Shown: in pieces, positions 1 through 64,000 of the stretch
Layout: the number at the start of each line of letters is the position of its first letter
Numbering within the stretch: position 1 is the first letter of the stretch
From: Cupriavidus oxalaticus
Lineage (GTDB): Bacteria; Pseudomonadota; Gammaproteobacteria; Burkholderiales; Burkholderiaceae
DNA length: 64,000 nucleotides
NCBI RefSeq assembly: GCF_004768545.1
Contig: NZ_CP038639.1
Coordinates: 124,001 to 188,000, forward strand
Reading direction: 5' to 3'
Position numbers and translations under genes: made by a program
The notes under the pieces: model-generated
Databases searched by the model: none
The model's input: only the letters and a program-made list of their open reading frames with translations
Told to the model about the DNA's origin: nothing

Positions 1-1
1 A

Positions 2-274
2 GCCTCGCGCGCGCTGCTCTACGCGGTGTGCGAAAAGATCGACGAAGGCGTACGCGCTGACACCGAGGCCTCGATGGTCAAGCTATTTGCCAGCGAGATG
101 TGCGAGCGCGTCACCAGCGAAGGCCTACAAGTCCACGGCGGGGCAGGCTACACCACGCACTTCGCCGCAGAGCGTTACTGGCGCGACGCCCGGCTGACCA
201 AGATTTTCGAAGGCACATCCGAGATCCAGATGCGCATCATCTCCGATGCCATGCTGGGTAAGGTCGCAGCCTGA
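2..274 (+). CDS. Acyl-CoA dehydrogenase, C-terminal end (partial)
   Basis: The frame is open from the left edge, so the gene begins outside the window. The visible 90 or so residues match the C-terminal helical domain of FAD-dependent acyl-CoA dehydrogenases: the LQVHGGAGYT segment and the KIFEGTSEIQ motif near the end are family hallmarks, the latter contributing to flavin and substrate binding. The enzyme would introduce the alpha-beta double bond in an acyl-CoA. It lies 14 bp before an MmgE/PrpD gene and ahead of a CoA-transferase on the same strand, which suggests one operon for degrading an organic acid as its CoA thioester. The substrate is not determined. Confidence 0.9.
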   Translation, partial: ASRALLYAVCEKIDEGVRADTEASMVKLFASEMCERVTSEGLQVHGGAGYTTHFAAERYWRDARLTKIFEGTSEIQMRIISDAMLGKVAA

Positions 275-288
275 GCGGTAGCTTAGCC

Positions 289-1653
289 ATGACGCAGAAC
301 CTCTCAATACCGAGCGGCATCACCGCGCGCGCCGCCAGCTTCACGGTCGAACGCACGCTGCGCTTCCCCCCCGAGGCGCTCGCCCTCGCACGACTGTCCA
401 TCTATGACTGCCTGTCCGTCGCAAGCGCCGGCGCGCAGGAGCCGGTCAGCCGTGCTGTGCGCGAACTGGTGCGCACCGAGGCCGGCGCGCCGCAGGCCAG
501 CGCCTTTGGCCTTGCGCAGCGCGTACCCGCACGCGCCGCGGCGCTGCTGAACGGAGCCGTTGCGCACGCGCTGGACTACGACGACACGCACTTCGATTTT
601 GTTGGCCACCCCAGCGTGACGGTGCTTCCCGCGGCGCTAGCCGTTGCCGAGCAACAGCAGGCTTGCGGTAAGGCGTTGTTGGAATCGTTTCTTATTGGTG
701 TGGAAATCACCTGCCGAGTGGGCGCCTGGCTTGGACGATCGCACTACAATGCCGGCTTCCATCAGACCGCCACATCAGGGGCTTTCGGCGCAACTGCGGT
801 TGCAGCGCGTCTACTCAACCTCGATGGGGAGCGTGCGAGTCATGCGTTCGGCGTGGCAGCAACGCGCGCGTCCGGCCTGAAATGTCAGTTCGGCACCATG
901 GCTAAGCCCTTCCATGCGGGCATGGCAGCGTCCACGGGCGTGGAAGCTGCCAACCTCGCCGCGTTGGGTTTTGTCTCACGTACGGATGCTCTCACATGCG
1001 TGGGCGGATTCGCCGACACGCATTCTGGCCGACAGGATGCCACGGAAGACGCATTCGCTGGCTTGCCAGACACATTTCACTTTGCCCGGATTCAGCACAA
1101 GTTTCACGCATGCTGCCATGGCACCCACCCTGCGCTCGAAGCACTGACAGCCGTGCGTCACAAACACCTTCTGCAACCTGACGACATCGCGCGAATCATG
1201 CTTACCGTTGCCCCGCAGTGGCTATCGGTCTGCTGCATTGCGCAACCGGCAACCGGATTGGAAGCCAAGTTCAGCCTTGCACTGACGGCCGCCATGACGC
1301 TAGCAGGGCTCAACACAGCTGCACTGGCTTCATTCTCAGACGCGAATTGCAGGAATCCCACGTTGGTGAATCTGGCCCGGCGAGTAGAAATCATTGCCGA
1401 TCCCTCCATGGCCGATACTGCCTGCCATGGCGCAGTTGTGACGAAGTCGGGGGCAACCTTGACTGCTGCTGTCGACGTCAACAGGCCATTACCATACGCC
1501 ATCAGGGCCGCCAAGCTCCGAAGCAAAGCAAAGGCGCTGCTGGGTGCGCAGCGGGCGGAGGCCTTGTGGGAGCTCATTGACACACTGGAAGCTCAGGAGG
1601 CTCCTGTACTGTATCCGCGCTTGCATGCCTGGATGGCTGGCGGCGCCGCATAA
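289..1653 (+). CDS. MmgE/PrpD family protein
   Basis: A 454-residue protein of the MmgE/PrpD fold, whose characterised members include 2-methylcitrate dehydratase and cis-aconitate decarboxylase. The AHALDYDDTH motif (about residues 90-100) and the GFHQTATSGAFGA segment (about 157-169) are typical active-site regions, and the length is normal. It starts just after the acyl-CoA dehydrogenase and is followed closely by a CoA-transferase, so a dehydratase or isomerase role in an acyl-CoA or dicarboxylate route is plausible. The true substrate cannot be read from sequence; the methylcitrate cycle is unlikely because no prpB or prpC is nearby. Confidence 0.85.
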   Translation: MTQNLSIPSGITARAASFTVERTLRFPPEALALARLSIYDCLSVASAGAQEPVSRAVRELVRTEAGAPQASAFGLAQRVPARAAALLNGAVAHALDYDDTHFDFVGHPSVTVLPAALAVAEQQQACGKALLESFLIGVEITCRVGAWLGRSHYNAGFHQTATSGAFGATAVAARLLNLDGERASHAFGVAATRASGLKCQFGTMAKPFHAGMAASTGVEAANLAALGFVSRTDALTCVGGFADTHSGRQDATEDAFAGLPDTFHFARIQHKFHACCHGTHPALEALTAVRHKHLLQPDDIARIMLTVAPQWLSVCCIAQPATGLEAKFSLALTAAMTLAGLNTAALASFSDANCRNPTLVNLARRVEIIADPSMADTACHGAVVTKSGATLTAAVDVNRPLPYAIRAAKLRSKAKALLGAQRAEALWELIDTLEAQEAPVLYPRLHAWMAGGAA

Positions 1654-1678
1654 TCAAATCAACTCAGGAATCCTACGA

Positions 1679-2917
1679 ATGCAGCGCGATGGCCAACAAC
1701 ACTTAAAGACCGGCGCTCTTAGCGGCCTGCTGGTGATCGATTTCACCCAAATGCTTGCCGGGCCCTTCTGCACTCAGATATTAGCTGACCACGGCGCGGA
1801 CGTGATCAAGGTCGAAGCACTGACCGGTGATGGCACGCGCATCACCGGTCCGTTTTGTGCAGACGACAACCTTCGCGCCTTCGGCGGCTACTTCCAGAGC
1901 GTCAACCGCAATAAACGCTCCCTCGCGGTGGATCTCAAAACCGAAGGTGGCCGCGAAATTCTGCGTAGACTAATCGATGAATCTGACGTCGTAGTCGAAA
2001 ATTTCCGCGCTGGTGTTATGGAACGCCTGGGCTTGTCGTATGAGGTGCTTCGCGAGACCAACCCGCGCTTAATTTACGCGGCAGTGCGAGGGTTTGGGGA
2101 TCCGCGCAGCGGCGCGAGTCCCTATGCCCAATGGCCCGCCTATGATGTCGTCTCACAGGCCATGGGCGGCATGATGGGCATCACAGGCCCGGACCGGCAC
2201 ACGCCCACAAAAGTCGGCCCGGGGGTGGGCGACACCATACCGGCCCTCATGCTTTGCATTGGCATTCTTGCAGCAGTGCACCGAGCCAGGGATACAGGAG
2301 AAGGACAATTCGTCGATGTCGCAATGACGGACGCCGTGCTGGCCATTTGCGAACGTATCGTTTACCAGGCTTCGTACACCGGTGCAGCGCCGGCAGCCGA
2401 AGGCAATCGGCATCCTTTGCTGTGCCCGTTTGGATTGTTCCGGACACGCGATGGCCATGTATCGATCGCATGTGCCACTGACGCGTTTTGGGTCGAGCTG
2501 GCTTGCGCTATCGGTCGCGAGGATCTGGCCCATGCCCCTGCCTTCGCAACTAACGCGGCACGCGTAGCGCATCAGGAGCAAGTGATTGACGCCATTGAAG
2601 CGTTCACCCGTGTGCGCTCCAAAAGAGAGATTGGCTTGATCCTAGGCGGCAAGGTGCCGTTCGGGCCGGTTTATACGGCGACCGAGATTTTTGCCGACGA
2701 GCACTACGCGGTGCGAGAGATGCTAGTGGAAGTTGAACAGCCTGGTTCCGCTATACCAGTGAAGATCGCGGGCGTACCTATTAAGCTCAGCGAGTCCCCT
2801 GGGACAGTGCGCCACCGCGCACCAATGCTTGGCGAGCACACCGAAGAAATCTTGACGGCTGCAGGTTACTCGCCTCATCAGATCGCAAAGTTTCGCGATT
2901 TCGGGACAATCCTGTGA
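1679..2917 (+). CDS. CaiB/BaiF family CoA-transferase (class III)
   Basis: The 412-residue product begins at the ATG preceded by an AGGA ribosome-binding site; the frame is open further upstream inside the preceding gene but those residues do not look family-like. Class III CoA-transferase features are clear: LAGPFCTQILADHGADVIKV near the N-terminus includes the catalytic-Asp region, and NRNKRSLAVDLKTEGG follows. These enzymes move CoA between carboxylic acids through an aspartyl-CoA intermediate. Only 25 bp separate it from the MmgE/PrpD stop, so it is probably co-transcribed and activates the substrate of the acyl-CoA dehydrogenase. Confidence 0.9.
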   Translation: MQRDGQQHLKTGALSGLLVIDFTQMLAGPFCTQILADHGADVIKVEALTGDGTRITGPFCADDNLRAFGGYFQSVNRNKRSLAVDLKTEGGREILRRLIDESDVVVENFRAGVMERLGLSYEVLRETNPRLIYAAVRGFGDPRSGASPYAQWPAYDVVSQAMGGMMGITGPDRHTPTKVGPGVGDTIPALMLCIGILAAVHRARDTGEGQFVDVAMTDAVLAICERIVYQASYTGAAPAAEGNRHPLLCPFGLFRTRDGHVSIACATDAFWVELACAIGREDLAHAPAFATNAARVAHQEQVIDAIEAFTRVRSKREIGLILGGKVPFGPVYTATEIFADEHYAVREMLVEVEQPGSAIPVKIAGVPIKLSESPGTVRHRAPMLGEHTEEILTAAGYSPHQIAKFRDFGTIL

Positions 2918-2957
2918 TGACCGCATCGCCGCAAGACTCCACGGTCTCGAAACAACG

Positions 2958-3566
2958 ATGACACCAACCCCGCCACTGGCCGGGATGCGGCCCAAGGCCA
3001 TCCATGAAATGGCCACGTTAATCGCGCATGCACTGGGGGCGCCAGCATTGCTCAAGCTGCTTTCAACAGTGGATACATTTGAGCTACCAGTGCGTCGCAC
3101 GCTAGTCCACCTGCACGGCGAGGTGCAACTGCGCGAGCAACTTGGTGATGTCTTCAACAATATGCCTGCGGGCACGAAAATTAACGGAATTGTGGGTAGT
3201 AGGCTCCCGACTGAGCACGGCCGCCTACTCGGAACTATGCTGATTCCGTGCCTGGGACCTGTCGTAATGCTTGGGGAAGGCCGGGATATTGACTCCCAAA
3301 TCGCCAGCATAGCCCTACATCCATGTCCTATCGACGGGGACGCCGCGATGAGGCTAGCGCGCTCGGCCTTGGATGGTTCAACCGCAGGGCCACCAGGAAC
3401 CGTTACCCCAGGTGACCTCGAAGCAATGTCCGATACCCTAACAGCGCTTTCAAGACTGGCGGCTGTGGAAGCCGGTCTGGCGTCGAAGGTGCCCAGCATC
3501 CGCTTTGGCACCGGCAACCTGTTCCCGAAACTTGAGTCGACGTCGCACGCTGACCGGGACGCTTGA
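2958..3566 (+). CDS. Hypothetical protein
   Basis: An open frame of 202 codons 40 bp after the CoA-transferase on the same strand. I do not recognise a family. The middle part is rich in small and hydrophobic residues (LLGTMLIPCLGPVVMLGEG) with a conserved-looking GTKINGIVGSR stretch. A longer frame on the opposite strand looks like a shadow (Ser/Arg/Pro rich, overlapping the CoA-transferase). This could be a real operon member, a gene fragment, or spurious. Confidence 0.35.
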   Translation: MTPTPPLAGMRPKAIHEMATLIAHALGAPALLKLLSTVDTFELPVRRTLVHLHGEVQLREQLGDVFNNMPAGTKINGIVGSRLPTEHGRLLGTMLIPCLGPVVMLGEGRDIDSQIASIALHPCPIDGDAAMRLARSALDGSTAGPPGTVTPGDLEAMSDTLTALSRLAAVEAGLASKVPSIRFGTGNLFPKLESTSHADRDA

Positions 3567-3649
3567 TAGGCTGGATGGCGCACGCCTGCTTGCACCAGCT
3601 CGTCTTCCTCGGCTCCAAAGGCGAAAGAGCGGGAAACCAGCTCTGCCAG

Positions 3650-3767
3650 CCGAGAACGGCCAATTACCCTGAAGATTCGCCCGCCGGGCCGGATCTTTGC
3701 CAACGGCGAGGCCAAGTATCTGGTCATCGACGATGTGGACATCGCCTACCCCGAGCGGCCATCGAGC
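3650..3767 (+). pseudogene. Possible gene fragment, unknown family
   Basis: About 40 codons here read like genuine protein (RIFANGEAKYLVIDDVDIAY) without a start or a sensible end. The frame then runs into the antisense of the ArsR gene. I cannot name the parent gene. It may be the remnant of a gene cut when the ArsR/MFS pair arrived. Confidence 0.25.
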
Positions 3768-4124
3768 TTACAGGGCCGGCGGTTGCCAGTTTGCTACCAA
3801 ATCCAGCAAGCCGGGGAAACGCGCGTCAAGATCTTCACGGCGAAGGCGGCTGCGCCGTTCTAGGCCATATTGCCGCTGCCGAATTATCCCAGCTTCGCGC
3901 AAGGCTTTGAAATGATGGGTCAGCGACGATTTTGGCCGCGCGAAACCAAACCACCCGCAAGGGTGGTCGTAAGCATCCGATTCCTGCAACAGCTTGTGCA
4001 CGACGGTGAGGCGGAGCGGGTCGGCTAGTGCGCCCAAGATAACTTCCAACCGTAGTTCGTCGACGGCTGGTTCCTCAAGCGGTTGCGGAAGATTGGCGGG
4101 AGTGGAAGTGACGGTTGCGCTCAT
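3768..4124 (-). CDS. ArsR family transcriptional regulator
   Basis: The 118-residue product carries the winged-helix DNA-binding domain of the ArsR/SmtB family: LGALADPLRLTVVHKLL (helix 2-3), then SSLTHHFKALREAGII as recognition helix and start of the wing. There is no obvious metal-binding ELCVCDL motif, so it may respond to an organic ligand; one Cys lies at CGWFGF. It is divergent from the MFS transporter at 4203, and the intergenic region holds a perfect 22-bp inverted repeat that is its likely operator. The pair looks like a self-contained repressor/exporter unit. Confidence 0.85.
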   Translation of the reverse strand: MSATVTSTPANLPQPLEEPAVDELRLEVILGALADPLRLTVVHKLLQESDAYDHPCGWFGFARPKSSLTHHFKALREAGIIRQRQYGLERRSRLRREDLDARFPGLLDLVANWQPPAL

Positions 4125-4142
4125 AGTGCACTTACTATAGCA

Positions 4143-4193
4143 CCTGTACGAGATTTTTCGAACTGGCGTATAGTTCGAAAAATCTCGTACAGG
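4143..4193. promoter_or_regulatory. Perfect 22-bp inverted repeat, likely ArsR operator
   Basis: Arm 4143-4164 (core TTTTTCGAACT) is exactly complementary to 4172-4193 with a 7-bp spacer. It lies between the divergent ArsR and MFS starts, and the right arm contains the AGGAG ribosome-binding site of the transporter. It could act as DNA operator, as an RNA hairpin hiding the ribosome-binding site, or both. Confidence 0.7.
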
Positions 4194-4202
4194 AGTATTG
4201 TC

Positions 4203-5417
4203 ATGTCGGTCCCTTCAACTGTCAGCAACGCCAATCCCTCTACCAGTTCCCCACTGGCACATCTGTGGCGGCCCGCCTGGGTGGTAACGTCGGTTTTCAT
4301 GCTGTCGAACTCAACTACTCCTCTCTACGTGCATTGGCAGGAGCAGTTGGGCTTTTCCTCCGGTGTCCTTACCGTTATCTTTGCGCTCTACATCGCCGGA
4401 CTGCTGGGAACGCTGCTGGTTGCGGGTCAGCTTTCAGACCACTATGGGCGTAAGCCGGTACTGATTCCGGGCCTGGTCGCGGCGCTTATTGCCTGCGGTC
4501 TGTTTGCCAACGCTAACTCGATCGGCATGCTCGCTGTGGGCCGGTTGCTGGCCGGTGTGGCGGTGGGCGTCATAGTTTCGGCTGGCATGGCGGCGGTGGT
4601 CGATGCCGGTGGTGCCGAGCACAAACGTCGGGCGGCGCTGCTGGCCTCCATCGCTATGGTGCTCGGCGCCGGCTTGGGACCGCTCGTGGCTGGTGGAATC
4701 GCCCAACTTCTCGCGCAACCGGTCCTGCCTATCTTTGCAGCCGAGTCGCTGGTACTCGTCAGCGCCGTGATTGCAGCCCTGCGCTTGCCCGTACGAAGCA
4801 CACAGGAGGCTGGCCGACTTAGTCTGCGACTCCCTCACGTGCCGGCCGCCAACCGGAAACAGGTCTTATACGGCATCGCTACGTTTGGCCCCGGCATCAC
4901 AGCGACCTCCTTCGTATTGGCGCTGGGACCATCCCTCCTTTCGCGGCTGCTCGAAGTGCGCAGCCCCTTGCTGGCGGGCGGCATGGCCTGCGCAATGTTT
5001 TTTACTGCTGTCGGCGTGCAGCTTGCTGTAAGGAAGTGGTCGGTGGCGCGAATCTTTGCTGGCAGCGCGTCGGCCACTGTGCTGGCGATGGTTTGCCTGG
5101 CGATGGCGATCCATGCCTCGCTGGTTCCTGCGCTGATTGCTTCAGCGTTGCTCGCTGGGGCCGGACAGGGACTCGGTCAACTGGGAGGACTGACCCTTAT
5201 CGGCCTCCACGTACCGGACAGCCATCGCGCACAGTCGAACGCAGTACTGAACATTGGCGGATATATCCCCGCGGGACTACTGCCAGTGGCGACGGGGTAT
5301 TTAATCGATGCCGTTGGACTGGCATCGGGCGCGATGCTGTTCGCATTTGTGTTGGGTCTAACGGCCATAGCCGGAGGTGCCTGGGCCGTGCAGCGGGCCG
5401 GGAAGATCGGCGACTGA
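4203..5417 (+). CDS. MFS transporter (drug/metabolite efflux type)
   Basis: A 404-residue, 12-helix major facilitator protein. I chose the ATG at 4203 because it follows AGGAG at good spacing and the longer frame would run through the operator. The loop-2 signature GQLSDHYGRKPVLI is present (about residues 80-93) and hydrophobic helices run to the C-terminus. MFS members with a divergent ArsR-type repressor are usually exporters. The substrate is unknown. Confidence 0.88.
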   Translation: MSVPSTVSNANPSTSSPLAHLWRPAWVVTSVFMLSNSTTPLYVHWQEQLGFSSGVLTVIFALYIAGLLGTLLVAGQLSDHYGRKPVLIPGLVAALIACGLFANANSIGMLAVGRLLAGVAVGVIVSAGMAAVVDAGGAEHKRRAALLASIAMVLGAGLGPLVAGGIAQLLAQPVLPIFAAESLVLVSAVIAALRLPVRSTQEAGRLSLRLPHVPAANRKQVLYGIATFGPGITATSFVLALGPSLLSRLLEVRSPLLAGGMACAMFFTAVGVQLAVRKWSVARIFAGSASATVLAMVCLAMAIHASLVPALIASALLAGAGQGLGQLGGLTLIGLHVPDSHRAQSNAVLNIGGYIPAGLLPVATGYLIDAVGLASGAMLFAFVLGLTAIAGGAWAVQRAGKIGD

Positions 5418-5449
5418 CCTGATGACGGCGCCACGCAAGCCTCGTCCCT

Positions 5450-5695
5450 TCAGACCTGGGAAACCGGCGCAATGCCATTTTTCGTACCGGCTAGAACCGC
5501 TTCTAAATGGGGGATGGCTTCCTCTGTCCATACCGTCACATAAGTCCCGCGCTGCGCATCAAGCATAACCATGCTATCTGAACGCTTGCCGCGGGGCGGC
5601 ACGGAGGCGGTGTGCCTTGCCCAAGGGTGCCATGACGTCCTGGAACGGGTCGACAGTACAATAGTGATATAGCGGGACCAGACCGGTCTCTTCAT
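5450..5695 (-). pseudogene. Frameshifted fragment of an unrecognised gene
   Basis: Two overlapping minus-strand frames each give protein-like sequence: LVPLYHYCTVDPFQDVMAPL in one, then GTYVTVWTEEAIPHLEAVLA in another, as if one gene had suffered a frameshift near 5580. There is no full gene and no family I can name. It fills the 300-bp gap between the MFS and GntR genes. Confidence 0.35.
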
Positions 5696-5718
5696 GATCC
5701 CTATACTCTCCGTTTACA

Positions 5719-6486
5719 ATGTCCTCAGCGCAGAAGGAAAGCGACGATGCCACCCATAGTACGCAAACAAGATACGCCGAACTTGCAAGCCTACTTGCCA
5801 AAGATATCACTGGGGGTCGTCGGGTCGTAGGGAGCTTACTTCCTACGGAGCTGGAGCTCGCCGACCAGTATGGCGTGAGCCGGCATACTGTTCGTGCCGC
5901 GCTCAAGGTTCTGCAGGAACTGGGCTACATTAACCGCAAGAAGGCAGTCGGCACCGTCGTGGCAAGTGCTAATCCGTCTGCGTCCTACACCCAATCCATC
6001 GGAACGATCGAAGATCTAGTGCATGTGGCCGCAACAGAAGTGCGAGTCACGGAGCATGTTAAAGAGGTAACGCTAGACCGTGAACTGGCGAGGCGGCTTG
6101 AGGCACCGATTGGTAGCCATTGGACGCTGCTGAGCGGTACACGCGTGGATGCTCGGAAGAGCAAAAGGCCGGTTGCTCAAGCAGATATTTATGTCGACGC
6201 CGCTCTCACAGGATTGACCGACATCATTCTCGCCCAACCCGCGACGCTGGTCAGCGAAATCATCGAACGAGAGCGTGGCATGGCAATCGATGAAATACGA
6301 CAAATCGTGACCGCCGTTGTCATCGCGGAGCCTCTGGCCACGAAACTTGGCGTACAGCCGGGATCAGCGGGCCTGCATTTGGTTCGCCACTATAAGCGCG
6401 CCGGCAAGATTCTCGAAATCTCGGACACCGTCTATCCGGCAGATCGCACCTCCGTCACCTTCCATCTTAAGCGAAGCCCCGGTTAG
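5719..6486 (+). CDS. GntR family regulator with UTRA domain
   Basis: The 255-residue protein has an N-terminal winged helix of the GntR type (LPTELELADQYGVSRHTVRAALKVLQELGYI, about residues 41-72, abbreviated here by its ends) and a C-terminal UTRA/HutC-type ligand-binding domain ending in YPADRTSVTFHLKR. Such regulators bind small carboxylates, sugars or amino acids. It does not sit directly beside an intact operon (a broken LysR gene follows), so its target is unclear; the upstream MFS gene and the Fe-ADH-fold gene downstream are candidates. Confidence 0.88.
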   Translation: MSSAQKESDDATHSTQTRYAELASLLAKDITGGRRVVGSLLPTELELADQYGVSRHTVRAALKVLQELGYINRKKAVGTVVASANPSASYTQSIGTIEDLVHVAATEVRVTEHVKEVTLDRELARRLEAPIGSHWTLLSGTRVDARKSKRPVAQADIYVDAALTGLTDIILAQPATLVSEIIERERGMAIDEIRQIVTAVVIAEPLATKLGVQPGSAGLHLVRHYKRAGKILEISDTVYPADRTSVTFHLKRSPG

Positions 6487-6495
6487 TCCCAGGAT

Positions 6496-7406
6496 TCAGA
6501 AGCGGCTACGAAAATCACGTGCACCGAGGGCACAGGTGATCGACCAGTTTCCGCGCCGCGACCGATAATGCCTCGTAGGAACAGATGCAATTTTGAGCTT
6601 GCGATGAGCCCACGGCGCATCAAGTGTGACCACACGGATGCCCATGGTCCTGGCATAGCGCCGTGCCAAACTGACGGGCAAGATGCCGATGCCCATATCG
6701 GCTTTTACCATCAGGCAGCCGGCATCGTAGCTGTAGACTTGCATGCGGAATTTAACCGGCACGCCACGCTCGGCGCGCATAGCGTAGCAACTGCATATTA
6801 ATGTAGCTACCGGTCTGCAGGCCAATGAAATAATTACCCAGCACTTCGTGCGTCGTCAGCTTTTTGCGCGATGCCAGCGCATGGTGCCGTGACATCACCA
6901 CCACCAAATCATCCTCACGATATGGCAGCACGATCACGTCTTGTTGCCTAGTGCCGAGATCCGCAAAGCAGCCAATGTCTGCAGCGTTTCGGCCACGCCC
7001 TTGAGGCTTGCGGTGCTGATGCGCTCTTCGAGCTGCAGTTGCACGTCGGGATACGTTTCGATGAAGCCGTGCAGGTCCGCAGGGAGAAACTGGGCGATCG
7101 ATGACACGTTGGCATAGATGCGAACCAGACCGCGGGTGCCGCTGGCATAATCTTGCATCATCGCGGCGACGTTCTCGAGATCATTGACGATGCTTCGGGA
7201 CAGGTTCTGCAAGGCAATGCCCGCCGGGGTGGGCACGATGCCCTTGTTGCTGCGCTCGAGCAGCTGTGCGCGCAGCGCCGCCCCAGGTCGCTGATCCGTT
7301 TGCTTACTGCCGAAGCTGCGATATGCTCGCGTTCCGCGGCAGCGGTAATGGTACCGAGCTCGGGCACCGCAAGGAATAGCCGCAGCGAGACGGGGTCAAT
7401 CTTCAT
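6496..7406 (-). pseudogene. LysR family regulator, multiply frameshifted
   Basis: Pieces of one LysR gene lie in order on the minus strand in different frames. The N-terminal HTH (SLRLFLAVPELGTITAAAER, 7158-7406) is followed by the hinge and first substrate-binding part (NLSRSIVNDLENVAAMMQDY, 6934-7236), then VVMSRHHALASRKKL (6752-6937), and the C-terminus with YDAGCLMVKADMGIGILP (6496-6825). At least three frameshifts separate them, so it cannot give a working protein. It presumably once controlled the neighbouring dehydrogenase gene. Confidence 0.85.
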
Positions 7407-7467
7407 GGCGTGGGCGGCCTTTCTGTGGACCGTGAGTGGGGCCGACTTATCGGCCCGATGGCAGCCA

Positions 7468-8661
7468 TTATGCCCGCCAGGCGAGCTCCAGCACAGCGCG
7501 CAGATCAGCTTCGTTCCGGATCGGCCGTACGTTGTTGCGCGTCACCATCGGATGTTCGAGCGCCGGCCCGATCATCGCGTCGACTTGGCTGCGACTGAGC
7601 CCAAGATCGTCGAGCGAGGTCGGCATGCCCAGCCGTACCAACAGGTCATGAAGAATGGCGTGGAATGGCCTGTCCGGCTGGCCGATGGCGGCGCGCAAGC
7701 GGGCATGCTGCGGCTCAACCCACCCTTCCAGCCATTTCGCTTGGGCCAGCATTAATACACATGCGGCATCGCTATGCGCGATGCCGCCATAAGGCCCAAT
7801 GATATGGACCATCCAATGACTAAATCCGTGCGGCACCGACATCTGACCCATCCCGGTATACCAGGTGGCCAACTGGCATTGCGTGAAGGAAATCAGCGCT
7901 TCTGGGGCGTTCGTGTTATCAAGTCCCGGCAGATGTCGGAGGTACAGCGCGATGGCTTGCTCCGCCAGCAAGCTAGCAAAGGGATGAGGTGAAGACGAGC
8001 AGGCGGTATTGATTGCATGATCGAGGCCACGGACGCCAGTCGACCACAGCAGTCGCACTGGTGTCTGCCGCAGAAGTTCTGGGTCGTAGAGAATTACTTG
8101 TGGTGAGCCGTCCGGCACCACGAAGCGGGCCTTCAGCTTGGTTTCATCATCAATTGGCGTGCTGACCGGGGTCCATTCTGACGTGGCCAAGGTAGTTGGA
8201 ATCGCAATGTGGCGAATGGCAGCGGGCGCATGCGAGGTCGTCAGCATCTCAGTGCCGTCATCGGATAAAACGAACTGGAGTCGGAGCAACGATTCGCGGT
8301 CGTATACGTTTTCGGAGATGCAAAGCTGCATCGCCTTGCACATGTCCATGACCGACCCTCCGCCAACCGACACGATCACGTCTGCGCGAGAGTCGCGCAA
8401 CTGCTGGGCGGCTTTTAGTACGTTGGACAGGGGCGAATGCTCCCCGACTTCGTCAGTGAGGCCGACGAGCAAATCGCCAAGCCGTTCTTCCAAGCGGTCG
8501 ACCCACGTGGTCTTGGTTCGAATCGAGCGCGAGCACACCACGAATACACGGCGATACCCGAATAACTTCAACACCTCTGGCAGGGTTTCTATGGCAGACA
8601 CGTCGTGGAAAACACGATCATGCCCGGTGAAACGGTAGCGCTTGGGTTCGATTTGGTGCAT
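7468..8661 (-). CDS. Iron-containing alcohol dehydrogenase family (maleylacetate reductase-like)
   Basis: A 397-residue intact protein with the Fe-ADH fold. The dinucleotide-binding motif GGGSVMDMCKAM lies near residue 100. The metal-site region reads GVRGLDHAINTACS where classical members have GMDALTHAIEA, so the usual first Asp ligand is Arg here. His is kept in PHGFSH and IAHSDA. Loss of that ligand recalls maleylacetate reductases, several of which work without iron. A role in reducing maleylacetate or an aldehyde/ketone is possible but not proven. It is read in the same direction as the broken LysR gene downstream. Confidence 0.8.
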   Translation of the reverse strand: MHQIEPKRYRFTGHDRVFHDVSAIETLPEVLKLFGYRRVFVVCSRSIRTKTTWVDRLEERLGDLLVGLTDEVGEHSPLSNVLKAAQQLRDSRADVIVSVGGGSVMDMCKAMQLCISENVYDRESLLRLQFVLSDDGTEMLTTSHAPAAIRHIAIPTTLATSEWTPVSTPIDDETKLKARFVVPDGSPQVILYDPELLRQTPVRLLWSTGVRGLDHAINTACSSSPHPFASLLAEQAIALYLRHLPGLDNTNAPEALISFTQCQLATWYTGMGQMSVPHGFSHWMVHIIGPYGGIAHSDAACVLMLAQAKWLEGWVEPQHARLRAAIGQPDRPFHAILHDLLVRLGMPTSLDDLGLSRSQVDAMIGPALEHPMVTRNNVRPIRNEADLRAVLELAWRA

Positions 8662-9362
8662 TTGACATCCTTACGAAGGTTGACAGGCAGTCAAATGATC
8701 GCGCAAGGATTGCCGCGAGCAAATCATTGGATCAAGAAGGCGCCATCGCCGGTTACGATGGCAGAAGTGAAGCTGCATTGTAGGTCTACAGATCACATTA
8801 ACTGTCCTCGGTTTCTGCCTTCCATGCCGGCAAACCCGCAACGAAAACAAAACATGGCTTCCGCGACACCGCCCCCCGCCAGGTGCTCCTTATTCACGGC
8901 CTAGACTCTTCCCTCTCCTTAATAGTTGTTTATCGGGCATGGCCCGACCCCGAAGGATGAAGCGCGCGCGTGGCGGGCGCCCCATCGACGCCAGAGGTAA
9001 CATGGGCCTTGCCAACCTGGGCTGCCAGCTTCAGCCGGCCTCTCCGACATGAACGCTTCTTACCAAGCCCAGAGCGCCTTTCGCTCCCGCTGCAGCACCG
9101 TAGCCGTGACCGAAAACGAGACCGCTGCAAGTCCACCTACTTCGGAGGTTGTGGCCTGCAATTACAACGGAAAGGGTGGTCCACCAGTTGTGATCTATAC
9201 CACTCTTCGGCCAGGGCAGTGAAGCTACGGGGGAGCGCGCAATTGCTGCCACAGCGGCGGAATTCCGCGCGACCACAGGTGTTGGGGTGCCCCGCACCGG
9301 CACCGCCCACGTGCCGGCGCAAGGCCTCACGCAATTCCTCCGGTAAGGTTGCCCTGCGATGC
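8662..9362. other. Intergenic region, no supported gene
   Basis: About 700 bp between the Fe-ADH and SDR genes. Only short frames of low-complexity composition occur. One 57-codon plus-strand frame from about 9049 (start MNASYQAQSAF) has no recognisable family. It is probably decayed sequence. Confidence 0.5.
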
Positions 9363-10106
9363 CTAGAAGTCTTGTATGGTTGGACGCAGAACGATCTCGT
9401 TGATATCTACGTTTGCTGGTTGCTCAATCGCGTACGCGATGGCGCGCGCGACCGCCTCGGACGGGATCGCTATCTCATAGAGGTTCTTCAAGAATTGAGT
9501 GCTGGCTTCGTGGCTGCTGCCGAGCTTCAGTTCCGAGTCGACCGCGCCGGGCTCGATAGTGGTCGTGCGGATTGCGCCACCGACCTCGTGGCGCAGTCCT
9601 TCAGAGATGGCTCGCACCGCAAACTTAGTGCCGCTGTACACCGTGCCGCCGGGGCTGAAAACCTTGATGCCTGCAACCGAAGCGATGTTGATGAAATGGC
9701 CGCTGCCTTGCCTCTGGAATACCGGCAATGCGGCGGCGATGCCGTAGAGCACGCCCTTGACATTGATGTCGATCATACTGTCCCACTCTTCAACCTTCGC
9801 TTCACTCAGCGGAGCTATGGCCATCAAACCAGCGTTATTGACAAGCACGTCGATCTTGCCGAATACCCGCACGGCGGTATCGATCAGTGCACGTACTTCG
9901 CTCTGCTGCGTCACGTCAGTTGGCACTACTTCCACCTTTCCGCCTGCCGCGCGGATTTCCTCGGCGATATTCGCCAGCCGGTCAGCACGGCGTGCAGCCA
10001 GCACCACGGACGCACCGCGTGCGGCCAAGTAACGTGCTGTTGTCTCACCAAGTCCGCTGCTGGCGCCCGTGATAACGACCACTTTGCCTTCGATATTGAC
10101 GCTCAT
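9363..10106 (-). CDS. SDR family oxidoreductase
   Basis: The 247-residue product begins at the ATG at 10106 (MSVNIEGKVVVITGASSGLG); the longer frame runs across the regulatory region. Classical short-chain dehydrogenase motifs are present: TGASSGLG for cofactor binding, NNAG at about 87, catalytic Ser in NIASVAG and the YSGTK Tyr-Lys pair. It resembles the YdfG/serine-3-dehydrogenase-like clan. It is divergent from a LysR gene, which probably controls it. The substrate is unknown. Confidence 0.9.
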   Translation of the reverse strand: MSVNIEGKVVVITGASSGLGETTARYLAARGASVVLAARRADRLANIAEEIRAAGGKVEVVPTDVTQQSEVRALIDTAVRVFGKIDVLVNNAGLMAIAPLSEAKVEEWDSMIDINVKGVLYGIAAALPVFQRQGSGHFINIASVAGIKVFSPGGTVYSGTKFAVRAISEGLRHEVGGAIRTTTIEPGAVDSELKLGSSHEASTQFLKNLYEIAIPSEAVARAIAYAIEQPANVDINEIVLRPTIQDF

Positions 10107-10223
10107 TTCATCTCCCTTTGTCAGTAACGCTCCCTGGATGAAGGTCAGTATCGGCGCCCCACGGATTACGTAAAATGGAAATGTTAAGATTTCTGAATTC
10201 CGGAAATTGGAATTGTCCAGGCC
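10107..10223. promoter_or_regulatory. Divergent SDR/LysR control region
   Basis: This short spacer holds the dyad TTCCGGAA (10198-10205) within an AT-rich stretch just upstream of the LysR start. Its position fits a LysR autoregulatory site serving both promoters. Assignment rests on position and symmetry only. Confidence 0.4.
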
Positions 10224-11117
10224 ATGCTTAACCGTCTCGAAATGCTGCGTATCTTTATCGCCGCAACTGAAGCCGGAAGTTTTAAGCGTGCGGCGGTACG
10301 ACTGGGTATCTCCCCTCAGGCTGTAACGAGAGCCATCCAAGAACTGGAAAGCATCCAAGGCGAACTGCTCTTTCACCGCAACACGCGCCAAGTACGGATC
10401 ACTGCGTTTGGCGAGCAGTTAGCAGAGCGGGCGCGCGACAGTTTGTTGCTTTTCGATGCGCTGTTTTCGGCCCACCGAGGCACCGAAGAGGCGGAATTCG
10501 CGGGCGTAGTCCGCGTCACAGCTCCCGTGGCGTTGGGCCGTATTAGAGTGCTGCCGGCCTTAACTGAACTTGCCTTGCTGCATAGGGGTTTGCGTATCGA
10601 GCTGCACCTGAGCGACGTGCCGGCAGACCTGGTGGACGAGCGAATAGATATCGGGGTGCGTTTTGGCGCTGTGCGCGATAGCCGGATTGTGGCTCGCAAG
10701 GTAGCAACGCACCGCTTCCATATTGTGGGCGCGCCGGCCCTCATCCAGCGGCTCGGCGCACCAAGCCAAATCCGCGATCTGGAGGCGCTGCCCACGACGG
10801 TCATGCAGGACGTCACCACTGGGCGGCCATGGCCATGGTGGTTTGCTGACGGCCAACAGTACACGCCGGCGGCACCCGTCTTTACCAGCAATGACTCTGA
10901 GGCCGAGCGCGATGCGGTGCTTGGAGGCCTAGCTTTCGGCCAACTCGCCGCATCACTAGCGGACGAGCATATTGCCAGTGGCAAATTAGTACCAGTACTG
11001 AAACAGTTCGAACCGGATCCTTGGGATATCTTCGTATATCGGCCGCGACCGGGAGCGGTACCGCTACGTGTACGCCTAGTTTTCGATTCCCTTGTAAAGA
11101 CACTGTCCCACGCTTAG
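10224..11117 (+). CDS. LysR family transcriptional regulator
   Basis: A 297-residue protein with an N-terminal winged HTH (MLRIFIAATEAGSFKRAAVR and SPQAVTRAIQELE) and a C-terminal periplasmic-binding-type effector domain (RVTAPVALGRIRVLPALTEL onward), of the CrgA/PBP2 subgroup. It is complete and divergent from the SDR gene, the usual arrangement for a LysR activator and its target. The effector cannot be told. Confidence 0.9.
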   Translation: MLNRLEMLRIFIAATEAGSFKRAAVRLGISPQAVTRAIQELESIQGELLFHRNTRQVRITAFGEQLAERARDSLLLFDALFSAHRGTEEAEFAGVVRVTAPVALGRIRVLPALTELALLHRGLRIELHLSDVPADLVDERIDIGVRFGAVRDSRIVARKVATHRFHIVGAPALIQRLGAPSQIRDLEALPTTVMQDVTTGRPWPWWFADGQQYTPAAPVFTSNDSEAERDAVLGGLAFGQLAASLADEHIASGKLVPVLKQFEPDPWDIFVYRPRPGAVPLRVRLVFDSLVKTLSHA

Positions 11118-11175
11118 CGATCGCTATCCAGTCGAAATTCTAGTCGGCGCGGGGAGTATCCTTGATGTGACGCGC

Positions 11176-11489
11176 TACCGCGGCGCCCGTGCCTTGCCCC
11201 TGCCGAGCAGTTCTGCAAGACGCGTCATGGAGTTGCCGGTAAGTGGAAATGCGGGCAGCGAGAAAGCGCTGTCACGCGGCGCGCTTCACTCGATCCTGAA
11301 AGAGGTATTGGGCATGGCCGCGATACTGGCCGGCGCCTCGGCGCACTGGCTGCGCCACACCACCGGCTCACACATGGCCCACCAGGTAGACTGCACCATG
11401 TGCGCCACAACTTCGGGCACGGCTCTCTGTCAACGACGAACGGCTACTTTCACAGCGAGGCAACGGACCGGTTGAAGCACACGAAATAG
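11176..11489 (+). pseudogene. Tyrosine recombinase/integrase, C-terminal fragment
   Basis: The frame gives ALHSILKEV and ASAHWLRHTTGSHMA, the HxxR box of a phage-type integrase. After a one-base shift it continues with HNFGHGSLSTTNGYFHSE, the final His/Tyr region, and stops at 11489. The start is missing. It is a decayed integrase tail. Confidence 0.75.
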
Positions 11490-11584
11490 CGTGAGAGCGG
11501 ACAATTCATCTTTGGACACCAGCAAGACCACGCCTAACGCGTGCGCTGTGAACAGTGAGATCTTGCCATGGAGCGGGAGCGGCA

Positions 11585-11836
11585 ATGCCGACCGAGACGG
11601 CGCGGGAACGCTTACACGCGGCCCGCTGCCGGTCGGTACTGACCGTGCTTTCCGGGGGCTTGCGGGCGTCGGAACTGAAGGCCACCACCATGGGCGCGTT
11701 CTTCTGCCGCCGCAATGCCCAGGACATTGAGCGCTGGTGGCTGGAGATGACCAGCAAGGGCAGCAAGACCCGGACTGGTGCCGGCGACTACGAATTGAGT
11801 GCTGAACTAGCGCGCTACCGCCGCACCCCGAACTAG
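11585..11836 (+). pseudogene. Tyrosine recombinase/integrase, internal fragment
   Basis: The sequence encodes the first catalytic box (LSGGLRASE with the conserved Arg) and the KGSKTR region of an integrase closely related to the preceding fragment. It lies after the C-terminal piece, so the halves are in the wrong order and cannot be one simple broken gene. A tandem duplication brings an in-frame stop at its end. Confidence 0.7.
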
Positions 11837-11850
11837 CGCGCTACCGCCGC
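11804..11850 (+). repeat. 26-bp-period tandem duplication in the integrase remnant
   Basis: The 21-bp stretch beginning GAACTAGCGCGCTACCG occurs at 11804-11824 and again at 11830-11850. The duplication changes frame and creates a TAG stop. Confidence 0.8.
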
Positions 11851-11886
11851 GCCCACAAGCCCGAAGCACCGCGGCAAGGCCATTAT

Positions 11887-12318
11887 GTGCAATCCGGCTT
11901 TGCTCTTGGCCGGGGACTGGCTGCGGTGGTCGCAACGCTGCTGCTGGCCTGGTTGCCGCAGGACATGGCATGGCGGGCCGCGTTCTGGATCGGCATCATC
12001 CCGGCCTCAATCGTGCTCTTTATCCGTCGCCATATCAATGACGCTCCCATGTTCGAGCGTGCTCGGCAGAGCAGCGCGCCGCGCGCGTCGCTGGCTTCGG
12101 TGTTCAATCGCAGATACGCGCGTTCGCTTATCCTGTTGAGCGTGCTGGCGATCGGGCTTCAGGCCGGCTGCTACGCCATCTTGGTCTGGCTGCCGTCCCT
12201 GCTGAGCCAGCGTGATGTCATCGCCGCCACCTCGCGGATCGTCACCGTCTTCATCATGGCCTTCGGCTCGTTCTGCGGCTTCGCCGTGGCGGCGGACCTG
12301 TGCGATCGTATCAAGCGC
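11887..12318 (+). pseudogene. MFS transporter fragment (possibly methylmuconolactone transporter)
   Basis: About 145 codons of a major facilitator protein, joined directly to integrase debris on the left and losing frame near 12320. Helices such as LAAVVATLLLAWLP and LILLSVLAIGLQAGCYAILV are visible, with RRHINDAPMFERAR in the central loop, as in aromatic-acid and metabolite:H+ symporters. Since MmlI- and CatC-like genes follow, it may be the relic of a methylmuconolactone transporter. Both ends are missing, so it is non-functional. Confidence 0.7.
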
Positions 12319-12433
12319 CGCCCCACGCGGCATGCTGCTGCCCGAGGCCCGAGGTATTGCCATCGAGAAAATCGGCACTGAGAACGACATCGACACGGTC
12401 ACGCTCGCCAACCCGGCGCGCGCACCTTCCTGA
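12319..12433 (+). pseudogene. Short gene tail, unknown family
   Basis: After the transporter fragment, another frame reads MLLPEARGIAIEKIGTEND and soon stops. It resembles the end of a real gene fused to the transporter remnant by deletion. I cannot name the family. Confidence 0.35.
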
Positions 12434-12502
12434 AGGGCATCGCACGATTACCAGGCCCACAAGGCCATTGACCATGGTTAATCCAGCGAAAAGGGAATGC
12501 AC

Positions 12503-12844
12503 ATGATTCGCATGCTGTACCTGCTGGTCAAGCCGGAAGGCATGACCGACGAAACCTTCCGCGCTGATTGCCTGCGCCACTACGAGATGTCGCACGATGT
12601 GCCTGGTCTGCATCGGTATGAGGGCCGCCTCGTCGCCGGGCAGCCGACCGACACCCATGTGCCTTTTTTCGGCATCGGGCATGTGGACGCCATCGGCGAA
12701 TGCTGGTTCGAGAACGAAGCTGACTACGACCGCCACATGGCTTCCGACGTCCGCAAGGCGTGGTTCGAACACGGCAAGACCTTTATCGGCCGGCTCAAGC
12801 CATTTCGCACCGCATCTGTCGCCGGCGAGAGGAGCGCTGACTAA
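12503..12844 (+). CDS. mmlI: 4-Methylmuconolactone methylisomerase-like protein (EthD/dimeric alpha-beta barrel)
   Basis: The 113-residue product starts best at the second ATG (12503), about six bases after AAGGGA; an ATG two codons earlier would sit directly on the ribosome-binding site. From memory, [40 protein letters not shown] and [12 protein letters not shown] closely follow methylmuconolactone methylisomerase (MmlI) of the modified 3-oxoadipate pathway. That enzyme shifts the methyl-bearing lactone (4- to 3-methylmuconolactone) so methyl-aromatics can be mineralised. The next gene is a muconolactone isomerase relative, which supports this. A general EthD-domain protein is the alternative. 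Confidence 0.7.
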
Positions 12845-12937
12845 GCACCGCCTTAACCGATTTAGCGCATACTCTGAAGCCGGACCGGAGGCGGTCCGGT
12901 CCCGGTCCCACTTACTTGGAACAGACAAGGAGACATC

Positions 12938-13213
12938 ATGCTTTACTGCGTTCAGATGGACGTGAAGATTCCAGACTCAGTCCCCGCAGACCGTGCCGAT
13001 GCCCTCAAGGCGGCGGAAAAGGCGCGCGCGATCGAAATCCAGCAAGCCGGAAAGTGGCCACACCTGTGGCGCGTGGCAGGGCGCTACGCCAATATCAGCA
13101 TCTTCGATGTAGAAAGCCATGACGAGTTGCATGAACTGCTGTCATCACTGCCCCTATTCCCCTACATGACCATTCAGGTCACGCCGCTGGCACGACATCC
13201 GTCAGCGATCTGA
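12938..13213 (+). CDS. catC: Muconolactone delta-isomerase family (CatC/MmlJ-like)
   Basis: The 91-residue protein has the full muconolactone isomerase pattern: MLYCVQMDVKIPDSVP, then EKARAIEIQQAGKWPHLWRV, GRYANISIFDVES, and the end LPLFPYMTIQVTPLARHPS. The Glu in EKA and the HLWR segment lie in the known active site. The normal role is conversion of muconolactone to 3-oxoadipate enol-lactone; next to an MmlI-like gene, methylmuconolactone is a likely substrate (MmlJ role). The other ring-cleavage genes (catA, catB, pcaD) are absent here. It has an AAGGAG ribosome-binding site. Confidence 0.85.
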   Translation: MLYCVQMDVKIPDSVPADRADALKAAEKARAIEIQQAGKWPHLWRVAGRYANISIFDVESHDELHELLSSLPLFPYMTIQVTPLARHPSAI

Positions 13214-13596
13214 GCAGCGTCACCCCTGAATCGAAATGCCTCGTCTGCGGCGCTGGATCGTTCGATCCGGCAAGGCGATACCTGCTGCCTTTGACAGGTA
13301 TGGCGCTGTCACGCTGACGGCGCCTTCTGATCCGACATGGCGGACGATGCATACCAAGGCTCCACGTTGCGGGCGGAATGCCAGGCATGGCCCGTCGACC
13401 ATTTCGCCAGACGCAGTCTGCGAAATGCACAACGCCAAGTCGCTCTGGTGCAGCTCGGAAAATCGTGAACTGTAGATGGAATGGTCGCCTCCCGCCTCGG
13501 CGAATCGCCGACCGTGCCGGAGCAGTTCGTAAGGCTGAGCTCCCATGTGTGTCACAGTGGTGATTCTGTCGTCGCAGCCTGCCAAGGAGGATCCAA
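13214..13596. other. Region between catC and the IS110 fragment; possible IS110 leader
   Basis: No supported gene. The last part directly precedes an IS110-family transposase start and may be its 5' non-coding region, where IS110-group elements encode their bridge RNA. A gene-like minus-strand frame of 121 codons lacks any recognisable motif. Confidence 0.35.
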
Positions 13597-13722
13597 ATGG
13601 AACCGACCACAGTAGCCATCGACCTGGCCAAGCACGTTTTCCAAATCCATTTCGTTGAGCCCGACACTGGCACGATTCACAGCAAAGCCGTGAACTGTAG
13701 TAATCGCGGTACCAATTCGTAG
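13597..13722 (+). pseudogene. IS110 family transposase, N-terminal fragment
   Basis: ATG with an AAGGAGG ribosome-binding site opens a frame reading TTVAIDLAKHVFQIHFVEPD, the RuvC-like first acidic segment (IDLAK) of IS110 transposases. After about 33 codons the family sequence stops at about 13695, and the following bases begin TGTAGTAATCGC, which looks like a transposon tip. The gene was probably cut by that insertion. Confidence 0.8.
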
Positions 13723-14125
13723 AAATGTTCCTCCGCGCGCTTAATCACGCGGAAAGTATCATCTTTACTACTGCAGTTCGGAGAAATCGTGTCCCCTGCT
13801 CGACTACTCTCACTCTGCGGCAAGGCCACCTCGTATTCGGTCCTCGGCTGTGATTGCAGCTCTATTTAGGCATGTTTCGCGCGAACGCTCCTTTTGATCA
13901 ACCAGAGCGAAACCGCATAGTCAGAGCGAAAAGTAGTAAAGATGATACGAAGTGACGGACCAGCGATCGTTCCAAGATTACTACTTGCCGCCGGGGAGTA
14001 CAAACATTACTACTCGAAAAATCGTCGCAATGTTGATACGGACGTCCACAAAATAATTTATAACTTATTGATTTACATAACTTCGCTCTCAGCCCCCGAC
14101 GTAACATCTTTATTACTCTTCACGA
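13696..14125. mobile_element. End region of a Tn7/Tn402-like transposon with repeated binding-site motifs
   Basis: The segment starts 5'-TGT at the break in the IS110 gene and contains several copies of a motif around ATTACTACT. Its 17-bp version at 13756-13772 recurs inverted at 13932-13948, and related copies lie at about 13975, 14003 and 14101. Repeated transposase sites near a TGT tip are characteristic of elements moved by TnsB/TniA-type transposases, and a truncated gene of that type follows. Precise ends need comparison with an intact relative. Confidence 0.5.
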
Positions 14126-14966
14126 TATGGCCCCCGAAGTACGGTCTCCCCGCAGGTCGGTACATCAGTTCGACGCCGTACTCCCGACACCCCGCTCGCA
14201 ATGCCCTGCTCTTGAATTCCGCCGCATTATCGAGATGAAGTAGCTGTGGAATGCCGTGCATAGGCCAATCAACGCTAACATCGAGGCTGGCGAGCCAGCC
14301 ATCCTTTGGCAAGACAACGCGAGTCAATAGCAACGCAACAGTTGCCGCGTTGGGGCGGTCCATCCCGACGTATACGCCAACGACGCATCTTGTCGAAACA
14401 TCGAGGGCGATGCTTAGCCATGGCCGGCCAATGGGGCGTCGGCTCGCATCATCCACCAGCATCAAATCGGCCAGCGTGTGATCAATCTGCACAATGTCCA
14501 TCGGACAGCGCGCCACAAGATGGCCTGGGGGAATCTCAGAACCCGGCAGCGTTGCGAGCCGAAGTGCCTCTTCTTCCCGATGTGCGCGCCAGCGTCGCGA
14601 AATGGTAGATCTGCTTGGCGGACTAATACTTGCCGCTGCGCATCGCTTCCGGATTTCGACGACCAGCTCGAAGAGCGGATGAGCAAGATAAGGCTGTCGC
14701 GGCAGCCAATCGGAAAGTACCTCCCTCACAATTTCCTCGACAGTCGCCGCTAGACGCGTATCTCCCACTTTGGGACCTCGTTCATACGGTATCAACGCGC
14801 TCGCCACCGGATCCGCGAGGAAGCGCCGGCGCAAGTGGTAAACCGTCGCCCAATGGATTCCCAGCAATTTGCCAGCATTCTCGGCTTGCCTACGCGAGAG
14901 AGGAGCCCTCCCAAGCGGACGCAAGACCCTCGCAATCGCCAGCTCGCGCTTCGTTGCAATCCTCAT
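14073..14966 (-). pseudogene. tniA: Mu/TnsB/TniA-type DDE transposase, C-terminally truncated
   Basis: The 297-residue frame opens with an HTH region (LLGIHWATVYHLRRRFL) and continues into an rve-type integrase core. The first Asp is in MDIVQIDHTLADLML and the second in LLHLDNAAEFKS. It follows TniA/TnsB sequence up to RPYFGGHI, where the next residues should carry the catalytic Glu, and then diverges into unrelated sequence. The third catalytic residue and the whole C-terminal domain are thus lost. No tniB/tnsC partner follows, so the element is dead. Confidence 0.8.
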
Positions 14967-15420
14967 CGCGTGTCCAAGACAGTGGTCTCAGTCACATTAG
15001 GCGATTTACTGAACGGGTGACCCAGGCTGGCGGAATTAGTGGACCCAACGCCCCAAAACGCGTTGCCTACCAGCAACAGTGGTAGACGTCACAACGGACG
15101 AAAGATCCATTACGGATCAATCAGTTGGATCGAGGTGAATGCTAGCGGATATAGCGGCTACCGCTGGGGGTATTGGCGATCTGCAACAGCAGCGGCATAG
15201 CAGGACTTCATTGATGAAAGGCGTTGGCATTGATAAGAGAACGTTGGCGACGGTGTCCACGCGAACCTAATGGCAGAACGACCGTCATCCGTGTCATCTT
15301 GGTTCTCACACCCGTTCGCTCGCCAACAGGCGAATAGCCCGAGGTTCTTGTCAGAACGGTTTCCCTGTTGTTTTGACCGCCTTTTGATGATTGGCCTTGC
15401 GCAGTAATGGTACTTGTCGG
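14967..15420. other. Intergenic, nothing recognised
   Basis: Upstream region of the broken transposase and downstream region of ridA. No conserved frame, clear hairpin terminator or repeat beyond chance was seen. Confidence 0.5.
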
Positions 15421-15888
15421 TTAGCCAAGCTGGACGACAGCATTGACCTCAACTGGGCATCGGAAGGGCAGGCTCGATACGCCCACTGCGGTGCGACTGT
15501 GCCTACCCTTATCGCCCAGGACTTCAACGAGGATCTCCGAGGCACCGTTAATGACTTCCGCGTGCGCCGCGAATTCAGTGGCGGCATGCACGTAGCCAGT
15601 CACGGAGCAGACGCGGATCACGCTCCGGCCGTCCGTCAGTTGCGAGCGAATTTGGGACAAGATGGCCATGCCGCTCAGCCGCGCTGCTTCTTTCGCCAGT
15701 TCGATACTCACTTCCGTGCCGACTTGACCGAGGGCGAACGGCTTGCCGTCCTTAAAGGCGACCTGTCCAGAAATGTGCAAGAAGCCACCTACCAGAACGG
15801 TGGGTACGTAGTTGGCAATCGCTGCCTTCGGCGGTTGCAGTTCAATGCCGAGTTCTGCGAGACGGGCATCGAGTTCAGCGCGGTTCAT
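15421..15888 (-). CDS. RidA/YjgF/YER057c/UK114 family protein
   Basis: A 155-residue protein of the long Rid subgroup: ELGIELQPPKAAIANYVPTV, GGFLHISGQVAF, and the end HSRTAVGVSSLPFRCPVEV, in which the Arg of the HSRTAVG motif corresponds to the Rid catalytic Arg. Rid proteins hydrolyse reactive enamine/imine intermediates from PLP enzymes. It is followed on the same strand by nothing and preceded by the AlaX-type gene 67 bp away, likely co-transcribed. Its presence beside amino-acid genes fits a detoxifying role. Confidence 0.88.
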   Translation of the reverse strand: MNRAELDARLAELGIELQPPKAAIANYVPTVLVGGFLHISGQVAFKDGKPFALGQVGTEVSIELAKEAARLSGMAILSQIRSQLTDGRSVIRVCSVTGYVHAATEFAAHAEVINGASEILVEVLGDKGRHSRTAVGVSSLPFRCPVEVNAVVQLG

Positions 15889-15955
15889 AAAATCTCCTTA
15901 AGGGTGAAATAGGTGCCGAAGCTTGATGCCGACGGCACGTGTGAAACCGGAAAAT

Positions 15956-16588
15956 TCAGGATACGAGGTCATATTGGATCGAGAGCTGCCCCTTTTTCTC
16001 TTTGAGCTTCAGGATCTTGATAGGGCCAACTTGTCCAGCGGACCTGACGTGAGTCCCGCCGCAGTTACGCATCGGCAGGTCGCCAAAGCACACAGACCTC
16101 ATGCCATCCAGCTCGGCCAGATGGCGAGGTACATCATTTGCAATGAGCCGATTTACTGTCTGCTCAACGCCATCGGCGGTCAGCGGCTGTGGGTTGCCGC
16201 GTGGCTCGAAAACCACCCGTCCTTCACCAGGCCAGTGGTGACCTTTGCTTGCGTACCAGCCCATCTGCTCCACTACGCCGGAAATCAAGTGACCGGCAGA
16301 GTGGAGTCGAGCGTGCAGCATGCGGGTTTCTGGCGATACTTCAATCAGCGCTTCGCCGACAGCGACTTCCTGGTCGGCGATGTGAATGACCTTGTCACCT
16401 TCCAGAATCACGCGCTCGACGTTCACGCCGGCAATACTCCCCTTGTCTGAGAGCTGACCTCCGCCGTGCGGGTGGAACAGGGTCTCGGCCAGCGTCACCC
16501 GGAACTTTCCGGCATCATCGGGCGAGCAATCGATCACCTGGGTGCGCATCGTCAGTTCGTCGCTGTTGAAGTAGGTGCGTTGTGTCAT
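15956..16588 (-). CDS. Alanyl-tRNA editing protein AlaX-like
   Basis: The 210-residue product starts at the ATG at 16588 (MTQRTYFNSDELTM). It has the free-standing AlaRS editing-domain layout: LFHPHGGGQLSDKGSI near residue 40, the zinc motif HARLH with HSAGH next to it (about 90), and the second zinc motif CGGTH (about 180). AlaX proteins deacylate mischarged Ser/Gly-tRNA(Ala), although members beside RidA and AraC genes may act on other aminoacyl substrates. A decayed paralogue lies at 57190-57405, and the two share an upstream motif. Confidence 0.88.
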   Translation of the reverse strand: MTQRTYFNSDELTMRTQVIDCSPDDAGKFRVTLAETLFHPHGGGQLSDKGSIAGVNVERVILEGDKVIHIADQEVAVGEALIEVSPETRMLHARLHSAGHLISGVVEQMGWYASKGHHWPGEGRVVFEPRGNPQPLTADGVEQTVNRLIANDVPRHLAELDGMRSVCFGDLPMRNCGGTHVRSAGQVGPIKILKLKEKKGQLSIQYDLVS

Positions 16589-16749
16589 TTCGTATCCTTC
16601 AGTGCTATTTCTCATCGCGGTGCAGCTTCTCCAGAGTCCTTGACTCGCTCGTGGCCTCTTGCCATCAGGCGACTCCTGCGGCGCGACAATCGCGGAAAGA
16701 CAACTTGCTTCCCGCATGACGCAAACTTAAAGGGCGTGCGCCCGTTCAG

Positions 16750-16763
16750 CTTGTAAAAAATTG
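16750..16763. promoter_or_regulatory. Motif CTTGTAAAAAATTG upstream of AlaX
   Basis: This 14-bp sequence recurs exactly at 18289-18302 ahead of surE and with one change at 57601-57614 ahead of the decayed AlaX copy. In the AlaX cases the flanking bases (GCGCCC nearby) are also similar, so this is a conserved promoter or regulator-binding site. The adjacent AraC protein is the obvious candidate. Confidence 0.5.
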
Positions 16764-16931
16764 AGTGTTTGTGCTTGGGGGGCGCGTGGGCGGGGACGCT
16801 CGGCGCGAAGGAGATGCCCTGCATCCGGCTACCTAGGATGAGTGCGTGACGTTGATGCTGCGAGGGGAAGCTAAGTCTCAGTGCTTGGGGGCGCAGCGCC
16901 CTAGCTAGGTGGCCTGCTGCGATCTGGAATG

Positions 16932-17744
16932 TCAGTACCTCGAGGGAGATACACCAAAGGCTTGCCGGAACGCCCGATTGAAGTGGCTCTGGTCGTAGAA
17001 GCCAACTTCCTGCGCCACCTGGGTCAGACACCGGTCGGTGTGACTCAGCAAGGAGCACGCGCGCTCCAGCCTGAGCCGTACGAGCCAGGCGTGGGGAGTC
17101 ATGCCGACTGTCTGCTTGAAAAGCTTGAGAAAATGGAAGCGCTCAAGGTTGCAAATGGCCGCAAGCTCTTCGAGGGTGATTTTTTCGGCCAGATGGGCAT
17201 CGCAATAGTCCCTCACTCGCTGCCATTGCACCTGTGTGAGTGTCCCTTTGACAAACTGCGGCTTGACCATCCGCGTCTGGACGAACAGGCGGTCAAGTAA
17301 GGTCAGCCATTCGGACTGAACTTTCATCGGCTCGGACCCTGGCGGAGCCGCCCGCAGTGCATCGTGCAATCGGCACAGATGACCGGCCAGCGAAGAATCC
17401 TGAATGACCGCCCCACCCAGCGCAGGGAAACGATCCTGCCCCGAGATTTCCTCTCCGAGTCCGTTCAGCAACTGGGGGGAGAGGCGAAACGTCTTGAGTG
17501 TGTAAGACTCGTCCCCGGCACTAATGCCGTCATGCACCTCGCCGAGTGGCATCAACTGGATGCTGCCCGGCGTAAGTAGCAGCGTTTCGCCGTGGAATCC
17601 CTGGCGCTGGACACCCTCGGTCACCAGCGCGACATGGTAGTCCAGATGGTAGTGACGTTCGAAGCGGAAATCGGAAAAGCGCGCCTCACTAAGCACGAGA
17701 CCCGGAATCTCGTTGCTGCGTTTGTACTCGACGCGATCCTTCAT
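16932..17744 (-). CDS. AraC family transcriptional regulator
   Basis: The 270-residue protein has an N-terminal cupin ligand domain (HYHLDYHVALVTEGVQRQGF, and MPLGEVHDG) and a C-terminal double HTH: ITLEELAAICNLERFHFLKLF and LTQVAQEVGFYDQSHFNRAF, ending FGVSPSRY. The layout matches regulators of LysE-type exporters and amino-acid genes. It is read toward the AlaX/RidA pair and probably controls it, with CTTGTAAAAAATTG as candidate site. Confidence 0.9.
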   Translation of the reverse strand: MKDRVEYKRSNEIPGLVLSEARFSDFRFERHYHLDYHVALVTEGVQRQGFHGETLLLTPGSIQLMPLGEVHDGISAGDESYTLKTFRLSPQLLNGLGEEISGQDRFPALGGAVIQDSSLAGHLCRLHDALRAAPPGSEPMKVQSEWLTLLDRLFVQTRMVKPQFVKGTLTQVQWQRVRDYCDAHLAEKITLEELAAICNLERFHFLKLFKQTVGMTPHAWLVRLRLERACSLLSHTDRCLTQVAQEVGFYDQSHFNRAFRQAFGVSPSRY

Positions 17745-17869
17745 CAGGGCCTCCTGGGGGGCTTTCCTTCGACATCGGAGCGAACTGTTGCCCCAAGCCG
17801 AAACTTGCTAAAAAGTTTTCGGCCTGCGGGTGTTGCAGTTCTCCTCGTTTCAGCGGAGGGGGAGCACAT

Positions 17870-18180
17870 CGATGGCAGCCTTTCACGGAGATTGGCAGGT
17901 TCGTTGCCACTGGCCGTTGATTGTCTAGACCCGCTGTCCGATCCACTGCTTCAAAACGCCTGCCCCGACTGCCTCGATGACGCCGGCGCCGTGAGGAATA
18001 ACGCGCGGAAACTCCATCGCGGGGCTTGGACGCCCGATCGCGATTTGACGTCTGATGGATTTACGCCCGAGGGTGCGATGCGAACCAGGACTTCGCTCAT
18101 TTGAGGTGCCGGATCAGGCTCTTAGCCCACCATGAGAACGTCTCGAGCCGGCCTTTTGACGAATAGTAGGCGGCTTTCAT
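17870..18180 (-). pseudogene. Zinc-type alcohol dehydrogenase/quinone oxidoreductase, truncated and frameshifted
   Basis: A start codon at 18180 with GGAGG upstream opens MKAAYYSSKG. After a frameshift and a stop the sequence continues as SEVLVRIAPSGVNPSDVKSR, and after another shift as VIEAVGAGVLKQWIGQRV then NGQWQR. These are the N-terminal GroES-like landmarks of NADPH:quinone reductases. The rest of the gene is gone by about 17870. It explains most of the gap between the AraC and surE genes. Confidence 0.75.
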
Positions 18181-18288
18181 ATCTTTCAACCTCCAAGCTG
18201 GTTCAGTGAAGAGCGCTGGCAAACCGATGTGCCCCCGCCGAGGTTCTTCGCGCAACATTACCACTGTGATCGTTTGGGCCTAAGCGCA

Positions 18289-18302
18289 CTTGTAAAAAAT
18301 TG
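18289..18302. promoter_or_regulatory. Second copy of motif CTTGTAAAAAATTG
   Basis: Exact copy of the AlaX upstream motif, 127 bp before the surE start and about 110 bp upstream of the quinone oxidoreductase relic. It may belong to either gene's former promoter. Confidence 0.45.
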
Positions 18303-18428
18303 CCAATAGTTATCAACTGCTGATAGGCCAGACGCTGCCCGGGGCCTCGATTTATAGTTGAAGTTTCGCTGCGGGCGCAGCCGGCACGGCCGCAGGGCTC
18401 CTTTCGATTCCCAAGTTGATCCTTATCC

Positions 18429-19202
18429 ATGTCCGAACCCCTATTCGAACGCGTGCTCCTCACCAACGACGACGGAATCGACGCACCCGGCTTGGCGGTG
18501 CTGGAAGGCGTAGCGTTTACATTAGCGCGTGAAGTGTGGGTGGTAGCGCCCGAGCATGACCAGAGCGGCACTTCACACTCGATAAGCCTGCACGCACCGC
18601 TGCGCTACAGCCGCCAGGGTGAGCGTCGTTTCGGTGTGTCAGGCACGCCAGGCGACTGCGTGGTCATGGCCGCGCGCCACCTGATGGCCGATAACCCGCC
18701 CACGCTGGTGCTATCCGGCGTTAATCGAGGCGCTAACCTCGGTCTGGAAACGGTGTTCTCCGGCACCGTGGGCGCCGCCATGACCGCCATCCTGCTGGGG
18801 ATTCCGGCCATCGCCCTAAGTCAGGCCTTTTCCGACCGCGAAGCCGTGCGATGGGACACCGCGAGTGCGCTGGCGCCCGACGTGATCCGCCGCCTGGTCG
18901 CTTCCGGCTTGGGCACGCAAGCGTGCCTGAATGTCAATTTCCCCGACGTGCCGGCGCAAGACGCGGGACCGCTGACCGTGACGCGGCAGGGTGTCGGGCT
19001 AGTCAATGGCATCGCAGTCAGGGCGCATGTTGATCCGCGAGGCATTCCCTATCATTGGCTGCAATTTTCGCGGGGGCCGCGGCCGGATGCGGAGGATACT
19101 GAGGCGATGGTGCTTGGCAGAGGGTGCATCTCGGTGACGCCGCTGCGCTTCGAGCGCACGGATGAGGAGGAGGTGGCGGCGCTGGCGGGGCGGCTGGTCT
19201 GA
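18429..19202 (+). CDS. surE: 5'/3'-nucleotidase SurE
   Basis: A 257-residue SurE protein. The metal-binding N-terminus LLTNDDGIDAPG, the DQSG-type loop (EHDQSGTSHS), SGVNRGANLG and YSGTVGAA-like FSGTVGAAM are all present, and the length is normal. SurE dephosphorylates nucleoside monophosphates with a divalent metal. The usual partners (pcm, rpoS, nlpD) are absent, so this is a stand-alone, probably secondary copy. IS66 remnants begin directly after its stop. Confidence 0.93.
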   Translation: MSEPLFERVLLTNDDGIDAPGLAVLEGVAFTLAREVWVVAPEHDQSGTSHSISLHAPLRYSRQGERRFGVSGTPGDCVVMAARHLMADNPPTLVLSGVNRGANLGLETVFSGTVGAAMTAILLGIPAIALSQAFSDREAVRWDTASALAPDVIRRLVASGLGTQACLNVNFPDVPAQDAGPLTVTRQGVGLVNGIAVRAHVDPRGIPYHWLQFSRGPRPDAEDTEAMVLGRGCISVTPLRFERTDEEEVAALAGRLV

Positions 19203-19223
19203 GAGGCTGAAGCGGCCCGCAAA

Positions 19224-19415
19224 GGTTCGCGGGGACCGGCGCCGTTGGCGCACGATCGCGGGGCTGGCGGCAGGAACTACTGGCGACCCAGCGCCGCAAC
19301 AGATTCGCTTTCAATCGATGGAGCAGGGCCACTGCCGCAATCGAGACACACGGTTGCATGCAGTTCTGGACCGCTTTGGCCTTGAAATCTGCGCCGACGT
19401 CGACGTCAGCAGGCG
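19224..19415 (-). pseudogene. Older IS66 element: decayed tnpA piece (left of the younger IS66)
   Basis: On the minus strand the sequence reads ADFKAKAVQNCMQPCVSIAA then VALLHRLKANLLRRWVAS, a degenerate copy of the IS66 TnpA found intact at 19504. Its 5' half and inverted repeat lie beyond the younger insertion at 24126-24218. The younger element therefore landed within this older, antiparallel relative. Confidence 0.85.
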
Positions 19416-19423
19416 CGATCTTC
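19416..19423 (+). repeat. Target-site duplication CGATCTTC, left copy (pair at 24118-24125)
   Basis: CGATCTTC occurs exactly at 19416-19423 and 24118-24125, abutting the inverted repeats of the IS66 element. Eight bases is the standard IS66 duplication length. Confidence 0.92.
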
Positions 19424-19503
19424 GTAAGCGCCCAGCGAACACACCTTGATCCGGGAAGATGTTAAGGGCAAGGATCGTGTCCATCTAAATTTGGCATGGA
19501 CAA

Positions 19504-19899
19504 ATGTACACGATGGAAGGGGCCGAGGTAGTCCAGGATGTAGTGCAGCCGGCGCGACGCCGGCGACATAGCAAAGAGTTCAAGGCGCAAGTGGTGCGTG
19601 CGGCGATGCAGCCGAACGTGTCGATTGCGGCGGTGGCGCTGCACTACCGTCTGAATGCGAACATGGTACGGAGTTGGGTCGCTACGCAAGAGGAGTTGGA
19701 TGCGGCAGACGAGGCCCGGAAGTTGATGGGTGCGCCGCCAGTGGAATTTTTGCCGTTGCAACTGGAGACGCCGAGCGTTGCACCCGGTCCCACGGAGATC
19801 CAGATCGAAGTGCGCCGAGGAGCGGCGACGGTTACCATCCGCTGGCCGCTATCGGCCGCGAGCGATTGTGCGCTGTGGCTGCAAGGGTGGCTTCGGTGA
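19504..19899 (+). CDS. tnpA: IS66 accessory protein TnpA
   Basis: The 131-residue protein has the TnpA helix-turn-helix (HSKEFKAQVVRAAMQPNVSI, then AAVALHYRLNANMVRSWV) and a variable acidic tail. It is required with TnpB for IS66 transposition. Its stop overlaps the GTG start of tnpB by four bases, typical translational coupling in this family. It appears intact. Confidence 0.88.
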   Translation: MYTMEGAEVVQDVVQPARRRRHSKEFKAQVVRAAMQPNVSIAAVALHYRLNANMVRSWVATQEELDAADEARKLMGAPPVEFLPLQLETPSVAPGPTEIQIEVRRGAATVTIRWPLSAASDCALWLQGWLR

Positions 19900-20231
19900 T
19901 CCGGATCGACGCAATTTGGCTGGCAACGGAACCACTGGATATGCGCGCAGGCACCGATACGATCTTGGCTCGCGTAGTGAAAGTGTTCGGGGCAGCGCGT
20001 CCTCACCATGCCTACCTGTTCGCCAACAAGAACTCGACGCGTATGAAGGTCTTGGTGTACGACGGTTTCGGAATCTGGTTGGCTGCGCGTCGCTTGAACA
20101 AAGGGCGCTTCGTATGGACGAATGGTCAGACGGCGATCGCTGTTGCGCTGAATCCCGAGCAACTACGGGCGCTTGTGACGGGCCTGCCGTGGCAGACATT
20201 GACGCACGATCACGCAATCTGCGTGGTGTAA
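19896..20231 (+). CDS. tnpB: IS66 accessory protein TnpB
   Basis: A 111-residue protein starting with GTG overlapping the tnpA stop. The IS66 Orf2 pattern is clear: WLATEPLDMRAGTDTILARV, HHAYLFANKNSTRMKVLVYD, and LNKGRFVW. Its exact function is unknown, but it is essential in this family. It is intact. Confidence 0.88.
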   Translation: MIRIDAIWLATEPLDMRAGTDTILARVVKVFGAARPHHAYLFANKNSTRMKVLVYDGFGIWLAARRLNKGRFVWTNGQTAIAVALNPEQLRALVTGLPWQTLTHDHAICVV

Positions 20232-20296
20232 GGCCTTTCGCCGGGACGTAAACAGTTTCGATTCCATGGTGGGTTCGGTTCTGGCAAACTGGCCAT

Positions 20297-21290
20297 ATGA
20301 ACTCGCCAACAGACCTCAACGACCTCAGCCCGGAACAGCTTCGGACACTGGCTGCTGAGTTGATCGCACAGGTCGGTGAGAAAGATCGTGAGTTGCGTTA
20401 CCGCCAGACGCGTATCGACCAGCTCACGCACGAGATCTCGATACTCAAGCGCTTGAAATTCGGTAAGCGCAGCGAGCAGCTCAATGCCGAGCAGGCGAGC
20501 CTGCTCGATGAGACCATTGACGCGGATCTGGCCGCGATCGAAACCGAGCTCGAACAGCTCCAATCAGATACACCTGAGCAAAAGCAACGTCAGCAGCCGA
20601 AACGAACGCCGTTGCCGCCGCAACTGCCGCGCACCGACATCTATCATGAGCCGGATGATGTGACGTGCCAATGCGGCTGTCAGCGAGTTCGTATCGGCGA
20701 GGACGTCAGCGAGAAGCTGGACTATACGCGGTGTGTTTACGGTCGAACGGCATATCCGCGGCAAGTGGGCCTGCAAGATGTGCGAGACGCTTATCCAGGC
20801 GCCGGTGCTGCCGCACGTCGTCGACAAGGGCATTCCTACTGCCGGCCTGCTGGCCCATACGCTGATCTCCAAATACGGAGACCACCTGCCACTGTACCGG
20901 CAGGAGCGTATCTTTGCGCGCGCCGGTCTGGCGATCCCGCGATCGACGCTCGGAGCCTGGGTAGGCGTGTGTGGCGTGCGGCTGCAGCCGCTGGTCGACG
21001 CGCTGCATCAGGAAATATTGCAGCAGGGCTTGTTGCATGCCGATGAGACGCCGGTGCAGATGCTCAGTCCCGGCAAGGGAAAAACGCATCGTGCATACCT
21101 GTGGGCGTATACCGCCACGCAATTCGCAGACTTGCGGGCCGTGGTCTATGACTTCGCCGACAGGCGCCGGCGAGCGTGCCAGATCCTTCCTGGGTGACTG
21201 GCAGGGCAAGCTTGTGTGCGATGACTACGGCGGGTATAAGGCCGGATTCCAGCAAGGCATCATCGAAATCGGATGCGCAGCGCATTATCC
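20297..21290 (+). pseudogene. tnpC: IS66 transposase TnpC, N-terminal part with frameshifts
   Basis: The coiled-coil N-terminus (LRYRQTRIDQLTHEISILKR) and FGKRSEQLN are in the first frame. Near 20735 the reading moves to a second frame (KMCETLIQAPVLPHVVDKGI, the zinc region, then LLHADETPVQML with a catalytic Asp). Near 21175 it moves to a third (DDYGGYKAGFQQGIIEIGCA). IS66 sequence ends at about 21290 and resumes at 23829. Confidence 0.85.
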
Positions 21291-21380
21291 CGAGCGAGAT
21301 TTTATCTGGAGAGAATCAACTTGCCGCCAGCGTGCCTGCGTTAATCGGAGGTTAGAACTCCGTATAAAATTTGACCGCAG

Positions 21381-21618
21381 TCACAAGGACTGCAGGAACG
21401 CGAGCAGGTCGGCGTTGGGCTTCCATGGTTTTGCGTTCGTTGGCTTAATGCCGGCTTTCTTCCAGAACGCCGGCATGGCGTCTCGCTTCATTTGCAGATT
21501 GATTGTGACGTAACGACCTGTCGTTGCGACGCTGGTGTGGCCAAGGTAGTCGCGAATCACCGTTATGTCAGTGCCAGACTGCAACAACGCGACCGCACAG
21601 CTATGCCGACTATATCGT
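21381..21618 (-). pseudogene. Tyrosine recombinase, C-terminal fragment (RitC-like)
   Basis: Minus-strand residues RHSCAVALLQSGTDITVIRD then YLGHTSVATTGRYVTINLQM carry the last catalytic boxes (R-H, LGH and Tyr) of a phage-type recombinase, ending with LLAFLQSL. The N-terminal two thirds are missing: the sequence breaks at the palindrome 21604-21635. Its order after ritA- and ritB-like genes suggests the third member of a recombinase trio. Confidence 0.75.
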
Positions 21619-21635
21619 TCACGATATAGTCGGCA
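21604..21635. repeat. 32-bp perfect palindrome joining two inverted recombinase tails
   Basis: Arms 21604-21618 (TGCCGACTATATCGT) and 21621-21635 are exactly complementary with a 2-bp centre. The minus-strand and plus-strand recombinase tails start from opposite sides of it, each at the conserved R-H catalytic codons. It marks an inversion or recombination junction. Confidence 0.85.
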
Positions 21636-21846
21636 CACGGCAGCCATGGAATTATTGCAAGCTGGCGTGGATCCATTCAACATTGCCCTGTGGATGGGCC
21701 ACGAATCGCTCCAGACAACCCAGATGTACCTGGATGCCAGTCTGGAGCTGAAGGAAAAGATTCTCGCTAATGTCGGACCACATGATGGCAAGCCCGTACG
21801 ATACCGGCCTGACAGTAAGCTCGCGACGTTTCTCAAGGGCCTTTAG
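21618..21846 (+). pseudogene. Tyrosine recombinase, C-terminal fragment of a second type
   Basis: Plus-strand frame RHTAAMELLQAGVDPFNIAL, WMGHESLQTTQMYLDASLEL and ending FLKGL is the C-terminal catalytic part of a different recombinase (H, GH and Tyr present). Everything upstream of the palindrome is missing. It is antiparallel to the neighbouring fragment. Confidence 0.75.
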
Positions 21847-21853
21847 TCATTAA

Positions 21854-21961
21854 AACTATGCCGCTCCAGCGACCTTGGGAATGACCTCCTGCTGCCTCCT
21901 TACAAGCATCATCGTGATCCTATCCCAGCTTGATCGGCATTGCCGTGAACGCGGCATAGTT
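21854..21961. repeat. Short segment with 11-bp inverted ends
   Basis: AACTATGCCGC at 21854-21864 is repeated inverted at 21951-21961. The right repeat coincides with the point where the ritB-like gene leaves family sequence, so this about 108-bp piece may be a small insertion or a recombination scar. Confidence 0.4.
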
Positions 21962-22474
21962 GCCGAACTTCGATTCCCGGATGGAGAGTATACCGCTGAC
22001 GAGGTCAACGTCGGACCGGTCGAACCGAAGCGCTTCGCCTGGCCTGAGGCCCGTCGCTACAAGAAGCCCGATGAGCGTCGAATAGGTCAGTGCTCGCATG
22101 CCGGTTCGGGATCGCAGTTGAGCGGCGCGGGTCATAAGCAGATCAATTTCCTGCTCCGTGTAAATATGCGGGGCATTGCGCCGTCTGCGGGCACTCAGGA
22201 GTCCTGCTGGAGGAATCTGGTTTCGACCGTCAATGACGTTCATCCATCTGGCTAATCCTCTCACTTGAGAGAGGCGCCGCCCCCAGGTGGCGCGTTCGAC
22301 GAGTGCGGGCGTCATCGCCCAGCGCAGAGCCAGATCGGTAGTAATGAACTCTGCGTCTTCATGTTCCAGAAGATCAACGAAATGACCGAGTGCCAATGCA
22401 GGTTCATAGAATGATGCCCCGAGAGCGCGGCGGACCGCCACGTACCGAGCGAGGGAGTCACGGATCGAAGTCAT
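21920..22474 (-). pseudogene. Tyrosine recombinase, N-terminal two thirds (RitB-like), truncated
   Basis: The start ATG at 22474 overlaps the stop of the upstream recombinase gene (ATGA). The SAM-like N-terminal domain (LARYVAVRRALGASFYEPAL) and the first catalytic Arg (LLVATGLRPGEALRF) are present. Family sequence ends at ESKFG near 21965; the frame then stops without the HxxR and Tyr boxes. It is therefore inactive. Confidence 0.8.
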
Positions 22475-23703
22475 ATTGCACCTCCCGCCGTGGGCCACGA
22501 GCGCGCGACCCCGCGCAGGTCCTCAAACGCGACCTTTGCATAGATCGCGGTACTGTCCGGTGAGCGGTGCCGCAAGACCTCGGCTATTTCTGCGATCGAG
22601 GCCCCGTGGCGAATCATCGTCGTCGCCAGACCGTGACGGAACAGATGTGCGGAAACACGGCACGCGGGGCGGAAACCTGCACGTGCGAAGGCCTGACAAA
22701 CAATCTTGCCAATCGCCGCCGGTCCCGCCAGACCAATCCGAGGTGCCAATCTACGAAGGAATACGTGCCGCGATGCACTTGCTCCGCGACCATCGCGGAG
22801 ATATGTAGCGATTGCTGCTCCGACCTCCGATGGCAGGGGGACGTGCTCCACCATCTGCCCCTTGCCATGAACGACGAGTTCCCCAGAGCGCCAGTGAATG
22901 TCGTCGAGCTGCATGGCAACTATCTCTCCGGCACGTAGACCGAGCCGCGCCAACAACAGCAGGATTGCGTAGTCACGGCGCCCAGTCGGAGTCGACCGGT
23001 CTGCGGACGCAATGAGAGCTTCTTGCTGCTCAGGCGTGAGGAACGTCGGTACAGTTGACTGTCGCCACTTACGAACTGACGGCACTGACTCATACAGGTC
23101 TCGGGGCGTATCGCCGCGCAGAAAGAGGAAATGGCAGAACCAGCGAAGCGCAACTGGCATCAGCCGCGTGTACTCCGCCGATCGACCTTCGCTGTAGGCA
23201 AGGAAATGATCTCGGATCGTTACGGCGCAAAATGCATCTGCCAATATCGTTCCGTCGTTGGCCGAGTGGCTGTCGAGAAAGTCGCGAATGAAGGGGCCGT
23301 AGACGAGCAGCGAGTTCTTCGCGAGTCCACGATCCTGCCTCAGATGGTCCAGGTATCGGCGATAAATGCGCGCAATCTCGGACTGGCCGCCCAATGTCGG
23401 CGAACACACAATGGCTTCCGCGCGCAGATAGGCAAGAAACTGCCGTAAGGTGGGACGCGCACGCTGGACGCGGTCTCTTGAAGCGTCGATCATGCGATTC
23501 ATAAAACGAGCTGTGACAGACTCATCGAGATCGATCAGGTCAATGTTCCTGTTCTTCATCCACCCGGAGAACGCGCACAGGACTCTTCGTTTCTTGCGAA
23601 GCGATACCTCGGAATAGTGTGCCGTCCGTAGACGATCAAGAAATGCATCGATGTGATGGGCCGGCAGCCCGCCGGATTCGCTGACTGTGCGTGTTGCATT
23701 CAT
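22471..23703 (-). CDS. Site-specific tyrosine recombinase (RitA-like), intact
   Basis: A complete 410-residue phage-type integrase. The first Arg box is ARLGLRAGEIVAMQL, then HGKGQMVEHVPLP, AHLFRHGLATTMIRHG (HxxR), LRHRSPDSTAIYAKV (final His and Tyr). Translation is coupled to the next recombinase by a 4-bp overlap, the arrangement of recombinase-in-trio (RIT) elements. With the partners truncated, the trio is incomplete, but this protein could still be active. Confidence 0.85.
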   Translation of the reverse strand: MNATRTVSESGGLPAHHIDAFLDRLRTAHYSEVSLRKKRRVLCAFSGWMKNRNIDLIDLDESVTARFMNRMIDASRDRVQRARPTLRQFLAYLRAEAIVCSPTLGGQSEIARIYRRYLDHLRQDRGLAKNSLLVYGPFIRDFLDSHSANDGTILADAFCAVTIRDHFLAYSEGRSAEYTRLMPVALRWFCHFLFLRGDTPRDLYESVPSVRKWRQSTVPTFLTPEQQEALIASADRSTPTGRRDYAILLLLARLGLRAGEIVAMQLDDIHWRSGELVVHGKGQMVEHVPLPSEVGAAIATYLRDGRGASASRHVFLRRLAPRIGLAGPAAIGKIVCQAFARAGFRPACRVSAHLFRHGLATTMIRHGASIAEIAEVLRHRSPDSTAIYAKVAFEDLRGVARSWPTAGGAI

Positions 23704-23828
23704 CTGATCTCTCCTGGCCAGCTCATTAGCCAGCCTGAGACATCATATGTTTATGCCGACACAGCGATCATGAAAGGCCATACCCACCGTCACGCGCGTG
23801 CACGACGCGGCATAATCGGGGAGCCGGC

Positions 23829-24073
23829 ATAACTGGGTCGAGAATCAGATCCGCCCCTGGGCCGTTGGCAGGGCCAACTGGTTGTTCGCCGGCTCCTTGC
23901 GTGCCGGACAGCGTGCTGCGGCAATCATGAGTTTGATTCGGTCAGCGCAGCTCAATGGTCACGATCCGTACGCCTATCTGAAAGACGTGCTCACACGGCT
24001 ACCAACCCACCGCGCCAGCAACATCGCCGAATTGCTACCACATCGCTGGAAGCCGGCAACCAGCGCCACCTAG
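23829..24073 (+). pseudogene. tnpC: IS66 transposase TnpC, C-terminal part
   Basis: The frame NWVENQIRPWAVGRANWLFA, GSLRAGQRAAAIMSLIRSAQ, LNGHDPYAYLKDVLTRLP resumes IS66 TnpC after the recombinase block and stops at 24073, just before the right inverted repeat. The catalytic Glu and end domain are here, separated from the rest of the enzyme. Confidence 0.85.
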
Positions 24074-24125
24074 CCGCTGCGATCATCAACGTCAAGACGG
24101 GTTCGCTGGCCGCTTATCGATCTTC

Positions 24126-24218
24126 TCGAAAGTATTGACGTGTCCACCAAGAATTTAAATGGACACGATGCTCCTTGCTCTCTTGCGTTCCGTCAAAACA
24201 GGTTCAGCGGGCGCCTAC
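24126..24218 (-). mobile_element. Older IS66 element: left terminal repeat and leader
   Basis: Read on the minus strand from 24218: GTAGGCGCCCGCTGAAC, then TTGA and ATCGTGTCCATTTAAATT, matching the left end of the younger IS66 (19424 onward) base by base with small changes. It is the start of the older element whose tnpA continues at 19415. The repeat overlaps the last codons of the D-amino-acid dehydrogenase gene. Confidence 0.85.
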
Positions 24219-25430
24219 TGTTTGCTGAACGACAGCTCCGATCATGTCAGCGGTGACCGCCGACAGCGTCCATCCCAGGTGACCGTGGCCCGTGTTGTAG
24301 TACACGCAGGGCGCGCGGCCCCGCCCAACGCGCGGCAGCATGGTCGGCATCATCGGCCGCAAACCGGCCCACGGCACCACACTACGGGTGCTGACGTCGG
24401 GGAAGCACTCGTTGACCCATTCCACCAGCGGGCGGATGCGATCGGCGCGGATGTCACGATTGTAGCCATTGAACTCCGCGGTGCCCGCCACGCGGAAGCG
24501 GTCGGTGCCGAGGCGGCTGGTAACCAGCTTGGTCTCGTCGTCGAGCAGACTGACGACCGGTGCGGCAGCCTGGCTGCGCGCGTCGTTTAAGTTGACGGTA
24601 ATCGAATAGCCCTTGACCGGATAGATGTTGACGCGGTCGCCCAAGCTCGCCGCCAGCGCACGGCTGGAGGTGCCGGCGCAAACCACCACGCCATCGAACA
24701 CCAGCGACTCCGACCGCTGGCCGTCGTAGATCGCGATGGTGACGTGGCGGCCGTCGGTACTCACGGAGCGGATGTCCTGGTTGTACAGGCAACGCACGCC
24801 GAGGCGGGCGATCGCCGCCGCCATCCCGTTTGTGAACTTGTGGATGTCACCGGTGGAATCGCTTTCGGTGAAATAGCCGCCGTAGTAGTTACCCGCCAGC
24901 GTTGGCTCGATGACGCGCATCTCCTCCGGCGTGACGGCGTGGCGCTCCAATCCACCTTCGGCGAGCAGTTTCGACACGCGGCCTGCATGGTCGAAGCCGG
25001 CCTTGTCGCGATAGATGTGGAGAATGCCTTCCTTTTTCAAGTCGAAGTCGATGCCCTCGGCCGCTGCCCAGGAGAACAGGTGATCGCGCGCGGCAATCGC
25101 CAAGCGCGTCGTTTCCACTGTGTTCTTGCGATATTGGGGGATGGCGGCAATGAACTCGGCGAACCAGGAGAGTTTGTGCCAGCTAGGGCGCGGGTTGACT
25201 AGCAGCGGCGCATCACTCTTTAGCATCCACTTGATGCCCTTCAGGATGGTGGACCAGTGGGTCCAGACTTCGGCGTTGGAGGCGGAGAGCTGGCCGCCAT
25301 TGGCGAACGAGGTTTCCATGGCGGCGTAGCGGTGTCTTTCGAGCAGGGTGACCGAGAAACCGCGCTTGGCGAGTGCGTAGGCAGTGGTCACGCCGGTGAT
25401 GCCACCGCCGATTACGGCAAATTTCTTCAT
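24204..25430 (-). CDS. dadA: D-amino-acid dehydrogenase (DadA-like), C-terminus altered by IS66
   Basis: The 408-residue flavoprotein has the N-terminal FAD motif (AVIGGGITGVTTAYALAKRG), the GYFTESDSTGDIHKF segment and YNTGHGHLGWTLS near the end, as in DadA-type dehydrogenases that oxidise D-amino acids to 2-oxo acids at the membrane quinone pool. The final Val-Gly-Ala-Arg-stop is encoded by the inverted repeat of the older IS66 element, so the native tail is lost; the conserved core is complete. A tandem glycine riboswitch lies in its leader, so glycine or a glycine-like amino acid is a plausible signal or substrate. Confidence 0.88.
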   Translation of the reverse strand: MKKFAVIGGGITGVTTAYALAKRGFSVTLLERHRYAAMETSFANGGQLSASNAEVWTHWSTILKGIKWMLKSDAPLLVNPRPSWHKLSWFAEFIAAIPQYRKNTVETTRLAIAARDHLFSWAAAEGIDFDLKKEGILHIYRDKAGFDHAGRVSKLLAEGGLERHAVTPEEMRVIEPTLAGNYYGGYFTESDSTGDIHKFTNGMAAAIARLGVRCLYNQDIRSVSTDGRHVTIAIYDGQRSESLVFDGVVVCAGTSSRALAASLGDRVNIYPVKGYSITVNLNDARSQAAAPVVSLLDDETKLVTSRLGTDRFRVAGTAEFNGYNRDIRADRIRPLVEWVNECFPDVSTRSVVPWAGLRPMMPTMLPRVGRGRAPCVYYNTGHGHLGWTLSAVTADMIGAVVQQTVGAR

Positions 25431-25491
25431 CTCTAAGGTTCCAAAACGTCAAGTGGGAGCCTTTTGCGCGAAATGCGCGAAAGACGCCCCC

Positions 25492-25690
25492 TCTGTCCTT
25501 GACCTGAGAGATTCACGACGTACCACTTCGATGTGGCGCGGATCGCTTGCTCCTTCGGTACCGTCGGCTGACGAGTGCCGAGGTTCTTCAGAGTTCAAAC
25601 GTGATACCGGTCCTTTTGCCTGAGAGTTTCCGGGGCGGTTGCTCCTTCGGCGCTGCCTGGCTGCTTGGCCAGGCAATCTCTCCCGATACC
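25492..25690 (-). promoter_or_regulatory. Tandem glycine riboswitch
   Basis: On the minus strand, aptamer I begins near 25690 (ATCGGGAGAGATTGCC), has the conserved GCGCCGAAGGAGCAA and closes with ACTCTCAGGCAAAAGGACC. After a short linker, aptamer II shows ACCGAAGGAGCAAGC and ATCTCTCAGGTCAAGGACAG. This is the signature of the cooperative two-aptamer glycine riboswitch. It ends about 60 bp before the dadA start; the spacer with the CGCG hairpin (TTTCGCGCATTTCGCGC) may be the expression platform. Confidence 0.92.
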
Positions 25691-25755
25691 AACTATGGGC
25701 CGCGTCCGCATGGTGCCTACCAAGCGACGCGACGCCGTAATTTAGCACCACTGAT

Positions 25756-26922
25756 CTATTTTCGCGAGTTATCCTTAACAAAATCAATAATCGCGTCGAC
25801 GCCTTGCTGAAGATCTTCGATCGCCGTGGCGAAGGATATTCGGATGCTACGCTCCGACGACGGGCCAAAGGTTGACCCGGGTGCTGCCGCCACGCCCTTC
25901 TCGGCAAGCAACCGCTCTACAAAAACATCTGACGTCATCTCCGTTGCTGAAATGTCCAGCATTGCGAACATGCCACCGGTAGGTGCCGCCAGCAAAATTC
26001 CGGCATCTTGCAACCGATCCTGCACCCTCATCATGCGGTCATGATAGATGCGGCGCATATCATCAACCGAGTCCTGTGGACCGTTCACAGCCTCCAGTGC
26101 GGCATACTGAGATGGCGAGGCTGCGCACGATGTGGTGGGCTCAACGAAGGCCGCGGCAGCATTGATAATTTCAGCGTCCGCAATCAGCCAGCCAATACGC
26201 CATCCCGTCATGGCGTAGCTCTTAGAGGTGCCAGACACAAGGAGCACACGATGAATGGGCGCGATCTCTAGCATGCTGACATGGCGTCCTTCGTACACCA
26301 TATCCTCGTACACCTCGTCAGAAAGGATGTACAGGCCGTGTCGTTCCGCAAATTCGGCCATGCTCGTCATCGTCTTCCTCGACCAGGAAACCCCAGTTGG
26401 GTTGCCCGGTGTGTTGACAAAGATCACACGAGTTCGCGGTGTCACAAGTCTCTCAAGCGCTTCAAAGTCGGGCTCGTACTTCTCGTGAGCGAGAAGCGGG
26501 TATCGGATCGACTTCCCTTCGGCCAGACTTACGCCGCTGTGATAATTGGGCCACGCAGGGTCAGGGACGAGAACCTCATCGCCAGACTCAAGGATCGATG
26601 ACAACGCCAGGTAAATCGCATTCACCGCCCCTGAGGTGATTAAGACTTCGTTCGACGATACTTTCCTCCCCGTTCTCGAACTTACACGCTCCGCTACCGC
26701 GACTCGCAATTCAGGAATGCCGGCGCAAGCCGTATAGCCGGTCTTGCCTTCCTTCACCGCCTTTGCTGCTGCATCTTGGATGTGGGCTGGCGTGGGGAAG
26801 TCAGGTTGGCCGACTTCGAGGTGGATTACCTTCTCGCCGCGCGCTTCCGCCGCCGCGGAAAGCTGCATTACGCGGCGAATCCCCGAGCGCGTAAGGGTTT
26901 CAATGCGACTCGCTGTCATCAC
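25756..26922 (-). CDS. Pyridoxal-phosphate aminotransferase, class I/II
   Basis: The 388-residue protein has the fold-type I aminotransferase pattern: VGQPDFPTPAHIQDAAAKAV, NTPGNPTGVSW, DEVYEDMVYEG (the Asp binding PLP), and SGTSKSYAMTGWRIGW with the Schiff-base Lys. The C-terminal Arg that binds the substrate carboxylate is in SIRISFA. It resembles aspartate/alanine-type enzymes. Its ATG overlaps the stop of the upstream gamma-synthase gene by four bases (ATGA), so the two are co-translated. The amino donor is unknown. Confidence 0.9.
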   Translation of the reverse strand: MMTASRIETLTRSGIRRVMQLSAAAEARGEKVIHLEVGQPDFPTPAHIQDAAAKAVKEGKTGYTACAGIPELRVAVAERVSSRTGRKVSSNEVLITSGAVNAIYLALSSILESGDEVLVPDPAWPNYHSGVSLAEGKSIRYPLLAHEKYEPDFEALERLVTPRTRVIFVNTPGNPTGVSWSRKTMTSMAEFAERHGLYILSDEVYEDMVYEGRHVSMLEIAPIHRVLLVSGTSKSYAMTGWRIGWLIADAEIINAAAAFVEPTTSCAASPSQYAALEAVNGPQDSVDDMRRIYHDRMMRVQDRLQDAGILLAAPTGGMFAMLDISATEMTSDVFVERLLAEKGVAAAPGSTFGPSSERSIRISFATAIEDLQQGVDAIIDFVKDNSRK

Positions 26923-28127
26923 GCGAACTCCAGTGCTTGACCGATGTCTTTCAGCAGGTCATCCGTATCTTCGATGCCAGCGGAGAAACGGATAAGACCG
27001 GGATCAACGCCCTGTTTTCCAACCAGATCCGGAGAAAGACGTCCGAGCCACAGCGCTGCCGGCTGAATCACAAGGGAGTCGATCCCACCCAGGCTCGCAG
27101 CGTAAAACGGAATCTTTAGGGCCTTGATGAACCGCTGTCCCGCTTCGAAGCCGCCTTTCAGATCAAACGTCAGAAGACCGCCATACCCATTCATCTGCTC
27201 ACGGGCCAGTGCGTGTTGCTCGTGCGATTCGAGCCCCGGATAATAAACACGGCTCACTTTCTCGTGTCCCTCAAGGAATTGTGCGATCGCAAGCCCGTTT
27301 TTGTTGCTCTGGTCGACGCGCATTTTCATCGTACGCAGTCCGCGTAGGACGAGCCATGCATTGAACGGGGTAATGACACCACCGAGGGTCATGCCCATGT
27401 CCCAAACACAGTCCATGTGCCTCTTCGAGCCGACTGCGACGCCACCGAGCAGGTCATGATGACCGCCCATGTACTTGGTGGCGCTATGTACAACAATGTC
27501 GACTCCGAAGTCGCCCGGGCGCTGATTGAACGGCGTAGCAAATGTGTTATCACAGACGGTCGTAATTCCATGCTTACGGGCAATGTCACTGACGCCACGA
27601 AGGTCCGTCACTTTCATGGTCGGATTGACCGGGGTTTCCAGCATGAAAACCTTGGTGCTCGGTTGTATCGCTCGTGCGAACGCCTCCGTGTCGTCCTGAT
27701 CAACTAGCGTTACATGGATACCATACCGCCCGAAGGTTTCGTTCATCAGGGTCGTAGTGCCGATGTAATGACTCTTCTGAGCCACGACGTGGTCACCCTT
27801 GCTCAGTAGTGAAAGCAACGTCGTGGTAATTGCGGCCATCCCCGAAGCGAACATAATACCTGCTTCCTTACCCTCCATGTCCGCAACAATGAGCGCGGCG
27901 CGGGATGCAGTTGGGTTGCCGTGGCGGGCATAGAAAAGATCGTTCAGAGGCTCGGTCGCCTTCACAGCAAAGTCGGCCCCATCTTCAGAAAAGTAAGTCA
28001 CCGACTGCATGATGGCTGGCGCGACGCCAGAGCCCGGTTCAAGTGCGCGATCAATGTGCAACGCCCGGGTCGCCGGAGCGAAGCCTTCGTAGGTGTGGTG
28101 GTTGCTATCTGTAAACTGTTTTGCCAT
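26919..28127 (-). CDS. Cys/Met metabolism PLP enzyme (cystathionine gamma-synthase/lyase family)
   Basis: A 402-residue protein starting at 28127 (MAKQFTDSNHH). All family motifs are present: YARHGNPTASRAA, FASGMAAITTTLLSLL, ETPVNPTMKV, CDNTFATPFNQRP and HSATKYMGGHHD with the catalytic Lys. Members perform gamma-replacement or elimination on homoserine/cysteine-type amino acids. Linked to an aminotransferase and a D-amino-acid dehydrogenase, a catabolic lyase role is more likely than methionine synthesis. A paralogue lacking the lysine occurs at 42539. Confidence 0.9.
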   Translation of the reverse strand: MAKQFTDSNHHTYEGFAPATRALHIDRALEPGSGVAPAIMQSVTYFSEDGADFAVKATEPLNDLFYARHGNPTASRAALIVADMEGKEAGIMFASGMAAITTTLLSLLSKGDHVVAQKSHYIGTTTLMNETFGRYGIHVTLVDQDDTEAFARAIQPSTKVFMLETPVNPTMKVTDLRGVSDIARKHGITTVCDNTFATPFNQRPGDFGVDIVVHSATKYMGGHHDLLGGVAVGSKRHMDCVWDMGMTLGGVITPFNAWLVLRGLRTMKMRVDQSNKNGLAIAQFLEGHEKVSRVYYPGLESHEQHALAREQMNGYGGLLTFDLKGGFEAGQRFIKALKIPFYAASLGGIDSLVIQPAALWLGRLSPDLVGKQGVDPGLIRFSAGIEDTDDLLKDIGQALEFA

Positions 28128-28442
28128 CTTGTTCTCCAAGCTGCCGGTAGCAGCACACTCGACGTAAAGCCACAAAAGGGGTGGGGATGTCGGCCGGGGT
28201 ATTAGGGACTGCAGGTAACGCTTCAACCCGATGGCTACGGATAGTCCCGGCAACATGAGTGGAGCGATAGTAAGCGCTGAAGCTGCACCCTATTGATAAA
28301 AACTTGCGCTTCTTTCCTGAGACGAATACGTGTGTGTCGATGGCCAACAGTACATTGTCAGGCTGATGCCGGCGGCCGCACGGGTCAGATTTGCTGCAAT
28401 CAAAACCAAGGGCGACTCGTGCCGAAGCAACTTGCTGCTTAG
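28128..28442. other. Upstream region of the gamma-synthase operon
   Basis: About 315 bp between the start of the PLP operon and the IS427-type element. No gene or riboswitch recognised; a promoter for the operon is expected here but no clear boxes were identified. Confidence 0.4.
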
Positions 28443-29342
28443 AGGGCCTAACAAAATGACTTCCTGAGATGACGCCAGCAGATGATGCAACAAGCGATTT
28501 TCAGGAAGGCTTCGTGGATGGTGGGGAGGCGCTCGAAGCGCACGCGCAATCTCTTGAAGTTGTGCAGCCAAGCAATTGTTCGTTCTACAACCCAACGGGT
28601 TTTGCCAAGACCACTGCCATGCGGTTCACCGCGACGGGCGATCTCAGTGGCGATGCCGGCGGCGTGAAGCGGCTTGCGATACTTGTCGTGGTCGTACCCG
28701 CGATCACCCTGGACGATGCAGGGCTTGGACAATGGACGGCCGCGTTTGCCGCGGATAGGCGGAATCGCCTCGACCAGCGGCAGCAGTTGGGTGACGTCGT
28801 TGCGATTGGCGCCGGTCAGTATCAGCGCCAGCGGTATGCCTTGGGCCTCCGTCAGGAGGTGATGCTTTGAACCGGGTCGCGCGCGATCGGTGGGGTTGGG
28901 TCCTGTTTTTGACCCGACCCCACAGCACGAATGGAAGAGGACTCGACGATGACACGTGACCAATCGATGCGGTCGGCCGCACGCAGCTTGGCCAGCAGCA
29001 CCTCGTGCAGGCGATCCCAAACAGCGGCCTTCTGCCAGGCGTGCAGTCGTCGCCAGCAACTCATCCCGGAGCCGCAGCCCATTTCCGTGGGCAGCATCTC
29101 CCAAGGAATGCCGGACTGCAGGACGAAAAGAATGCCGGTGAGCACGGCCCGATCGTCCAGCGGCTTGCGCCCGGGATAGCGGGGGCGCCGAGCTTTCGGT
29201 GGCGGCAGTAGTGGCTGGATGAGTGCCCACAGATCGTCGTCGAGTATTAGTTTGGCCATGTCCTTTGCGCTGACGAAACAACGCAAAGTTAACAAAGATC
29301 ACTTGAAGTTAACAGCCCTGTAGATTCATTTTGTTAGGGCTT
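28443..29342 (-). mobile_element. IS5-family element (IS427 group)
   Basis: Terminal repeats GGCCTAACAAAATGA (28446-28460) and, on the opposite strand ending at 29340, GCCCTAACAAAATGA bound a two-frame transposase gene. CTTAG occurs just outside both ends (28438-28442 and 29343-29347), a plausible target duplication. The element is complete and separates the amino-acid operon from an AraC regulator. Confidence 0.85.
28448..29259 (-). CDS. IS427-type transposase, orfA/orfB with -1 frameshift
   Basis: OrfA (28852-29259) begins MAKLILDDDLWALIQPLLPP and contains LHAWQKAAVWDRLHEVLLAK. OrfB follows in another frame with KHHLLTEAQGIPLALILTGA, the catalytic Asp in DRGYDHDKYRK and WVVERTIAWLHNFKRLRVRF bearing the Glu. 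The shift lies at GTCAAAAACAGG, typical for the programmed frameshift that makes the fused DDE transposase in this group. Nothing suggests inactivation. Confidence 0.85.
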
Positions 29343-29352
29343 CTTAGTGAGG

Positions 29353-30192
29353 TCACTGCCTAGCGACGCTAGGGGGAACACCGAAAAAGCGCGAGAACTC
29401 TCGGCTCAAGTGACCTTGGTCGTAATATCCCACTTCAACTGCGACTTGACGCAATGGCCGCCCTTTAAGCAGGAGATGCTTCGCGAGTTCGACACGGCGC
29501 TGCACCAGATAGGCATGAGGAGCGACTCCTACTGCCTTCCGGAATGCGCGGATCAGATGGAAGGGACTCATGCCAGCAACTCGAGCAATTGACTCAAGTG
29601 AGGGATTCTCGGTGACATAGGCATCGATGTACTCGCGCGCTCTCTTCACTGCTCCGGGAATAGGTATTAGACGCTCGATGGGTCGCAGGGACTGTCCGTG
29701 TCGGGAGGCCAACTGATAGACTGCCTGTGTAAGTCTCGAGGCTCTTTCAAGTTGCGACGTATCACGAGATTCGGAGCAGATATGAGCCTCGTAGATGAGT
29801 CGCATGGTGTCATCGTCGTTGATGACCGTTTGCGGAAAGTAAAGTTGCTTACCTTGCGGCCGCCACTCGGAATCGATCAAGACTGACGCCATACTGGCTG
29901 TTGGAATATAGACCATCCGATAATCCCATCCGGCCTCTGTTGCAGGGCCGCCTTCGTGAACCGCACCTGGGTTCACAACGCAGATTGTTCCTTGAGGCAT
30001 GATTAGTCGCTCCCCAGTTGCGTAGATGAACTCCTGCGCACCCTTCTCGATAAGACCAAAGGCGTATTCGTCATGAGCATGCGGTGGAAATTGATGCGTC
30101 CGGTACGCTGCACGCAGCATCTCCACGTTGGCAAATGAAGTCTCTCGCCATAACTTGGCCTGATTATTGCGTTGCCTTACAGATGATTTCAT
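29353..30192 (-). CDS. AraC family transcriptional regulator
   Basis: A 279-residue AraC protein with a cupin-like sensor (YRTHQFPPHAHDEYAFGLIE, MPQGTICVVNPGAVHEGGPA) and a C-terminal pair of HTH motifs (SLESIARVAGMSPFHLIRAF, RQVAVEVGYYDQGHLSREFS). It is a close paralogue of the regulator at 45137, sharing AKLWRE-S and GPATEAGWDYRM-Y. Such regulators often control amino-acid exporters or catabolic operons; the PLP/dadA operon or the FAH-fold gene are candidate targets. Confidence 0.9.
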   Translation of the reverse strand: MKSSVRQRNNQAKLWRETSFANVEMLRAAYRTHQFPPHAHDEYAFGLIEKGAQEFIYATGERLIMPQGTICVVNPGAVHEGGPATEAGWDYRMVYIPTASMASVLIDSEWRPQGKQLYFPQTVINDDDTMRLIYEAHICSESRDTSQLERASRLTQAVYQLASRHGQSLRPIERLIPIPGAVKRAREYIDAYVTENPSLESIARVAGMSPFHLIRAFRKAVGVAPHAYLVQRRVELAKHLLLKGRPLRQVAVEVGYYDQGHLSREFSRFFGVPPSVARQ

Positions 30193-30507
30193 TCGGAGGC
30201 TCCTTGGCTAAATCGAGACAGCTTCCGCGGAACACCGGAGTTTGTTCGAAAATGCTGGGAAGGGAGTGCTGGTGCATCTTCACGTCGATAAACAGCTGAC
30301 ATGGCGCCCTACGCCGCGCGTTAGAGAGGCACCGTACAGATGCGCGGACGTTGTCGTTTGGCAGACGGTTTTTATCAATGGAAACGCGGTTCGTAGTGCG
30401 CGTGAACTACCGAATCACCTGCGTCGGGCTGGTTCTTTCGACAGCACATCTGCAGTGCTAGTCAAAGCCAGGCGGCAGACTCCGCCTTCTGCACAGCTGC
30501 CACAGGT
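30193..30507. other. Intergenic, nothing supported
   Basis: Space between the AraC gene and the 3' end of the FAH-fold gene. A plus-strand frame of 89 codons has no recognisable features. Confidence 0.4.
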
Positions 30508-31377
30508 CTAGTTACTGGTCGCTACGGTGGCGCTCCATGCAACGCAGCGCTGACGCTGCGATCCTAGCCTATCGATTCCCAGAGAAATTTCGTCACCTGG
30601 GACCAGATAAATCGGATCGGGCTTAATTCCCATCCCCACGCCCGGCGGGGTGCCCGTAGTGATAACATCACCAGGATACAGTGTCATGAAGTTGCTCACG
30701 TAGCTGACAAGTTCAGCGACACCGAAGATCATCGTAGCAGTATTGCCAGTCTGGCGCCGAACTCCATTCACGTCGAGCCACAAGTCAAGATTCTGTACGT
30801 CATCGATCTCGTCCGGGGTGACAATCCAGGGTCCAATCGGACCAAATGTGTCGCAACTCTTCCCCTTATCCCATGTGCCGCCCCGCTCAATCTGATATTG
30901 CCGTTCTGACACGTCATTTACTACTACGTAGCCGGCTACCCGGGACAATGCCTCGTCCTTGGTTACGTAAGACGCACGTGACCCAATAACGATTCCTAGT
31001 TCGACCTCCCAGTCTGTCTTCATACTCCCTCGCGGAATAATGAGATCGTCGTTAGGACCGACAACACAGCTATTGGCCTTCATGAAGATTATCGGCTCTT
31101 TAGGAATTGGCATACCCGCTTCCTCGGCGTGATCCCGATAATTTAGTCCAACAGCGATAAACTTTCCTGTTACGCGAAGTGGTGAACCAAGCCGTGGGTT
31201 ACCTGATACACGAGGTAACGAGTTCGTACTAAGAGCGGAAATTTGACTAAGAACTTCAAGTTCTAGTGTTTCACTGCTAATGTCAGATACATAGCCACTC
31301 AAATCCCTAAGATCACCATTCACGTCAACAATTCCAGGGCGTTCGTGTCCAACATCTCCAAATCGGACCAGCTTCAT
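30508..31377 (-). CDS. Fumarylacetoacetate hydrolase (FAH) family protein
   Basis: The 289-residue product starts at 31377 (MKLVRFGDVGHERPGIVD). FAH-fold motifs are all present: GKFIAVGLNYRDHAEEAGMP, PIIFMKANSCVVGPND, DWEVELGIVIG with two metal-binding Glu, NDVSERQYQ, and ITTGTPPGVGMG. Members are hydrolases, decarboxylases or hydratases of 2-oxo/diketo acids (fumarylpyruvate, oxalocrotonate, 2-keto-3-deoxy acids). The specific substrate is unknown; aromatic or amino-acid breakdown is likely from the context. Confidence 0.9.
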   Translation of the reverse strand: MKLVRFGDVGHERPGIVDVNGDLRDLSGYVSDISSETLELEVLSQISALSTNSLPRVSGNPRLGSPLRVTGKFIAVGLNYRDHAEEAGMPIPKEPIIFMKANSCVVGPNDDLIIPRGSMKTDWEVELGIVIGSRASYVTKDEALSRVAGYVVVNDVSERQYQIERGGTWDKGKSCDTFGPIGPWIVTPDEIDDVQNLDLWLDVNGVRRQTGNTATMIFGVAELVSYVSNFMTLYPGDVITTGTPPGVGMGIKPDPIYLVPGDEISLGIDRLGSQRQRCVAWSATVATSN

Positions 31378-31989
31378 AGAGAAGATCTCCAAATCGTCGT
31401 TATAAATCGCCAACCGATTAATCATGGAAGGCAAGCAGTTCTTTCTATCCGAGAGAATTTGATGTTCGATCGCGGACTTGCGAAGGGCGCACTGAATCGT
31501 TGTCAGTGATCTTCGATGTGTAAGAAGCCCGCTAACGAGTTCCGGCAGGCGACGTGGATATTGCTCCTATGCGTCGTATCTTTTTGTATGAAATTGCGTA
31601 TTTTTTACGTTTGCGAGCGCCTCGGTAGCCGAACACGTCAATCAGAAAAGTGGCGAATGGAATACAAAGTGCGTGGTGGCTGGCGCACTGAGGTACGGCC
31701 TGATGCGGGATCGCGTTGGCGCCCAGCTATTGATCTTAATTTGATCGCGACGCAGCCGATTTTTCGACCAAGCCTGCGTGCGAGTACTGCACCCGAGCGG
31801 TGCGGAAGGTGACCGAGACAGGTCAATATCTGCTGTGAGCGCGCTGCTCTTTTGGCGGTGAGTGGTACGCTCGGCCTCCATTGGCGAAACGTGATCAGCG
31901 ACCATCAGTCATGTTGCACATTGGCAGTTTGCGAGGGAGATGCCAACCCGCCAGACGGCGATGAAACCTGCATTACGCTTGGCCGCAGA
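31378..31989. other. Long upstream region of the FAH gene, no gene supported
   Basis: About 610 bp. Short frames on both strands are not protein-like. The right end merges into a decayed glycine aptamer, so this may once have been a longer riboswitch-controlled leader. Confidence 0.45.
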
Positions 31990-32060
31990 GCCATCTTGCG
32001 TCTAAGAGTTCGCAGAACGGATCCTCCTCGGCGCTACTTGGCCTGGCAATCTCTCCCGAC
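31990..32060 (-). promoter_or_regulatory. Degenerate glycine riboswitch aptamer
   Basis: Minus-strand sequence from 32059 reads CGGGAGAGATTGCCAGGCC, then AGCGCCGAGGAGGATCC and GAACTCTTAGACGCAAG, aligning with aptamer I at 25601-25690 but with changes in conserved positions (AAGGAG to GAGGAG, CTCAGGC to CTTAGAC). The bases upstream (32060-32110) also resemble those upstream of the intact switch. No second aptamer was found. It appears to be a decayed duplicate. Confidence 0.7.
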
Positions 32061-32315
32061 GCCGCCTATTGGCCGCGTCGGTGCGAGCCTGCCAAGTAAT
32101 GCAACACCGCAGGCCGAACCGGTAGTGCCTATGTCGCATTTTTTACTCTCGTCAAAAATCTTGCCAGAAGTTCGCAATTTTATTCAAGGCGGTCTGAGGT
32201 GAAAGGCCCACGCTCTAGCAGGCTGCTGAAGTACTCCCTGCACAAGCGGTATGCTTTCCGCCTGCTGCAGGTTTTTTCGGCTCTTGGGCGCCTATTCCCG
32301 GCTTTCTTTGCCCGC

Positions 32316-32610
32316 TTATTGCAACTGCGGACGGATTTTCCCCAGGGAACGCATGCGTACGAGGTTGTAGGCTGCCATGCTCAGGACGAACATCTGGTCG
32401 ACTCGCTTCAGTCCACGCACCATCACCTGGCGCATGCGCCCGATCGTCTTGGCCCACCCAAAGCCTTGTTCGATCAGCTTGCGCTTTTGCTGCGAGATGG
32501 CATAGCCCTCGCTGCGGGCAATGGCATCAGGAACTGCCGAGCGTCGACCCGAAGTGTTTTGCGCCACATGCGGCGTCACCTTCATCTCCAGGCAGGCTTC
32601 AATAAACTCC
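32316..32610 (-). pseudogene. IS5-family transposase, C-terminal part
   Basis: Residues TEFIEACLEMKVTPHVAQNT, then QQKRKLIEQGFGWAKTIGRM with the catalytic Glu and RQVMVRGLKRVDQMFVLSMA form the end of the transposase whose start lies at 35035-35839. The split falls right after the Asp region (GADKGYDAQEF), inside which the IS66 inserted. Confidence 0.85.
32603..32610 (+). repeat. Target-site duplication TAAACTCC, left copy (pair at 35035-35042)
   Basis: TAAACTCC is repeated exactly at 32603-32610 and 35035-35042, immediately outside the IS66 terminal repeats. Confidence 0.93.
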
Positions 32611-32649
32611 GTAAGCGTGTAGCCAGCGCCGTGTTGACGTCGGCAGCAG

Positions 32650-34209
32650 TTATGCTGGCGTAGCCAGTTGCTCAGCGACGACCCATGGCGTGAGTTCGTC
32701 GACACGGTTGATCGCGTGATCCGCGATGCGTGCCAGCACGAAGCGTAGGTAAGCCTCTGGATCGACGCCGTTGAGTTTGGCCGTGCCGATCAGGCTGTAA
32801 ATTGCGGCGGCGCGTTCCCCACCCGAGTCCGCACCAGCGAACAGGTAATTTCGGCGGCCGATAGCCACCCCGCGCAATGCGCGCTCAACCGGCAGGTTGT
32901 CGATCTCCAGTCGTCCGTCGTCGCAATAGCGCGTGAGCGCCTCCCACCGGTTCAGGGCGTACAGGATCGCCCGACTCGTGTCAGATTTGCGCGAGAGCGT
33001 CTCCAAGGTGGCGCTCAGCCACGCGTGGAGTTGATCGAGTTGTGGACGCACTTGCGCCTGTCGATACGCGCGGCGTTCGTCGGGTGGTTTGCCCCGGATC
33101 TGCTCTTCGACCTTGTATAGTGCGCCGATGCGTTCCAGCGCCTCGGTGTTCAGGGCATTCGGGCGAGCCGCATGCAATTCGTAGAACTGCCGCCTGGCAT
33201 GGGCCCAGCACGCTGCCTCGGCAACGCGTCCCGTTTCGTAAATCGCCTGGTAGCCGCCATAGGCATCGGCCTGCAACGTCCCGGTGAACGATTCGAGATG
33301 CTGCTGCGGGTGGATGCCCTTGCGGTCCGGAGTATAGGCAAACCAGACGGCCGGCGGAGTTGTGTCGCCGGACGACCTGTCGTCACGTACATACACCCAC
33401 AGGCGTCCGGTTTTAGTCTTGCCGTTACCTGGTGCGAGCACCGGGACTGGCGTATCGTCGGCATGGAGCTTCGTCGCCGCCATGACGTGACGACGCAGTG
33501 CGTCGACGAGCGGTTGCAGCAGCGTTGCACTGTGACCAACCCACTTCGCTAGCAGCGAGCGCTCCAACTCGACACCTTCACGCGCATAGATCACAGACTG
33601 CCGGTAGAGCGGAAGGTGATCCGCGAACTTCGAGACCAGCACGTGAGCCAGCAGTCCCGGGCCAGCCATGCCTCGCTCAATGGGACGGCTCGGTGCAGCA
33701 GCTTGGGCAATGTGATCGCAGCACGAACATGCCAGCTTCGGTCGCACATGGCGGATGACCCGGAAGCTCGCCGGCACATATTCAAGCTGTTCGGAGACGT
33801 CCTCGCCAAGCTGCTTCATCGGCGCACCGCATGCCGTGCAGGTGTCACGTGATTCAGGCCAATGGGTCAGGATCTCGCGAGGCAGGTGTTCTGGCAACGG
33901 CTTACGTTGTACCTGTTCCGGTACCGTACGCGTCTCGATGGGTGCGGCACCTTCGTCGGCCTCGAGTTCTTCCAGGCGCAGTTCGAGCTGTTCGATCTGG
34001 CGGTCCAGCTTCTCCGAGCGACGACCGAACTGCATGCGGCGCAGCTTCGCAATCAGCAACTTGAGATGCTCGATCTCCGCCTTGTCCGTTGCCGTCGCTG
34101 CCTTCTGCGAATCGACCACGTCTTGCAGATGCCCGATGCGGGCATCGCGCTCCAGCAGCAGGGCCTTGAGCGCTTCGATGTCGTCCGGGTACGCGTTCGC
34201 CGTCGTCAT
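32650..34209 (-). CDS. tnpC: IS66 transposase TnpC
   Basis: A full 519-residue DDE transposase: an N-terminal coiled coil ([20 protein letters not shown]), [20 protein letters not shown], zinc-finger region with [15 protein letters not shown] and CSCCDH, catalytic Asp in [12 protein letters not shown] and in [11 protein letters not shown], and Glu in the [20 protein letters not shown] segment. The C-terminus ([20 protein letters not shown]) matches the short IS66 fragment at 58281. No defects. Confidence 0.93.
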
Positions 34210-34238
34210 GCCAGCAGTCTACGCGCCGGCAGGCAGGT

Positions 34239-34589
34239 TTACAACGCCGAGATCGGCTCCGCCGTGCGCACCGGCTGTCGCCAGTCGATGCCTTCCAGCA
34301 GCATTGAGAGCTGCGCCTGGCTCAGGCTGACGACGCCCCCATCCGCACGCGGCCAGACGAAGCGTCCGCGTTCAAGCCGTTTCATCAACAGACACATGCC
34401 ATCACCGCTCCACCAAAGCACCTTGACAAGGTCACCTCGTCGGCCACGGAACACAAACACGTGGCCGCTGAACGGGTCCCGCTCTAGCACAGTCTGCACC
34501 TTCGCGGCCAGGCTGTTGAAGCCAGAGCGCATATCGGTCACGCCGGCAGCCAACCACACCCGCGTTCCAGCGGGAAGGCCCGGCATCAT
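34239..34589 (-). CDS. tnpB: IS66 accessory protein TnpB
   Basis: The 116-residue protein has the Orf2 pattern: [54 protein letters not shown]. The start overlaps the tnpA stop by four bases, implying translational coupling. It is intact. Confidence 0.92.
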
Positions 34590-34948
34590 GAACTCACTCC
34601 CAGCAAGCTCGCCAGCACGAGCTGCAAGACATCAGGCTCGGGCTTGCCGTCGAGACACACGCGCACGCCACGACATTCGATGACAAGCCCGGACGATCCA
34701 ATCGGCTCCGGCATCGGCGGCGATGCCATCTCTATGGGCAGGAATAGTTCGGCCGGCTCGGATGCGGACGCCGCCGCCCGCTCCTGATCCCGCCGCCACT
34801 TCGACACGAGATTCGCGTTAAGGCCATGCGCTCGTGCAACTTCTGACAGTGAGCGTGCCGGGTCCAAGGTTTCCGCCACGACCTGCATGCGGAATTCCTT
34901 CGCGTAATTCTTGGAGCCTCGCCGGCGACCCCGCGCCTTGATTTCCAT
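34586..34948 (-). CDS. tnpA: IS66 accessory protein TnpA
   Basis: The 120-residue protein has the HTH region [20 protein letters not shown] and [20 protein letters not shown] followed by a variable tail. It is the first gene of the IS66 operon, with its leader between 34949 and the end of the element. Confidence 0.92.
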
Positions 34949-35034
34949 TTCTTCTGGTTCCCACCAAATTCTGGTGGGAACCAGATTGCCGCCTACGGCT
35001 CGTCATGAACAGACGGTGCTGTGGCCACGCTTAC

Positions 35035-35839
35035 TAAACTCCTGCGCGTCGTAGCCCTTGTCTGCACCCACTGTGATTTCGGTGTCCGGGTCGTCCGCCA
35101 CCTGCCGGGCATCGTTGAGCATGACCTTGGCAGCCTCGCGCTCGGCGTGTCCATCAGCGGTGCTTACCAGGGCGCTGACCACCAGGCCGTGGCGGTTGTC
35201 ACTCAACGTATGTCCCATGTAGCGCAGCTCACTGCCAGTCTTGCCTTTGCGATAGAGCTTCGCATCGGGATCGGTTCTGGAGAGATGGGTGTCGTTGCTG
35301 CGCTTGCTACCCCTGAAGTCGCCGCTATCGTCATCGCTGCCATCCTTGCGCACGAAGCTCTTGTGGCCCGCCCACGCCTGAATCAGCGTGCCGTCCACGC
35401 TGAAGTGCTCGCCCGACAGCCAGTTCTTCTTCTGCGCGATGGCCAGCACCTCGTTGAAGAACTCGATCACTGCATCATGCTTGATCAGCCGTTCGCGGTT
35501 CTTGGTGAAGACCGTGGGCACCCAAACTGGGTCGTCCATTGACAGCCCGATGAACCAGCGAAATAGCAGGTTGTATTGCGTCTGCTCCATGAGCTGGCGC
35601 TCGGAGAGAATGCTGTAGAGCACCTGCAGCAGCATGGCCCGCAGCAACTTCTCCGGCGCGATGCTGGGCCGACCACCTTTGATATCGGCCTCGTACATCT
35701 CCGCGAACAACCGGTCCATCTTTACCAGCGCCTGGTTGGCCATGGTGCGGATCGAGCGCAACGGGTGGGACTTTGGCACGAAATCGTCCAGCCTCCGCAT
35801 CGTGAACAAGCTTTCCGTGAAGGTGTCTGCGCCGCGCAT
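35035..35839 (-). pseudogene. IS5-family transposase, N-terminal part
   Basis: The start at 35839 (MRGADTFTESLFTMRRLDDF) is preferred to an upstream ATG at 35866. The N-terminal domain (RPSIAPEKLLRAMLLQVLYS) and first catalytic Asp (HFSVDGTLIQAWAG) are intact; the frame reaches GADKGYDAQEFSK with the second Asp and then enters the IS66 repeat. The remainder is at 32316-32610. Confidence 0.87.
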
Positions 35840-35927
35840 GATTGTGGGGTTGGATGGTGTCCTCAAATCAACGCTTCAGCCAGTTGTCGCGCTGACGTCT
35901 GCTGGAGGTATTTCAGCGACCTGTTAG

Positions 35928-36078
35928 GCGACTGGGCTTTAGCCGGTGGCACGAGCAAGCTCTCTTCGACCCACATCGTCACGTCTCCTCGGGCTATTAG
36001 CCCCTTGTTGTACTGCGCCCAGTTCTTGACGCGGTAGACCCCCTTGGGCTCGGCTTGCTGTCGGTTGTCCTTACGCAT
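35928..36078 (-). pseudogene. Another IS5-family transposase, N-terminal fragment
   Basis: The start MRKDNRQQAEPKGVYRVKNW followed by AQYNKGLIARGDVTMWVEES is the beginning of a different IS5-group transposase. It is cut at about residue 45 by the right end of the neighbouring IS5-family element. This region is thus a stack of three successive insertions. Confidence 0.75.
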
Positions 36079-36205
36079 CGTCCCGGAAAAAGTCCAAGAC
36101 ACTACGCCGCTTCGTCAGAAGTTAACAGAGCCAGCGCTCCAGCCGTTGCGCGTAAACGTCAGGCCCAACCAACCCCGGATTTATGCAACATGTATGGACG
36201 CCCCC

Positions 36206-36461
36206 GGTTTGTCAAACGATGCATTCAGCAATGGATAGAAGGTCGAGATTGCAGTCATGTATCCGGACTTGATGTCAGGCTCATGCCTGCCGTCCCTGAT
36301 GGAATCCGCTGGTCGGCGCCTTATCAACGCTGCGAGCCTCGCGCTCGTGTTGCATATCAGGCTTCTGCCAACCACGGTCTGACCGTCTTGCCATCACTGT
36401 TTGATCGCCTGAGCAATCGGTGGTCTGGAGATTTCTCTTGCGTGCGTTTGTATCGTTGCGT
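36206..36461 (-). ncRNA. Candidate bridge-RNA region of the IS110 element
   Basis: About 256 bp of non-coding DNA lie between the transposase stop and the element end. IS1111-type elements encode their guide (bridge) RNA on this side of the gene. I see GC-rich palindromic stretches (for example around 36460-36490 and 36280-36330) but have not folded the RNA or defined its loops. Confidence 0.4.
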
Positions 36462-37508
36462 TCAGGCCTCCGCAGGCTGCCGCGCTGCGGTAGGGGCATA
36501 ATCAGGACAGAAGTCGCGGTTCTGTGTCAGCAGCGCCCAGATGATTCTTGCATTCTTGTTTGCCAGCGCCACGGCAGCCACATTGACATTGCGTCGCAAG
36601 AGCAATGTTTGGAGCCAACTGCTCGTCGCCCCTTTGGGCTTGGCCCTGTAGATCACCGCGCGAGCGCCATGGATGAGCAGCGTTCGCAAATACGTATCCC
36701 CTCGCTTGCTGATGCCGAGCAAGACGTTTTTTCCTCCGCTGGAGTTTTGTCGAGGCACAAGGCCAAGCCACGCCGCCAATTGGCGGCCGCTGGTGAAGTT
36801 CCGCGCGTTGCCTACAGTCGCTACCAGCGCACTGGCAGTAATCGGGCCGATTCCTGGAACTTGCGCCAGCTTGCGGCTCAACTCGCTATCCCGATGCCAT
36901 GCTTCGATCTGCGCGCCAATTTCATCGGCCTGACGGTCCAGTTCCTTCAGATGCTCCAGCAGCCGCTGGATGAGCAGACGGAACGAGCCCGGCAACTCAT
37001 TGGTCGCATCCTCGATCAACTCCGGGACCTGCCTGGCAATTTTCCCAATGCCCTGTGGAACAACCAACCCAAACTCAGCCAGCAATCCGCGGATCTGGTT
37101 GGCCTGCGAGGTACGCGCTTTCACAAAGCCCTGACGCGCACGGTGCAGCGCCAGCACCGCCTGCTGCTCAAGGTTCTTGATAGGCACAAACCTCATATTC
37201 GGCCGTGCCACCGCTTCGCAGATCGCCTCGGCATCGGCCGGATCGTTCTTGTTCGTTTTGACATACGGCTTGACGAACTGCGGCGCCATCAGCCGCACAG
37301 TGTGACCGAAGCTCTGCAGCTTGCGAGCCCAGTGGTGCGCGCTGCCACACGCCTCCATCCCAATTACACTCGGCGGCAGAGTCGCAAAGAACTCGGCCAC
37401 CTGGGCACGCTTGAGCTGCTTCCTCAACGTGGCTCTGCCAAGCTCATTCACACCGTGAACCTGAAAGACATTTTTCGCCAAGTCGATGCCGATCGTCGTG
37501 ACCTTCAT
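36462..37508 (-). CDS. IS110 family transposase
   Basis: A complete 348-residue DEDD/RuvC-like transposase: IGIDLAKNVFQVHGVNELGR, IGMEACGSAHHWARKL, KTNKNDPADAEAICEA, then the C-terminal transposase_20 domain with VPGIGPITASALVATVGN and SGRQLAAWLGLVPRQNSSGG including the conserved Ser. No frameshifts. It should be able to move the element together with its bridge RNA. Confidence 0.92.
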   Translation of the reverse strand: MKVTTIGIDLAKNVFQVHGVNELGRATLRKQLKRAQVAEFFATLPPSVIGMEACGSAHHWARKLQSFGHTVRLMAPQFVKPYVKTNKNDPADAEAICEAVARPNMRFVPIKNLEQQAVLALHRARQGFVKARTSQANQIRGLLAEFGLVVPQGIGKIARQVPELIEDATNELPGSFRLLIQRLLEHLKELDRQADEIGAQIEAWHRDSELSRKLAQVPGIGPITASALVATVGNARNFTSGRQLAAWLGLVPRQNSSGGKNVLLGISKRGDTYLRTLLIHGARAVIYRAKPKGATSSWLQTLLLRRNVNVAAVALANKNARIIWALLTQNRDFCPDYAPTAARQPAEA

Positions 37509-37601
37509 GAGGGATGCTCCTGTTTGAGAGGTTGCCGTGCCTCACCAGTTTGGCACTCATGTACCTTCATGGGGAGGGGGCGTCCATCCCATTAACGCCC
37601 T

Positions 37602-37961
37602 TCAGCGCAGATCCAATTCCTTTATCTCTTCCTCGGTGAAGACCCGCGATCGAGCATGAAACACGCTGCCCTCCGGTCCCTCTAACGAGAACGTACCGCC
37701 CGTGCCCTCAATCACGTCAACGATGAGTTGGGTATGCATCCAGTACTGGTACTGGTTCTGACCGATATAAAAAGGAACGCCACCGATGTCACCCAGATAG
37801 ACATCGCCTGCACCTATCGTCAGCTCGCCAGGAAGGTACGCATTGACAGCACTGTTGTCACAGCAACCGCCCGACTGGTGAAAGAAGAAATTTCCGTGCT
37901 TGCTCTTTAGCTTCTCGATCAGCGCCAATGCCGCTGAGGTAGCCAGAACCTTGTCGACCAT
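37602..37961 (-). CDS. DUF779 protein, aldehyde dehydrogenase partner
   Basis: The 119-residue product begins at 37961 (MVDKVLATSAALALIEKLKS). The DUF779 marker FHQSGGCCDNSAVNAYLPGE with its twin Cys, and YWMHTQLIVDVIEGTG, are conserved. Family genes nearly always follow aldehyde dehydrogenase genes in proteobacteria; the role is unknown but an accessory function is assumed. It lies 104 bp downstream of the aldehyde dehydrogenase, with a strong hairpin between. Confidence 0.85.
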   Translation of the reverse strand: MVDKVLATSAALALIEKLKSKHGNFFFHQSGGCCDNSAVNAYLPGELTIGAGDVYLGDIGGVPFYIGQNQYQYWMHTQLIVDVIEGTGGTFSLEGPEGSVFHARSRVFTEEEIKELDLR

Positions 37962-38012
37962 GCAAGACCTCGCGTCGTGCGGTTTGTATTGACCCATTGG
38001 GCCGGATATCAA

Positions 38013-38039
38013 ATGCCCTGCTGGCTACCAGCAGGGCAT
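38013..38039. terminator. Perfect 12-bp stem-loop between the aldehyde dehydrogenase and DUF779 genes
   Basis: ATGCCCTGCTGG (38013-38024) pairs with 38028-38039 across a 3-base loop. There is no long T run after it on the minus strand, so it may be a processing or mRNA-stability element, or a leaky terminator lowering DUF779 expression, rather than a full terminator. Confidence 0.55.
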
Positions 38040-38065
38040 ATCTAACAATGAAGTCCGGGTCTACA

Positions 38066-39586
38066 TCAGAAGAAACCCAGCTTGTTTTCGCTGTAGCTGA
38101 CCAGCAGATTCTTGGTCTGCTGGTAGTGGTCAAGCATCATCTTGTGGTTCTCACGACCGATGCCCGACTCCTTGTAGCCACCAAAGGCTGCATGCGCGGG
38201 GTAGCTGTGGTAGCAGTTAGTCCACACACGACCAGCCTTGATTGCGCGGCCCATGCGATAGGCGACATTGCCGTTGCGGGTCCAGACGCCTGCGCCAAGG
38301 CCGTATAGCGTGTCATTGGCAATCGCCAGGGCCTCCGCTTCGTCCTTGAAGGTAGTGACGGCCAAGACCGGCCCAAAGATCTCCTCCTGGAAGATGCGCA
38401 TCTTGTTATGGCCCTTGAAAAGAGTCGGCTGCACGTAGTAGCCGCCGGCCAACTCGCCGTCCTGCTGCGCCTGCGCGCCGCCGGCCAGCACCTCGGCCCC
38501 CTCCTGCTTGCCCAGATCGAGATAGGACAGGATCTTGGTCAGCTGCTCCTTGCTGGCCTGAGCGCCGATCATGGTATCGGTGTCTAGCGGGTTGCCTTGC
38601 TTGATGGCGGCTACGCGCTCAAGCACACGGCCCATGAACTTGTCATAGATCGACTCGTGGATCAGAGCGCGCGACGGGCACGTGCAGACCTCCCCCTGAT
38701 TGAAGGCGAACAGCACCAGGCCTTCGATGGCCTTGTCGAAGAAGGCATCATCCTTATCGGCGACGTCGGCAAAGAAGATGTTGGGCGACTTGCCACCCAG
38801 CTCCAGGGTCGCTGGAATCAGGTTGTTGGCGGCGGCCTGCGCAATAACGCGGCCGGTACTTGTGCTGCCGGTGAAAGCAATCTTTGCGATGCGGCGGCTG
38901 GTTGCCAGTGGCATGCCGGCTTCGCGGCCGAATCCGTTGACGACGTTGAGTACACCCGGCGGCAACAGATCGGCAATGAGGTCAACGAGGACCAGGATGC
39001 TGATGGGGGTCGATTCGGCGGGCTTCAGCACCACGCAGTTGCCGGCACCCAGCGCGGGAGCCAGCTTCCAGGCAGCCATCAGGATGGGAAAGTTCCAGGG
39101 AATGATCTGGCCAACCACCCCCAGCGGCTCGTGCATGTGATAAGCCACCGTGTTTTCATCGATCTCACTAACACCGCCCTCTTGCGCACGCACGCAGCCC
39201 GCGAAATAGCGGAAGTGGTCAATGGTCAGCGGGAGATCGGCGTTCAGCGTTTCGCGGATAGGCTTGCCGTTGTCCACAGTCTCGGCGTAGGCCAGCAGCT
39301 CAAGGTTGGCTTCCAGGCGGTCGGCGATCTTGAGCAGCACGTTGGCTCGCTCAGCAGCCGAAGTCTTGCCCCACTTGTCGGCGGCAGCGTGCGCAGCGTC
39401 CAGCGCCAGCTCGATGTCTTCAGCACTCGAGCGGGCAGCCTGCGTGTACACAGTGCCCGAAATCGGCGTCACGACGTCGAAGTATTGCCCATTGACCGGG
39501 GCCACCCACTCCCCGCCGATAAAATTGTCGTAACGGGGCTTGTACGAAATCTTGGCGCCAGCAGCGCCCGGAGCGGCATAAATCAT
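38066..39586 (-). CDS. NAD-dependent aldehyde dehydrogenase (AcoD/ExaC-type)
   Basis: A 506-residue enzyme starting at 39586 ([20 protein letters not shown]). Landmarks: [40 protein letters not shown], catalytic Glu in LELGGKSPN, catalytic Cys in [23 protein letters not shown]. With its DUF779 companion it resembles acetaldehyde dehydrogenases of the acetoin/ethanol type. Acetaldehyde could come from threonine aldolase or from malonate-semialdehyde decarboxylation, both with possible genes in the window. Confidence 0.92.
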
Positions 39587-40314
39587 GAAAAGTCTCGTGT
39601 ATTGTTGAGGGGTCACCAAACTGTTCGCGGCGAAATCCCCACCTATCAAGAGATGCACCAAATCACGCTGCGCGTAAGCGCTGTGACATGGCGCGACTTC
39701 CTACATTCCGGCTAGGAACTGCAACTTGCTACGGCTCATGTTCCATTCTCGGGTGGCAGCGCGCCCGTCTGGGTACGCCCTCCAGCCAGCGAGCAACGAC
39801 GCGTCAGCGTCCAGGTTTGCCATGTTTCACCCGCGCAGCTCATTGAGATGCACACGGTTCACCCAGTCGACTCCCCGAGTTGTACTGGTAGGCCACAGGT
39901 TGCAGCACCGGCATGTTCAGCCCGATCCGACTTTCGAAGTTGAAGAATATTGCGGTCTTCTGGCACGCACCCCTCGGAAGGGGCCTCCTCAGTCGCAGGC
40001 CACTCGAATTTTGGCAGTGCGGTGCCTAGACGGCTGGCGTGACCATTCCCCTAGGACCGCTATCCAGGACGATGAGTCACATCTGGGACATCCTGTCAAC
40101 AGGATCGCGACCCTGCAGTGACCACCCCCAGAAATGACCCACCAAGGGTAGTCGCCGTTTCCGATGGTCCCAACCCGCTGGCAAGCTAGGGGTATACGTG
40201 ATTTCAGTTTGATTACCTCGACTGCTAAGATGTACCTACAACTTTCTGCAGCAATCCGACCACATAGTTGCATATGCATCTTGATATGCGGTCGCTCATC
40301 ATCAAGGAGATTCA
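39587..40314. other. Divergent control region of aldehyde dehydrogenase and tautomerase
   Basis: About 730 bp without a supported gene. A 131-codon plus-strand frame (39726-40121) has no family resemblance. I looked for a sigma-54 promoter upstream of the aldehyde dehydrogenase and found no convincing GG-N10-GC. Confidence 0.45.
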
Positions 40315-40755
40315 GTGCCTACTTATATCGTATCCGCCGCCGCCGGCTTGCTTTCGTTGGACGCGAAACAAGCGATCGCCGAAGCTATCACCGTCTCCCA
40401 CAACAAAGTCACCGGCGCCAACATGTTCTTTGCTCAGGTGATTTTTCAGGATGTCCCCCAGGGCAATCATTTCATGGGAGGTCGCCCTCTACGGCATGAC
40501 CACATCTTTGTCCACGGCCACGTACGGTCCGGGCGAACGCGCGAACAGAAGGCAGACTTGCTTAACCGAATCGTCGATGGGATCTGCCAAGTGACCGATG
40601 TACCGAAGGTCAATGTGTGGGGATATATCTCTGAGTTACCCCCAAGCCACATGATTGAGTACGGCGAAATCCTCCCGGAGCCGGGAGAAGAGGCTCAGTG
40701 GATGGAGTCCCTCGCTCCGGAAGTGCGGAATTTCATGGCGAACATCGAGCGCTGA
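40315..40755 (+). CDS. Tautomerase superfamily, cis-3-chloroacrylic acid dehalogenase (cis-CaaD) type
   Basis: GTG start with AAGGAGA ahead. After removal of Met, the 145-residue chain starts with Pro. Counting from Pro-1, all six catalytic residues of cis-CaaD fall at their exact positions: Pro-1, His-28, Arg-70, Arg-73, Tyr-103 and Glu-114. The local contexts (VHGHVRSGRTREQK and IEYGEILPEPGEEAQW) resemble the enzyme. cis-CaaD hydrates 3-chloroacrylate to malonate semialdehyde; the homologue Cg10062 has the same six residues but a poorer dehalogenase activity and handles acetylenic acids, so the substrate is open. A membrane transporter follows 56 bp downstream. Confidence 0.85.
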   Translation: MPTYIVSAAAGLLSLDAKQAIAEAITVSHNKVTGANMFFAQVIFQDVPQGNHFMGGRPLRHDHIFVHGHVRSGRTREQKADLLNRIVDGICQVTDVPKVNVWGYISELPPSHMIEYGEILPEPGEEAQWMESLAPEVRNFMANIER

Positions 40756-40811
40756 TGCTCGAGATCATTTACCAGCACTTGCATCGTTGTTCGAAGATTT
40801 GAGGTAAAGCG

Positions 40812-42476
40812 ATGACCACCACTACATTTGCCCTGGAAGCTAAGGGCGGCATGACAAAGGAAGAGCGAAAAGTTGTCTTCGCATCTTCGTTGGGTACCGT
40901 ATTCGAATGGTACGATTTTTATCTCTACGGGTCGCTTGCCGCAATTATCGGTAAGCAGTTCTTCTCGGGCGTGAATGAAACAACATCATTCATCTTTGCA
41001 TTGCTTGCCTTCGCTGCAGGCTTCGCGATCCGACCTTTTGGTGCCCTGTTCTTCGGGCGTCTGGGGGACTTGATCGGGCGAAAGTATACGTTCCTCGTCA
41101 CGATCTTGCTGATGGGGTCTTCCACTTTTCTTGTCGGAATTTTGCCGACGTACGCATCCATCGGCATCACGGCCCCGATTTTGCTGATCTTGCTGCGCCT
41201 CGCCCAAGGTCTTGCCCTCGGTGGTGAGTATGGCGGTGCTGCCACCTATGTTGCTGAACACGCCTCTGAGGGTCGGCGCGCGTACTTCACCTCCTGGATT
41301 CAAACCACCGCGACGCTGGGTTTCTTCCTCTCGTTGATCGTCATCCTCGGAACTCGTCTGCTACTCGGCGAGACAACTTTTGCCGCATGGGGGTGGCGAG
41401 TTCCCTTTATCTTCTCCGTGCTTCTGCTTGGGATTTCTGTATGGATTCGTCTCTCTCTCAGCGAATCGCCAGTCTTCCTGAAGATGAAACAAGAGAAGAA
41501 GACCTCCAAGGCCCCCATTTCCGAGGCCTTTGGAAACTGGAAGAACGTAAGAATTGTTCTGATTGCCCTGTTCGGTCTAGTGGCAGGCCAGTCGGTGATC
41601 TGGTACACGGGACAATTTTACGCCCTCTTCTTCCTCACACAATCGCTCAAGGTAGACCCGATCACGGCCAACCTACTGATTGCTTCGGCCCTGCTCATCG
41701 GCGTTCCCATGATTGTGTACTTTGGGAAGCTTGCAGACCGAATTGGGCGAAAGCCGCTGATGATTACGGGATTCTTTTTGTCCGCAGTGCTGTATTTCCC
41801 ACTCTTCAAAGCGATGACACATTATGTGAATCCCGCTTTGGACAGGGCGCAGAAAACAGCACCGGTGACCGTGGTTGCAGACCCGGCAGCATGCTCATTC
41901 CAGTTTAATCCGGTTGGCACTGCCGAATTCACGAAGTCTTGCGATATCGCGAAGGCCTACCTCTCGAAGTCCTCGGTGAACTATGAGAACGTAGCGGCTC
42001 CCCTCGGGACGACGGCCTATGTTCGAATTGGTGATCGCGTCATCTCTAGCTACGAGAGCAAAGCCCTTGACCCGGTCGAACGGAAGCAGCGAGCAGCGTC
42101 CTTCGAGAACGAGCTGAGTGACACGCTTAAAGCCGTGGGGTATCCCAAAACAGCAGCTCTGGAGGAGATGAACATCCCCATGGTTATGCTGATCCTCACA
42201 GTTCTAGTTGCACTCGTCGCACTTGTGTATGCACCGATTGCTGCCGTGCTTGTTGAACTCTTCCCTACACGCATCAGATATACCGCGATGTCTTTGCCTT
42301 ACCACGTCGGAAACGGTTGGTTTGGGGGATTTTTGCCCACAACTGCATTCGCGTTGGTCGCAGCCACAGGGAACATGTACGCTGGGCTGTGGTACCCGGT
42401 AAGCATTGCCGCCCTATCCTTTGTGGTAGCACTCTTCTTCCTTCCCGAAACAAAGAACAGAAGCATCGCTGACTGA
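40812..42476 (+). CDS. MFS transporter, metabolite:H+ symporter (MHS) family
   Basis: A 554-residue transporter of the ProP/KgtP/ShiA type: VFEWYDFYLYGSLAAIIGKQ, GRLGDLIGRKYTFL, GLALGGEYGGAATYVAEHA, SWIQTTATLGFFLSL. A hydrophilic insertion of about 100 residues (roughly 335-440, including VVADPAACSFQFN) before the last helices is seen in a known long subgroup. It probably imports an organic acid, possibly the tautomerase substrate. Ribosome-binding site TTGAGGT precedes the ATG. Confidence 0.9.
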   Translation: MTTTTFALEAKGGMTKEERKVVFASSLGTVFEWYDFYLYGSLAAIIGKQFFSGVNETTSFIFALLAFAAGFAIRPFGALFFGRLGDLIGRKYTFLVTILLMGSSTFLVGILPTYASIGITAPILLILLRLAQGLALGGEYGGAATYVAEHASEGRRAYFTSWIQTTATLGFFLSLIVILGTRLLLGETTFAAWGWRVPFIFSVLLLGISVWIRLSLSESPVFLKMKQEKKTSKAPISEAFGNWKNVRIVLIALFGLVAGQSVIWYTGQFYALFFLTQSLKVDPITANLLIASALLIGVPMIVYFGKLADRIGRKPLMITGFFLSAVLYFPLFKAMTHYVNPALDRAQKTAPVTVVADPAACSFQFNPVGTAEFTKSCDIAKAYLSKSSVNYENVAAPLGTTAYVRIGDRVISSYESKALDPVERKQRAASFENELSDTLKAVGYPKTAALEEMNIPMVMLILTVLVALVALVYAPIAAVLVELFPTRIRYTAMSLPYHVGNGWFGGFLPTTAFALVAATGNMYAGLWYPVSIAALSFVVALFFLPETKNRSIAD

Positions 42477-42481
42477 TCTTC

Positions 42482-42517
42482 ACGGCCCGCGTGGTACTCG
42501 GCGGGCCGTTGATCCTT
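42482..42517 (+). terminator. Rho-independent-like terminator after the MHS transporter
   Basis: ACGGCCCGC (42482-42490) pairs perfectly with GCGGGCCGT (42501-42509) across a 10-base loop, followed by a short T-rich run (CCTTTTG). It lies between the transporter stop and the PLP-fold gene, which would then need its own promoter or readthrough. Confidence 0.6.
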
Positions 42518-42538
42518 TTGAGGTGAGGAATCGTTGAA

Positions 42539-43702
42539 ATGAACGACCCAGTAACGAACCTCGGTAGTGTTTGCGCGGAACATGCACATGCGAGACTGCA
42601 ACCACTGCAAACATTCATCCAGGTTGCCGACTACGATGCATTGCTCGCCAGGAACGGGGCTCCTACTGCTACCACCGGTTGCCATACTCCACACAAAGGT
42701 TCTATTGCCGCCGCCGTGTCTAGCACCCTTGCGGCACTTGAGGGCGCCGAGGCAGCCTTACTGAACTCGTCGGGAAAAGACACACTTTCCGTGTGTCTAT
42801 TGACGTTATTGCGAAGCGGCGACCATATCATTGCGCAACGGAACCATTCCCCCGAGACCAAGAACTTCCTCACTCGCGTCCTGCCCAAGGTCGGTGTTGA
42901 TGTGACTTTGGTCGATCATCGCGACACAGACGCTTTCCGGGCAGCAATCACCCCTGCAACCACGCTGATTGTGCTCGAGGCGCCACGGTATCCCTGCTTC
43001 GATATCACCGACCTGGCTGCAGTGTCGTCGCTCGCGCGGGAGCATGGAGTGCTGACGCTCTGTGATAACACAGCTGCAACGCCCCTTGTTCAGATGCCAA
43101 TAGCATTGGATATTGACCTTGTTGTCTATAGGTCAAGTCGATATATCAGCGGGTACCTTGACACTCGAGTAGGCATTGTTGCCGGCTCACGGACGCTCGT
43201 TGAACGAGTTCGGGCAAAAAGTATGAATCTCGGCTCAGCCGATCTCCCGGATGCCTGGCTGTTACTCCGCGGGATTCAGACACTAAGGGACCGCGTAGAG
43301 CAGCGATGCAGAAACGCGTATGCAATGGCGTCGTTTCTCGAGGAGCATCCTAAGATTGAGCGGGTGTTCTATCCAGGAAATGAAGACCATCCTCAGCGTT
43401 CTCTGGTGCTTAGGCAAATGGACGCATTTGGTGGCTCGTTAAGCTTCAATTTGGTCGGGGGACACAACGCTGCTGAGAGATTCGTTGGCGCGCTCAAGTT
43501 GTCATCGACTTGTATTGGCCACAGTGCCGATGCGCTCCGCGTAGCATCGCCTTCTTATCCAATCGAGTGTTCGGAAGCACCCTTTGAATTCGACATAGAC
43601 GACGAACTAGGTGTCGATGAGGGACTTGTCTGCATGGAAGTTGGAGTCGGTGAAACCGACCGACTTCTGACGCGGATAGAGCAAGCGCTCAGGCACGCCT
43701 AG
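42539..43702 (+). CDS. Cys/Met metabolism PLP-fold protein lacking the catalytic lysine
   Basis: A 387-residue intact frame aligned with cystathionine gamma-synthase-type enzymes over its length (LAALEGAEAALLNSSGKDTL, EAPRYPCFDITDLAAVSSLA, TLCDNTAATPLVQMP, LLRGIQTLRDRVEQR). At the Schiff-base motif it reads RSSRYISGYLD instead of SATKYxxGHxD: the lysine is Arg (codon CGA). The Tyr-Arg loop (YARxGNPT) is also changed. It should not form the internal aldimine, so it is either a pseudoenzyme with a regulatory/binding role or an early stage of gene decay. A paralogue with intact motifs is at 26919. Confidence 0.8.
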   Translation: MNDPVTNLGSVCAEHAHARLQPLQTFIQVADYDALLARNGAPTATTGCHTPHKGSIAAAVSSTLAALEGAEAALLNSSGKDTLSVCLLTLLRSGDHIIAQRNHSPETKNFLTRVLPKVGVDVTLVDHRDTDAFRAAITPATTLIVLEAPRYPCFDITDLAAVSSLAREHGVLTLCDNTAATPLVQMPIALDIDLVVYRSSRYISGYLDTRVGIVAGSRTLVERVRAKSMNLGSADLPDAWLLLRGIQTLRDRVEQRCRNAYAMASFLEEHPKIERVFYPGNEDHPQRSLVLRQMDAFGGSLSFNLVGGHNAAERFVGALKLSSTCIGHSADALRVASPSYPIECSEAPFEFDIDDELGVDEGLVCMEVGVGETDRLLTRIEQALRHA

Positions 43703-43953
43703 ATCTTCTGTCCTCTTGCGAGATCCAAGGTTCTCTGCTCGCCGGGGCCGGGGGCAGATATTTGACCAACCGCACAGTCGAGAATCTCGGAATCTCCGGC
43801 CCTACATCTTCCGATCCAGCGAAATGGGCCGTGGGCCTATTCCTTCGTCTTCAGTCGGGCATCGCGGCCGAAATTTCGGCTTCCGCGGAAAGAGAGGGAC
43901 GCCCCTGCGACGGCGTCTTTCGCAATCGCAGGGGAACTCACCGCCAACAATGG

Positions 43954-45060
43954 CTAGTAGCCAGCGCTATTCTTTGTTGACTGCACGACACCCTGTGTTC
44001 CATAGGTGCCTGCTTTGTCGGCGTGCTCCGAGGCAACGGACTCGATGATCGAAACTGCTTTCCGGACATCGGCCTCGGTGATATTCAGGTATGGGATGGC
44101 ACGGATGCCATCAGAACCAGAAGGAAGCACATGGAGACCGCGTTCGTAAAGCCTGTCGGCAAAATCCGTCGCAGGCAACGACGTAACGGAGAAGCGAACG
44201 ATGTTGGTCTCAACTGACTGCACATCCAGCGAAATGCCAGGAAGCACCGCAATGCCCTCGGCAAGAAGCTTGGCATGGTAATGATCTTCAGCCAGGCGTT
44301 CCCGATTGTTATGAAGTGCATACAGCGCACCTGCAGCGATGATGCCGGCTTGACGAAAACCACCGCCGATCTGCTGCTTGAAGCGTCGGGCACGAGAAAT
44401 GAAATCCCGAGGGCCCGCGAGAATCGAGCCGACTGGCGCGCCCATCGCCTTGGAAAAGCAGATACTCACGCTGTCAAACAGCGCGGCGTAAGTGCTTTCT
44501 GGAATCCCCGTGGCTACCGACGCATGCCAGAGGCGGGCTCCGTCCAAGTGCAATGCGAGACCACGCCGACGCGCGGTCTCGCACACTGCTTTCAGTTGCT
44601 CCATCGGCCAAACCTTTCCGCCGCCGATGTTATGCGTGTTCTCTACGCAAAGTAGCTTAACCGGTGCCGCAATCGTACTGGGGAAGAAACGATGCGGTAC
44701 ACCCAGAGCTGCCTCAATGTCGCCTGGAGTAAAGACGCCGCGTACACCTGGCAGAAGACGCGGAAGCACACCGGAAAATGCTGCCGGAGCACCGCCCTCA
44801 AGGATATAGACGTGAGCGTTCTGATCAAACAGGACTGCATCACCTGGTTCGGTATAAGCTCGGATAGCAACTTGGTTAGTCATGGTCCCGGTGACCATGT
44901 ACACAGCGTCCTCTTTGCCGAGGAATTCGGCAACCTCCCGCTCCAGACGCTTGACCGTAGGGTCATCGCTGTACACGTCGTCGCCAACTGGAGCAGTCGC
45001 CATGGCCTGGCGCATGGCGTCAGTGGGCTGGCTGCATGTGTCACTTCGTAGGTCAATCAC
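43954..45060 (-). CDS. Low-specificity threonine aldolase family
   Basis: The 368-residue PLP enzyme has MIDLRSDTCSQPTDAMRQAM, DDPTVKRLEREVAEFLGKED, LHLDGARLWHASVATGI (Asp binding PLP) and SICFSKAMGAPVGSIL with the Schiff-base Lys. It cleaves beta-hydroxy amino acids such as L-threonine/allo-threonine into glycine and an aldehyde (acetaldehyde for Thr). It is about 75 bp from an AraC gene reading the same way. Products link to the glycine riboswitch locus and the aldehyde dehydrogenase. Confidence 0.9.
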   Translation of the reverse strand: MIDLRSDTCSQPTDAMRQAMATAPVGDDVYSDDPTVKRLEREVAEFLGKEDAVYMVTGTMTNQVAIRAYTEPGDAVLFDQNAHVYILEGGAPAAFSGVLPRLLPGVRGVFTPGDIEAALGVPHRFFPSTIAAPVKLLCVENTHNIGGGKVWPMEQLKAVCETARRRGLALHLDGARLWHASVATGIPESTYAALFDSVSICFSKAMGAPVGSILAGPRDFISRARRFKQQIGGGFRQAGIIAAGALYALHNNRERLAEDHYHAKLLAEGIAVLPGISLDVQSVETNIVRFSVTSLPATDFADRLYERGLHVLPSGSDGIRAIPYLNITEADVRKAVSIIESVASEHADKAGTYGTQGVVQSTKNSAGY

Positions 45061-45136
45061 GATACTCTCTCCTAAAGGTCAGGTTGTGGTATCGAATTAT
45101 CGGAGCGGGCCCTGCTGCCAAGTTGAACGAAATTGC

Positions 45137-45985
45137 CTAATAGTTGCCGACCACTTTGCTTGGTGATGCGCCATAGAACCGTCGGAACTCCCGACTTAGG
45201 TGAGCTTGGTCGCTGTAGCCTAGGGCTATCGCTATGGATCGAATTGGCCGCCCCTTAACAAGCAGATGACGCGCAATCTCGACGCGCCGCTGAATCAGGT
45301 ATGCGTGAGGTGCCATGCCTACGTATCGCTTAAACGCCCTAAGGAAATGATAGGGACTCATCCCCGCCACCTCGGCGATTTCTCCTAACGATGGATTCGA
45401 ACTAATGCACGCGTCGATGTACTCACGAGCCCTCTTCACCGCACCAGGAAGAACTGTGGAAGGGGGCCGCTGGTGGCGTTTTTGAGCATACCTTCTGGTC
45501 AACTCCTTCAATGCCACAGTGAGGCGCGTAGACTTTTCCAGCGCAGATGGGCCTCGGGATTCCGAGCAGAGATGCGCGGCACGAAGCTGGCTAAGAACAT
45601 CATCATCATGAATGACAGAGTCCGGGAAGTGCACAATCACCCCCCCAAGATCATCTAACGAGTCGCTTAACGCTACCTGGAGGGAAGCAGAAGAAACGTA
45701 CATCATTCGATAGTCCCAACCTGCCTCGGTCGCTGGACTTCCTTCATGAAGCTCGCCCGGATTTATCACGCAGACCGAGCCTGCAGGCATAATCAAACGC
45801 GTGCTTCGGTTAAGAGTAAACGCTTGAGATCCTTGCTCGATGAACCCGATTCCATATTCGGCATGTTCGTGCGGCGGAAAGCTATGTGTTCGATACTTCG
45901 CACGCAGAAACTCGGCATCATCAAGCGAGGATTCTCGCCACAACTTTGCTTGATTGAACGCGGGGGGCTCTGCAGATTGCTTCAT
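45137..45985 (-). CDS. AraC family transcriptional regulator
   Basis: A 282-residue AraC protein closely similar to that at 29353: YRTHSFPPHEHAEYGIGFIE, NPGELHEGSPATEAGWDYRM, ending with HTH motifs SLGEIAEVAGMSPYHFLRAF and RSIAIALGYSDQAHLSREFR. The sensor shows a conserved cupin-type His cluster. It is upstream of the threonine aldolase gene in the same orientation, which it probably regulates. Confidence 0.9.
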   Translation of the reverse strand: MKQSAEPPAFNQAKLWRESSLDDAEFLRAKYRTHSFPPHEHAEYGIGFIEQGSQAFTLNRSTRLIMPAGSVCVINPGELHEGSPATEAGWDYRMMYVSSASLQVALSDSLDDLGGVIVHFPDSVIHDDDVLSQLRAAHLCSESRGPSALEKSTRLTVALKELTRRYAQKRHQRPPSTVLPGAVKRAREYIDACISSNPSLGEIAEVAGMSPYHFLRAFKRYVGMAPHAYLIQRRVEIARHLLVKGRPIRSIAIALGYSDQAHLSREFRRFYGASPSKVVGNY

Positions 45986-46335
45986 ATGGACGAACAGGAC
46001 GGCAAACGTTGACTCTAAGCGCCCCGACAGAAGGGACGCATACGCATTGTGTGAACTCTCTACCTAGTTGTATCTACACATATTGGCACAAACTTGCCAC
46101 AAGTTCAACGACTGCTTGCGTGTTGGCCGGGCAGGTCTACCCCGCGCCCTCTTGGTATTCGCAGGAGCAAGAGTTAGGGTTTAGACGTACTGTTCCATAC
46201 GAGATTTGGCACCAAGTCACACGGGCGCATCGTCTGGTCTGGCTGCAACTCGTGTAATATGGGTGCATATACATACCTTGTCGCCGAGTTGCCCAACGAA
46301 CGCCTAGTGACAACTCATCGAAGGGAATCTACCGC
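45986..46335. other. Divergent AraC/MarR spacer
   Basis: About 350 bp between two regulators; it should hold both promoters. A short frame (46009-46257) shows no family features. The stretch TGTATCTACACA-type dyads near 46070 may be a binding site, but this is only suggestive. Confidence 0.4.
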
Positions 46336-46773
46336 ATGTTCACAGAATGCTACTGCACGCAGTTCAGACGTTCGGCAAACGCGTTGACGGGCATCTACGA
46401 CGACGCACTGCGCCCTGTCGGCCTAAAGATCACACAACTGTCGTTGCTCCGGGCCTTGGATCGCCTTGGTGCGGCGACCTATAAGGAGATTGCCGCGGAG
46501 GTCGCGCTCGATAAAACTACGATCTCGCGCAACATCAAGCTCCTCATTGACAGCGGCTGGGTCACGATTTCCGGGGAAGAGGATGCGCGCTACAAGGTGG
46601 CTAAGCTGAGCCCTTCCGGCATTCGCATGCTTCGGGACGCCGAACCGCATTGGCGCAACGCTCAGACCCAGGTCGAGAGGGAGATGAAGAAATTTCTAAA
46701 GGGACCTGCCAAAGCTGCCCTGCTGGAGGCGCTCGAGACACTGCAACAAGTTGGTAGCGAACGTCGAGGATGA
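46336..46773 (+). CDS. MarR family transcriptional regulator
   Basis: A 145-residue winged-helix protein: GLKITQLSLLRALDRLGAAT, KEIAAEVALDKTTISRNIKL (recognition helix), then the wing ISGEEDARYKVAKLSPSGIR. The length is standard for MarR. Since the genes downstream (LysR, DMT) are broken, its original target may have been lost. Confidence 0.9.
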   Translation: MFTECYCTQFRRSANALTGIYDDALRPVGLKITQLSLLRALDRLGAATYKEIAAEVALDKTTISRNIKLLIDSGWVTISGEEDARYKVAKLSPSGIRMLRDAEPHWRNAQTQVEREMKKFLKGPAKAALLEALETLQQVGSERRG

Positions 46774-46982
46774 CCCCACGCCTGCTGACGCAGGCGCGGC
46801 CGGCATAGTTCCGGGGTCAGTGTTCGCTAACCTGCTCCGTCCAATAGTTCGGCCTGCTCGCTGAGGCCGCCCCAAAAAGCGCAGCGATGCTTGCGTCGCG
46901 ACGTTCGTAGTGCCTTCGTTCCGCGCCCGACACGCAGCTTTTCTGGACGCGATGACTCGAGCGTGGTAGACACCGATTGGTG

Positions 46983-47330
46983 TTACGTCCCTTTAGACGA
47001 GGAGGTATCCGTAGCCATCCTCTCTGTGAGCCAACAAGTCAGAGCCGCTGCACCCTCTTGAAACTGGCCTGACTTCGGATGCACCAGGTAGTACCCGACC
47101 GATAGCGCCAATGCCTTTTGCCAAAGGGCTCGACAAGCAAACCTTCCGCGATCTCTGCCTCTACAAGGATTGCGCTTGTAAGTACCACGCCTTGTGCACG
47201 TACTGCAGCCTCAATTGCCATCAATGACTGATCGAAGTTAATACCGGCGATGGCTTCGATGCGCCTGGGGGGAAGTTTGCTGAAGGACGCCAGCCAGGCC
47301 GGCCAGTGCGGATGCAATGTATTGTGCAGC
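46983..47330 (-). pseudogene. LysR family regulator, C-terminal fragment
   Basis: Residues HPHWPAWLASFSKLPPRRIE, INFDQSLMAIEAAVRAQGVV and GLLVEPFGKRHWRYRSG are the C-terminal half of a GcvA-like LysR effector domain. After a one-base shift the end YYLVHPKSGQFQEGAAALTC and LTERMATDTSSSK runs to a stop at 46983. The N-terminal DNA-binding part is missing, cut at about 47330. Confidence 0.8.
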
Positions 47331-47359
47331 AAAGTCGCTGCCTGAAGGTCCTCGGGTTC

Positions 47360-47931
47360 CTACCTCGGATGCTGGGAGGCCTCTTCTGCGGATTCGTCGG
47401 GGTGATTTTGATCGCCCAGCCTTGAATGTGCATGATGCCGGCGGCGATCCCCTTGGGGTCGCGTACATGCTGCTTGGTTCGCTAAGTGTGGGGGGCTCGT
47501 TCGTGTACGCACGGCGCTTTCTTTCCGGCCTGAATCTGTCGCCGCTTCCTCTTTCGACCTGGCAAATCGGCTTCGCGCTCGTCGTTATCACGTCCATGAC
47601 GGACTTCCACGGCATCGCACGTATTGCTGACGACACCCGAGCTCTCCTTGGCCTCGTGCTAGGTCTCGGCCTGTCCGGCACGGGGCTCGCGTTCATTCTC
47701 TATTACTTCGTTGTCGGCCGACTTGGAGCGCTGGCAGCTTCGAGCGTCACCTATATCCCTCCAGTCGTTGCGTTGCTCATGGGAGCAGCAATCGCGGACG
47801 AGTCGCTGCGCCCCGTTGATGCGCTGGCCATGGCCGCCATTCTAGGTGGCGTTTACCTTCTGCAAAGCAGAATGCACTCGAGGCCGTTACCCGCGCTTCG
47901 ACAGCGCCGGCGAGGGGTTCGGCCTGACTAA
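47360..47931 (+). pseudogene. DMT/EamA transporter, C-terminal half
   Basis: The first bases read GGLFCGFVGVILIAQP in one frame, then a shift leads into NVHDAGGDPLGVAYMLLGSL, LLGLVLGLGLSGTGLAFILY and PPVVALLMGAAIADESLRPV, the second EamA domain with its five helices. The first half is missing. It abuts the LysR fragment on the opposite strand, so one deletion probably truncated both. Confidence 0.8.
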
Positions 47932-48360
47932 GGTATTTTGTCAGTGGCCCGTGCGGCTCGTATACTTCTGGCCCCGCTCATGGCCGTAGCAGAGTCGCTT
48001 CCCAAGTTGAAGACTTGCGCAGTCCGCGAGCGCCCGTTATGGCATTGATCCTCGCCGTGGCGCAGGTACGCGGCCCGACAGCCACTGTGGCGGCCCGCAT
48101 CGCTTGAGATGCTCGGCGGTGAGTGCGATTCCAGTAGCTCCTCGCAGCCTGAGTTCTCCCTCGACTGTCGGCGACCTGGAAGATCGCCGAATGCAGCGCA
48201 CAGGAGTCGCCTGGCAATGCTCTATCGTTTTCGCGTCTGGAGTAAGGACGTCCGAATGCGTTCTTTTGGTGCACCGTTATGCAGGCGGTACGGTGCACCT
48301 ACTCTCTCATGCTCTACCGGTTACGGAAGACAGGGGCTCGTTTGGCGAGAAAGGCATGTT
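47932..48360. other. Spacer with a TetR-like C-terminal relic
   Basis: Most of the region shows nothing. On the minus strand at about 48145-48205 the sequence CALHSAIFQVADSRGR parallels [16 protein letters not shown] at the end of the broken TetR gene (49486-49544), so a second TetR-type gene tail was once here. Confidence 0.45.
48145..48205. repeat. About 60-bp sequence repeated at 49488-49545
   Basis: Core CGACTGTCGGC and GAAGATCGC with AGCGCACAG at one site versus TGACTGTCGGC, GAAGATCGC and AGTGCACAG at the other, same orientation. It corresponds to the C-terminal codons of a TetR-type regulator. Confidence 0.6.
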
Positions 48361-49190
48361 AACCTTTTCGGCAAGCTGTTAACCTTGGTCACCTGAACAA
48401 CTGGAACCAAGGGGATGGCTGCGACGATGTTGATGACGAGCTGTGGGCTTTGATCGAACCATTGCTGCCGCCACCGAAGCCGCGACGCAAGAAATATCCA
48501 GGCCGCCGCCCGGTGTCGAATCGGGCTGCACTGAACGGCATCCTCTTCGTGTTCAAGACCGGCATACGCTGGTGCGACCTGTCGACCAAGTTGGGATTTG
48601 GTTCGGGCCCGACCCGCTGGCGGCGCCTGCACGCGTGGCAGAAGGCCGGCGTGTGGGGCCAACTGCACGAGTTGCTGCTGGCGAAGCTACGCGACGCCGG
48701 CCAACTCGATTTCTCACGAGCAGCCGTCGATTCATCGTCGGTGCGAGCCGTTGGGGCGGGCGAAAAACTGGCCCGAACCCCACGGATCGCTCGCGACCCG
48801 GTTCGAAGCATCACATCCTCGTCGATGCAAATGGCGTCCCCATCAGTGCAATCCTGACAGGCGCGAACCGCAACGACGTCACTCAATTGCTGCCGCTCGT
48901 CGATGCCATTCCGCCGATTCGCGGTGCGCGCGGCCGACCGCTTCAGAAGCCCAAAGTCATCTACGCCGATCGCGGCTACGACGCCGAACCGCATCGCCAG
49001 AGACTTCGTAATCGGGGCATCAAGCCGGTGATTGCGAAGCGCCGCACCGAGCACGGTAGTGGTCTTGGAAAATTTCGCTGGGTGGTCGAGCGTACCCACG
49101 CCTGGCTCCATAATTTCCGTCGTCTTCGCATTCGCTTTGAGCGTCGGGCCGACATTCACGAAGCATTCCTAAAACTCGGCTGCTCTCTGC
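48360..49190 (+). mobile_element. IS427-type IS5-family element, degenerate
   Basis: A two-frame transposase gene related to, but different from, the one at 28448, in opposite orientation. The left end is probably near GTTAAC repeats at 48358-48385; no clear right repeat was found because orfB runs into an enoyl-CoA hydratase remnant. The element appears to have truncated that gene. Confidence 0.6.
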
Positions 49191-49234
49191 CGCCAGCGCC
49201 TCCCTGGCCCCAAGATTTCGCCCTGTCAGGATAA
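48414..49234 (+). pseudogene. IS427-type transposase orfA/orfB
   Basis: The first frame gives DDELWALIEPLLPPPKPRRK and WRRLHAWQKAGVWGQLHELL (to 48857) but I see no good ATG start: family members start about eight residues before DDELW, where no start codon is present. The second frame gives KHHILVDANGVPISAILTGA, DRGYDAEPHRQRL and [20 protein letters not shown] to 49234. The slippery GCGAAAAACTGG marks the frameshift. The last residues after KLGC are not family sequence. Confidence 0.75.
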
Positions 49235-49405
49235 GATCCATGGCGAGCGACTTCCCGACTGCACGAGTGAGCCGTTGCGAGCCACCCATTCCTGGCAGAA
49301 TTCCTAGCTTGATTTCTGGTTGGCCGAACTGAGCATCCTCAGAAGCGATAATGAAATCACACATCATTGCGTGCCCATCTAAACTCTTGCTTGGCACGTG
49401 AACAC
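49190..49405 (-). pseudogene. Enoyl-CoA hydratase/isomerase fragment
   Basis: Minus-strand residues [20 protein letters not shown] then [20 protein letters not shown] and ALDLILTG-like [19 protein letters not shown] are the central crotonase segment, including the catalytic Glu region and GMGG. Both ends are lost: the IS427-type element on one side and unrelated sequence on the other, with an internal deletion before AMMCDF. Non-functional. Confidence 0.8.
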
Positions 49406-49544
49406 CGTAGAAGAGAACGCACCTGGTTGGGCTCGGAAACCGTTGGTGGCGCCACTCGTCATTCTTTCGCACTGTAGCCCCCAGCCTACTTTCTCCCTTG
49501 ACTGTCGGCAGTGTCGAAGATCGCGAACTGCAGTGCACAGACTA

Positions 49545-50357
49545 GGGCGTGTTCACACTATCTGAGCCCGTCGACGATGAGCGCAAAATTGATGAAGGCG
49601 ATGAACATCACGTCCAGCTTGTCGAATCGGGAAAAGATGCGACGAAAGCCTTTGAGGCGGCGGAACAGGCGCTCCACTTCGTTTCTGCGCTTGTACATCT
49701 CGCGATCATATTCCCATGGTTCAAGGCGGTTGCTTTTGGGCGGAACGACGGGAATGAAACCCAGGTCGAGTGCGAGTTGTCGCGTCTCATCGCCCTCATA
49801 TGCCTTGTCCATTAGCAGGTGCAGTGGCCGATCGGGTGGCCCAAGGCTTTGTAGCAGGGCACGCCCCTGCGGTGCATCACCGGCCTGGCCGGGTGACAGC
49901 GCGAACGTTATGGCCGTTCGAGCATCCGCGGCAACCATATGAATCTTTGTGGTCCATCCTCCTCGGGATTTTCCAATGGCTTGGGGTCCGTTTTTTTTAA
50001 TGCACCAGTACCGTCAGGATGAACTTTTACCGCCGTGCTATCCAGCGAGACCGCCTCGATCCTGATGCGAACGATCTGCGCACGCTGCAATTCCGTGAAC
50101 ACCCGATCCAGTACGCCGCTCTTGGACCATCGGTTCATCCGCGTGTAGACCGTGTGCCAACGGCCGAAGCGTTTTGGCAAGCCGCGCCACTTGCAACCGT
50201 GCTCAGCAACATAAAGAATCGCATTCAAAATTTGCAGGTTCGACATGCTTACGTTGCCACGCTGACGCGGCAAGCAGTGTTCAATCTGTCGATATTGGGC
50301 TTCGGTGATCTCCATCACCGAAGGATACAACTAAATCCAGTTAGTGTGAACACGCCC
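49545..50357 (-). mobile_element. IS5-family element in the TetR gene
   Basis: Exact 16-bp inverted repeats GGGCGTGTTCACACTA (49545-49560) and its complement at 50342-50357 with TA on both outer sides bound the element (813 bp). The restored TetR reading frame across the ends supports a precise insertion at CTAG. Confidence 0.92.
49558..50330 (-). CDS. IS5-family transposase, two frames with A8 slippery site
   Basis: OrfA (49908-50330) begins MYPSVMEITEAQYRQIEHCL and includes WRGLPKRFGRWHTVYTRMNR and the catalytic Asp in AVSLDSTAVKVHPDG. OrfB continues after a -1 shift with MVAADARTAITFALSPGQAG, MDKAYEGDETRQLA and RRNEVERLFRRLKGFRRI (Glu). The run of eight A (on the minus strand near 49991-49998) between GALKK and NGPQAIGKS is a classical programmed frameshift signal. 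It is intact. Confidence 0.88.
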
Positions 50358-50961
50358 TAGCTCACTGCGCCCTAATGTCCGACCGAGAAAATTGGCGCCT
50401 ATCATGGCTGCGAAGATGAGCATGTGCTCGCGCTTAGATGCTGCGGCACAGGAAGGCGGGGTGTCCATAAGCCTCATGAATGTATCGAAAAGATCTCGAG
50501 TTCCCGCTTCGTATGCCTTTGCTAGCATCCGCGCGCCGTCGCCTCGCACAACCGAAGGCCAGCATTGGACAAGTATCCTCGCTGCCTCCCGAAGCTAAGT
50601 AGTAGCTGACGAGGCTCCTCGTTGGTGACCCTTCCCTCGTACTTCCATGCAACGACACCGCAGATGCCCAGGCAGCTGTCGATTGCTCGAAAGCTTTCGC
50701 CACCGCCTCAGAGGCCAACTGGTCCTTGGACGCAAAGTGGTTATAGAACCCACCCTGTGTCATACCGACAGCCTTCATGATGTCCGAAATACTGGTCGCG
50801 CCTACACCATGCCGACGAAACATCTCACTCGCGGCATCGACGATCCTCGCTCGGTTCTGCGCTGCTTGGGAGCGGGTAGATCGGCCCAAGGATGTCTCCC
50901 CCTAAAATCTATTCCAAAATTGGAACTACCGACAAAAGCCGACTACGCCCACCCTATCGCC

Positions 50962-51720
50962 TCAGAAAGGCTCCATCCATGGGCGTAGGTCGAGTTCAAG
51001 CGTCCAAGCACTGCGGTGCTGATGGTGCAGCATCCAGTAAGCGTCGGCAATTGCAGCAATGTTAAGAAGACCATCTTCGCCGCGGCTCATCTTTAGCTCT
51101 GGGCGCAACGCCAACAGTCGTTCCCCGTCGATGCCTCCGTCCACAATGACATGCCCAATGTGGATTCCCTGCGGCCCAAACTCCCTGGCCAAACTCTGTG
51201 CGAGAGCGCGCAGACCAGCTTTGGCAACGGCAAACGGAGCGTAACGCGCCTTTCCGCGCAAAGAACCACTTGCGCCAGTAAAGATAACAGTTCCACTACA
51301 TCTCTTCAGCAACGTCGGGAGAGCCGCCTGACCGAGCTGAAAGCCGCCCAAAACATGCTCCCGCCAATGGGTTTCAAATTCTGTTTGGCTAAGTTCTAGG
51401 AAAGGAGTCGGACGATTGGAGCCCGCATTGTGCACGGCCACAGCGAGAGGTGCGAGGCTCTCGGCAGCTTGGACGAAGCGGGCTGCATCAGTAGAAATCG
51501 ATGCATCCCCGACAATCTGCTTCACCATTGCACCAGCAGCGGCGAGCTCAGAAGCTGTCGCGTTCAGTTTTTGCTCGTTTCGCCCAGCAATTACCACGGG
51601 ATACCCTCCGGCGGCGAAGCGTCGCGCTATGGCAGCACCAAGTCCGTTAGACGCACCCACCCCGGACACAAGAACACTTCCAAGAGTCGCGGTCGGAAGA
51701 AGTTGCGGTAGACCCAGCAT
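50962..51720 (-). CDS. SDR family oxidoreductase with Phe at the catalytic Tyr position
   Basis: The 252-residue product starts at 51720 (MLGLPQLLPTATLGSVLVSG) with AGAGG upstream. The cofactor-binding motif is GVGASNGLGAAIARRF and NAGS is present at about 100. The active-site segment reads GASGSLRGKARYAPFAVAKAG, shortened here to its key part: Ser is kept, but the YxxxK Tyr is Phe (FAVAK). SDRs of this subgroup are known without defined function. It would follow the broken TetR/crotonase genes in a former catabolic cluster. Confidence 0.85.
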   Translation of the reverse strand: MLGLPQLLPTATLGSVLVSGVGASNGLGAAIARRFAAGGYPVVIAGRNEQKLNATASELAAAGAMVKQIVGDASISTDAARFVQAAESLAPLAVAVHNAGSNRPTPFLELSQTEFETHWREHVLGGFQLGQAALPTLLKRCSGTVIFTGASGSLRGKARYAPFAVAKAGLRALAQSLAREFGPQGIHIGHVIVDGGIDGERLLALRPELKMSRGEDGLLNIAAIADAYWMLHHQHRSAWTLELDLRPWMEPF

Positions 51721-51722
51721 AT

Positions 51723-51875
51723 TACCTCTGCGAAATATCCTTGATAGGCACCACCACCAAACTCTCTCGATTCGACTCGGAGATCCGCTCAACCACAACC
51801 TGCTTCGATTCGCGATGCGCCTGATGAGCGAAGAAGGCCAATCGCGCAGCCCTCGGTCGATAGTTCTCCACCTGA
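51723..51875 (-). pseudogene. C-terminal fragment of an unrecognised gene
   Basis: On the minus strand the frame ENYRPRAARLAFFAHQAHRE then SKQVVVERISESNRESLVVV ends at a TAA that overlaps the SDR ribosome-binding region. It reads as real protein, so it was probably the gene upstream of the SDR in one operon. Its start is lost at about 51880. Confidence 0.45.
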
Positions 51876-51927
51876 AGTGAGGAAATAGTGGCCTACCTTT
51901 GAATCTGTCTCACTTTTTTAGGAGGGA

Positions 51928-52006
51928 GCGCGAAGCCATCTCCGTCTTGCAAAGTTGGCTTCGCGCGGGAGTATCGAGTAAAGCGGATCGCCTTTGTCGA
52001 TACTCC
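51928..52006. repeat. Two consecutive long hairpins
   Basis: Hairpin 1: GCGCGAAGCCA (51928-51938) with its complement at 51956-51966. Hairpin 2 begins two bases later: GGAGTATCGA (51968-51977) with its complement at 51997-52006 and an inner, nearly paired AAAGCG/CGCCTTT. This suggests a folded DNA or RNA element such as an IS200/IS605-like end, an attC-like site or a REP-type sequence. Confidence 0.55.
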
Positions 52007-52249
52007 GATGCCTTGGCACTTTTAGTTATCCAGGGCGTTGCTACTTTGATGACACAACAACATGAGAGCGAAACAGAAAACACACCTTTTGCCGATCGCC
52101 TCGGAGACAAATCCTATCCTCAGGAGAGTCTCGGTACTTGTAAAATATTGCTGAACTTTTCCACGGTGCAACTTCGCTTTCCCAAAGAGCCAAGAGCCTA
52201 TACTGGCGCTCCTTGTTCCGCGCTATCACCGTGGAGATGACCGCTCTGT
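52007..52249. other. Region left of IS21, nothing recognised
   Basis: No clear gene. Plus- and minus-strand frames overlap without family motifs. Confidence 0.35.
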
Positions 52250-52404
52250 GGGCGGCGACAATCATTTTGTCCGGCGTAGCGACAAACATCTTGGCCGGTG
52301 GCGGGGACTCGGAGGCGGCGTAGCCGCCGGAGAGTTCCCGCCACCGGCGGCGCCGAGTTGGCCGGGTTCTACGATGGCTGATCGCATCTCGAAGCGGTCA
52401 GTCA

Positions 52405-53904
52405 ATGTCTGGACCCCGTATTACCGACCAACAGGTTCGCCTCTACATGTCTAAACGCAAAGAACACAGCCAGGAGATTGCCGCCGCCAAGGCCGGCATC
52501 AGCGTACGCAGCGCTCGGCGTATCGAATGTGATGCCCGTCTGCCGTCTCAGAAGCCGCGTCGCTACTGGCGATCACGGCCCGATCCGTTCACCGATGTCT
52601 GGGACACGGAAGTCGTTCCGATGCTCAAGAGCGAGCCACGTCTGCAGGCCATCACCATCCTACGCAAGCTCCAGGACGACCACCCCGGCCAATATCCCGA
52701 CAGCGTACGCCGCACGCTCGAGCGACGCATCAGCCAATGGCGGGCCGTGTCCGGCCCGGCCAAGGAGATATTCTTCCCGCAGGAGCATGCGCCGGGCATC
52801 CGGGCGCTGTCGGACTTCACCGATATGCGGGCGTTAGACGTCACCATCGCCGGCCTCCGGTTCGATCACCGCCTGTATCACTTTGTGTTCGCGTTCTCTC
52901 GATGGGAGTATGCGCAGGTGGTCGAAGGTGGAGAGAGCTTCGAGGCACTGTCCTCAGGCTTGCAGAACGCGCTCTGGCAGGCCGGCGGCTGCGCGCGCGA
53001 GCATCGCACCGACAGCCTGTCTGCGGCGTTCAAGAACCTGCGGGAGCGGGAGGACTTCACAACGCGTTACGAGGCGTTGCTGGAACACTATGGGATGAAT
53101 GGCACGCGTAACAACCGCGGCAAAGGCCACGAGAACGGCAGCGTAGAATCGTCCCACCGCTATCTGAAGGAGGCCGTTGACCAGGCGCTGATGTTGCGCG
53201 GTCACCGGGACTTCGAGGATCGAGCCGCCTATGAGGAATTCCTGCGCGACGTTGTAATGCGTCGCAACCGACGTAATGCTGCGGCGTTCCGCATCGAGCG
53301 CGAGCAGCTTATGGACTTGCCGCCTCGGCGCACAACCGACTTCGCCGAGGAGGAAGCGCGAGTTACCCGGTGCAGCACCTTTACCGTGCGCGGCATCCTC
53401 TACAGCGCGCCGTCGCGCCTGATTGGCCACCGTCTGAAGGTCCGTGTCTATGGCTATCGACTGGACTGCTATCTGTCTGGAGCGATGGTGTTCAGCACCC
53501 CTCGTGGTTCCCACGCCGCCAACAGTACCCGGCGGTCCATCGACTATCGGCACTTCATAGACGGCCTCAAGCGTAAGCCGCAGGCCTTCAAGGGACTAGC
53601 CTTCCGCAACGAACTGTTCCCGCGGGAGGCCTATCGGCGAACCTGGGAGCAGCTTGACGTCCGCGTGTCGCAACGCGATGCATGCAAGACGATGGTTGGC
53701 CTACTTGAGCTGGCTGCCATGGACGGCATCGAGGCTGTATTGGCCACGCGCCTGGAGGCGATGCTGTCCGACGGGGCGCTACCGAACCTGGAGGCACTGC
53801 GCGAGGAGTTTGCGCCGCGGCAAGCCGACTGCCCGGTCATTCATGTCCAGATGCCACCGGCCAGTTGTTATGACGCCCTGCTGGGCCAGGGGGCGGCAGC
53901 ATGA
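52405..53904 (+). CDS. istA: IS21 transposase IstA
   Basis: A 499-residue DDE transposase. The N-terminal HTH (SQEIAAAKAGISVRSARRIE) is followed by the integrase core: first Asp in the ALSDFTDMRALDVTIAG stretch, second in EHRTDSLSAAFKNLRERED, Glu in GKGHENGSVESSHRYLK. The C-terminal beta-barrel-like region (RGILYSAPSRLIGHRLKVRV) is complete. Intact; a second ATG at 52447 is an alternative start. Confidence 0.92.
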   Translation: MSGPRITDQQVRLYMSKRKEHSQEIAAAKAGISVRSARRIECDARLPSQKPRRYWRSRPDPFTDVWDTEVVPMLKSEPRLQAITILRKLQDDHPGQYPDSVRRTLERRISQWRAVSGPAKEIFFPQEHAPGIRALSDFTDMRALDVTIAGLRFDHRLYHFVFAFSRWEYAQVVEGGESFEALSSGLQNALWQAGGCAREHRTDSLSAAFKNLREREDFTTRYEALLEHYGMNGTRNNRGKGHENGSVESSHRYLKEAVDQALMLRGHRDFEDRAAYEEFLRDVVMRRNRRNAAAFRIEREQLMDLPPRRTTDFAEEEARVTRCSTFTVRGILYSAPSRLIGHRLKVRVYGYRLDCYLSGAMVFSTPRGSHAANSTRRSIDYRHFIDGLKRKPQAFKGLAFRNELFPREAYRRTWEQLDVRVSQRDACKTMVGLLELAAMDGIEAVLATRLEAMLSDGALPNLEALREEFAPRQADCPVIHVQMPPASCYDALLGQGAAA

Positions 53905-54728
53905 ACGCACCCATCCCCCACGACTCCGCGCGCCTGACCCTGATGCTCAACGAGCTGCGCCTGCCTACTATCGGCCGCCTGTGGCCAGAGTTTGCGCAGC
54001 GTGCCGACAAGGAAGGCTGGCAGGCCACCCGCCTGCTTGGTGCCTTGCTCGAGCATGAGTTAGCCGAACGAGCCAAGCGCCGCATCGAACGCCACCGCAC
54101 CGAGTCTCGCCTGGACCTGACGAAGACGCTGGCCACGTTCGACTTCAGCATGGTGCCGATGGTCTCCAAGGCTCACGTCATGGCGTTGGCTACCGGGGAT
54201 TCCTGGCTGGAGAAAGGCGCCAATGTTCTGATCTTCGGCCCGCCTGGCGGCGGCAAGAGCCACCTTGGTTCGGCCATCGGACACGCGCTGATCGACGCTG
54301 GCTACCGGGTGCTGCTTACGCGTACCAGCGAGCTCGTCCAGAAACTCCAGGCGGCAAGGCAAAGCCTGCAGTTGCCCGCCACGCTGGCCAAGCTCGACCG
54401 CTTCGACCTGATCATCCTTGACGATCTCTCGTACGCCCGTAAGGACCAGGCGGAAACGAGCGTGCTGTTCGAACTGATCGCAGAACGGTATGAGCGGCGC
54501 AGTCTGCTTATTACGGCCAATCAGCCGTTCTCTGGGTGGGACAACGTGTTCCCCGATCCGGGCATGACCATCGCCGCTATCGACCGGCTCGTCCACCATT
54601 CGACGATCTTCGAAATGAACGTCGAAAGCTACCGCCGGCGCACCGCCAGCGACAACCAGTCCAGCCGACGACGATCATCCAGCGACAACGACAATCACAA
54701 CGATATCGGAGCGACAACCATGAGCTAA
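53901..54728 (+). CDS. istB: IS21 helper ATPase IstB
   Basis: A 275-residue DnaA/DnaC-like AAA+ protein: Walker A FGPPGGGKSHLGSAIGHALI, Walker B DLIILDDLSY, and arginine-finger region ERRSLLITANQPFSGWDNVF. It starts at ATGA overlapping the istA stop. The C-terminal tail is Ser/Asn rich. Together with IstA it would form an active cointegrase. Confidence 0.92.
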   Translation: MNAPIPHDSARLTLMLNELRLPTIGRLWPEFAQRADKEGWQATRLLGALLEHELAERAKRRIERHRTESRLDLTKTLATFDFSMVPMVSKAHVMALATGDSWLEKGANVLIFGPPGGGKSHLGSAIGHALIDAGYRVLLTRTSELVQKLQAARQSLQLPATLAKLDRFDLIILDDLSYARKDQAETSVLFELIAERYERRSLLITANQPFSGWDNVFPDPGMTIAAIDRLVHHSTIFEMNVESYRRRTASDNQSSRRRSSSDNDNHNDIGATTMS

Positions 54729-54987
54729 GACCTACCGACAATCATCCCGGCTAACCGGCCAAGATGGTTGTCGCTGGACCGGCCGTCCTGCTTGACGCTG
54801 TCTACTCTGCCTTGCAGTTGCGAGAAGGTACGTCCACGGGCACTCGCCACTATCGTTCCGCCGCACGCCAGCTGCTGAGCTTCTCTGTACGTGCACGCCG
54901 CCTTCCCGTGGCCCCACCGACGCATCAGCAACGACGTGCTCAGCGGAAGCGGGGCCAGCTCAAAACGCATCGTGACGGCGGCCTCGA

Positions 54988-56430
54988 TCACTCCGTCAAG
55001 TGCACTACAGCCTGTCTACGACCGCTACGGTTCATCGCATCAAGCCCAAGAGTCGATCTCGAGCGTGCATAAAGGAAATACACTGCAATGCCAATCGACA
55101 TCCATACACCAAATGCCACCCAAGTCACCCAATGAAGATACGACATCAGAGTCAGACACATCAGAATCGCGAGGATAGGTACAGCCGGCACGCCTGGGCA
55201 ACGGAAAGACCGCTTCAGGTCTGGGCGCTTTCTACGCAACACCATAACTGCGGTAGCCACTAGACAAAAGGCTGCCAGAGTCCCGATATTGACAAGCTCA
55301 GCAAGGACGCGAAGTGGCATGAAAGCAGCCACCCCACCAAAAATAATCCCAACAATCCAGGTGGTAATAAAAGGTGTCCCGTGCTTCGGATGAACATTCG
55401 AAAGAAATTTCGGCAATAGACCGTCACGAGACATTGCAAACGTGATGCGAGTTTGGCCATATGTCATTACCAACAATACGGTCGTCATACCGAGTATCGC
55501 ACCCAAATCGACAAATCCCGCAACCCAGGTCTCACCAGCCGACTGCAGTGCAAGAGAAATTGGGTGGTCAACACCAAGAAATTTCTGATACGGAACGATC
55601 CCAGTCATTATCGCTGCCACTGCGACATAAAAAACTGTGCAAATTGCCAATGACCCGATGATTCCTACAGGAAGGTCTCTTTCTGGCTTTCTTACTTCCT
55701 CAGCAGCCGACGTTACCGCATCGAAACCGATGAAGGCAAAAAAAACTAAGGCTGCCGCACTCAGCACACCCGTGCTCCCAAACGGGGCAAATGGTTGCCA
55801 ATTTTGAGGCTGGACATGCTTCGTCCCTACAAAAATAAACAGAAGCACGACGGCAACCTTAATTGCCACCATAATATTGTTTATTTTCGATGATTTTCTA
55901 ACCCCCATTGAAACCACGGAAGTTATTAACAAAACAACACAAAGTGCCGGGAAATTCATTATGGTATCCACGCCCTGGACTGACCCTGGTGCAGCACTCA
56001 GCGCCGCCGGAATTGCGATTCCGAATCCGGAGAGTAGCGACTGAAAGTACCCGGACCAACCAACCGCCACCGTGGATACGTTGAGCCCGTACTCGAGAAT
56101 CAGATCCCAGCCAATGACCCACGCCACGATCTCGCCTAGAGTTGCGTAGCTATATGTATAAATGGATCCTGATACTGGAACGGTCGACGCCAGCTCCGCG
56201 TAGCAAAGCGCAGCGAATCCACAAGCACATGCGGCAATAATGAACGAAAAAACCAATGCAGGCCCTGCAGTGGTGGCGCCTGTGCCAGTTAGAACAAAGA
56301 TCCCCGTCCCGACAATGGCTCCCACACCCATCAAGATCAGATCGACAGGGCCCAACACCTTCTTCAGTCCATGTGGACGACGCCCCGCCTCTATCAATTG
56401 CTCAAGACTTTTTGTACGAAATAAACTCAT
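54988..56430 (-). CDS. APC superfamily amino acid permease (CAT family)
   Basis: A 480-residue, 12-14 helix permease starting at 56430 (GAGGAGA ribosome-binding site). The motifs VGAIVGTGIFVLTGTGATTAG, FAALCYAELASTVPVSGSIY and FFAFIGFDAVTSAAEEVRKP identify the cationic amino acid transporter-like (YhdG) branch. The last residues beyond RSRSTLG are atypical and may reflect fusion to sequence at the IS21 side. Substrate probably an amino acid; the amino-acid operons in the window are possible users. Confidence 0.9.
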   Translation of the reverse strand: MSLFRTKSLEQLIEAGRRPHGLKKVLGPVDLILMGVGAIVGTGIFVLTGTGATTAGPALVFSFIIAACACGFAALCYAELASTVPVSGSIYTYSYATLGEIVAWVIGWDLILEYGLNVSTVAVGWSGYFQSLLSGFGIAIPAALSAAPGSVQGVDTIMNFPALCVVLLITSVVSMGVRKSSKINNIMVAIKVAVVLLFIFVGTKHVQPQNWQPFAPFGSTGVLSAAALVFFAFIGFDAVTSAAEEVRKPERDLPVGIIGSLAICTVFYVAVAAIMTGIVPYQKFLGVDHPISLALQSAGETWVAGFVDLGAILGMTTVLLVMTYGQTRITFAMSRDGLLPKFLSNVHPKHGTPFITTWIVGIIFGGVAAFMPLRVLAELVNIGTLAAFCLVATAVMVLRRKRPDLKRSFRCPGVPAVPILAILMCLTLMSYLHWVTWVAFGVWMSIGIAVYFLYARSRSTLGLDAMNRSGRRQAVVHLTE

Positions 56431-57189
56431 TAATGTCTCCTCAAACACACCAAAATCTTACTTACGCATCTCTATAGCAGATTTTCACAATGCCATTGCT
56501 TTTTCTCTTTAACATTGACCTTTCTATATCACTTCCCCAATATAAATCGATATGTATAGAACATTTTCACCTCGCATCAATAAGCTTGCGTTTTGGCAAT
56601 AATACCGATTAAAGCCCTTATCACACACGAGTAAAATCTATCTCACATTTAAATCGACGTTGCTTGATATCGCCTTTTATTCATTCGACATCGCAACTGT
56701 CGAGCTGGGCGTTGTGGCGGTGACGTTCGACTCAAAGGCTGCCCCTCCTCCGCCGATCAATACGGTGGCGCGAGAAACTAGAGTCGGTGTCACGGCTTCC
56801 TCTCTTATGTCCTCGACACATGCTTCTGCCAACTCCTGCTTCATCGCAAGTTCCGTGACTTCTCGTAGCACAGCGAATCGCTCAGGGATCGGATGGCAAC
56901 CAGAAGGCCGTTATGCAGACAATGGGTCCAGCTCGACTTCATGCTGCTGCGGGCCCACGCTGGGCATCAACGCGGGCGTCAAGGCGAAGGCGGCTAACGG
57001 GACTGCCGGCCTCGGGAATTTTCTCGGTACAGTGCCCTATCACCGGCACGCCGACGCGACTTGGCAGCGCGCCGAAGTTAAGCGGACCGAAGCTCAGCAA
57101 AGGGCCGACTCTGGCCTAGTGAGGGGTAGATAGCAGTCTGCGACTTTCGGAAGATGACGCCACGATCAAGGCCGCTTCGAAGGTATTCG
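56431..57189. other. AT-rich upstream of the permease and a protein-like minus-strand fragment
   Basis: The first 230 bp are notably AT-rich, as expected for a promoter or acquired DNA. On the minus strand 56677-56910 the frame LREVTELAMKQELAEACVED then ATVLIGGGGAAFESNVTATT looks like the C-terminus of a real gene, preceded by a stop; I cannot name the family. The rest is unassigned. Confidence 0.4.
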
Positions 57190-57405
57190 GGGGAAGTGAA
57201 GGAGATCGTCACTGTCCTGGACTATTCGCTCGAACTTCAATCCGGCAATGGCGCCTTGATCCGACAGTTGCCCTGCTCCCTGTGGATGGAGAAAAGTCGC
57301 GGTAAACACCACGCGGAACTTGCTGTCGCCGTCTGCGGGGGAGCAGCGCAGCGGCTGTGTGTGCATAGTCAGTTTGTCTCTCTTGTAGTACGCGCGTAGC
57401 GCCAT
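57190..57405 (-). pseudogene. AlaX-like alanyl-tRNA editing protein, N-terminal remnant
   Basis: From 57405 the frame YYKRDKLTMHTQPLRCSPAD then TFLHPQGAGQLSDQGAIAGL parallels the first 65 residues of the AlaX protein at 15956 (YFNSDELTMRTQVIDCSPDD, LFHPHGGGQLSDKGSIAGV). The HxxxH and CxxxH zinc motifs are absent because the gene is cut at about 57190. It is a decayed paralogue. Confidence 0.8.
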
Positions 57406-58280
57406 TCGATACTCCTGCTGTCCCTTCTCTCACCGCGCCCGGGCGGTAACCCCACCACACCACCCCCACGAATGCCTGGTCCCAGCTCAAATGAATAGCC
57501 AACGGAACCTGGAGGCAGCTGGATCTGATCCCCGCCAAGGTCCAAGGGGCACAGTCACTGTCTGCAGTGAGTCGAAGTTAATAGAGAAGCGCCCATCCGG
57601 CTTGTAGAAAATTGCGCGACTTGCTGTGACAGGACTCACTCGTCAAATGCCATCGGAAGGCAGACAGGTGACGGCGCACAGAAAGCGCCCCACGAAGCAC
57701 TTTTTAATATCTGATGCCATGCGAGCCGACAGTTCCCTAACAGAACTGCCACTGGTCCTTGGCAAAGAGTTACTAGCGCGCAGCTCCGGACTCGCGATCC
57801 CGATGGTCCTTCGCGATAAGCCGTCCTGGCGCGTGCTGAAGGCGCTACCAGCCATCACGCTGGGCGCGATTGATCGACAATCGCCACTGGCAGCCGCTCC
57901 GTGCATCCGACAGTTTCGGTCGCGTCTGGGCCAAACAAAGAAAGCCCCCGGTGGCTTACAGCCGATGCAATGTGCATGGGCTGAGAATGTCTGCAACCAG
58001 GCAGACGAGGAAGCGCCATAGGGTGTGGCCCCTTGCCGTCGCCGCCATGCTCGCTTGGCGCCGCACAGTATCGTCGTGCCTCTCTGGGGTTCGCAACGGT
58101 TAAGCCACCGAAGTGAACCTCAACAATTGGCGCAGCCATGTGGCGTGCGTAGACGGCTTCTACTTACGCCACCTTAGGAGGTGTGGGTGTGAATCATTCT
58201 GAGAACGCGCTACGAAGAAACTCAATAAGTAAGCGGATCGCCAGCACCGTGGTTGACGACGAGACAGAAATGGTGCTGCT
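57406..58280. other. Long region without a supported gene; carries the third motif copy
   Basis: Several overlapping frames of 80-130 codons occur on both strands without family features. The motif CTTGTAGAAAATTG at 57601-57614 lies here, in the position of an AlaX promoter. Confidence 0.4.
57601..57614. promoter_or_regulatory. Third copy of the AlaX upstream motif
   Basis: CTTGTAGAAAATTG differs by one base from CTTGTAAAAAATTG at 16750 and 18289. The preceding GCGCCCATCCGG resembles GCGCCCGTTCAG at the intact AlaX locus, so promoter and gene were duplicated together. Confidence 0.5.
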
Positions 58281-58475
58281 TTAGGCTTGCAACGCCAGTT
58301 GAGCGGCGACGTTCCACGGCAGAAGTTCGTCGATCCGATTGACGGGATGATCGGCGATGCGGGCCAAGACGTGACGCAGATAGGCCTCAGGATCGATGCC
58401 GTTGAGTTTGCAGGACCCGATGAGCGAGTACATGGCGGCCGCACGCTCGCCGCCACTGTCGGCGCCGGCGAATAA
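58281..58475 (-). pseudogene. IS66 transposase TnpC, C-terminal fragment
   Basis: Minus-strand residues [40 protein letters not shown] and [11 protein letters not shown] ending at 58281 match the TnpC end of the intact IS66 (32650). Nothing of the rest is present. It is a third, unrelated IS66 trace. Confidence 0.85.
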
Positions 58476-58849
58476 AAAATTCTTTCGACAAGGCAGAGGA
58501 TTTTTTGGTTAGCGATCGCGGCCGCAGAGGCATAACGGAGCCGATCAGGATCCGCCCGCGAGCGGTAACTAAAAAGCCATTTGTGCTAAGCCGCTCCGCA
58601 GGCGGTGGCCGCTATGGGCGTTGAATGACCGCCGAGGTAATTTCTGATGTCCAAAGCGGGCGACCGCAACCGGATTTCCAGCGTTCGGGGGAAGCTTCGC
58701 TGGCGAGAGATGCAGAAATGGGCGTGTCAACGGGCTCGTAACCCGCTGTTTTGAGATATTCTGGCGCGCTCGCGTATCGCAGAGACGAGTCCGGCCGCGT
58801 TTGCCTCGTCGGGAAAGGCGAACGAATCCGCAAACGGGTGCAGTCGCAA
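58476..58849. other. Spacer before the IS91 gene
   Basis: No gene recognised. It should contain one terminus (oriIS or terIS side) of the IS91 element, but I could not fix its end. Confidence 0.35.
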
Positions 58850-60049
58850 CTAAGGCGCATTGTCAGGACCTGGTGGGGCTCGTGGAAGGCTGCCGGGTAT
58901 GTCTTCGATGCGGAGCATATGTCCCTTGCCACATACGGGGCAGTCGCGCAGTGACCTGCCGGTGAGTCGCTGGTAGCGGTCACGGTAGTCTTCCCCGGGC
59001 TCGGCTTTGGCTGCGGGAGCCTCGACACCGAGCAGTTGCCTGCAGGTGGCGAGCTTGTCGGCACGGTGGCAGTTGGCGAGCCACCCGTAGCTGCGAATGC
59101 GCTTGAAGCCGTCGGGCAGCACATGCAGCAGGAAGCGACTGATGAACTCGTCGGCCGTGAGCGTCATAGTCCTTTGTCTGGGCTCGTGCCGGTAGTCCTT
59201 CCAGCGGAACTGCACGGTGTGCCCGTCGAAGGCGAGCAGCCGGTTGTTGGAGATGGCGACTCGGTGGGTATAGTGGCCCAGGTAGTCGAGCACGTGTTCG
59301 GCACCGCCAAAGGGTGGCTTGGCATAGACGACCCACTCGGACCTGGCAGTGGGGGCAAGCCAGGCAGCGAACGCGCGGGCATCATGCAGCGGCTCGAGCT
59401 GGCCGTGGAAACGCAGCACGCGGGCGTCGAATGCGCGGCGCAACTGTTCGAGGAACAGTCGGCGAAAGAGCCGTGAGAGCACCCGCACGGGCAGGAAGAA
59501 CCCGGGTCGGCAGGCGACCCAGCGCTTACCGTCCAGCGAGAGACCCCCGCCGGGGACGACGCAGTGTAGGTGTGGATGATGTACCAGCGTCTGTCCCCAG
59601 GTGTGCAGGATCGCGATGAAGCCGAGCGTGGCACCCAGGTGGCGGGAATCCGCGGCGACGGTCCGCAGGGTGTCGGCGGTGGCCTGAAACAGGATGTCAT
59701 AGACCACGCGCTTGTTCTGGAAGGCGATTGCCGCGATTGGCTCGGGCACGGTAAAGACGACATGGAAGTACGGCACAGGCAGGAGGTCCGCCTGGCGGTC
59801 GTCAAGCCACTGCGCGCGGGCGAGCGACTGGCACTTCGGACAGTGCCGATTACGACATGAGTTATAGGCAATACGCTGATGGCCGCAGCTATCACACTGC
59901 TCGACATGACCGCCCAAGGCCGCGGTACGGCATTGCTCGATGGCGCGCATGACACGCTGCGGCTCGCGACCAAGCGAGTCGGCGTGCAGTTGACGATACG
60001 ACGGACCGTGGCGGCGCAGGATGTCCGCCAGCTCCAGCGGGGCCGGCAT
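58850..60049 (-). CDS. IS91 family transposase
   Basis: A 399-residue protein from the ATG at 60049 (MPAPLELADILRRHGPSYRQ), which matches usual family length; the open frame upstream runs into other DNA. The zinc region CDSCGHQRIAYNSCRNRHCP, the HUH-type motif HHPHLHCVVPGGG and the Y2-type region YLGHYTHRVAISNNRLL, RWKDYRH are present. IS91 transposes by rolling circle and can carry adjacent DNA. Confidence 0.9.
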   Translation of the reverse strand: MPAPLELADILRRHGPSYRQLHADSLGREPQRVMRAIEQCRTAALGGHVEQCDSCGHQRIAYNSCRNRHCPKCQSLARAQWLDDRQADLLPVPYFHVVFTVPEPIAAIAFQNKRVVYDILFQATADTLRTVAADSRHLGATLGFIAILHTWGQTLVHHPHLHCVVPGGGLSLDGKRWVACRPGFFLPVRVLSRLFRRLFLEQLRRAFDARVLRFHGQLEPLHDARAFAAWLAPTARSEWVVYAKPPFGGAEHVLDYLGHYTHRVAISNNRLLAFDGHTVQFRWKDYRHEPRQRTMTLTADEFISRFLLHVLPDGFKRIRSYGWLANCHRADKLATCRQLLGVEAPAAKAEPGEDYRDRYQRLTGRSLRDCPVCGKGHMLRIEDIPGSLPRAPPGPDNAP

Positions 60050-60165
60050 GAGCGCGGTCAGTCGCGTGCGGGCGGTGGCTCGGGCGAAATGGGCGAGGCC
60101 GGTGGTTGAGGGAGGCGGTCGAAGGGGCTGGTGGTCGCGCACACGGTGCTGGTCGCGATGCGCAA

Positions 60166-60199
60166 GTAGCGCAAATGTGCTGCAGCACATTTGCGCTAC
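60166..60199. repeat. 34-bp perfect palindrome at the IS91/ISKra4 junction
   Basis: GTAGCGCAAATGTGCTG followed by its exact complement (60166-60199). The right half is also the beginning of the ISKra4 transposase remnant (HLRYLQAKW). It may be a hairpin of the IS91 end or an inverted-duplication scar. Confidence 0.8.
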
Positions 60200-61264
60200 C
60201 TGCAGGCCAAATGGGCTGCCCATCTACCCTACCGTCAGGCCACTGAGCTGCTTCGAGAGGTCCCTCCGCTGGACAAAGGGATTTCCTTCGGTAGTACTCG
60301 CCGTCGGATCCTCGCCATCGGGAGGGCGCTGGACGCGCAGATCGAGCGCGATATCGTGTCTGGACCCAAAGCGGTCAGCGGAGAGCAGATTCGCGAATCG
60401 ACCACCGTCGGCTGCGTGAGCGTCGACTCGGCTTGGCTGAGCTTCAGCAGCAGCCCCAAGAGCCGCAAAGCGGCGCGCGACCTTGCCGAGCTAAAATCGC
60501 CTTGGGCGCAGAAGTTGACTCGGGATCGATATGTCAACATCGTTGCGGGCCGCGCAACTCTTGCTGATCGCACCCCGCGTCTCTACGCGTACGTGCATAA
60601 GCTGGTGCCATCGGCGCCCGCGCGGCTGGACCAATTTCTCTTTGCAAGCGGCGTGGCTCGAGACGAGCGAGTCACCGTGATCAGCGATGACGCTGGCGAA
60701 TTTGGCAAGGCGGTAGATGGCAGCCAGCTTGCCAGGGGACGGATTCTGGACTGGTTTCACATCGCGATGAAGTTCAAGGCTGCCAGGAACTCGGTGTTAG
60801 GAAGCCAGACGATGGAGCCCGACGAGCGAATCGCCGTAGAGACAGAGATCGACCACGCCAAGTGGCTGGTTTGGCATGGAAAGGGCCGACAATCGGTGTT
60901 CCGCATCAAGGCATTGGATGCCACGCTGTTGGCGGACAAAGGCTATGAGAACTCGACGTTGTACTGGAACTTGCGCCGCCTGTACTTCTATATCGAGAAC
61001 AACGCCGGTACGCTCGTGAACTATGGCATGCGCTATCACAAGGGACTACCAATCAGCAGCAGCATTGCCGAGTCCGCGGTGAACCTGGTGGTCAGCCATC
61101 GCATGGCGAAGAAGCAACAAATGCGATGGACGGACGAGGGAGCGCACTGTCTGGCGCAGGTCAGAGTTGCTGTTCTCAACAAAGAATTCTCGGTTAAGAA
61201 ACTTGCCGGGTTGACCAAAACTTCTATAGCTGTGAACTCGCCGAATGCGCACCGAGCGGCATGA
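60191..61264 (+). pseudogene. ISKra4 family transposase, N-terminally truncated
   Basis: The frame starts in family sequence at RYLQAKWAAHLPYRQATELL, then GISFGSTRRRILAIGRALDA, DDAGEFGKAVDGSQLARGRI (Asp), DWFHIAMKFKAARNSVLG and SSIAESAVNLVVSHRMAKKQ with the catalytic Glu. The first third of the normal protein is missing, cut at the palindrome beside IS91. The catalytic core is intact but no start is evident (TTG only). Confidence 0.82.
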
Positions 61265-61317
61265 ATTGACCTCCCACAGTTTGATTCACTCTCGTTCACG
61301 TGTACCGTCTCTGGTAA

Positions 61318-61710
61318 CTATGCCTTGGGCGCGTACTGCATTTCGCCGTTACCGAATGACCAGTCTTCGCGGTTGACGTCCACGAGGCTGATCCACACGT
61401 CCTGAATCCGGATGCCGGTCTCGCGCGAAATCCCCTCGGCTACAGCCTTATAGAACGCCTTCTTAACTTCCGTAGATCGCCCGGCGTTCCACGTGACCTG
61501 AATGAAAACGATACTGGGTGTGTAGTCGATCCCCAAATACCCCTCAGCTGGATAAATCAGCTCGTCGTCGGCGTGGCGGGTGATGATCTGAAATTTGTCG
61601 TGCTGCGGAACATTCGCGACGTCGATCATGGACGCGTAGACGACGTCACTCACGGCGCGAACAGTCTCAGCGGATGCAGTCTGGGAAATGTTGATTCTGA
61701 CGAGTGGCAT
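61318..61710 (-). CDS. Tautomerase superfamily protein, MSAD-like (Tautomerase_2)
   Basis: The 130-residue product starts at 61710 (MPLVRINISQTASAETVRAV), so Pro-1 is present after Met removal. Asp-37 of malonate-semialdehyde decarboxylase is conserved (VPQHDKFQIITRH), as is DWSFGNGEMQYA. The Arg-73/Arg-75 pair of MSAD is replaced by VTWNAGRST, leaving a single Arg. It therefore belongs to the MSAD-like group but its decarboxylase activity is doubtful. It is divergent from a LysR gene. Confidence 0.82.
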   Translation of the reverse strand: MPLVRINISQTASAETVRAVSDVVYASMIDVANVPQHDKFQIITRHADDELIYPAEGYLGIDYTPSIVFIQVTWNAGRSTEVKKAFYKAVAEGISRETGIRIQDVWISLVDVNREDWSFGNGEMQYAPKA

Positions 61711-61818
61711 AACTGACCTTTCAACGTTAGTGGGTTGCTCTGAACCGCCTCCCGAGCGGGCAACTGCAAAGGTAGTTGCTGCGGGATGTTGCTGCAAGCG
61801 TATAATAATCATCAACGT

Positions 61819-61835
61819 CATGCGTGATACGCATG
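61819..61835. promoter_or_regulatory. LysR-type operator CATGCGTGATACGCATG
   Basis: A perfect 17-bp dyad containing the T-N11-A box (TGCGTGATACGCA) in the spacer between the tautomerase and the LysR gene, 23 bp before the LysR start. Likely bound by that regulator to control both genes. Confidence 0.7.
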
Positions 61836-61857
61836 TTTTGCTTCGAGAGGTCCTCCA

Positions 61858-62769
61858 TTGATAGATGAACTCAAAGCATTCGTGGCGGTGGTCGACAAGA
61901 CCTCTGTTACCGCCGCCGCCGACGCGTTGTCGTTGACGCAGTCAGCGGTCTCCAGGCGCATACAGCAACTCGAGTCGAACCTTGGTGTGGCGCTCTTCGA
62001 CCGTTCGAGCAAGCCTGTTACCCCCACAGCGGTTGGCCGCCGTATTTATCAATTCGCAATTCAGTTGCTGCGGGACGCAGACCGGCTTATAAGTATCACC
62101 GCTGAGGAAGAAGAGCCGAGCGGTACATTCCGACTGGGGTTGACGCAGGTTGTCGCGGATGTAGCGTTGTTTGAAGCCGTTAAGCAAATGAAGGCAGACT
62201 TTCCGCGCCTCGATCTACGGTGTCTTACCGAATGGAGTTCGGGGCTGCAGCGGGAGCTCGATGCGGGTCGCCTGGACGCTGCAACGCTGATGCTTGTTTC
62301 AGGAAGTGAACCTCCGCCGAGTGTGCAGCGGAGGTTCATTGCCACAATCGAGGTCTTGGTTGTCCAGAGCAAACGCAGGCCCCTCGTGGCGAAAATAGCC
62401 AGCGTCGATGAACTTGCTGAGAAAGAGTGGATCCTGAATCCCTTGGGCTGCGGCTATCGAGCCGCTCTGCAACGCGCGGTGGAAGGCGCAGGAAAGCAGG
62501 TGCGATTGGGGGTAGATACGCAGGGCACCGAGACGCAACTGCGCTTGGTGGCTGCGGGCTTTGGCCTAGGTTTGGCTCCCAGGAGTCTGCTCAAACAAAG
62601 TGCCCATATGAAGGACCTTGCGATCGTGCAAGTGCCTGACTTTTCGCTCAGCCTGGACGTCTGGCTTATTCACGCGATCGAAGTCGGCAATCTTAAGCGT
62701 GCTATGAGCGCACTGGGCGATGTTCTCTCTCAGACTTTTGGGTTGTATCAGTCTGTCAAAAGGTCTTGA
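61858..62769 (+). CDS. LysR family transcriptional regulator
   Basis: TTG start with GAGAGGT ahead. The 303-residue protein has the HTH (LKAFVAVVDKTSVTAAADAL, SLTQSAVSRRIQQLESNLGV) and an effector domain ending FGLYQSVKRS. It is complete and divergent from the tautomerase gene, with a T-N11-A palindrome between, so it is the probable activator of that gene. Confidence 0.9.
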   Translation: MIDELKAFVAVVDKTSVTAAADALSLTQSAVSRRIQQLESNLGVALFDRSSKPVTPTAVGRRIYQFAIQLLRDADRLISITAEEEEPSGTFRLGLTQVVADVALFEAVKQMKADFPRLDLRCLTEWSSGLQRELDAGRLDAATLMLVSGSEPPPSVQRRFIATIEVLVVQSKRRPLVAKIASVDELAEKEWILNPLGCGYRAALQRAVEGAGKQVRLGVDTQGTETQLRLVAAGFGLGLAPRSLLKQSAHMKDLAIVQVPDFSLSLDVWLIHAIEVGNLKRAMSALGDVLSQTFGLYQSVKRS

Positions 62770-62842
62770 TGACAATGTGTTGGGGCGTACCTTTCGCTAG
62801 CAGGTTGGTTGAAGGCAGCGCCGAGACTGTTACCGCTTCAGT

Positions 62843-63448
62843 CTACTTCGTGAATGTTCCATTGGTTGAGCATTCTCCGTCGAGCGCTGGTAGCCATTGG
62901 AGCATCTGATGCGCTAGGGTATCCACGGCGAATGCATCTACGTGAACCTTCTCGCCGAGGATGGGATCGTCGGATACGCGAAATCCCTCTAACGATGCGA
63001 GCGCCGTTCGCACTTCCGCCTGATATCGGTAGCTGCTGATGACGCCCGCAGCGTGAACGACGCAATTTCGGACGGTAACTATTTGGCGAAGTGTCTGGAT
63101 TTCCCTGGTCAGCCGATGTGCGATCTTGCTGTTGAGATAGTTGAGGACATGCACCGCCTCGTTTTCCTCTTTTGGCTCGATGGGCGGTGGTGAGGAAAGG
63201 CGATTGGCGAACAAGCGCATGCACCACTCAACGGAAGTCATGAACGATATGAGGCCGGCGTAGCGCACGGTCTGCGAAAAGCCGATGTCGAACCGAAGTT
63301 CGGCTGACTCAATGATCTGTTCACGAGCCTGCGAAAGTGAATGACTATTCGTGGGCGCAAGCTCCAGCGCGTTGGCTTCGTTGTGTGCCCGTTGGAGTTC
63401 TCGGCTACGCTGCCAGGTCAGGTTGCTCTCGGAGAAATCGTAGAACAA
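62843..63448 (-). CDS. Hypothetical protein with HEPN-like RNase motif
   Basis: A 201-residue alpha-helical-looking protein with no named family that I recognise with confidence. The segment LRQIVTVRNCVVHAAG contains R-x4-H, the RNase signature of HEPN domains, in a proper helix context. The start is uncertain: only TTG at 63448 is available and no good ribosome-binding site precedes it. No nucleotidyltransferase antitoxin partner is adjacent. Confidence 0.55.
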   Translation of the reverse strand: MFYDFSESNLTWQRSRELQRAHNEANALELAPTNSHSLSQAREQIIESAELRFDIGFSQTVRYAGLISFMTSVEWCMRLFANRLSSPPPIEPKEENEAVHVLNYLNSKIAHRLTREIQTLRQIVTVRNCVVHAAGVISSYRYQAEVRTALASLEGFRVSDDPILGEKVHVDAFAVDTLAHQMLQWLPALDGECSTNGTFTK

Positions 63449-63680
63449 AGGAAGAGTGTCACCGTTACCGAAGGAATGTCGTCAATTCGCGCGGCACGGC
63501 GCCGCCATGGGACGCATCATCAAAAAAATCAAGGACTTAGGCCGAGCGAACTAATATTGTCACCGGCTGAGAGGTGCGAAGTGTCAATCGAAGGCGTGCA
63601 AATGTCTGCGCGGACCCGGAATGCTACGCGGACTCCATCTGGCGAGCCGAGATCGGAGAGCCGAAGCGGTAAACGTCCTT
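63449..63680. other. Upstream of the HEPN-like gene, nothing recognised
   Basis: Short spacer; frames here have no family features. Confidence 0.35.
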
Positions 63681-64000
63681 CTACCCATGGCTCCGGCATC
63701 CCAGGCCTTGCTCAAAGTACGAGCGCGCGAACGCTATGCGTTGGTCCGGCCTCATGGGCCGTGGTCGGTCGGGTCGCCAAGCCCGGTTGCCATAGAATGC
63801 ATGACAATGCGCGCAACGGTGTGGTGCCTCGAGAAGCTGCACATTCAGGCAATACGGCGCTTCATGTCCGCACTGCCTACATGCCGACTCCACGGGGCAA
63901 CGATGCGCAGGACATCGACTCGCGGTTTCTAGTTGGTGCAAGAGGGAGTGGTACCCACGCACCATACAGAAATGGCAGTAGCGAAACACCTCGCTATAGC
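63681..64000 (-). CDS. TniQ-like zinc protein (partial, runs off the window)
   Basis: The minus-strand frame is open to the right edge. It contains FRYCHFCMVRGYHSLLHQLE, CPAHRCPVESACRQCGHEAP and APHRCAHCHAFYG, giving the repeated CxxC/CxxxH zinc ribbons of TniQ-type target-selection proteins; the YHS-HQ pattern is typical. It ends at 63681 after about 105 visible residues, so it is either a short family member or truncated downstream. It may mark a further transposon or island border. Confidence 0.6.
   Translation of the reverse strand, partial: YSEVFRYCHFCMVRGYHSLLHQLETASRCPAHRCPVESACRQCGHEAPYCLNVQLLEAPHRCAHCHAFYGNRAWRPDRPRPMRPDQRIAFARSYFEQGLGCRSHG

Follow-up and report, generated by a model that had tools for sequence, protein, structure and literature searches.

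A tautomerase of the cis-CaaD subgroup in Cupriavidus oxalaticus and its recurring gene partners

Results

The tautomerase gene and its surroundings

The DNA analyzed in this work is a stretch of 64,000 nucleotides of Cupriavidus oxalaticus, hereafter referred to as the window; the features of the locus are listed in Table 1. Proteins of the cis-3-chloroacrylic acid dehalogenase (cis-CaaD) subgroup are fused double beta-alpha-beta proteins, about twice as long as the short 4-OT enzymes, that have a proline after the methionine. The tautomerase encoded in the window has this organization: a proline follows the methionine, two Tautomerase stretches are detected with Pfam, and its length agrees with that of a fused double beta-alpha-beta protein. 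The Pfam models Tautomerase and Tautomerase_3 both score above their cut-offs. Numbered from Pro-1, the residues Pro-1, His-28, Arg-70, Arg-73, Tyr-103 and Glu-114 are all present, exactly as claimed in a preliminary description of this DNA. A phmmer search of solved structures matched the protein to cis-CaaD chain 9ng8 (E = 3.4e-35, 124 bits), to 7m58 (122 bits) and to Cg10062 (3n4g; E = 3.1e-31, 112 bits). The aligned identities are 58/141 (41%) for cis-CaaD, 57/139 (41%) for Cg10062 and 53/138 for 7m58, and the window enzyme is therefore about as close to Cg10062 as it is to cis-CaaD. An intact relative, 72% identical to the window tautomerase, is present in Cupriavidus lacunae. Judged from the sequence, the open reading frame (ORF) is a genuine gene and no chance ORF, and its product is a member of the cis-CaaD subgroup.

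Table 1. Features of the tautomerase locus and of other parts of the window.
Feature	Position	Strand	Basis
cis-CaaD-subgroup tautomerase, 146 aa, GTG start	40315..40755	+	ORF, homology, six residues, loop GANMFF
Ribosome-binding-site-like AAGGAG, 5 bases 5' of the GTG start	40304..40309	+	Read from sequence
MFS transporter, metabolite:H+ symporter type	40812..42476	+	TIGR00883 best model, below its cut-off
Cys/Met-metabolism PLP-fold protein, Arg at the Schiff-base Lys position	42539..43702	+	Family search, alignment
GntG-family PLP aldolase, threonine-aldolase type	43954..45060	-	NF041359: 362.3 bits, cut-off 230
AraC-family regulator with AraC_binding domain, upstream of aldolase	45137..45985	-	Pfam; order kept in relatives
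Aldehyde dehydrogenase (ALDH), ExaC equivalog, divergent from tautomerase	38066..39661	-	NF050026: 953.6 bits, cut-off 900
DUF779 protein beside ALDH	37602..38012	-	Pfam; pair also in L054, L085
IS110-family transposase adjoining the DUF779-ALDH pair	36462-37508	-	
EamA/DMT transporter remnant (residues 153-301 of 328, 79% identical)	47425..47871	+	Fuller copies in other Cupriavidus
MSAD-subgroup tautomerase, FG41 malonate semialdehyde decarboxylase (MSAD) closest solved relative	61318..61710	-	81.6 bits
Second amino-acid cluster	24204-30192	-	ORFs named by reading, not by family search

The two neighbours named in the preliminary description, a transporter gene downstream and an ALDH gene facing the tautomerase gene, both exist. 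The protein encoded by the latter is of the ExaC acetaldehyde dehydrogenase type (Table 1) and not a malonate-semialdehyde dehydrogenase. The pair formed by the genes of the AraC regulator and the GntG aldolase is a partner absent from that description. The PLP-fold protein encoded between the transporter and aldolase genes is probably a pseudoenzyme and has a divergent N-terminus. At E <= 1e-60, no relative of it was found in 60 Cupriavidus genomes besides the window's own ORF at 26919-28256 (40% identical), and the best 15 of 352 plasmid records showed identities of 45% or less. The cluster at 24204-30192, as read, contains ORFs for an AraC regulator, a Cys/Met PLP enzyme with the Lys in place, an aminotransferase-like protein and a D-amino-acid-oxidase-like protein, with a transposase-like ORF between them. 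The AraC protein of this cluster is 63-64% identical to the aldolase-linked AraC of Caballeronia, whereas the window's aldolase-linked AraC is only 54% identical to it. Further ORFs in the window look transposase-like by reading. A megablast of the locus against plasmids returned 31 records, all of which covered less than 80% of the query, and the best 10 rows corresponded to the ALDH gene.

Distribution of the tautomerase and loci compared

The tautomerase is rare in the genus. Matches at E <= 1e-3 were obtained for 6 of the 60 Cupriavidus genomes, and intact close copies are present in only three of them, namely the window's own genome, G014 (72%) and G050 (69%). In G050 the aldolase gene is flanked by two tautomerase ORFs, one of which is diverged. 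The copy of G058 is broken, and the other matches in these 60 genomes are distant or weak. The G058 tautomerase is split into pieces that lie on opposite strands and are separated by about 4 kb (L004, L008 and L013), with an EamA transporter gene beside one piece. At the family level, the tautomerase was found in 25 of 299 genomes.

For the comparison of gene neighbourhoods, 91 loci were used. Besides the window, they comprise two from Cupriavidus (L012, L013), eight from plasmids (L017-L024) and 80 from genomes (L025-L104). The latter were kept from 338 relatives detected by an alignment-based scan; a first scan of the genome contigs with a single protein as the query had detected no relative. 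L011 (G014), a duplicate of L025, and L014-L016, which contain distant homologues, were left out. The 91 loci are not mutually independent; for instance, L019 and L024 are from two strains of one species. In L035, L041, L043, L049 and L055, the stretch that contains the cis-CaaD-type ORF also has an extra small tautomerase-like ORF (131-164 aa as called), and that of L035 was checked in Pfam.

The six residues and the loop at positions 33-38

An excerpt of PMC5818174 gives the list of six residues for the cis-CaaD subgroup. We aligned the window protein with its relatives, the three reference proteins and three distant Cupriavidus homologues (98 rows), and the set PHRRYE was found in 92 of the 98 rows, including those of marine Pelagibacter. 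Of the six exceptions, three are the distant Cupriavidus homologues, which have T or F at position 103; another row has Y28 and K73, a further one is a truncated copy, and the last is a partial row that is gapped at position 28. Because 92 of the 98 rows carry them, the six residues mark the subgroup and not the substrate. Within the subgroup they do not discriminate, and as proof of a dehalogenase the signature was rejected.

The preliminary description had also proposed to compare the loop at positions 33-38 with that of cis-CaaD and Cg10062. The window sequence, GANMFF, matches neither characterised enzyme. It shares Gly-33 and Phe-37 with the loop of cis-CaaD (GTQHFL; PDB 2flt/2flz), which matches the window protein over nearly its full length and has the same six residues, but has Ala-34, Asn-35, Met-36 and Phe-38 instead, and Thr-34 and Leu-38 of cis-CaaD are thus not conserved. 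With Cg10062, also named CgX, and with 7m58, annotated as "Tautomerase_3 domain-containing protein", it has the six residues and Ala-34 in common, but their loops are HAPKYL and VAPRYL, respectively. Among the relatives, Ala-34 (95/98 rows) and Phe-38 (92/98 rows) are typical, a conservation that is partly built in because one of the two search patterns behind the 80 genome loci contained the loop 33-38 stretch.

Phylogenetic placement

A careful tree was constructed from 96 rows, two fragmentary rows having been left out, and 145 columns. The window protein groups with two Cupriavidus relatives (support 100/96), and Cg10062 falls together with 7m58 and a row from Methylobacterium (100/98). 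The latter group lies outside a 57-row group (98/94) that holds both the window protein and cis-CaaD, and within which cis-CaaD is near the window protein with weak support (89/25). A clade joining the window protein to cis-CaaD (p 0.81) was not rejected by AU tests, and neither was one joining it to Cg10062 (p 0.75); these tests, made with a quick tree of 64 of the 96 rows, are rough because the quick free search missed better trees. With 145 columns, trees cannot settle the placement between cis-CaaD and Cg10062, and we attribute firmly neither a cis-CaaD-type nor a Cg10062-type identity to the window enzyme on the basis of the tree. The tree comparison named in the preliminary description as a possible refutation decided neither way.

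Transporter, regulator and aldehyde dehydrogenase genes

The neighbourhoods vary widely, and many of the 91 loci are without MSAD, MFS, GntG or ALDH partners. The downstream transporter is one of the partners that recur: a window-type MFS gene lies at most five genes from the tautomerase gene in 10 of the 91 loci and is adjacent to it in nine. The MFS proteins of the nine relatives' loci are 71-74% identical to that of the window in eight cases and 68% in L045. Members of this MFS family were found in 260 of the 299 family genomes, with at most four candidates scored per genome. Among the matches listed, the copies are 63-68% identical to that of the window, and apart from the window itself only G278 exceeds 68%; its MFS gene (74%; C302:12689-14344) directly follows a tautomerase gene (C302:12212-12643). 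Since identities above 68% among the matches listed occur only beside a tautomerase gene, this accessory copy appears to travel with the tautomerase.

A cluster of MarR regulators is found at most five genes from the tautomerase gene in 23 of the 91 loci (adjacent in 18), regulators of the AraC family in 8, and an ALDH cluster of mixed identity in 6. ExaC-like ALDH genes, whose products are 68-73% identical to that of the window, are present near the tautomerase gene in L025, L054 and L085. A second ExaC-like ALDH, 74% identical to that of the window, is encoded on contig C1 of the same genome. The window ALDH is nearer to this chromosomal copy than to the copy of L025 (70%) and is therefore not clearly a dedicated orthologue.

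EamA-type transporter genes adjoin a tautomerase gene in L012, L013, L022 and L070. Regarding the EamA/DMT remnant of the window, a fuller copy is located next to a tautomerase gene in L012 and another within 3.5 kb of the tautomerase gene in L025.

The cis-CaaD-subgroup tautomerase of Pelagibacter (loci among L064-L104) has all six residues and a largely fixed place, and in 16 loci it is adjoined by a hexapeptide-protein gene. The Pelagibacter neighbours scanned include the hexapeptide protein, FecR proteins and a methyltransferase, and formed no evident catabolic set. At L085, among the Pelagibacter loci, the ExaC-like ALDH and DUF779 genes directly follow the tautomerase gene.

Linkage to a GntG-family aldolase

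The window aldolase passes the model for the GntG-family PLP aldolases, which together with low-specificity L-threonine aldolase are the nearest known systems, but it differs from these in its association with a cis-CaaD-type tautomerase. A GntG aldolase gene is located at most five genes from the tautomerase gene in 7 of the 91 loci, adjacent in six, and 3.2 kb away from it in the window. The order AraC-GntG-tautomerase is found in Cupriavidus lacunae, on two plasmids of Caballeronia, in Caballeronia cordobensis and in a Variovorax MAG, whose aldolase is 47% identical. When the aldolase was used as the query, we obtained three plasmid genes with identities of 69.9% or more and matches in six of the 299 family genomes, the window's included. 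A tautomerase gene is located within 4 kb of four of these nine GntG genes (69.9-100% identical, counting the window's own), namely those of the window, C. cordobensis, C. zhejiangensis and Caballeronia NK8; for the other five, the surrounding stretch retrieved contained no tautomerase gene. Of the 299 family genomes searched, 6 gave the GntG gene, 25 the tautomerase gene and 2 both. As far as gene order can tell, the link between GntG aldolase and tautomerase is real but not obligatory.

The careful tree needs three changes to account for the GntG linkage. A single origin, tested as one clade, was not rejected (p 0.447 without the Variovorax row and 0.102 with it), and we do not claim repeated independent linkage.

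Linkage to MSAD-subgroup genes

A profile search of 90 tautomerase loci (1.36 Mb) detected 11 MSAD-subgroup genes in 10 of them, against 0.24 expected from their density. The expected number is derived from 45 full-length Tautomerase_2 matches (listing count) in 60 family genomes that total about 260 Mb; nine of the ten positive loci were in the alignment behind the profile, and related loci were counted separately. We judge that the ten loci fall in about six lineages on the careful tree. The MSAD-subgroup cluster is located at most five genes from the tautomerase gene in 9 of the 91 loci and is adjacent in three.

In L019, L024, L037 and L045, which form one clade in the careful tree, the neighbour shares 54-55% identity with 2aag, a solved MSAD, and carries Pro-1, Asp-37, Arg-73 and Arg-75, which we take to be the catalytic residues of MSAD; the gene order in these four loci is MSAD< MarR> tautomerase> MFS>. 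In L063 and L091, the MSAD-subgroup gene is located directly upstream of the tautomerase gene on the same strand. The MSAD-subgroup proteins of L034, L035, L062, L063, L091 and the window are all nearer to the FG41 enzyme than to 2aag, and Arg-73 is missing in five of these six rows, that of the window included, as it is in FG41 MSAD itself. Of the three Tautomerase_2 matches in the genome, the window gene alone is full-length, and as it lies 21 kb from the tautomerase gene, the linkage is loose. In the reverse direction, 16 MSAD-type genes from the 299 family genomes were inspected, and none had this tautomerase at a distance of 1.5 kb or less. The MSAD of this reverse search is also matched by 123 plasmid records, of which those already retrieved were inspected. 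The gene neighbourhood hints at malonate-semialdehyde or acetaldehyde chemistry.

Discussion

What cis-CaaD-like enzymes act on in nature, outside the degraders of dichloropropene, is the question addressed here. In an excerpt of PMC5818174, CgX is described as a cis-CaaD of low efficiency that lacks absolute isomer specificity, and the function of the Corynebacterium homologue is called unknown there. Among the papers listed in searches of one library of open-access literature, no title or abstract opening showed the combination of a cis-CaaD-type tautomerase with an aldolase and the other partners described above.

We give an even chance to the view that the window enzyme is a cofactor-free hydratase acting on an acetylenic or halo-acrylic acid of three or four carbons, possibly derived from a beta-hydroxy amino acid, to form malonate semialdehyde or acetaldehyde. 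The residue roles assumed for it are those that we take from cis-CaaD and Cg10062. By analogy with these enzymes, Arg-70, Arg-73 and His-28 would bind the carboxylate group of an alpha,beta-unsaturated acid of three or four carbons, Glu-114 and Tyr-103 would activate a water molecule to attack C-3, and Pro-1 would protonate C-2; the enzyme is presumably trimeric. As to the reaction, the substrate and the direction of the pathway, we infer that a halo-acrylate or propiolate would yield malonate semialdehyde, and that 2-butynoate, a C4 acetylenic acid, would yield acetoacetate. Cg10062 hydrates propiolate and 2-butynoate, and carries on to acetaldehyde by decarboxylation of malonate semialdehyde. 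Malonate semialdehyde might be decarboxylated similarly by the window enzyme, an onward step that would fit the ExaC-type ALDH, which would clear the acetaldehyde. The acid may enter the cell via the accompanying MFS symporter or be formed inside it; in the lineage of the window, it may stem from a beta-hydroxy amino acid that is cleaved by the GntG-type aldolase and oxidised by an ALDH.

The route to malonate semialdehyde suggested in the preliminary description is thus retained in part. Membership of the subgroup, the accompanying transporter and the MSAD-subgroup genes in relatives' loci argue for it, but the loop resembles that of neither characterised enzyme, the trees are not firm and the ALDH is of the acetaldehyde type. 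The presence of the six residues in rows lacking a dehalogenation context, such as those of Pelagibacter, argues against the hydratase reading too.

It is unlikely that the window enzyme is a true cis-3-chloroacrylate dehalogenase in a pathway of the 1,3-dichloropropene type, with the transporter importing the chloroacid and chloride being released to give malonate semialdehyde. Degraders of 1,3-dichloropropene have a CaaD/MSAD lower pathway, with which the loci of ten relatives have the MSAD-subgroup genes in common. The close MSAD homologues in the clade of L019, the six residues together with the identity to cis-CaaD, and the clade with cis-CaaD that the AU test left standing all agree with this explanation. 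However, Ala-34 and Phe-38 replace residues of the cis-CaaD loop, the seven neighbour proteins scanned include no haloalkane dehalogenase, and several relatives are from isolates that were associated with insects or taken from soil, with no pointer to a recent man-made substrate. The window locus further differs from such a pathway, and from the known context of cis-CaaD, in its FG41-like and distant MSAD-subgroup gene, its GntG aldolase and AraC regulator, and its ExaC-type ALDH.

Just as improbable, in our view, is that the protein is a keto-enol tautomerase or has a function new to the subgroup, its neighbours being partly incidental. This would account for the great variation over the 91 loci and the neighbours scanned in Pelagibacter, and few members of the superfamily have been characterised according to an excerpt of PMC5818174; the density of MSAD-subgroup neighbours and the recurrence of the MFS and GntG partners speak against it.

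Slightly less probable again is an AraC-regulated pathway that degrades or detoxifies beta-hydroxy amino acids bearing an acetylenic or halo-vinyl group, with compounds such as beta-ethynylserine or 2-amino-3-hydroxy-4-hexynoate as possible substrates. The GntG aldolase would release glycine and an alkynal, an ALDH would oxidise the latter to an alkynoic acid, and the tautomerase would convert this acid into malonate semialdehyde or acetoacetate. It is the sole scheme we found that gives each recurring partner a step, and it is consistent with the AraC-GntG-tautomerase order in Cupriavidus lacunae, Caballeronia and the Variovorax MAG, with the EamA-type transporter genes beside four tautomerase genes, and with the ALDH gene that adjoins the AraC gene in L025. 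GntG units also occur without the tautomerase, however, no acetylenic amino acid has been tied to the host organisms, and a repeated origin of the GntG linkage is unsupported, a single one being compatible with the one-clade tests.

There is only a slim chance that the aldolase cleaves beta-hydroxyglutamate or threonine, with the tautomerase decarboxylating malonate semialdehyde or being unrelated to the acetaldehyde that ExaC oxidises: the ExaC-type ALDH and the GntG aldolase both fit acetaldehyde or malonate semialdehyde, which Cg10062 decarboxylates, but the conserved Tyr-103 and Glu-114, the water-activating pair, and the acid transporter would be left unexplained.

The recurring unit of AraC regulator, aldolase and tautomerase, the pairing of tautomerase and transporter, and the MSAD-subgroup genes nearby lead to a short list of testable substrates for Cupriavidus, Caballeronia and Paraburkholderia. 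The association of the aldolase with the tautomerase points, unexpectedly, to amino-acid cleavage. If true, the amino-acid route would be a native physiological role for the cis-CaaD subgroup, which is best known from man-made substrates.
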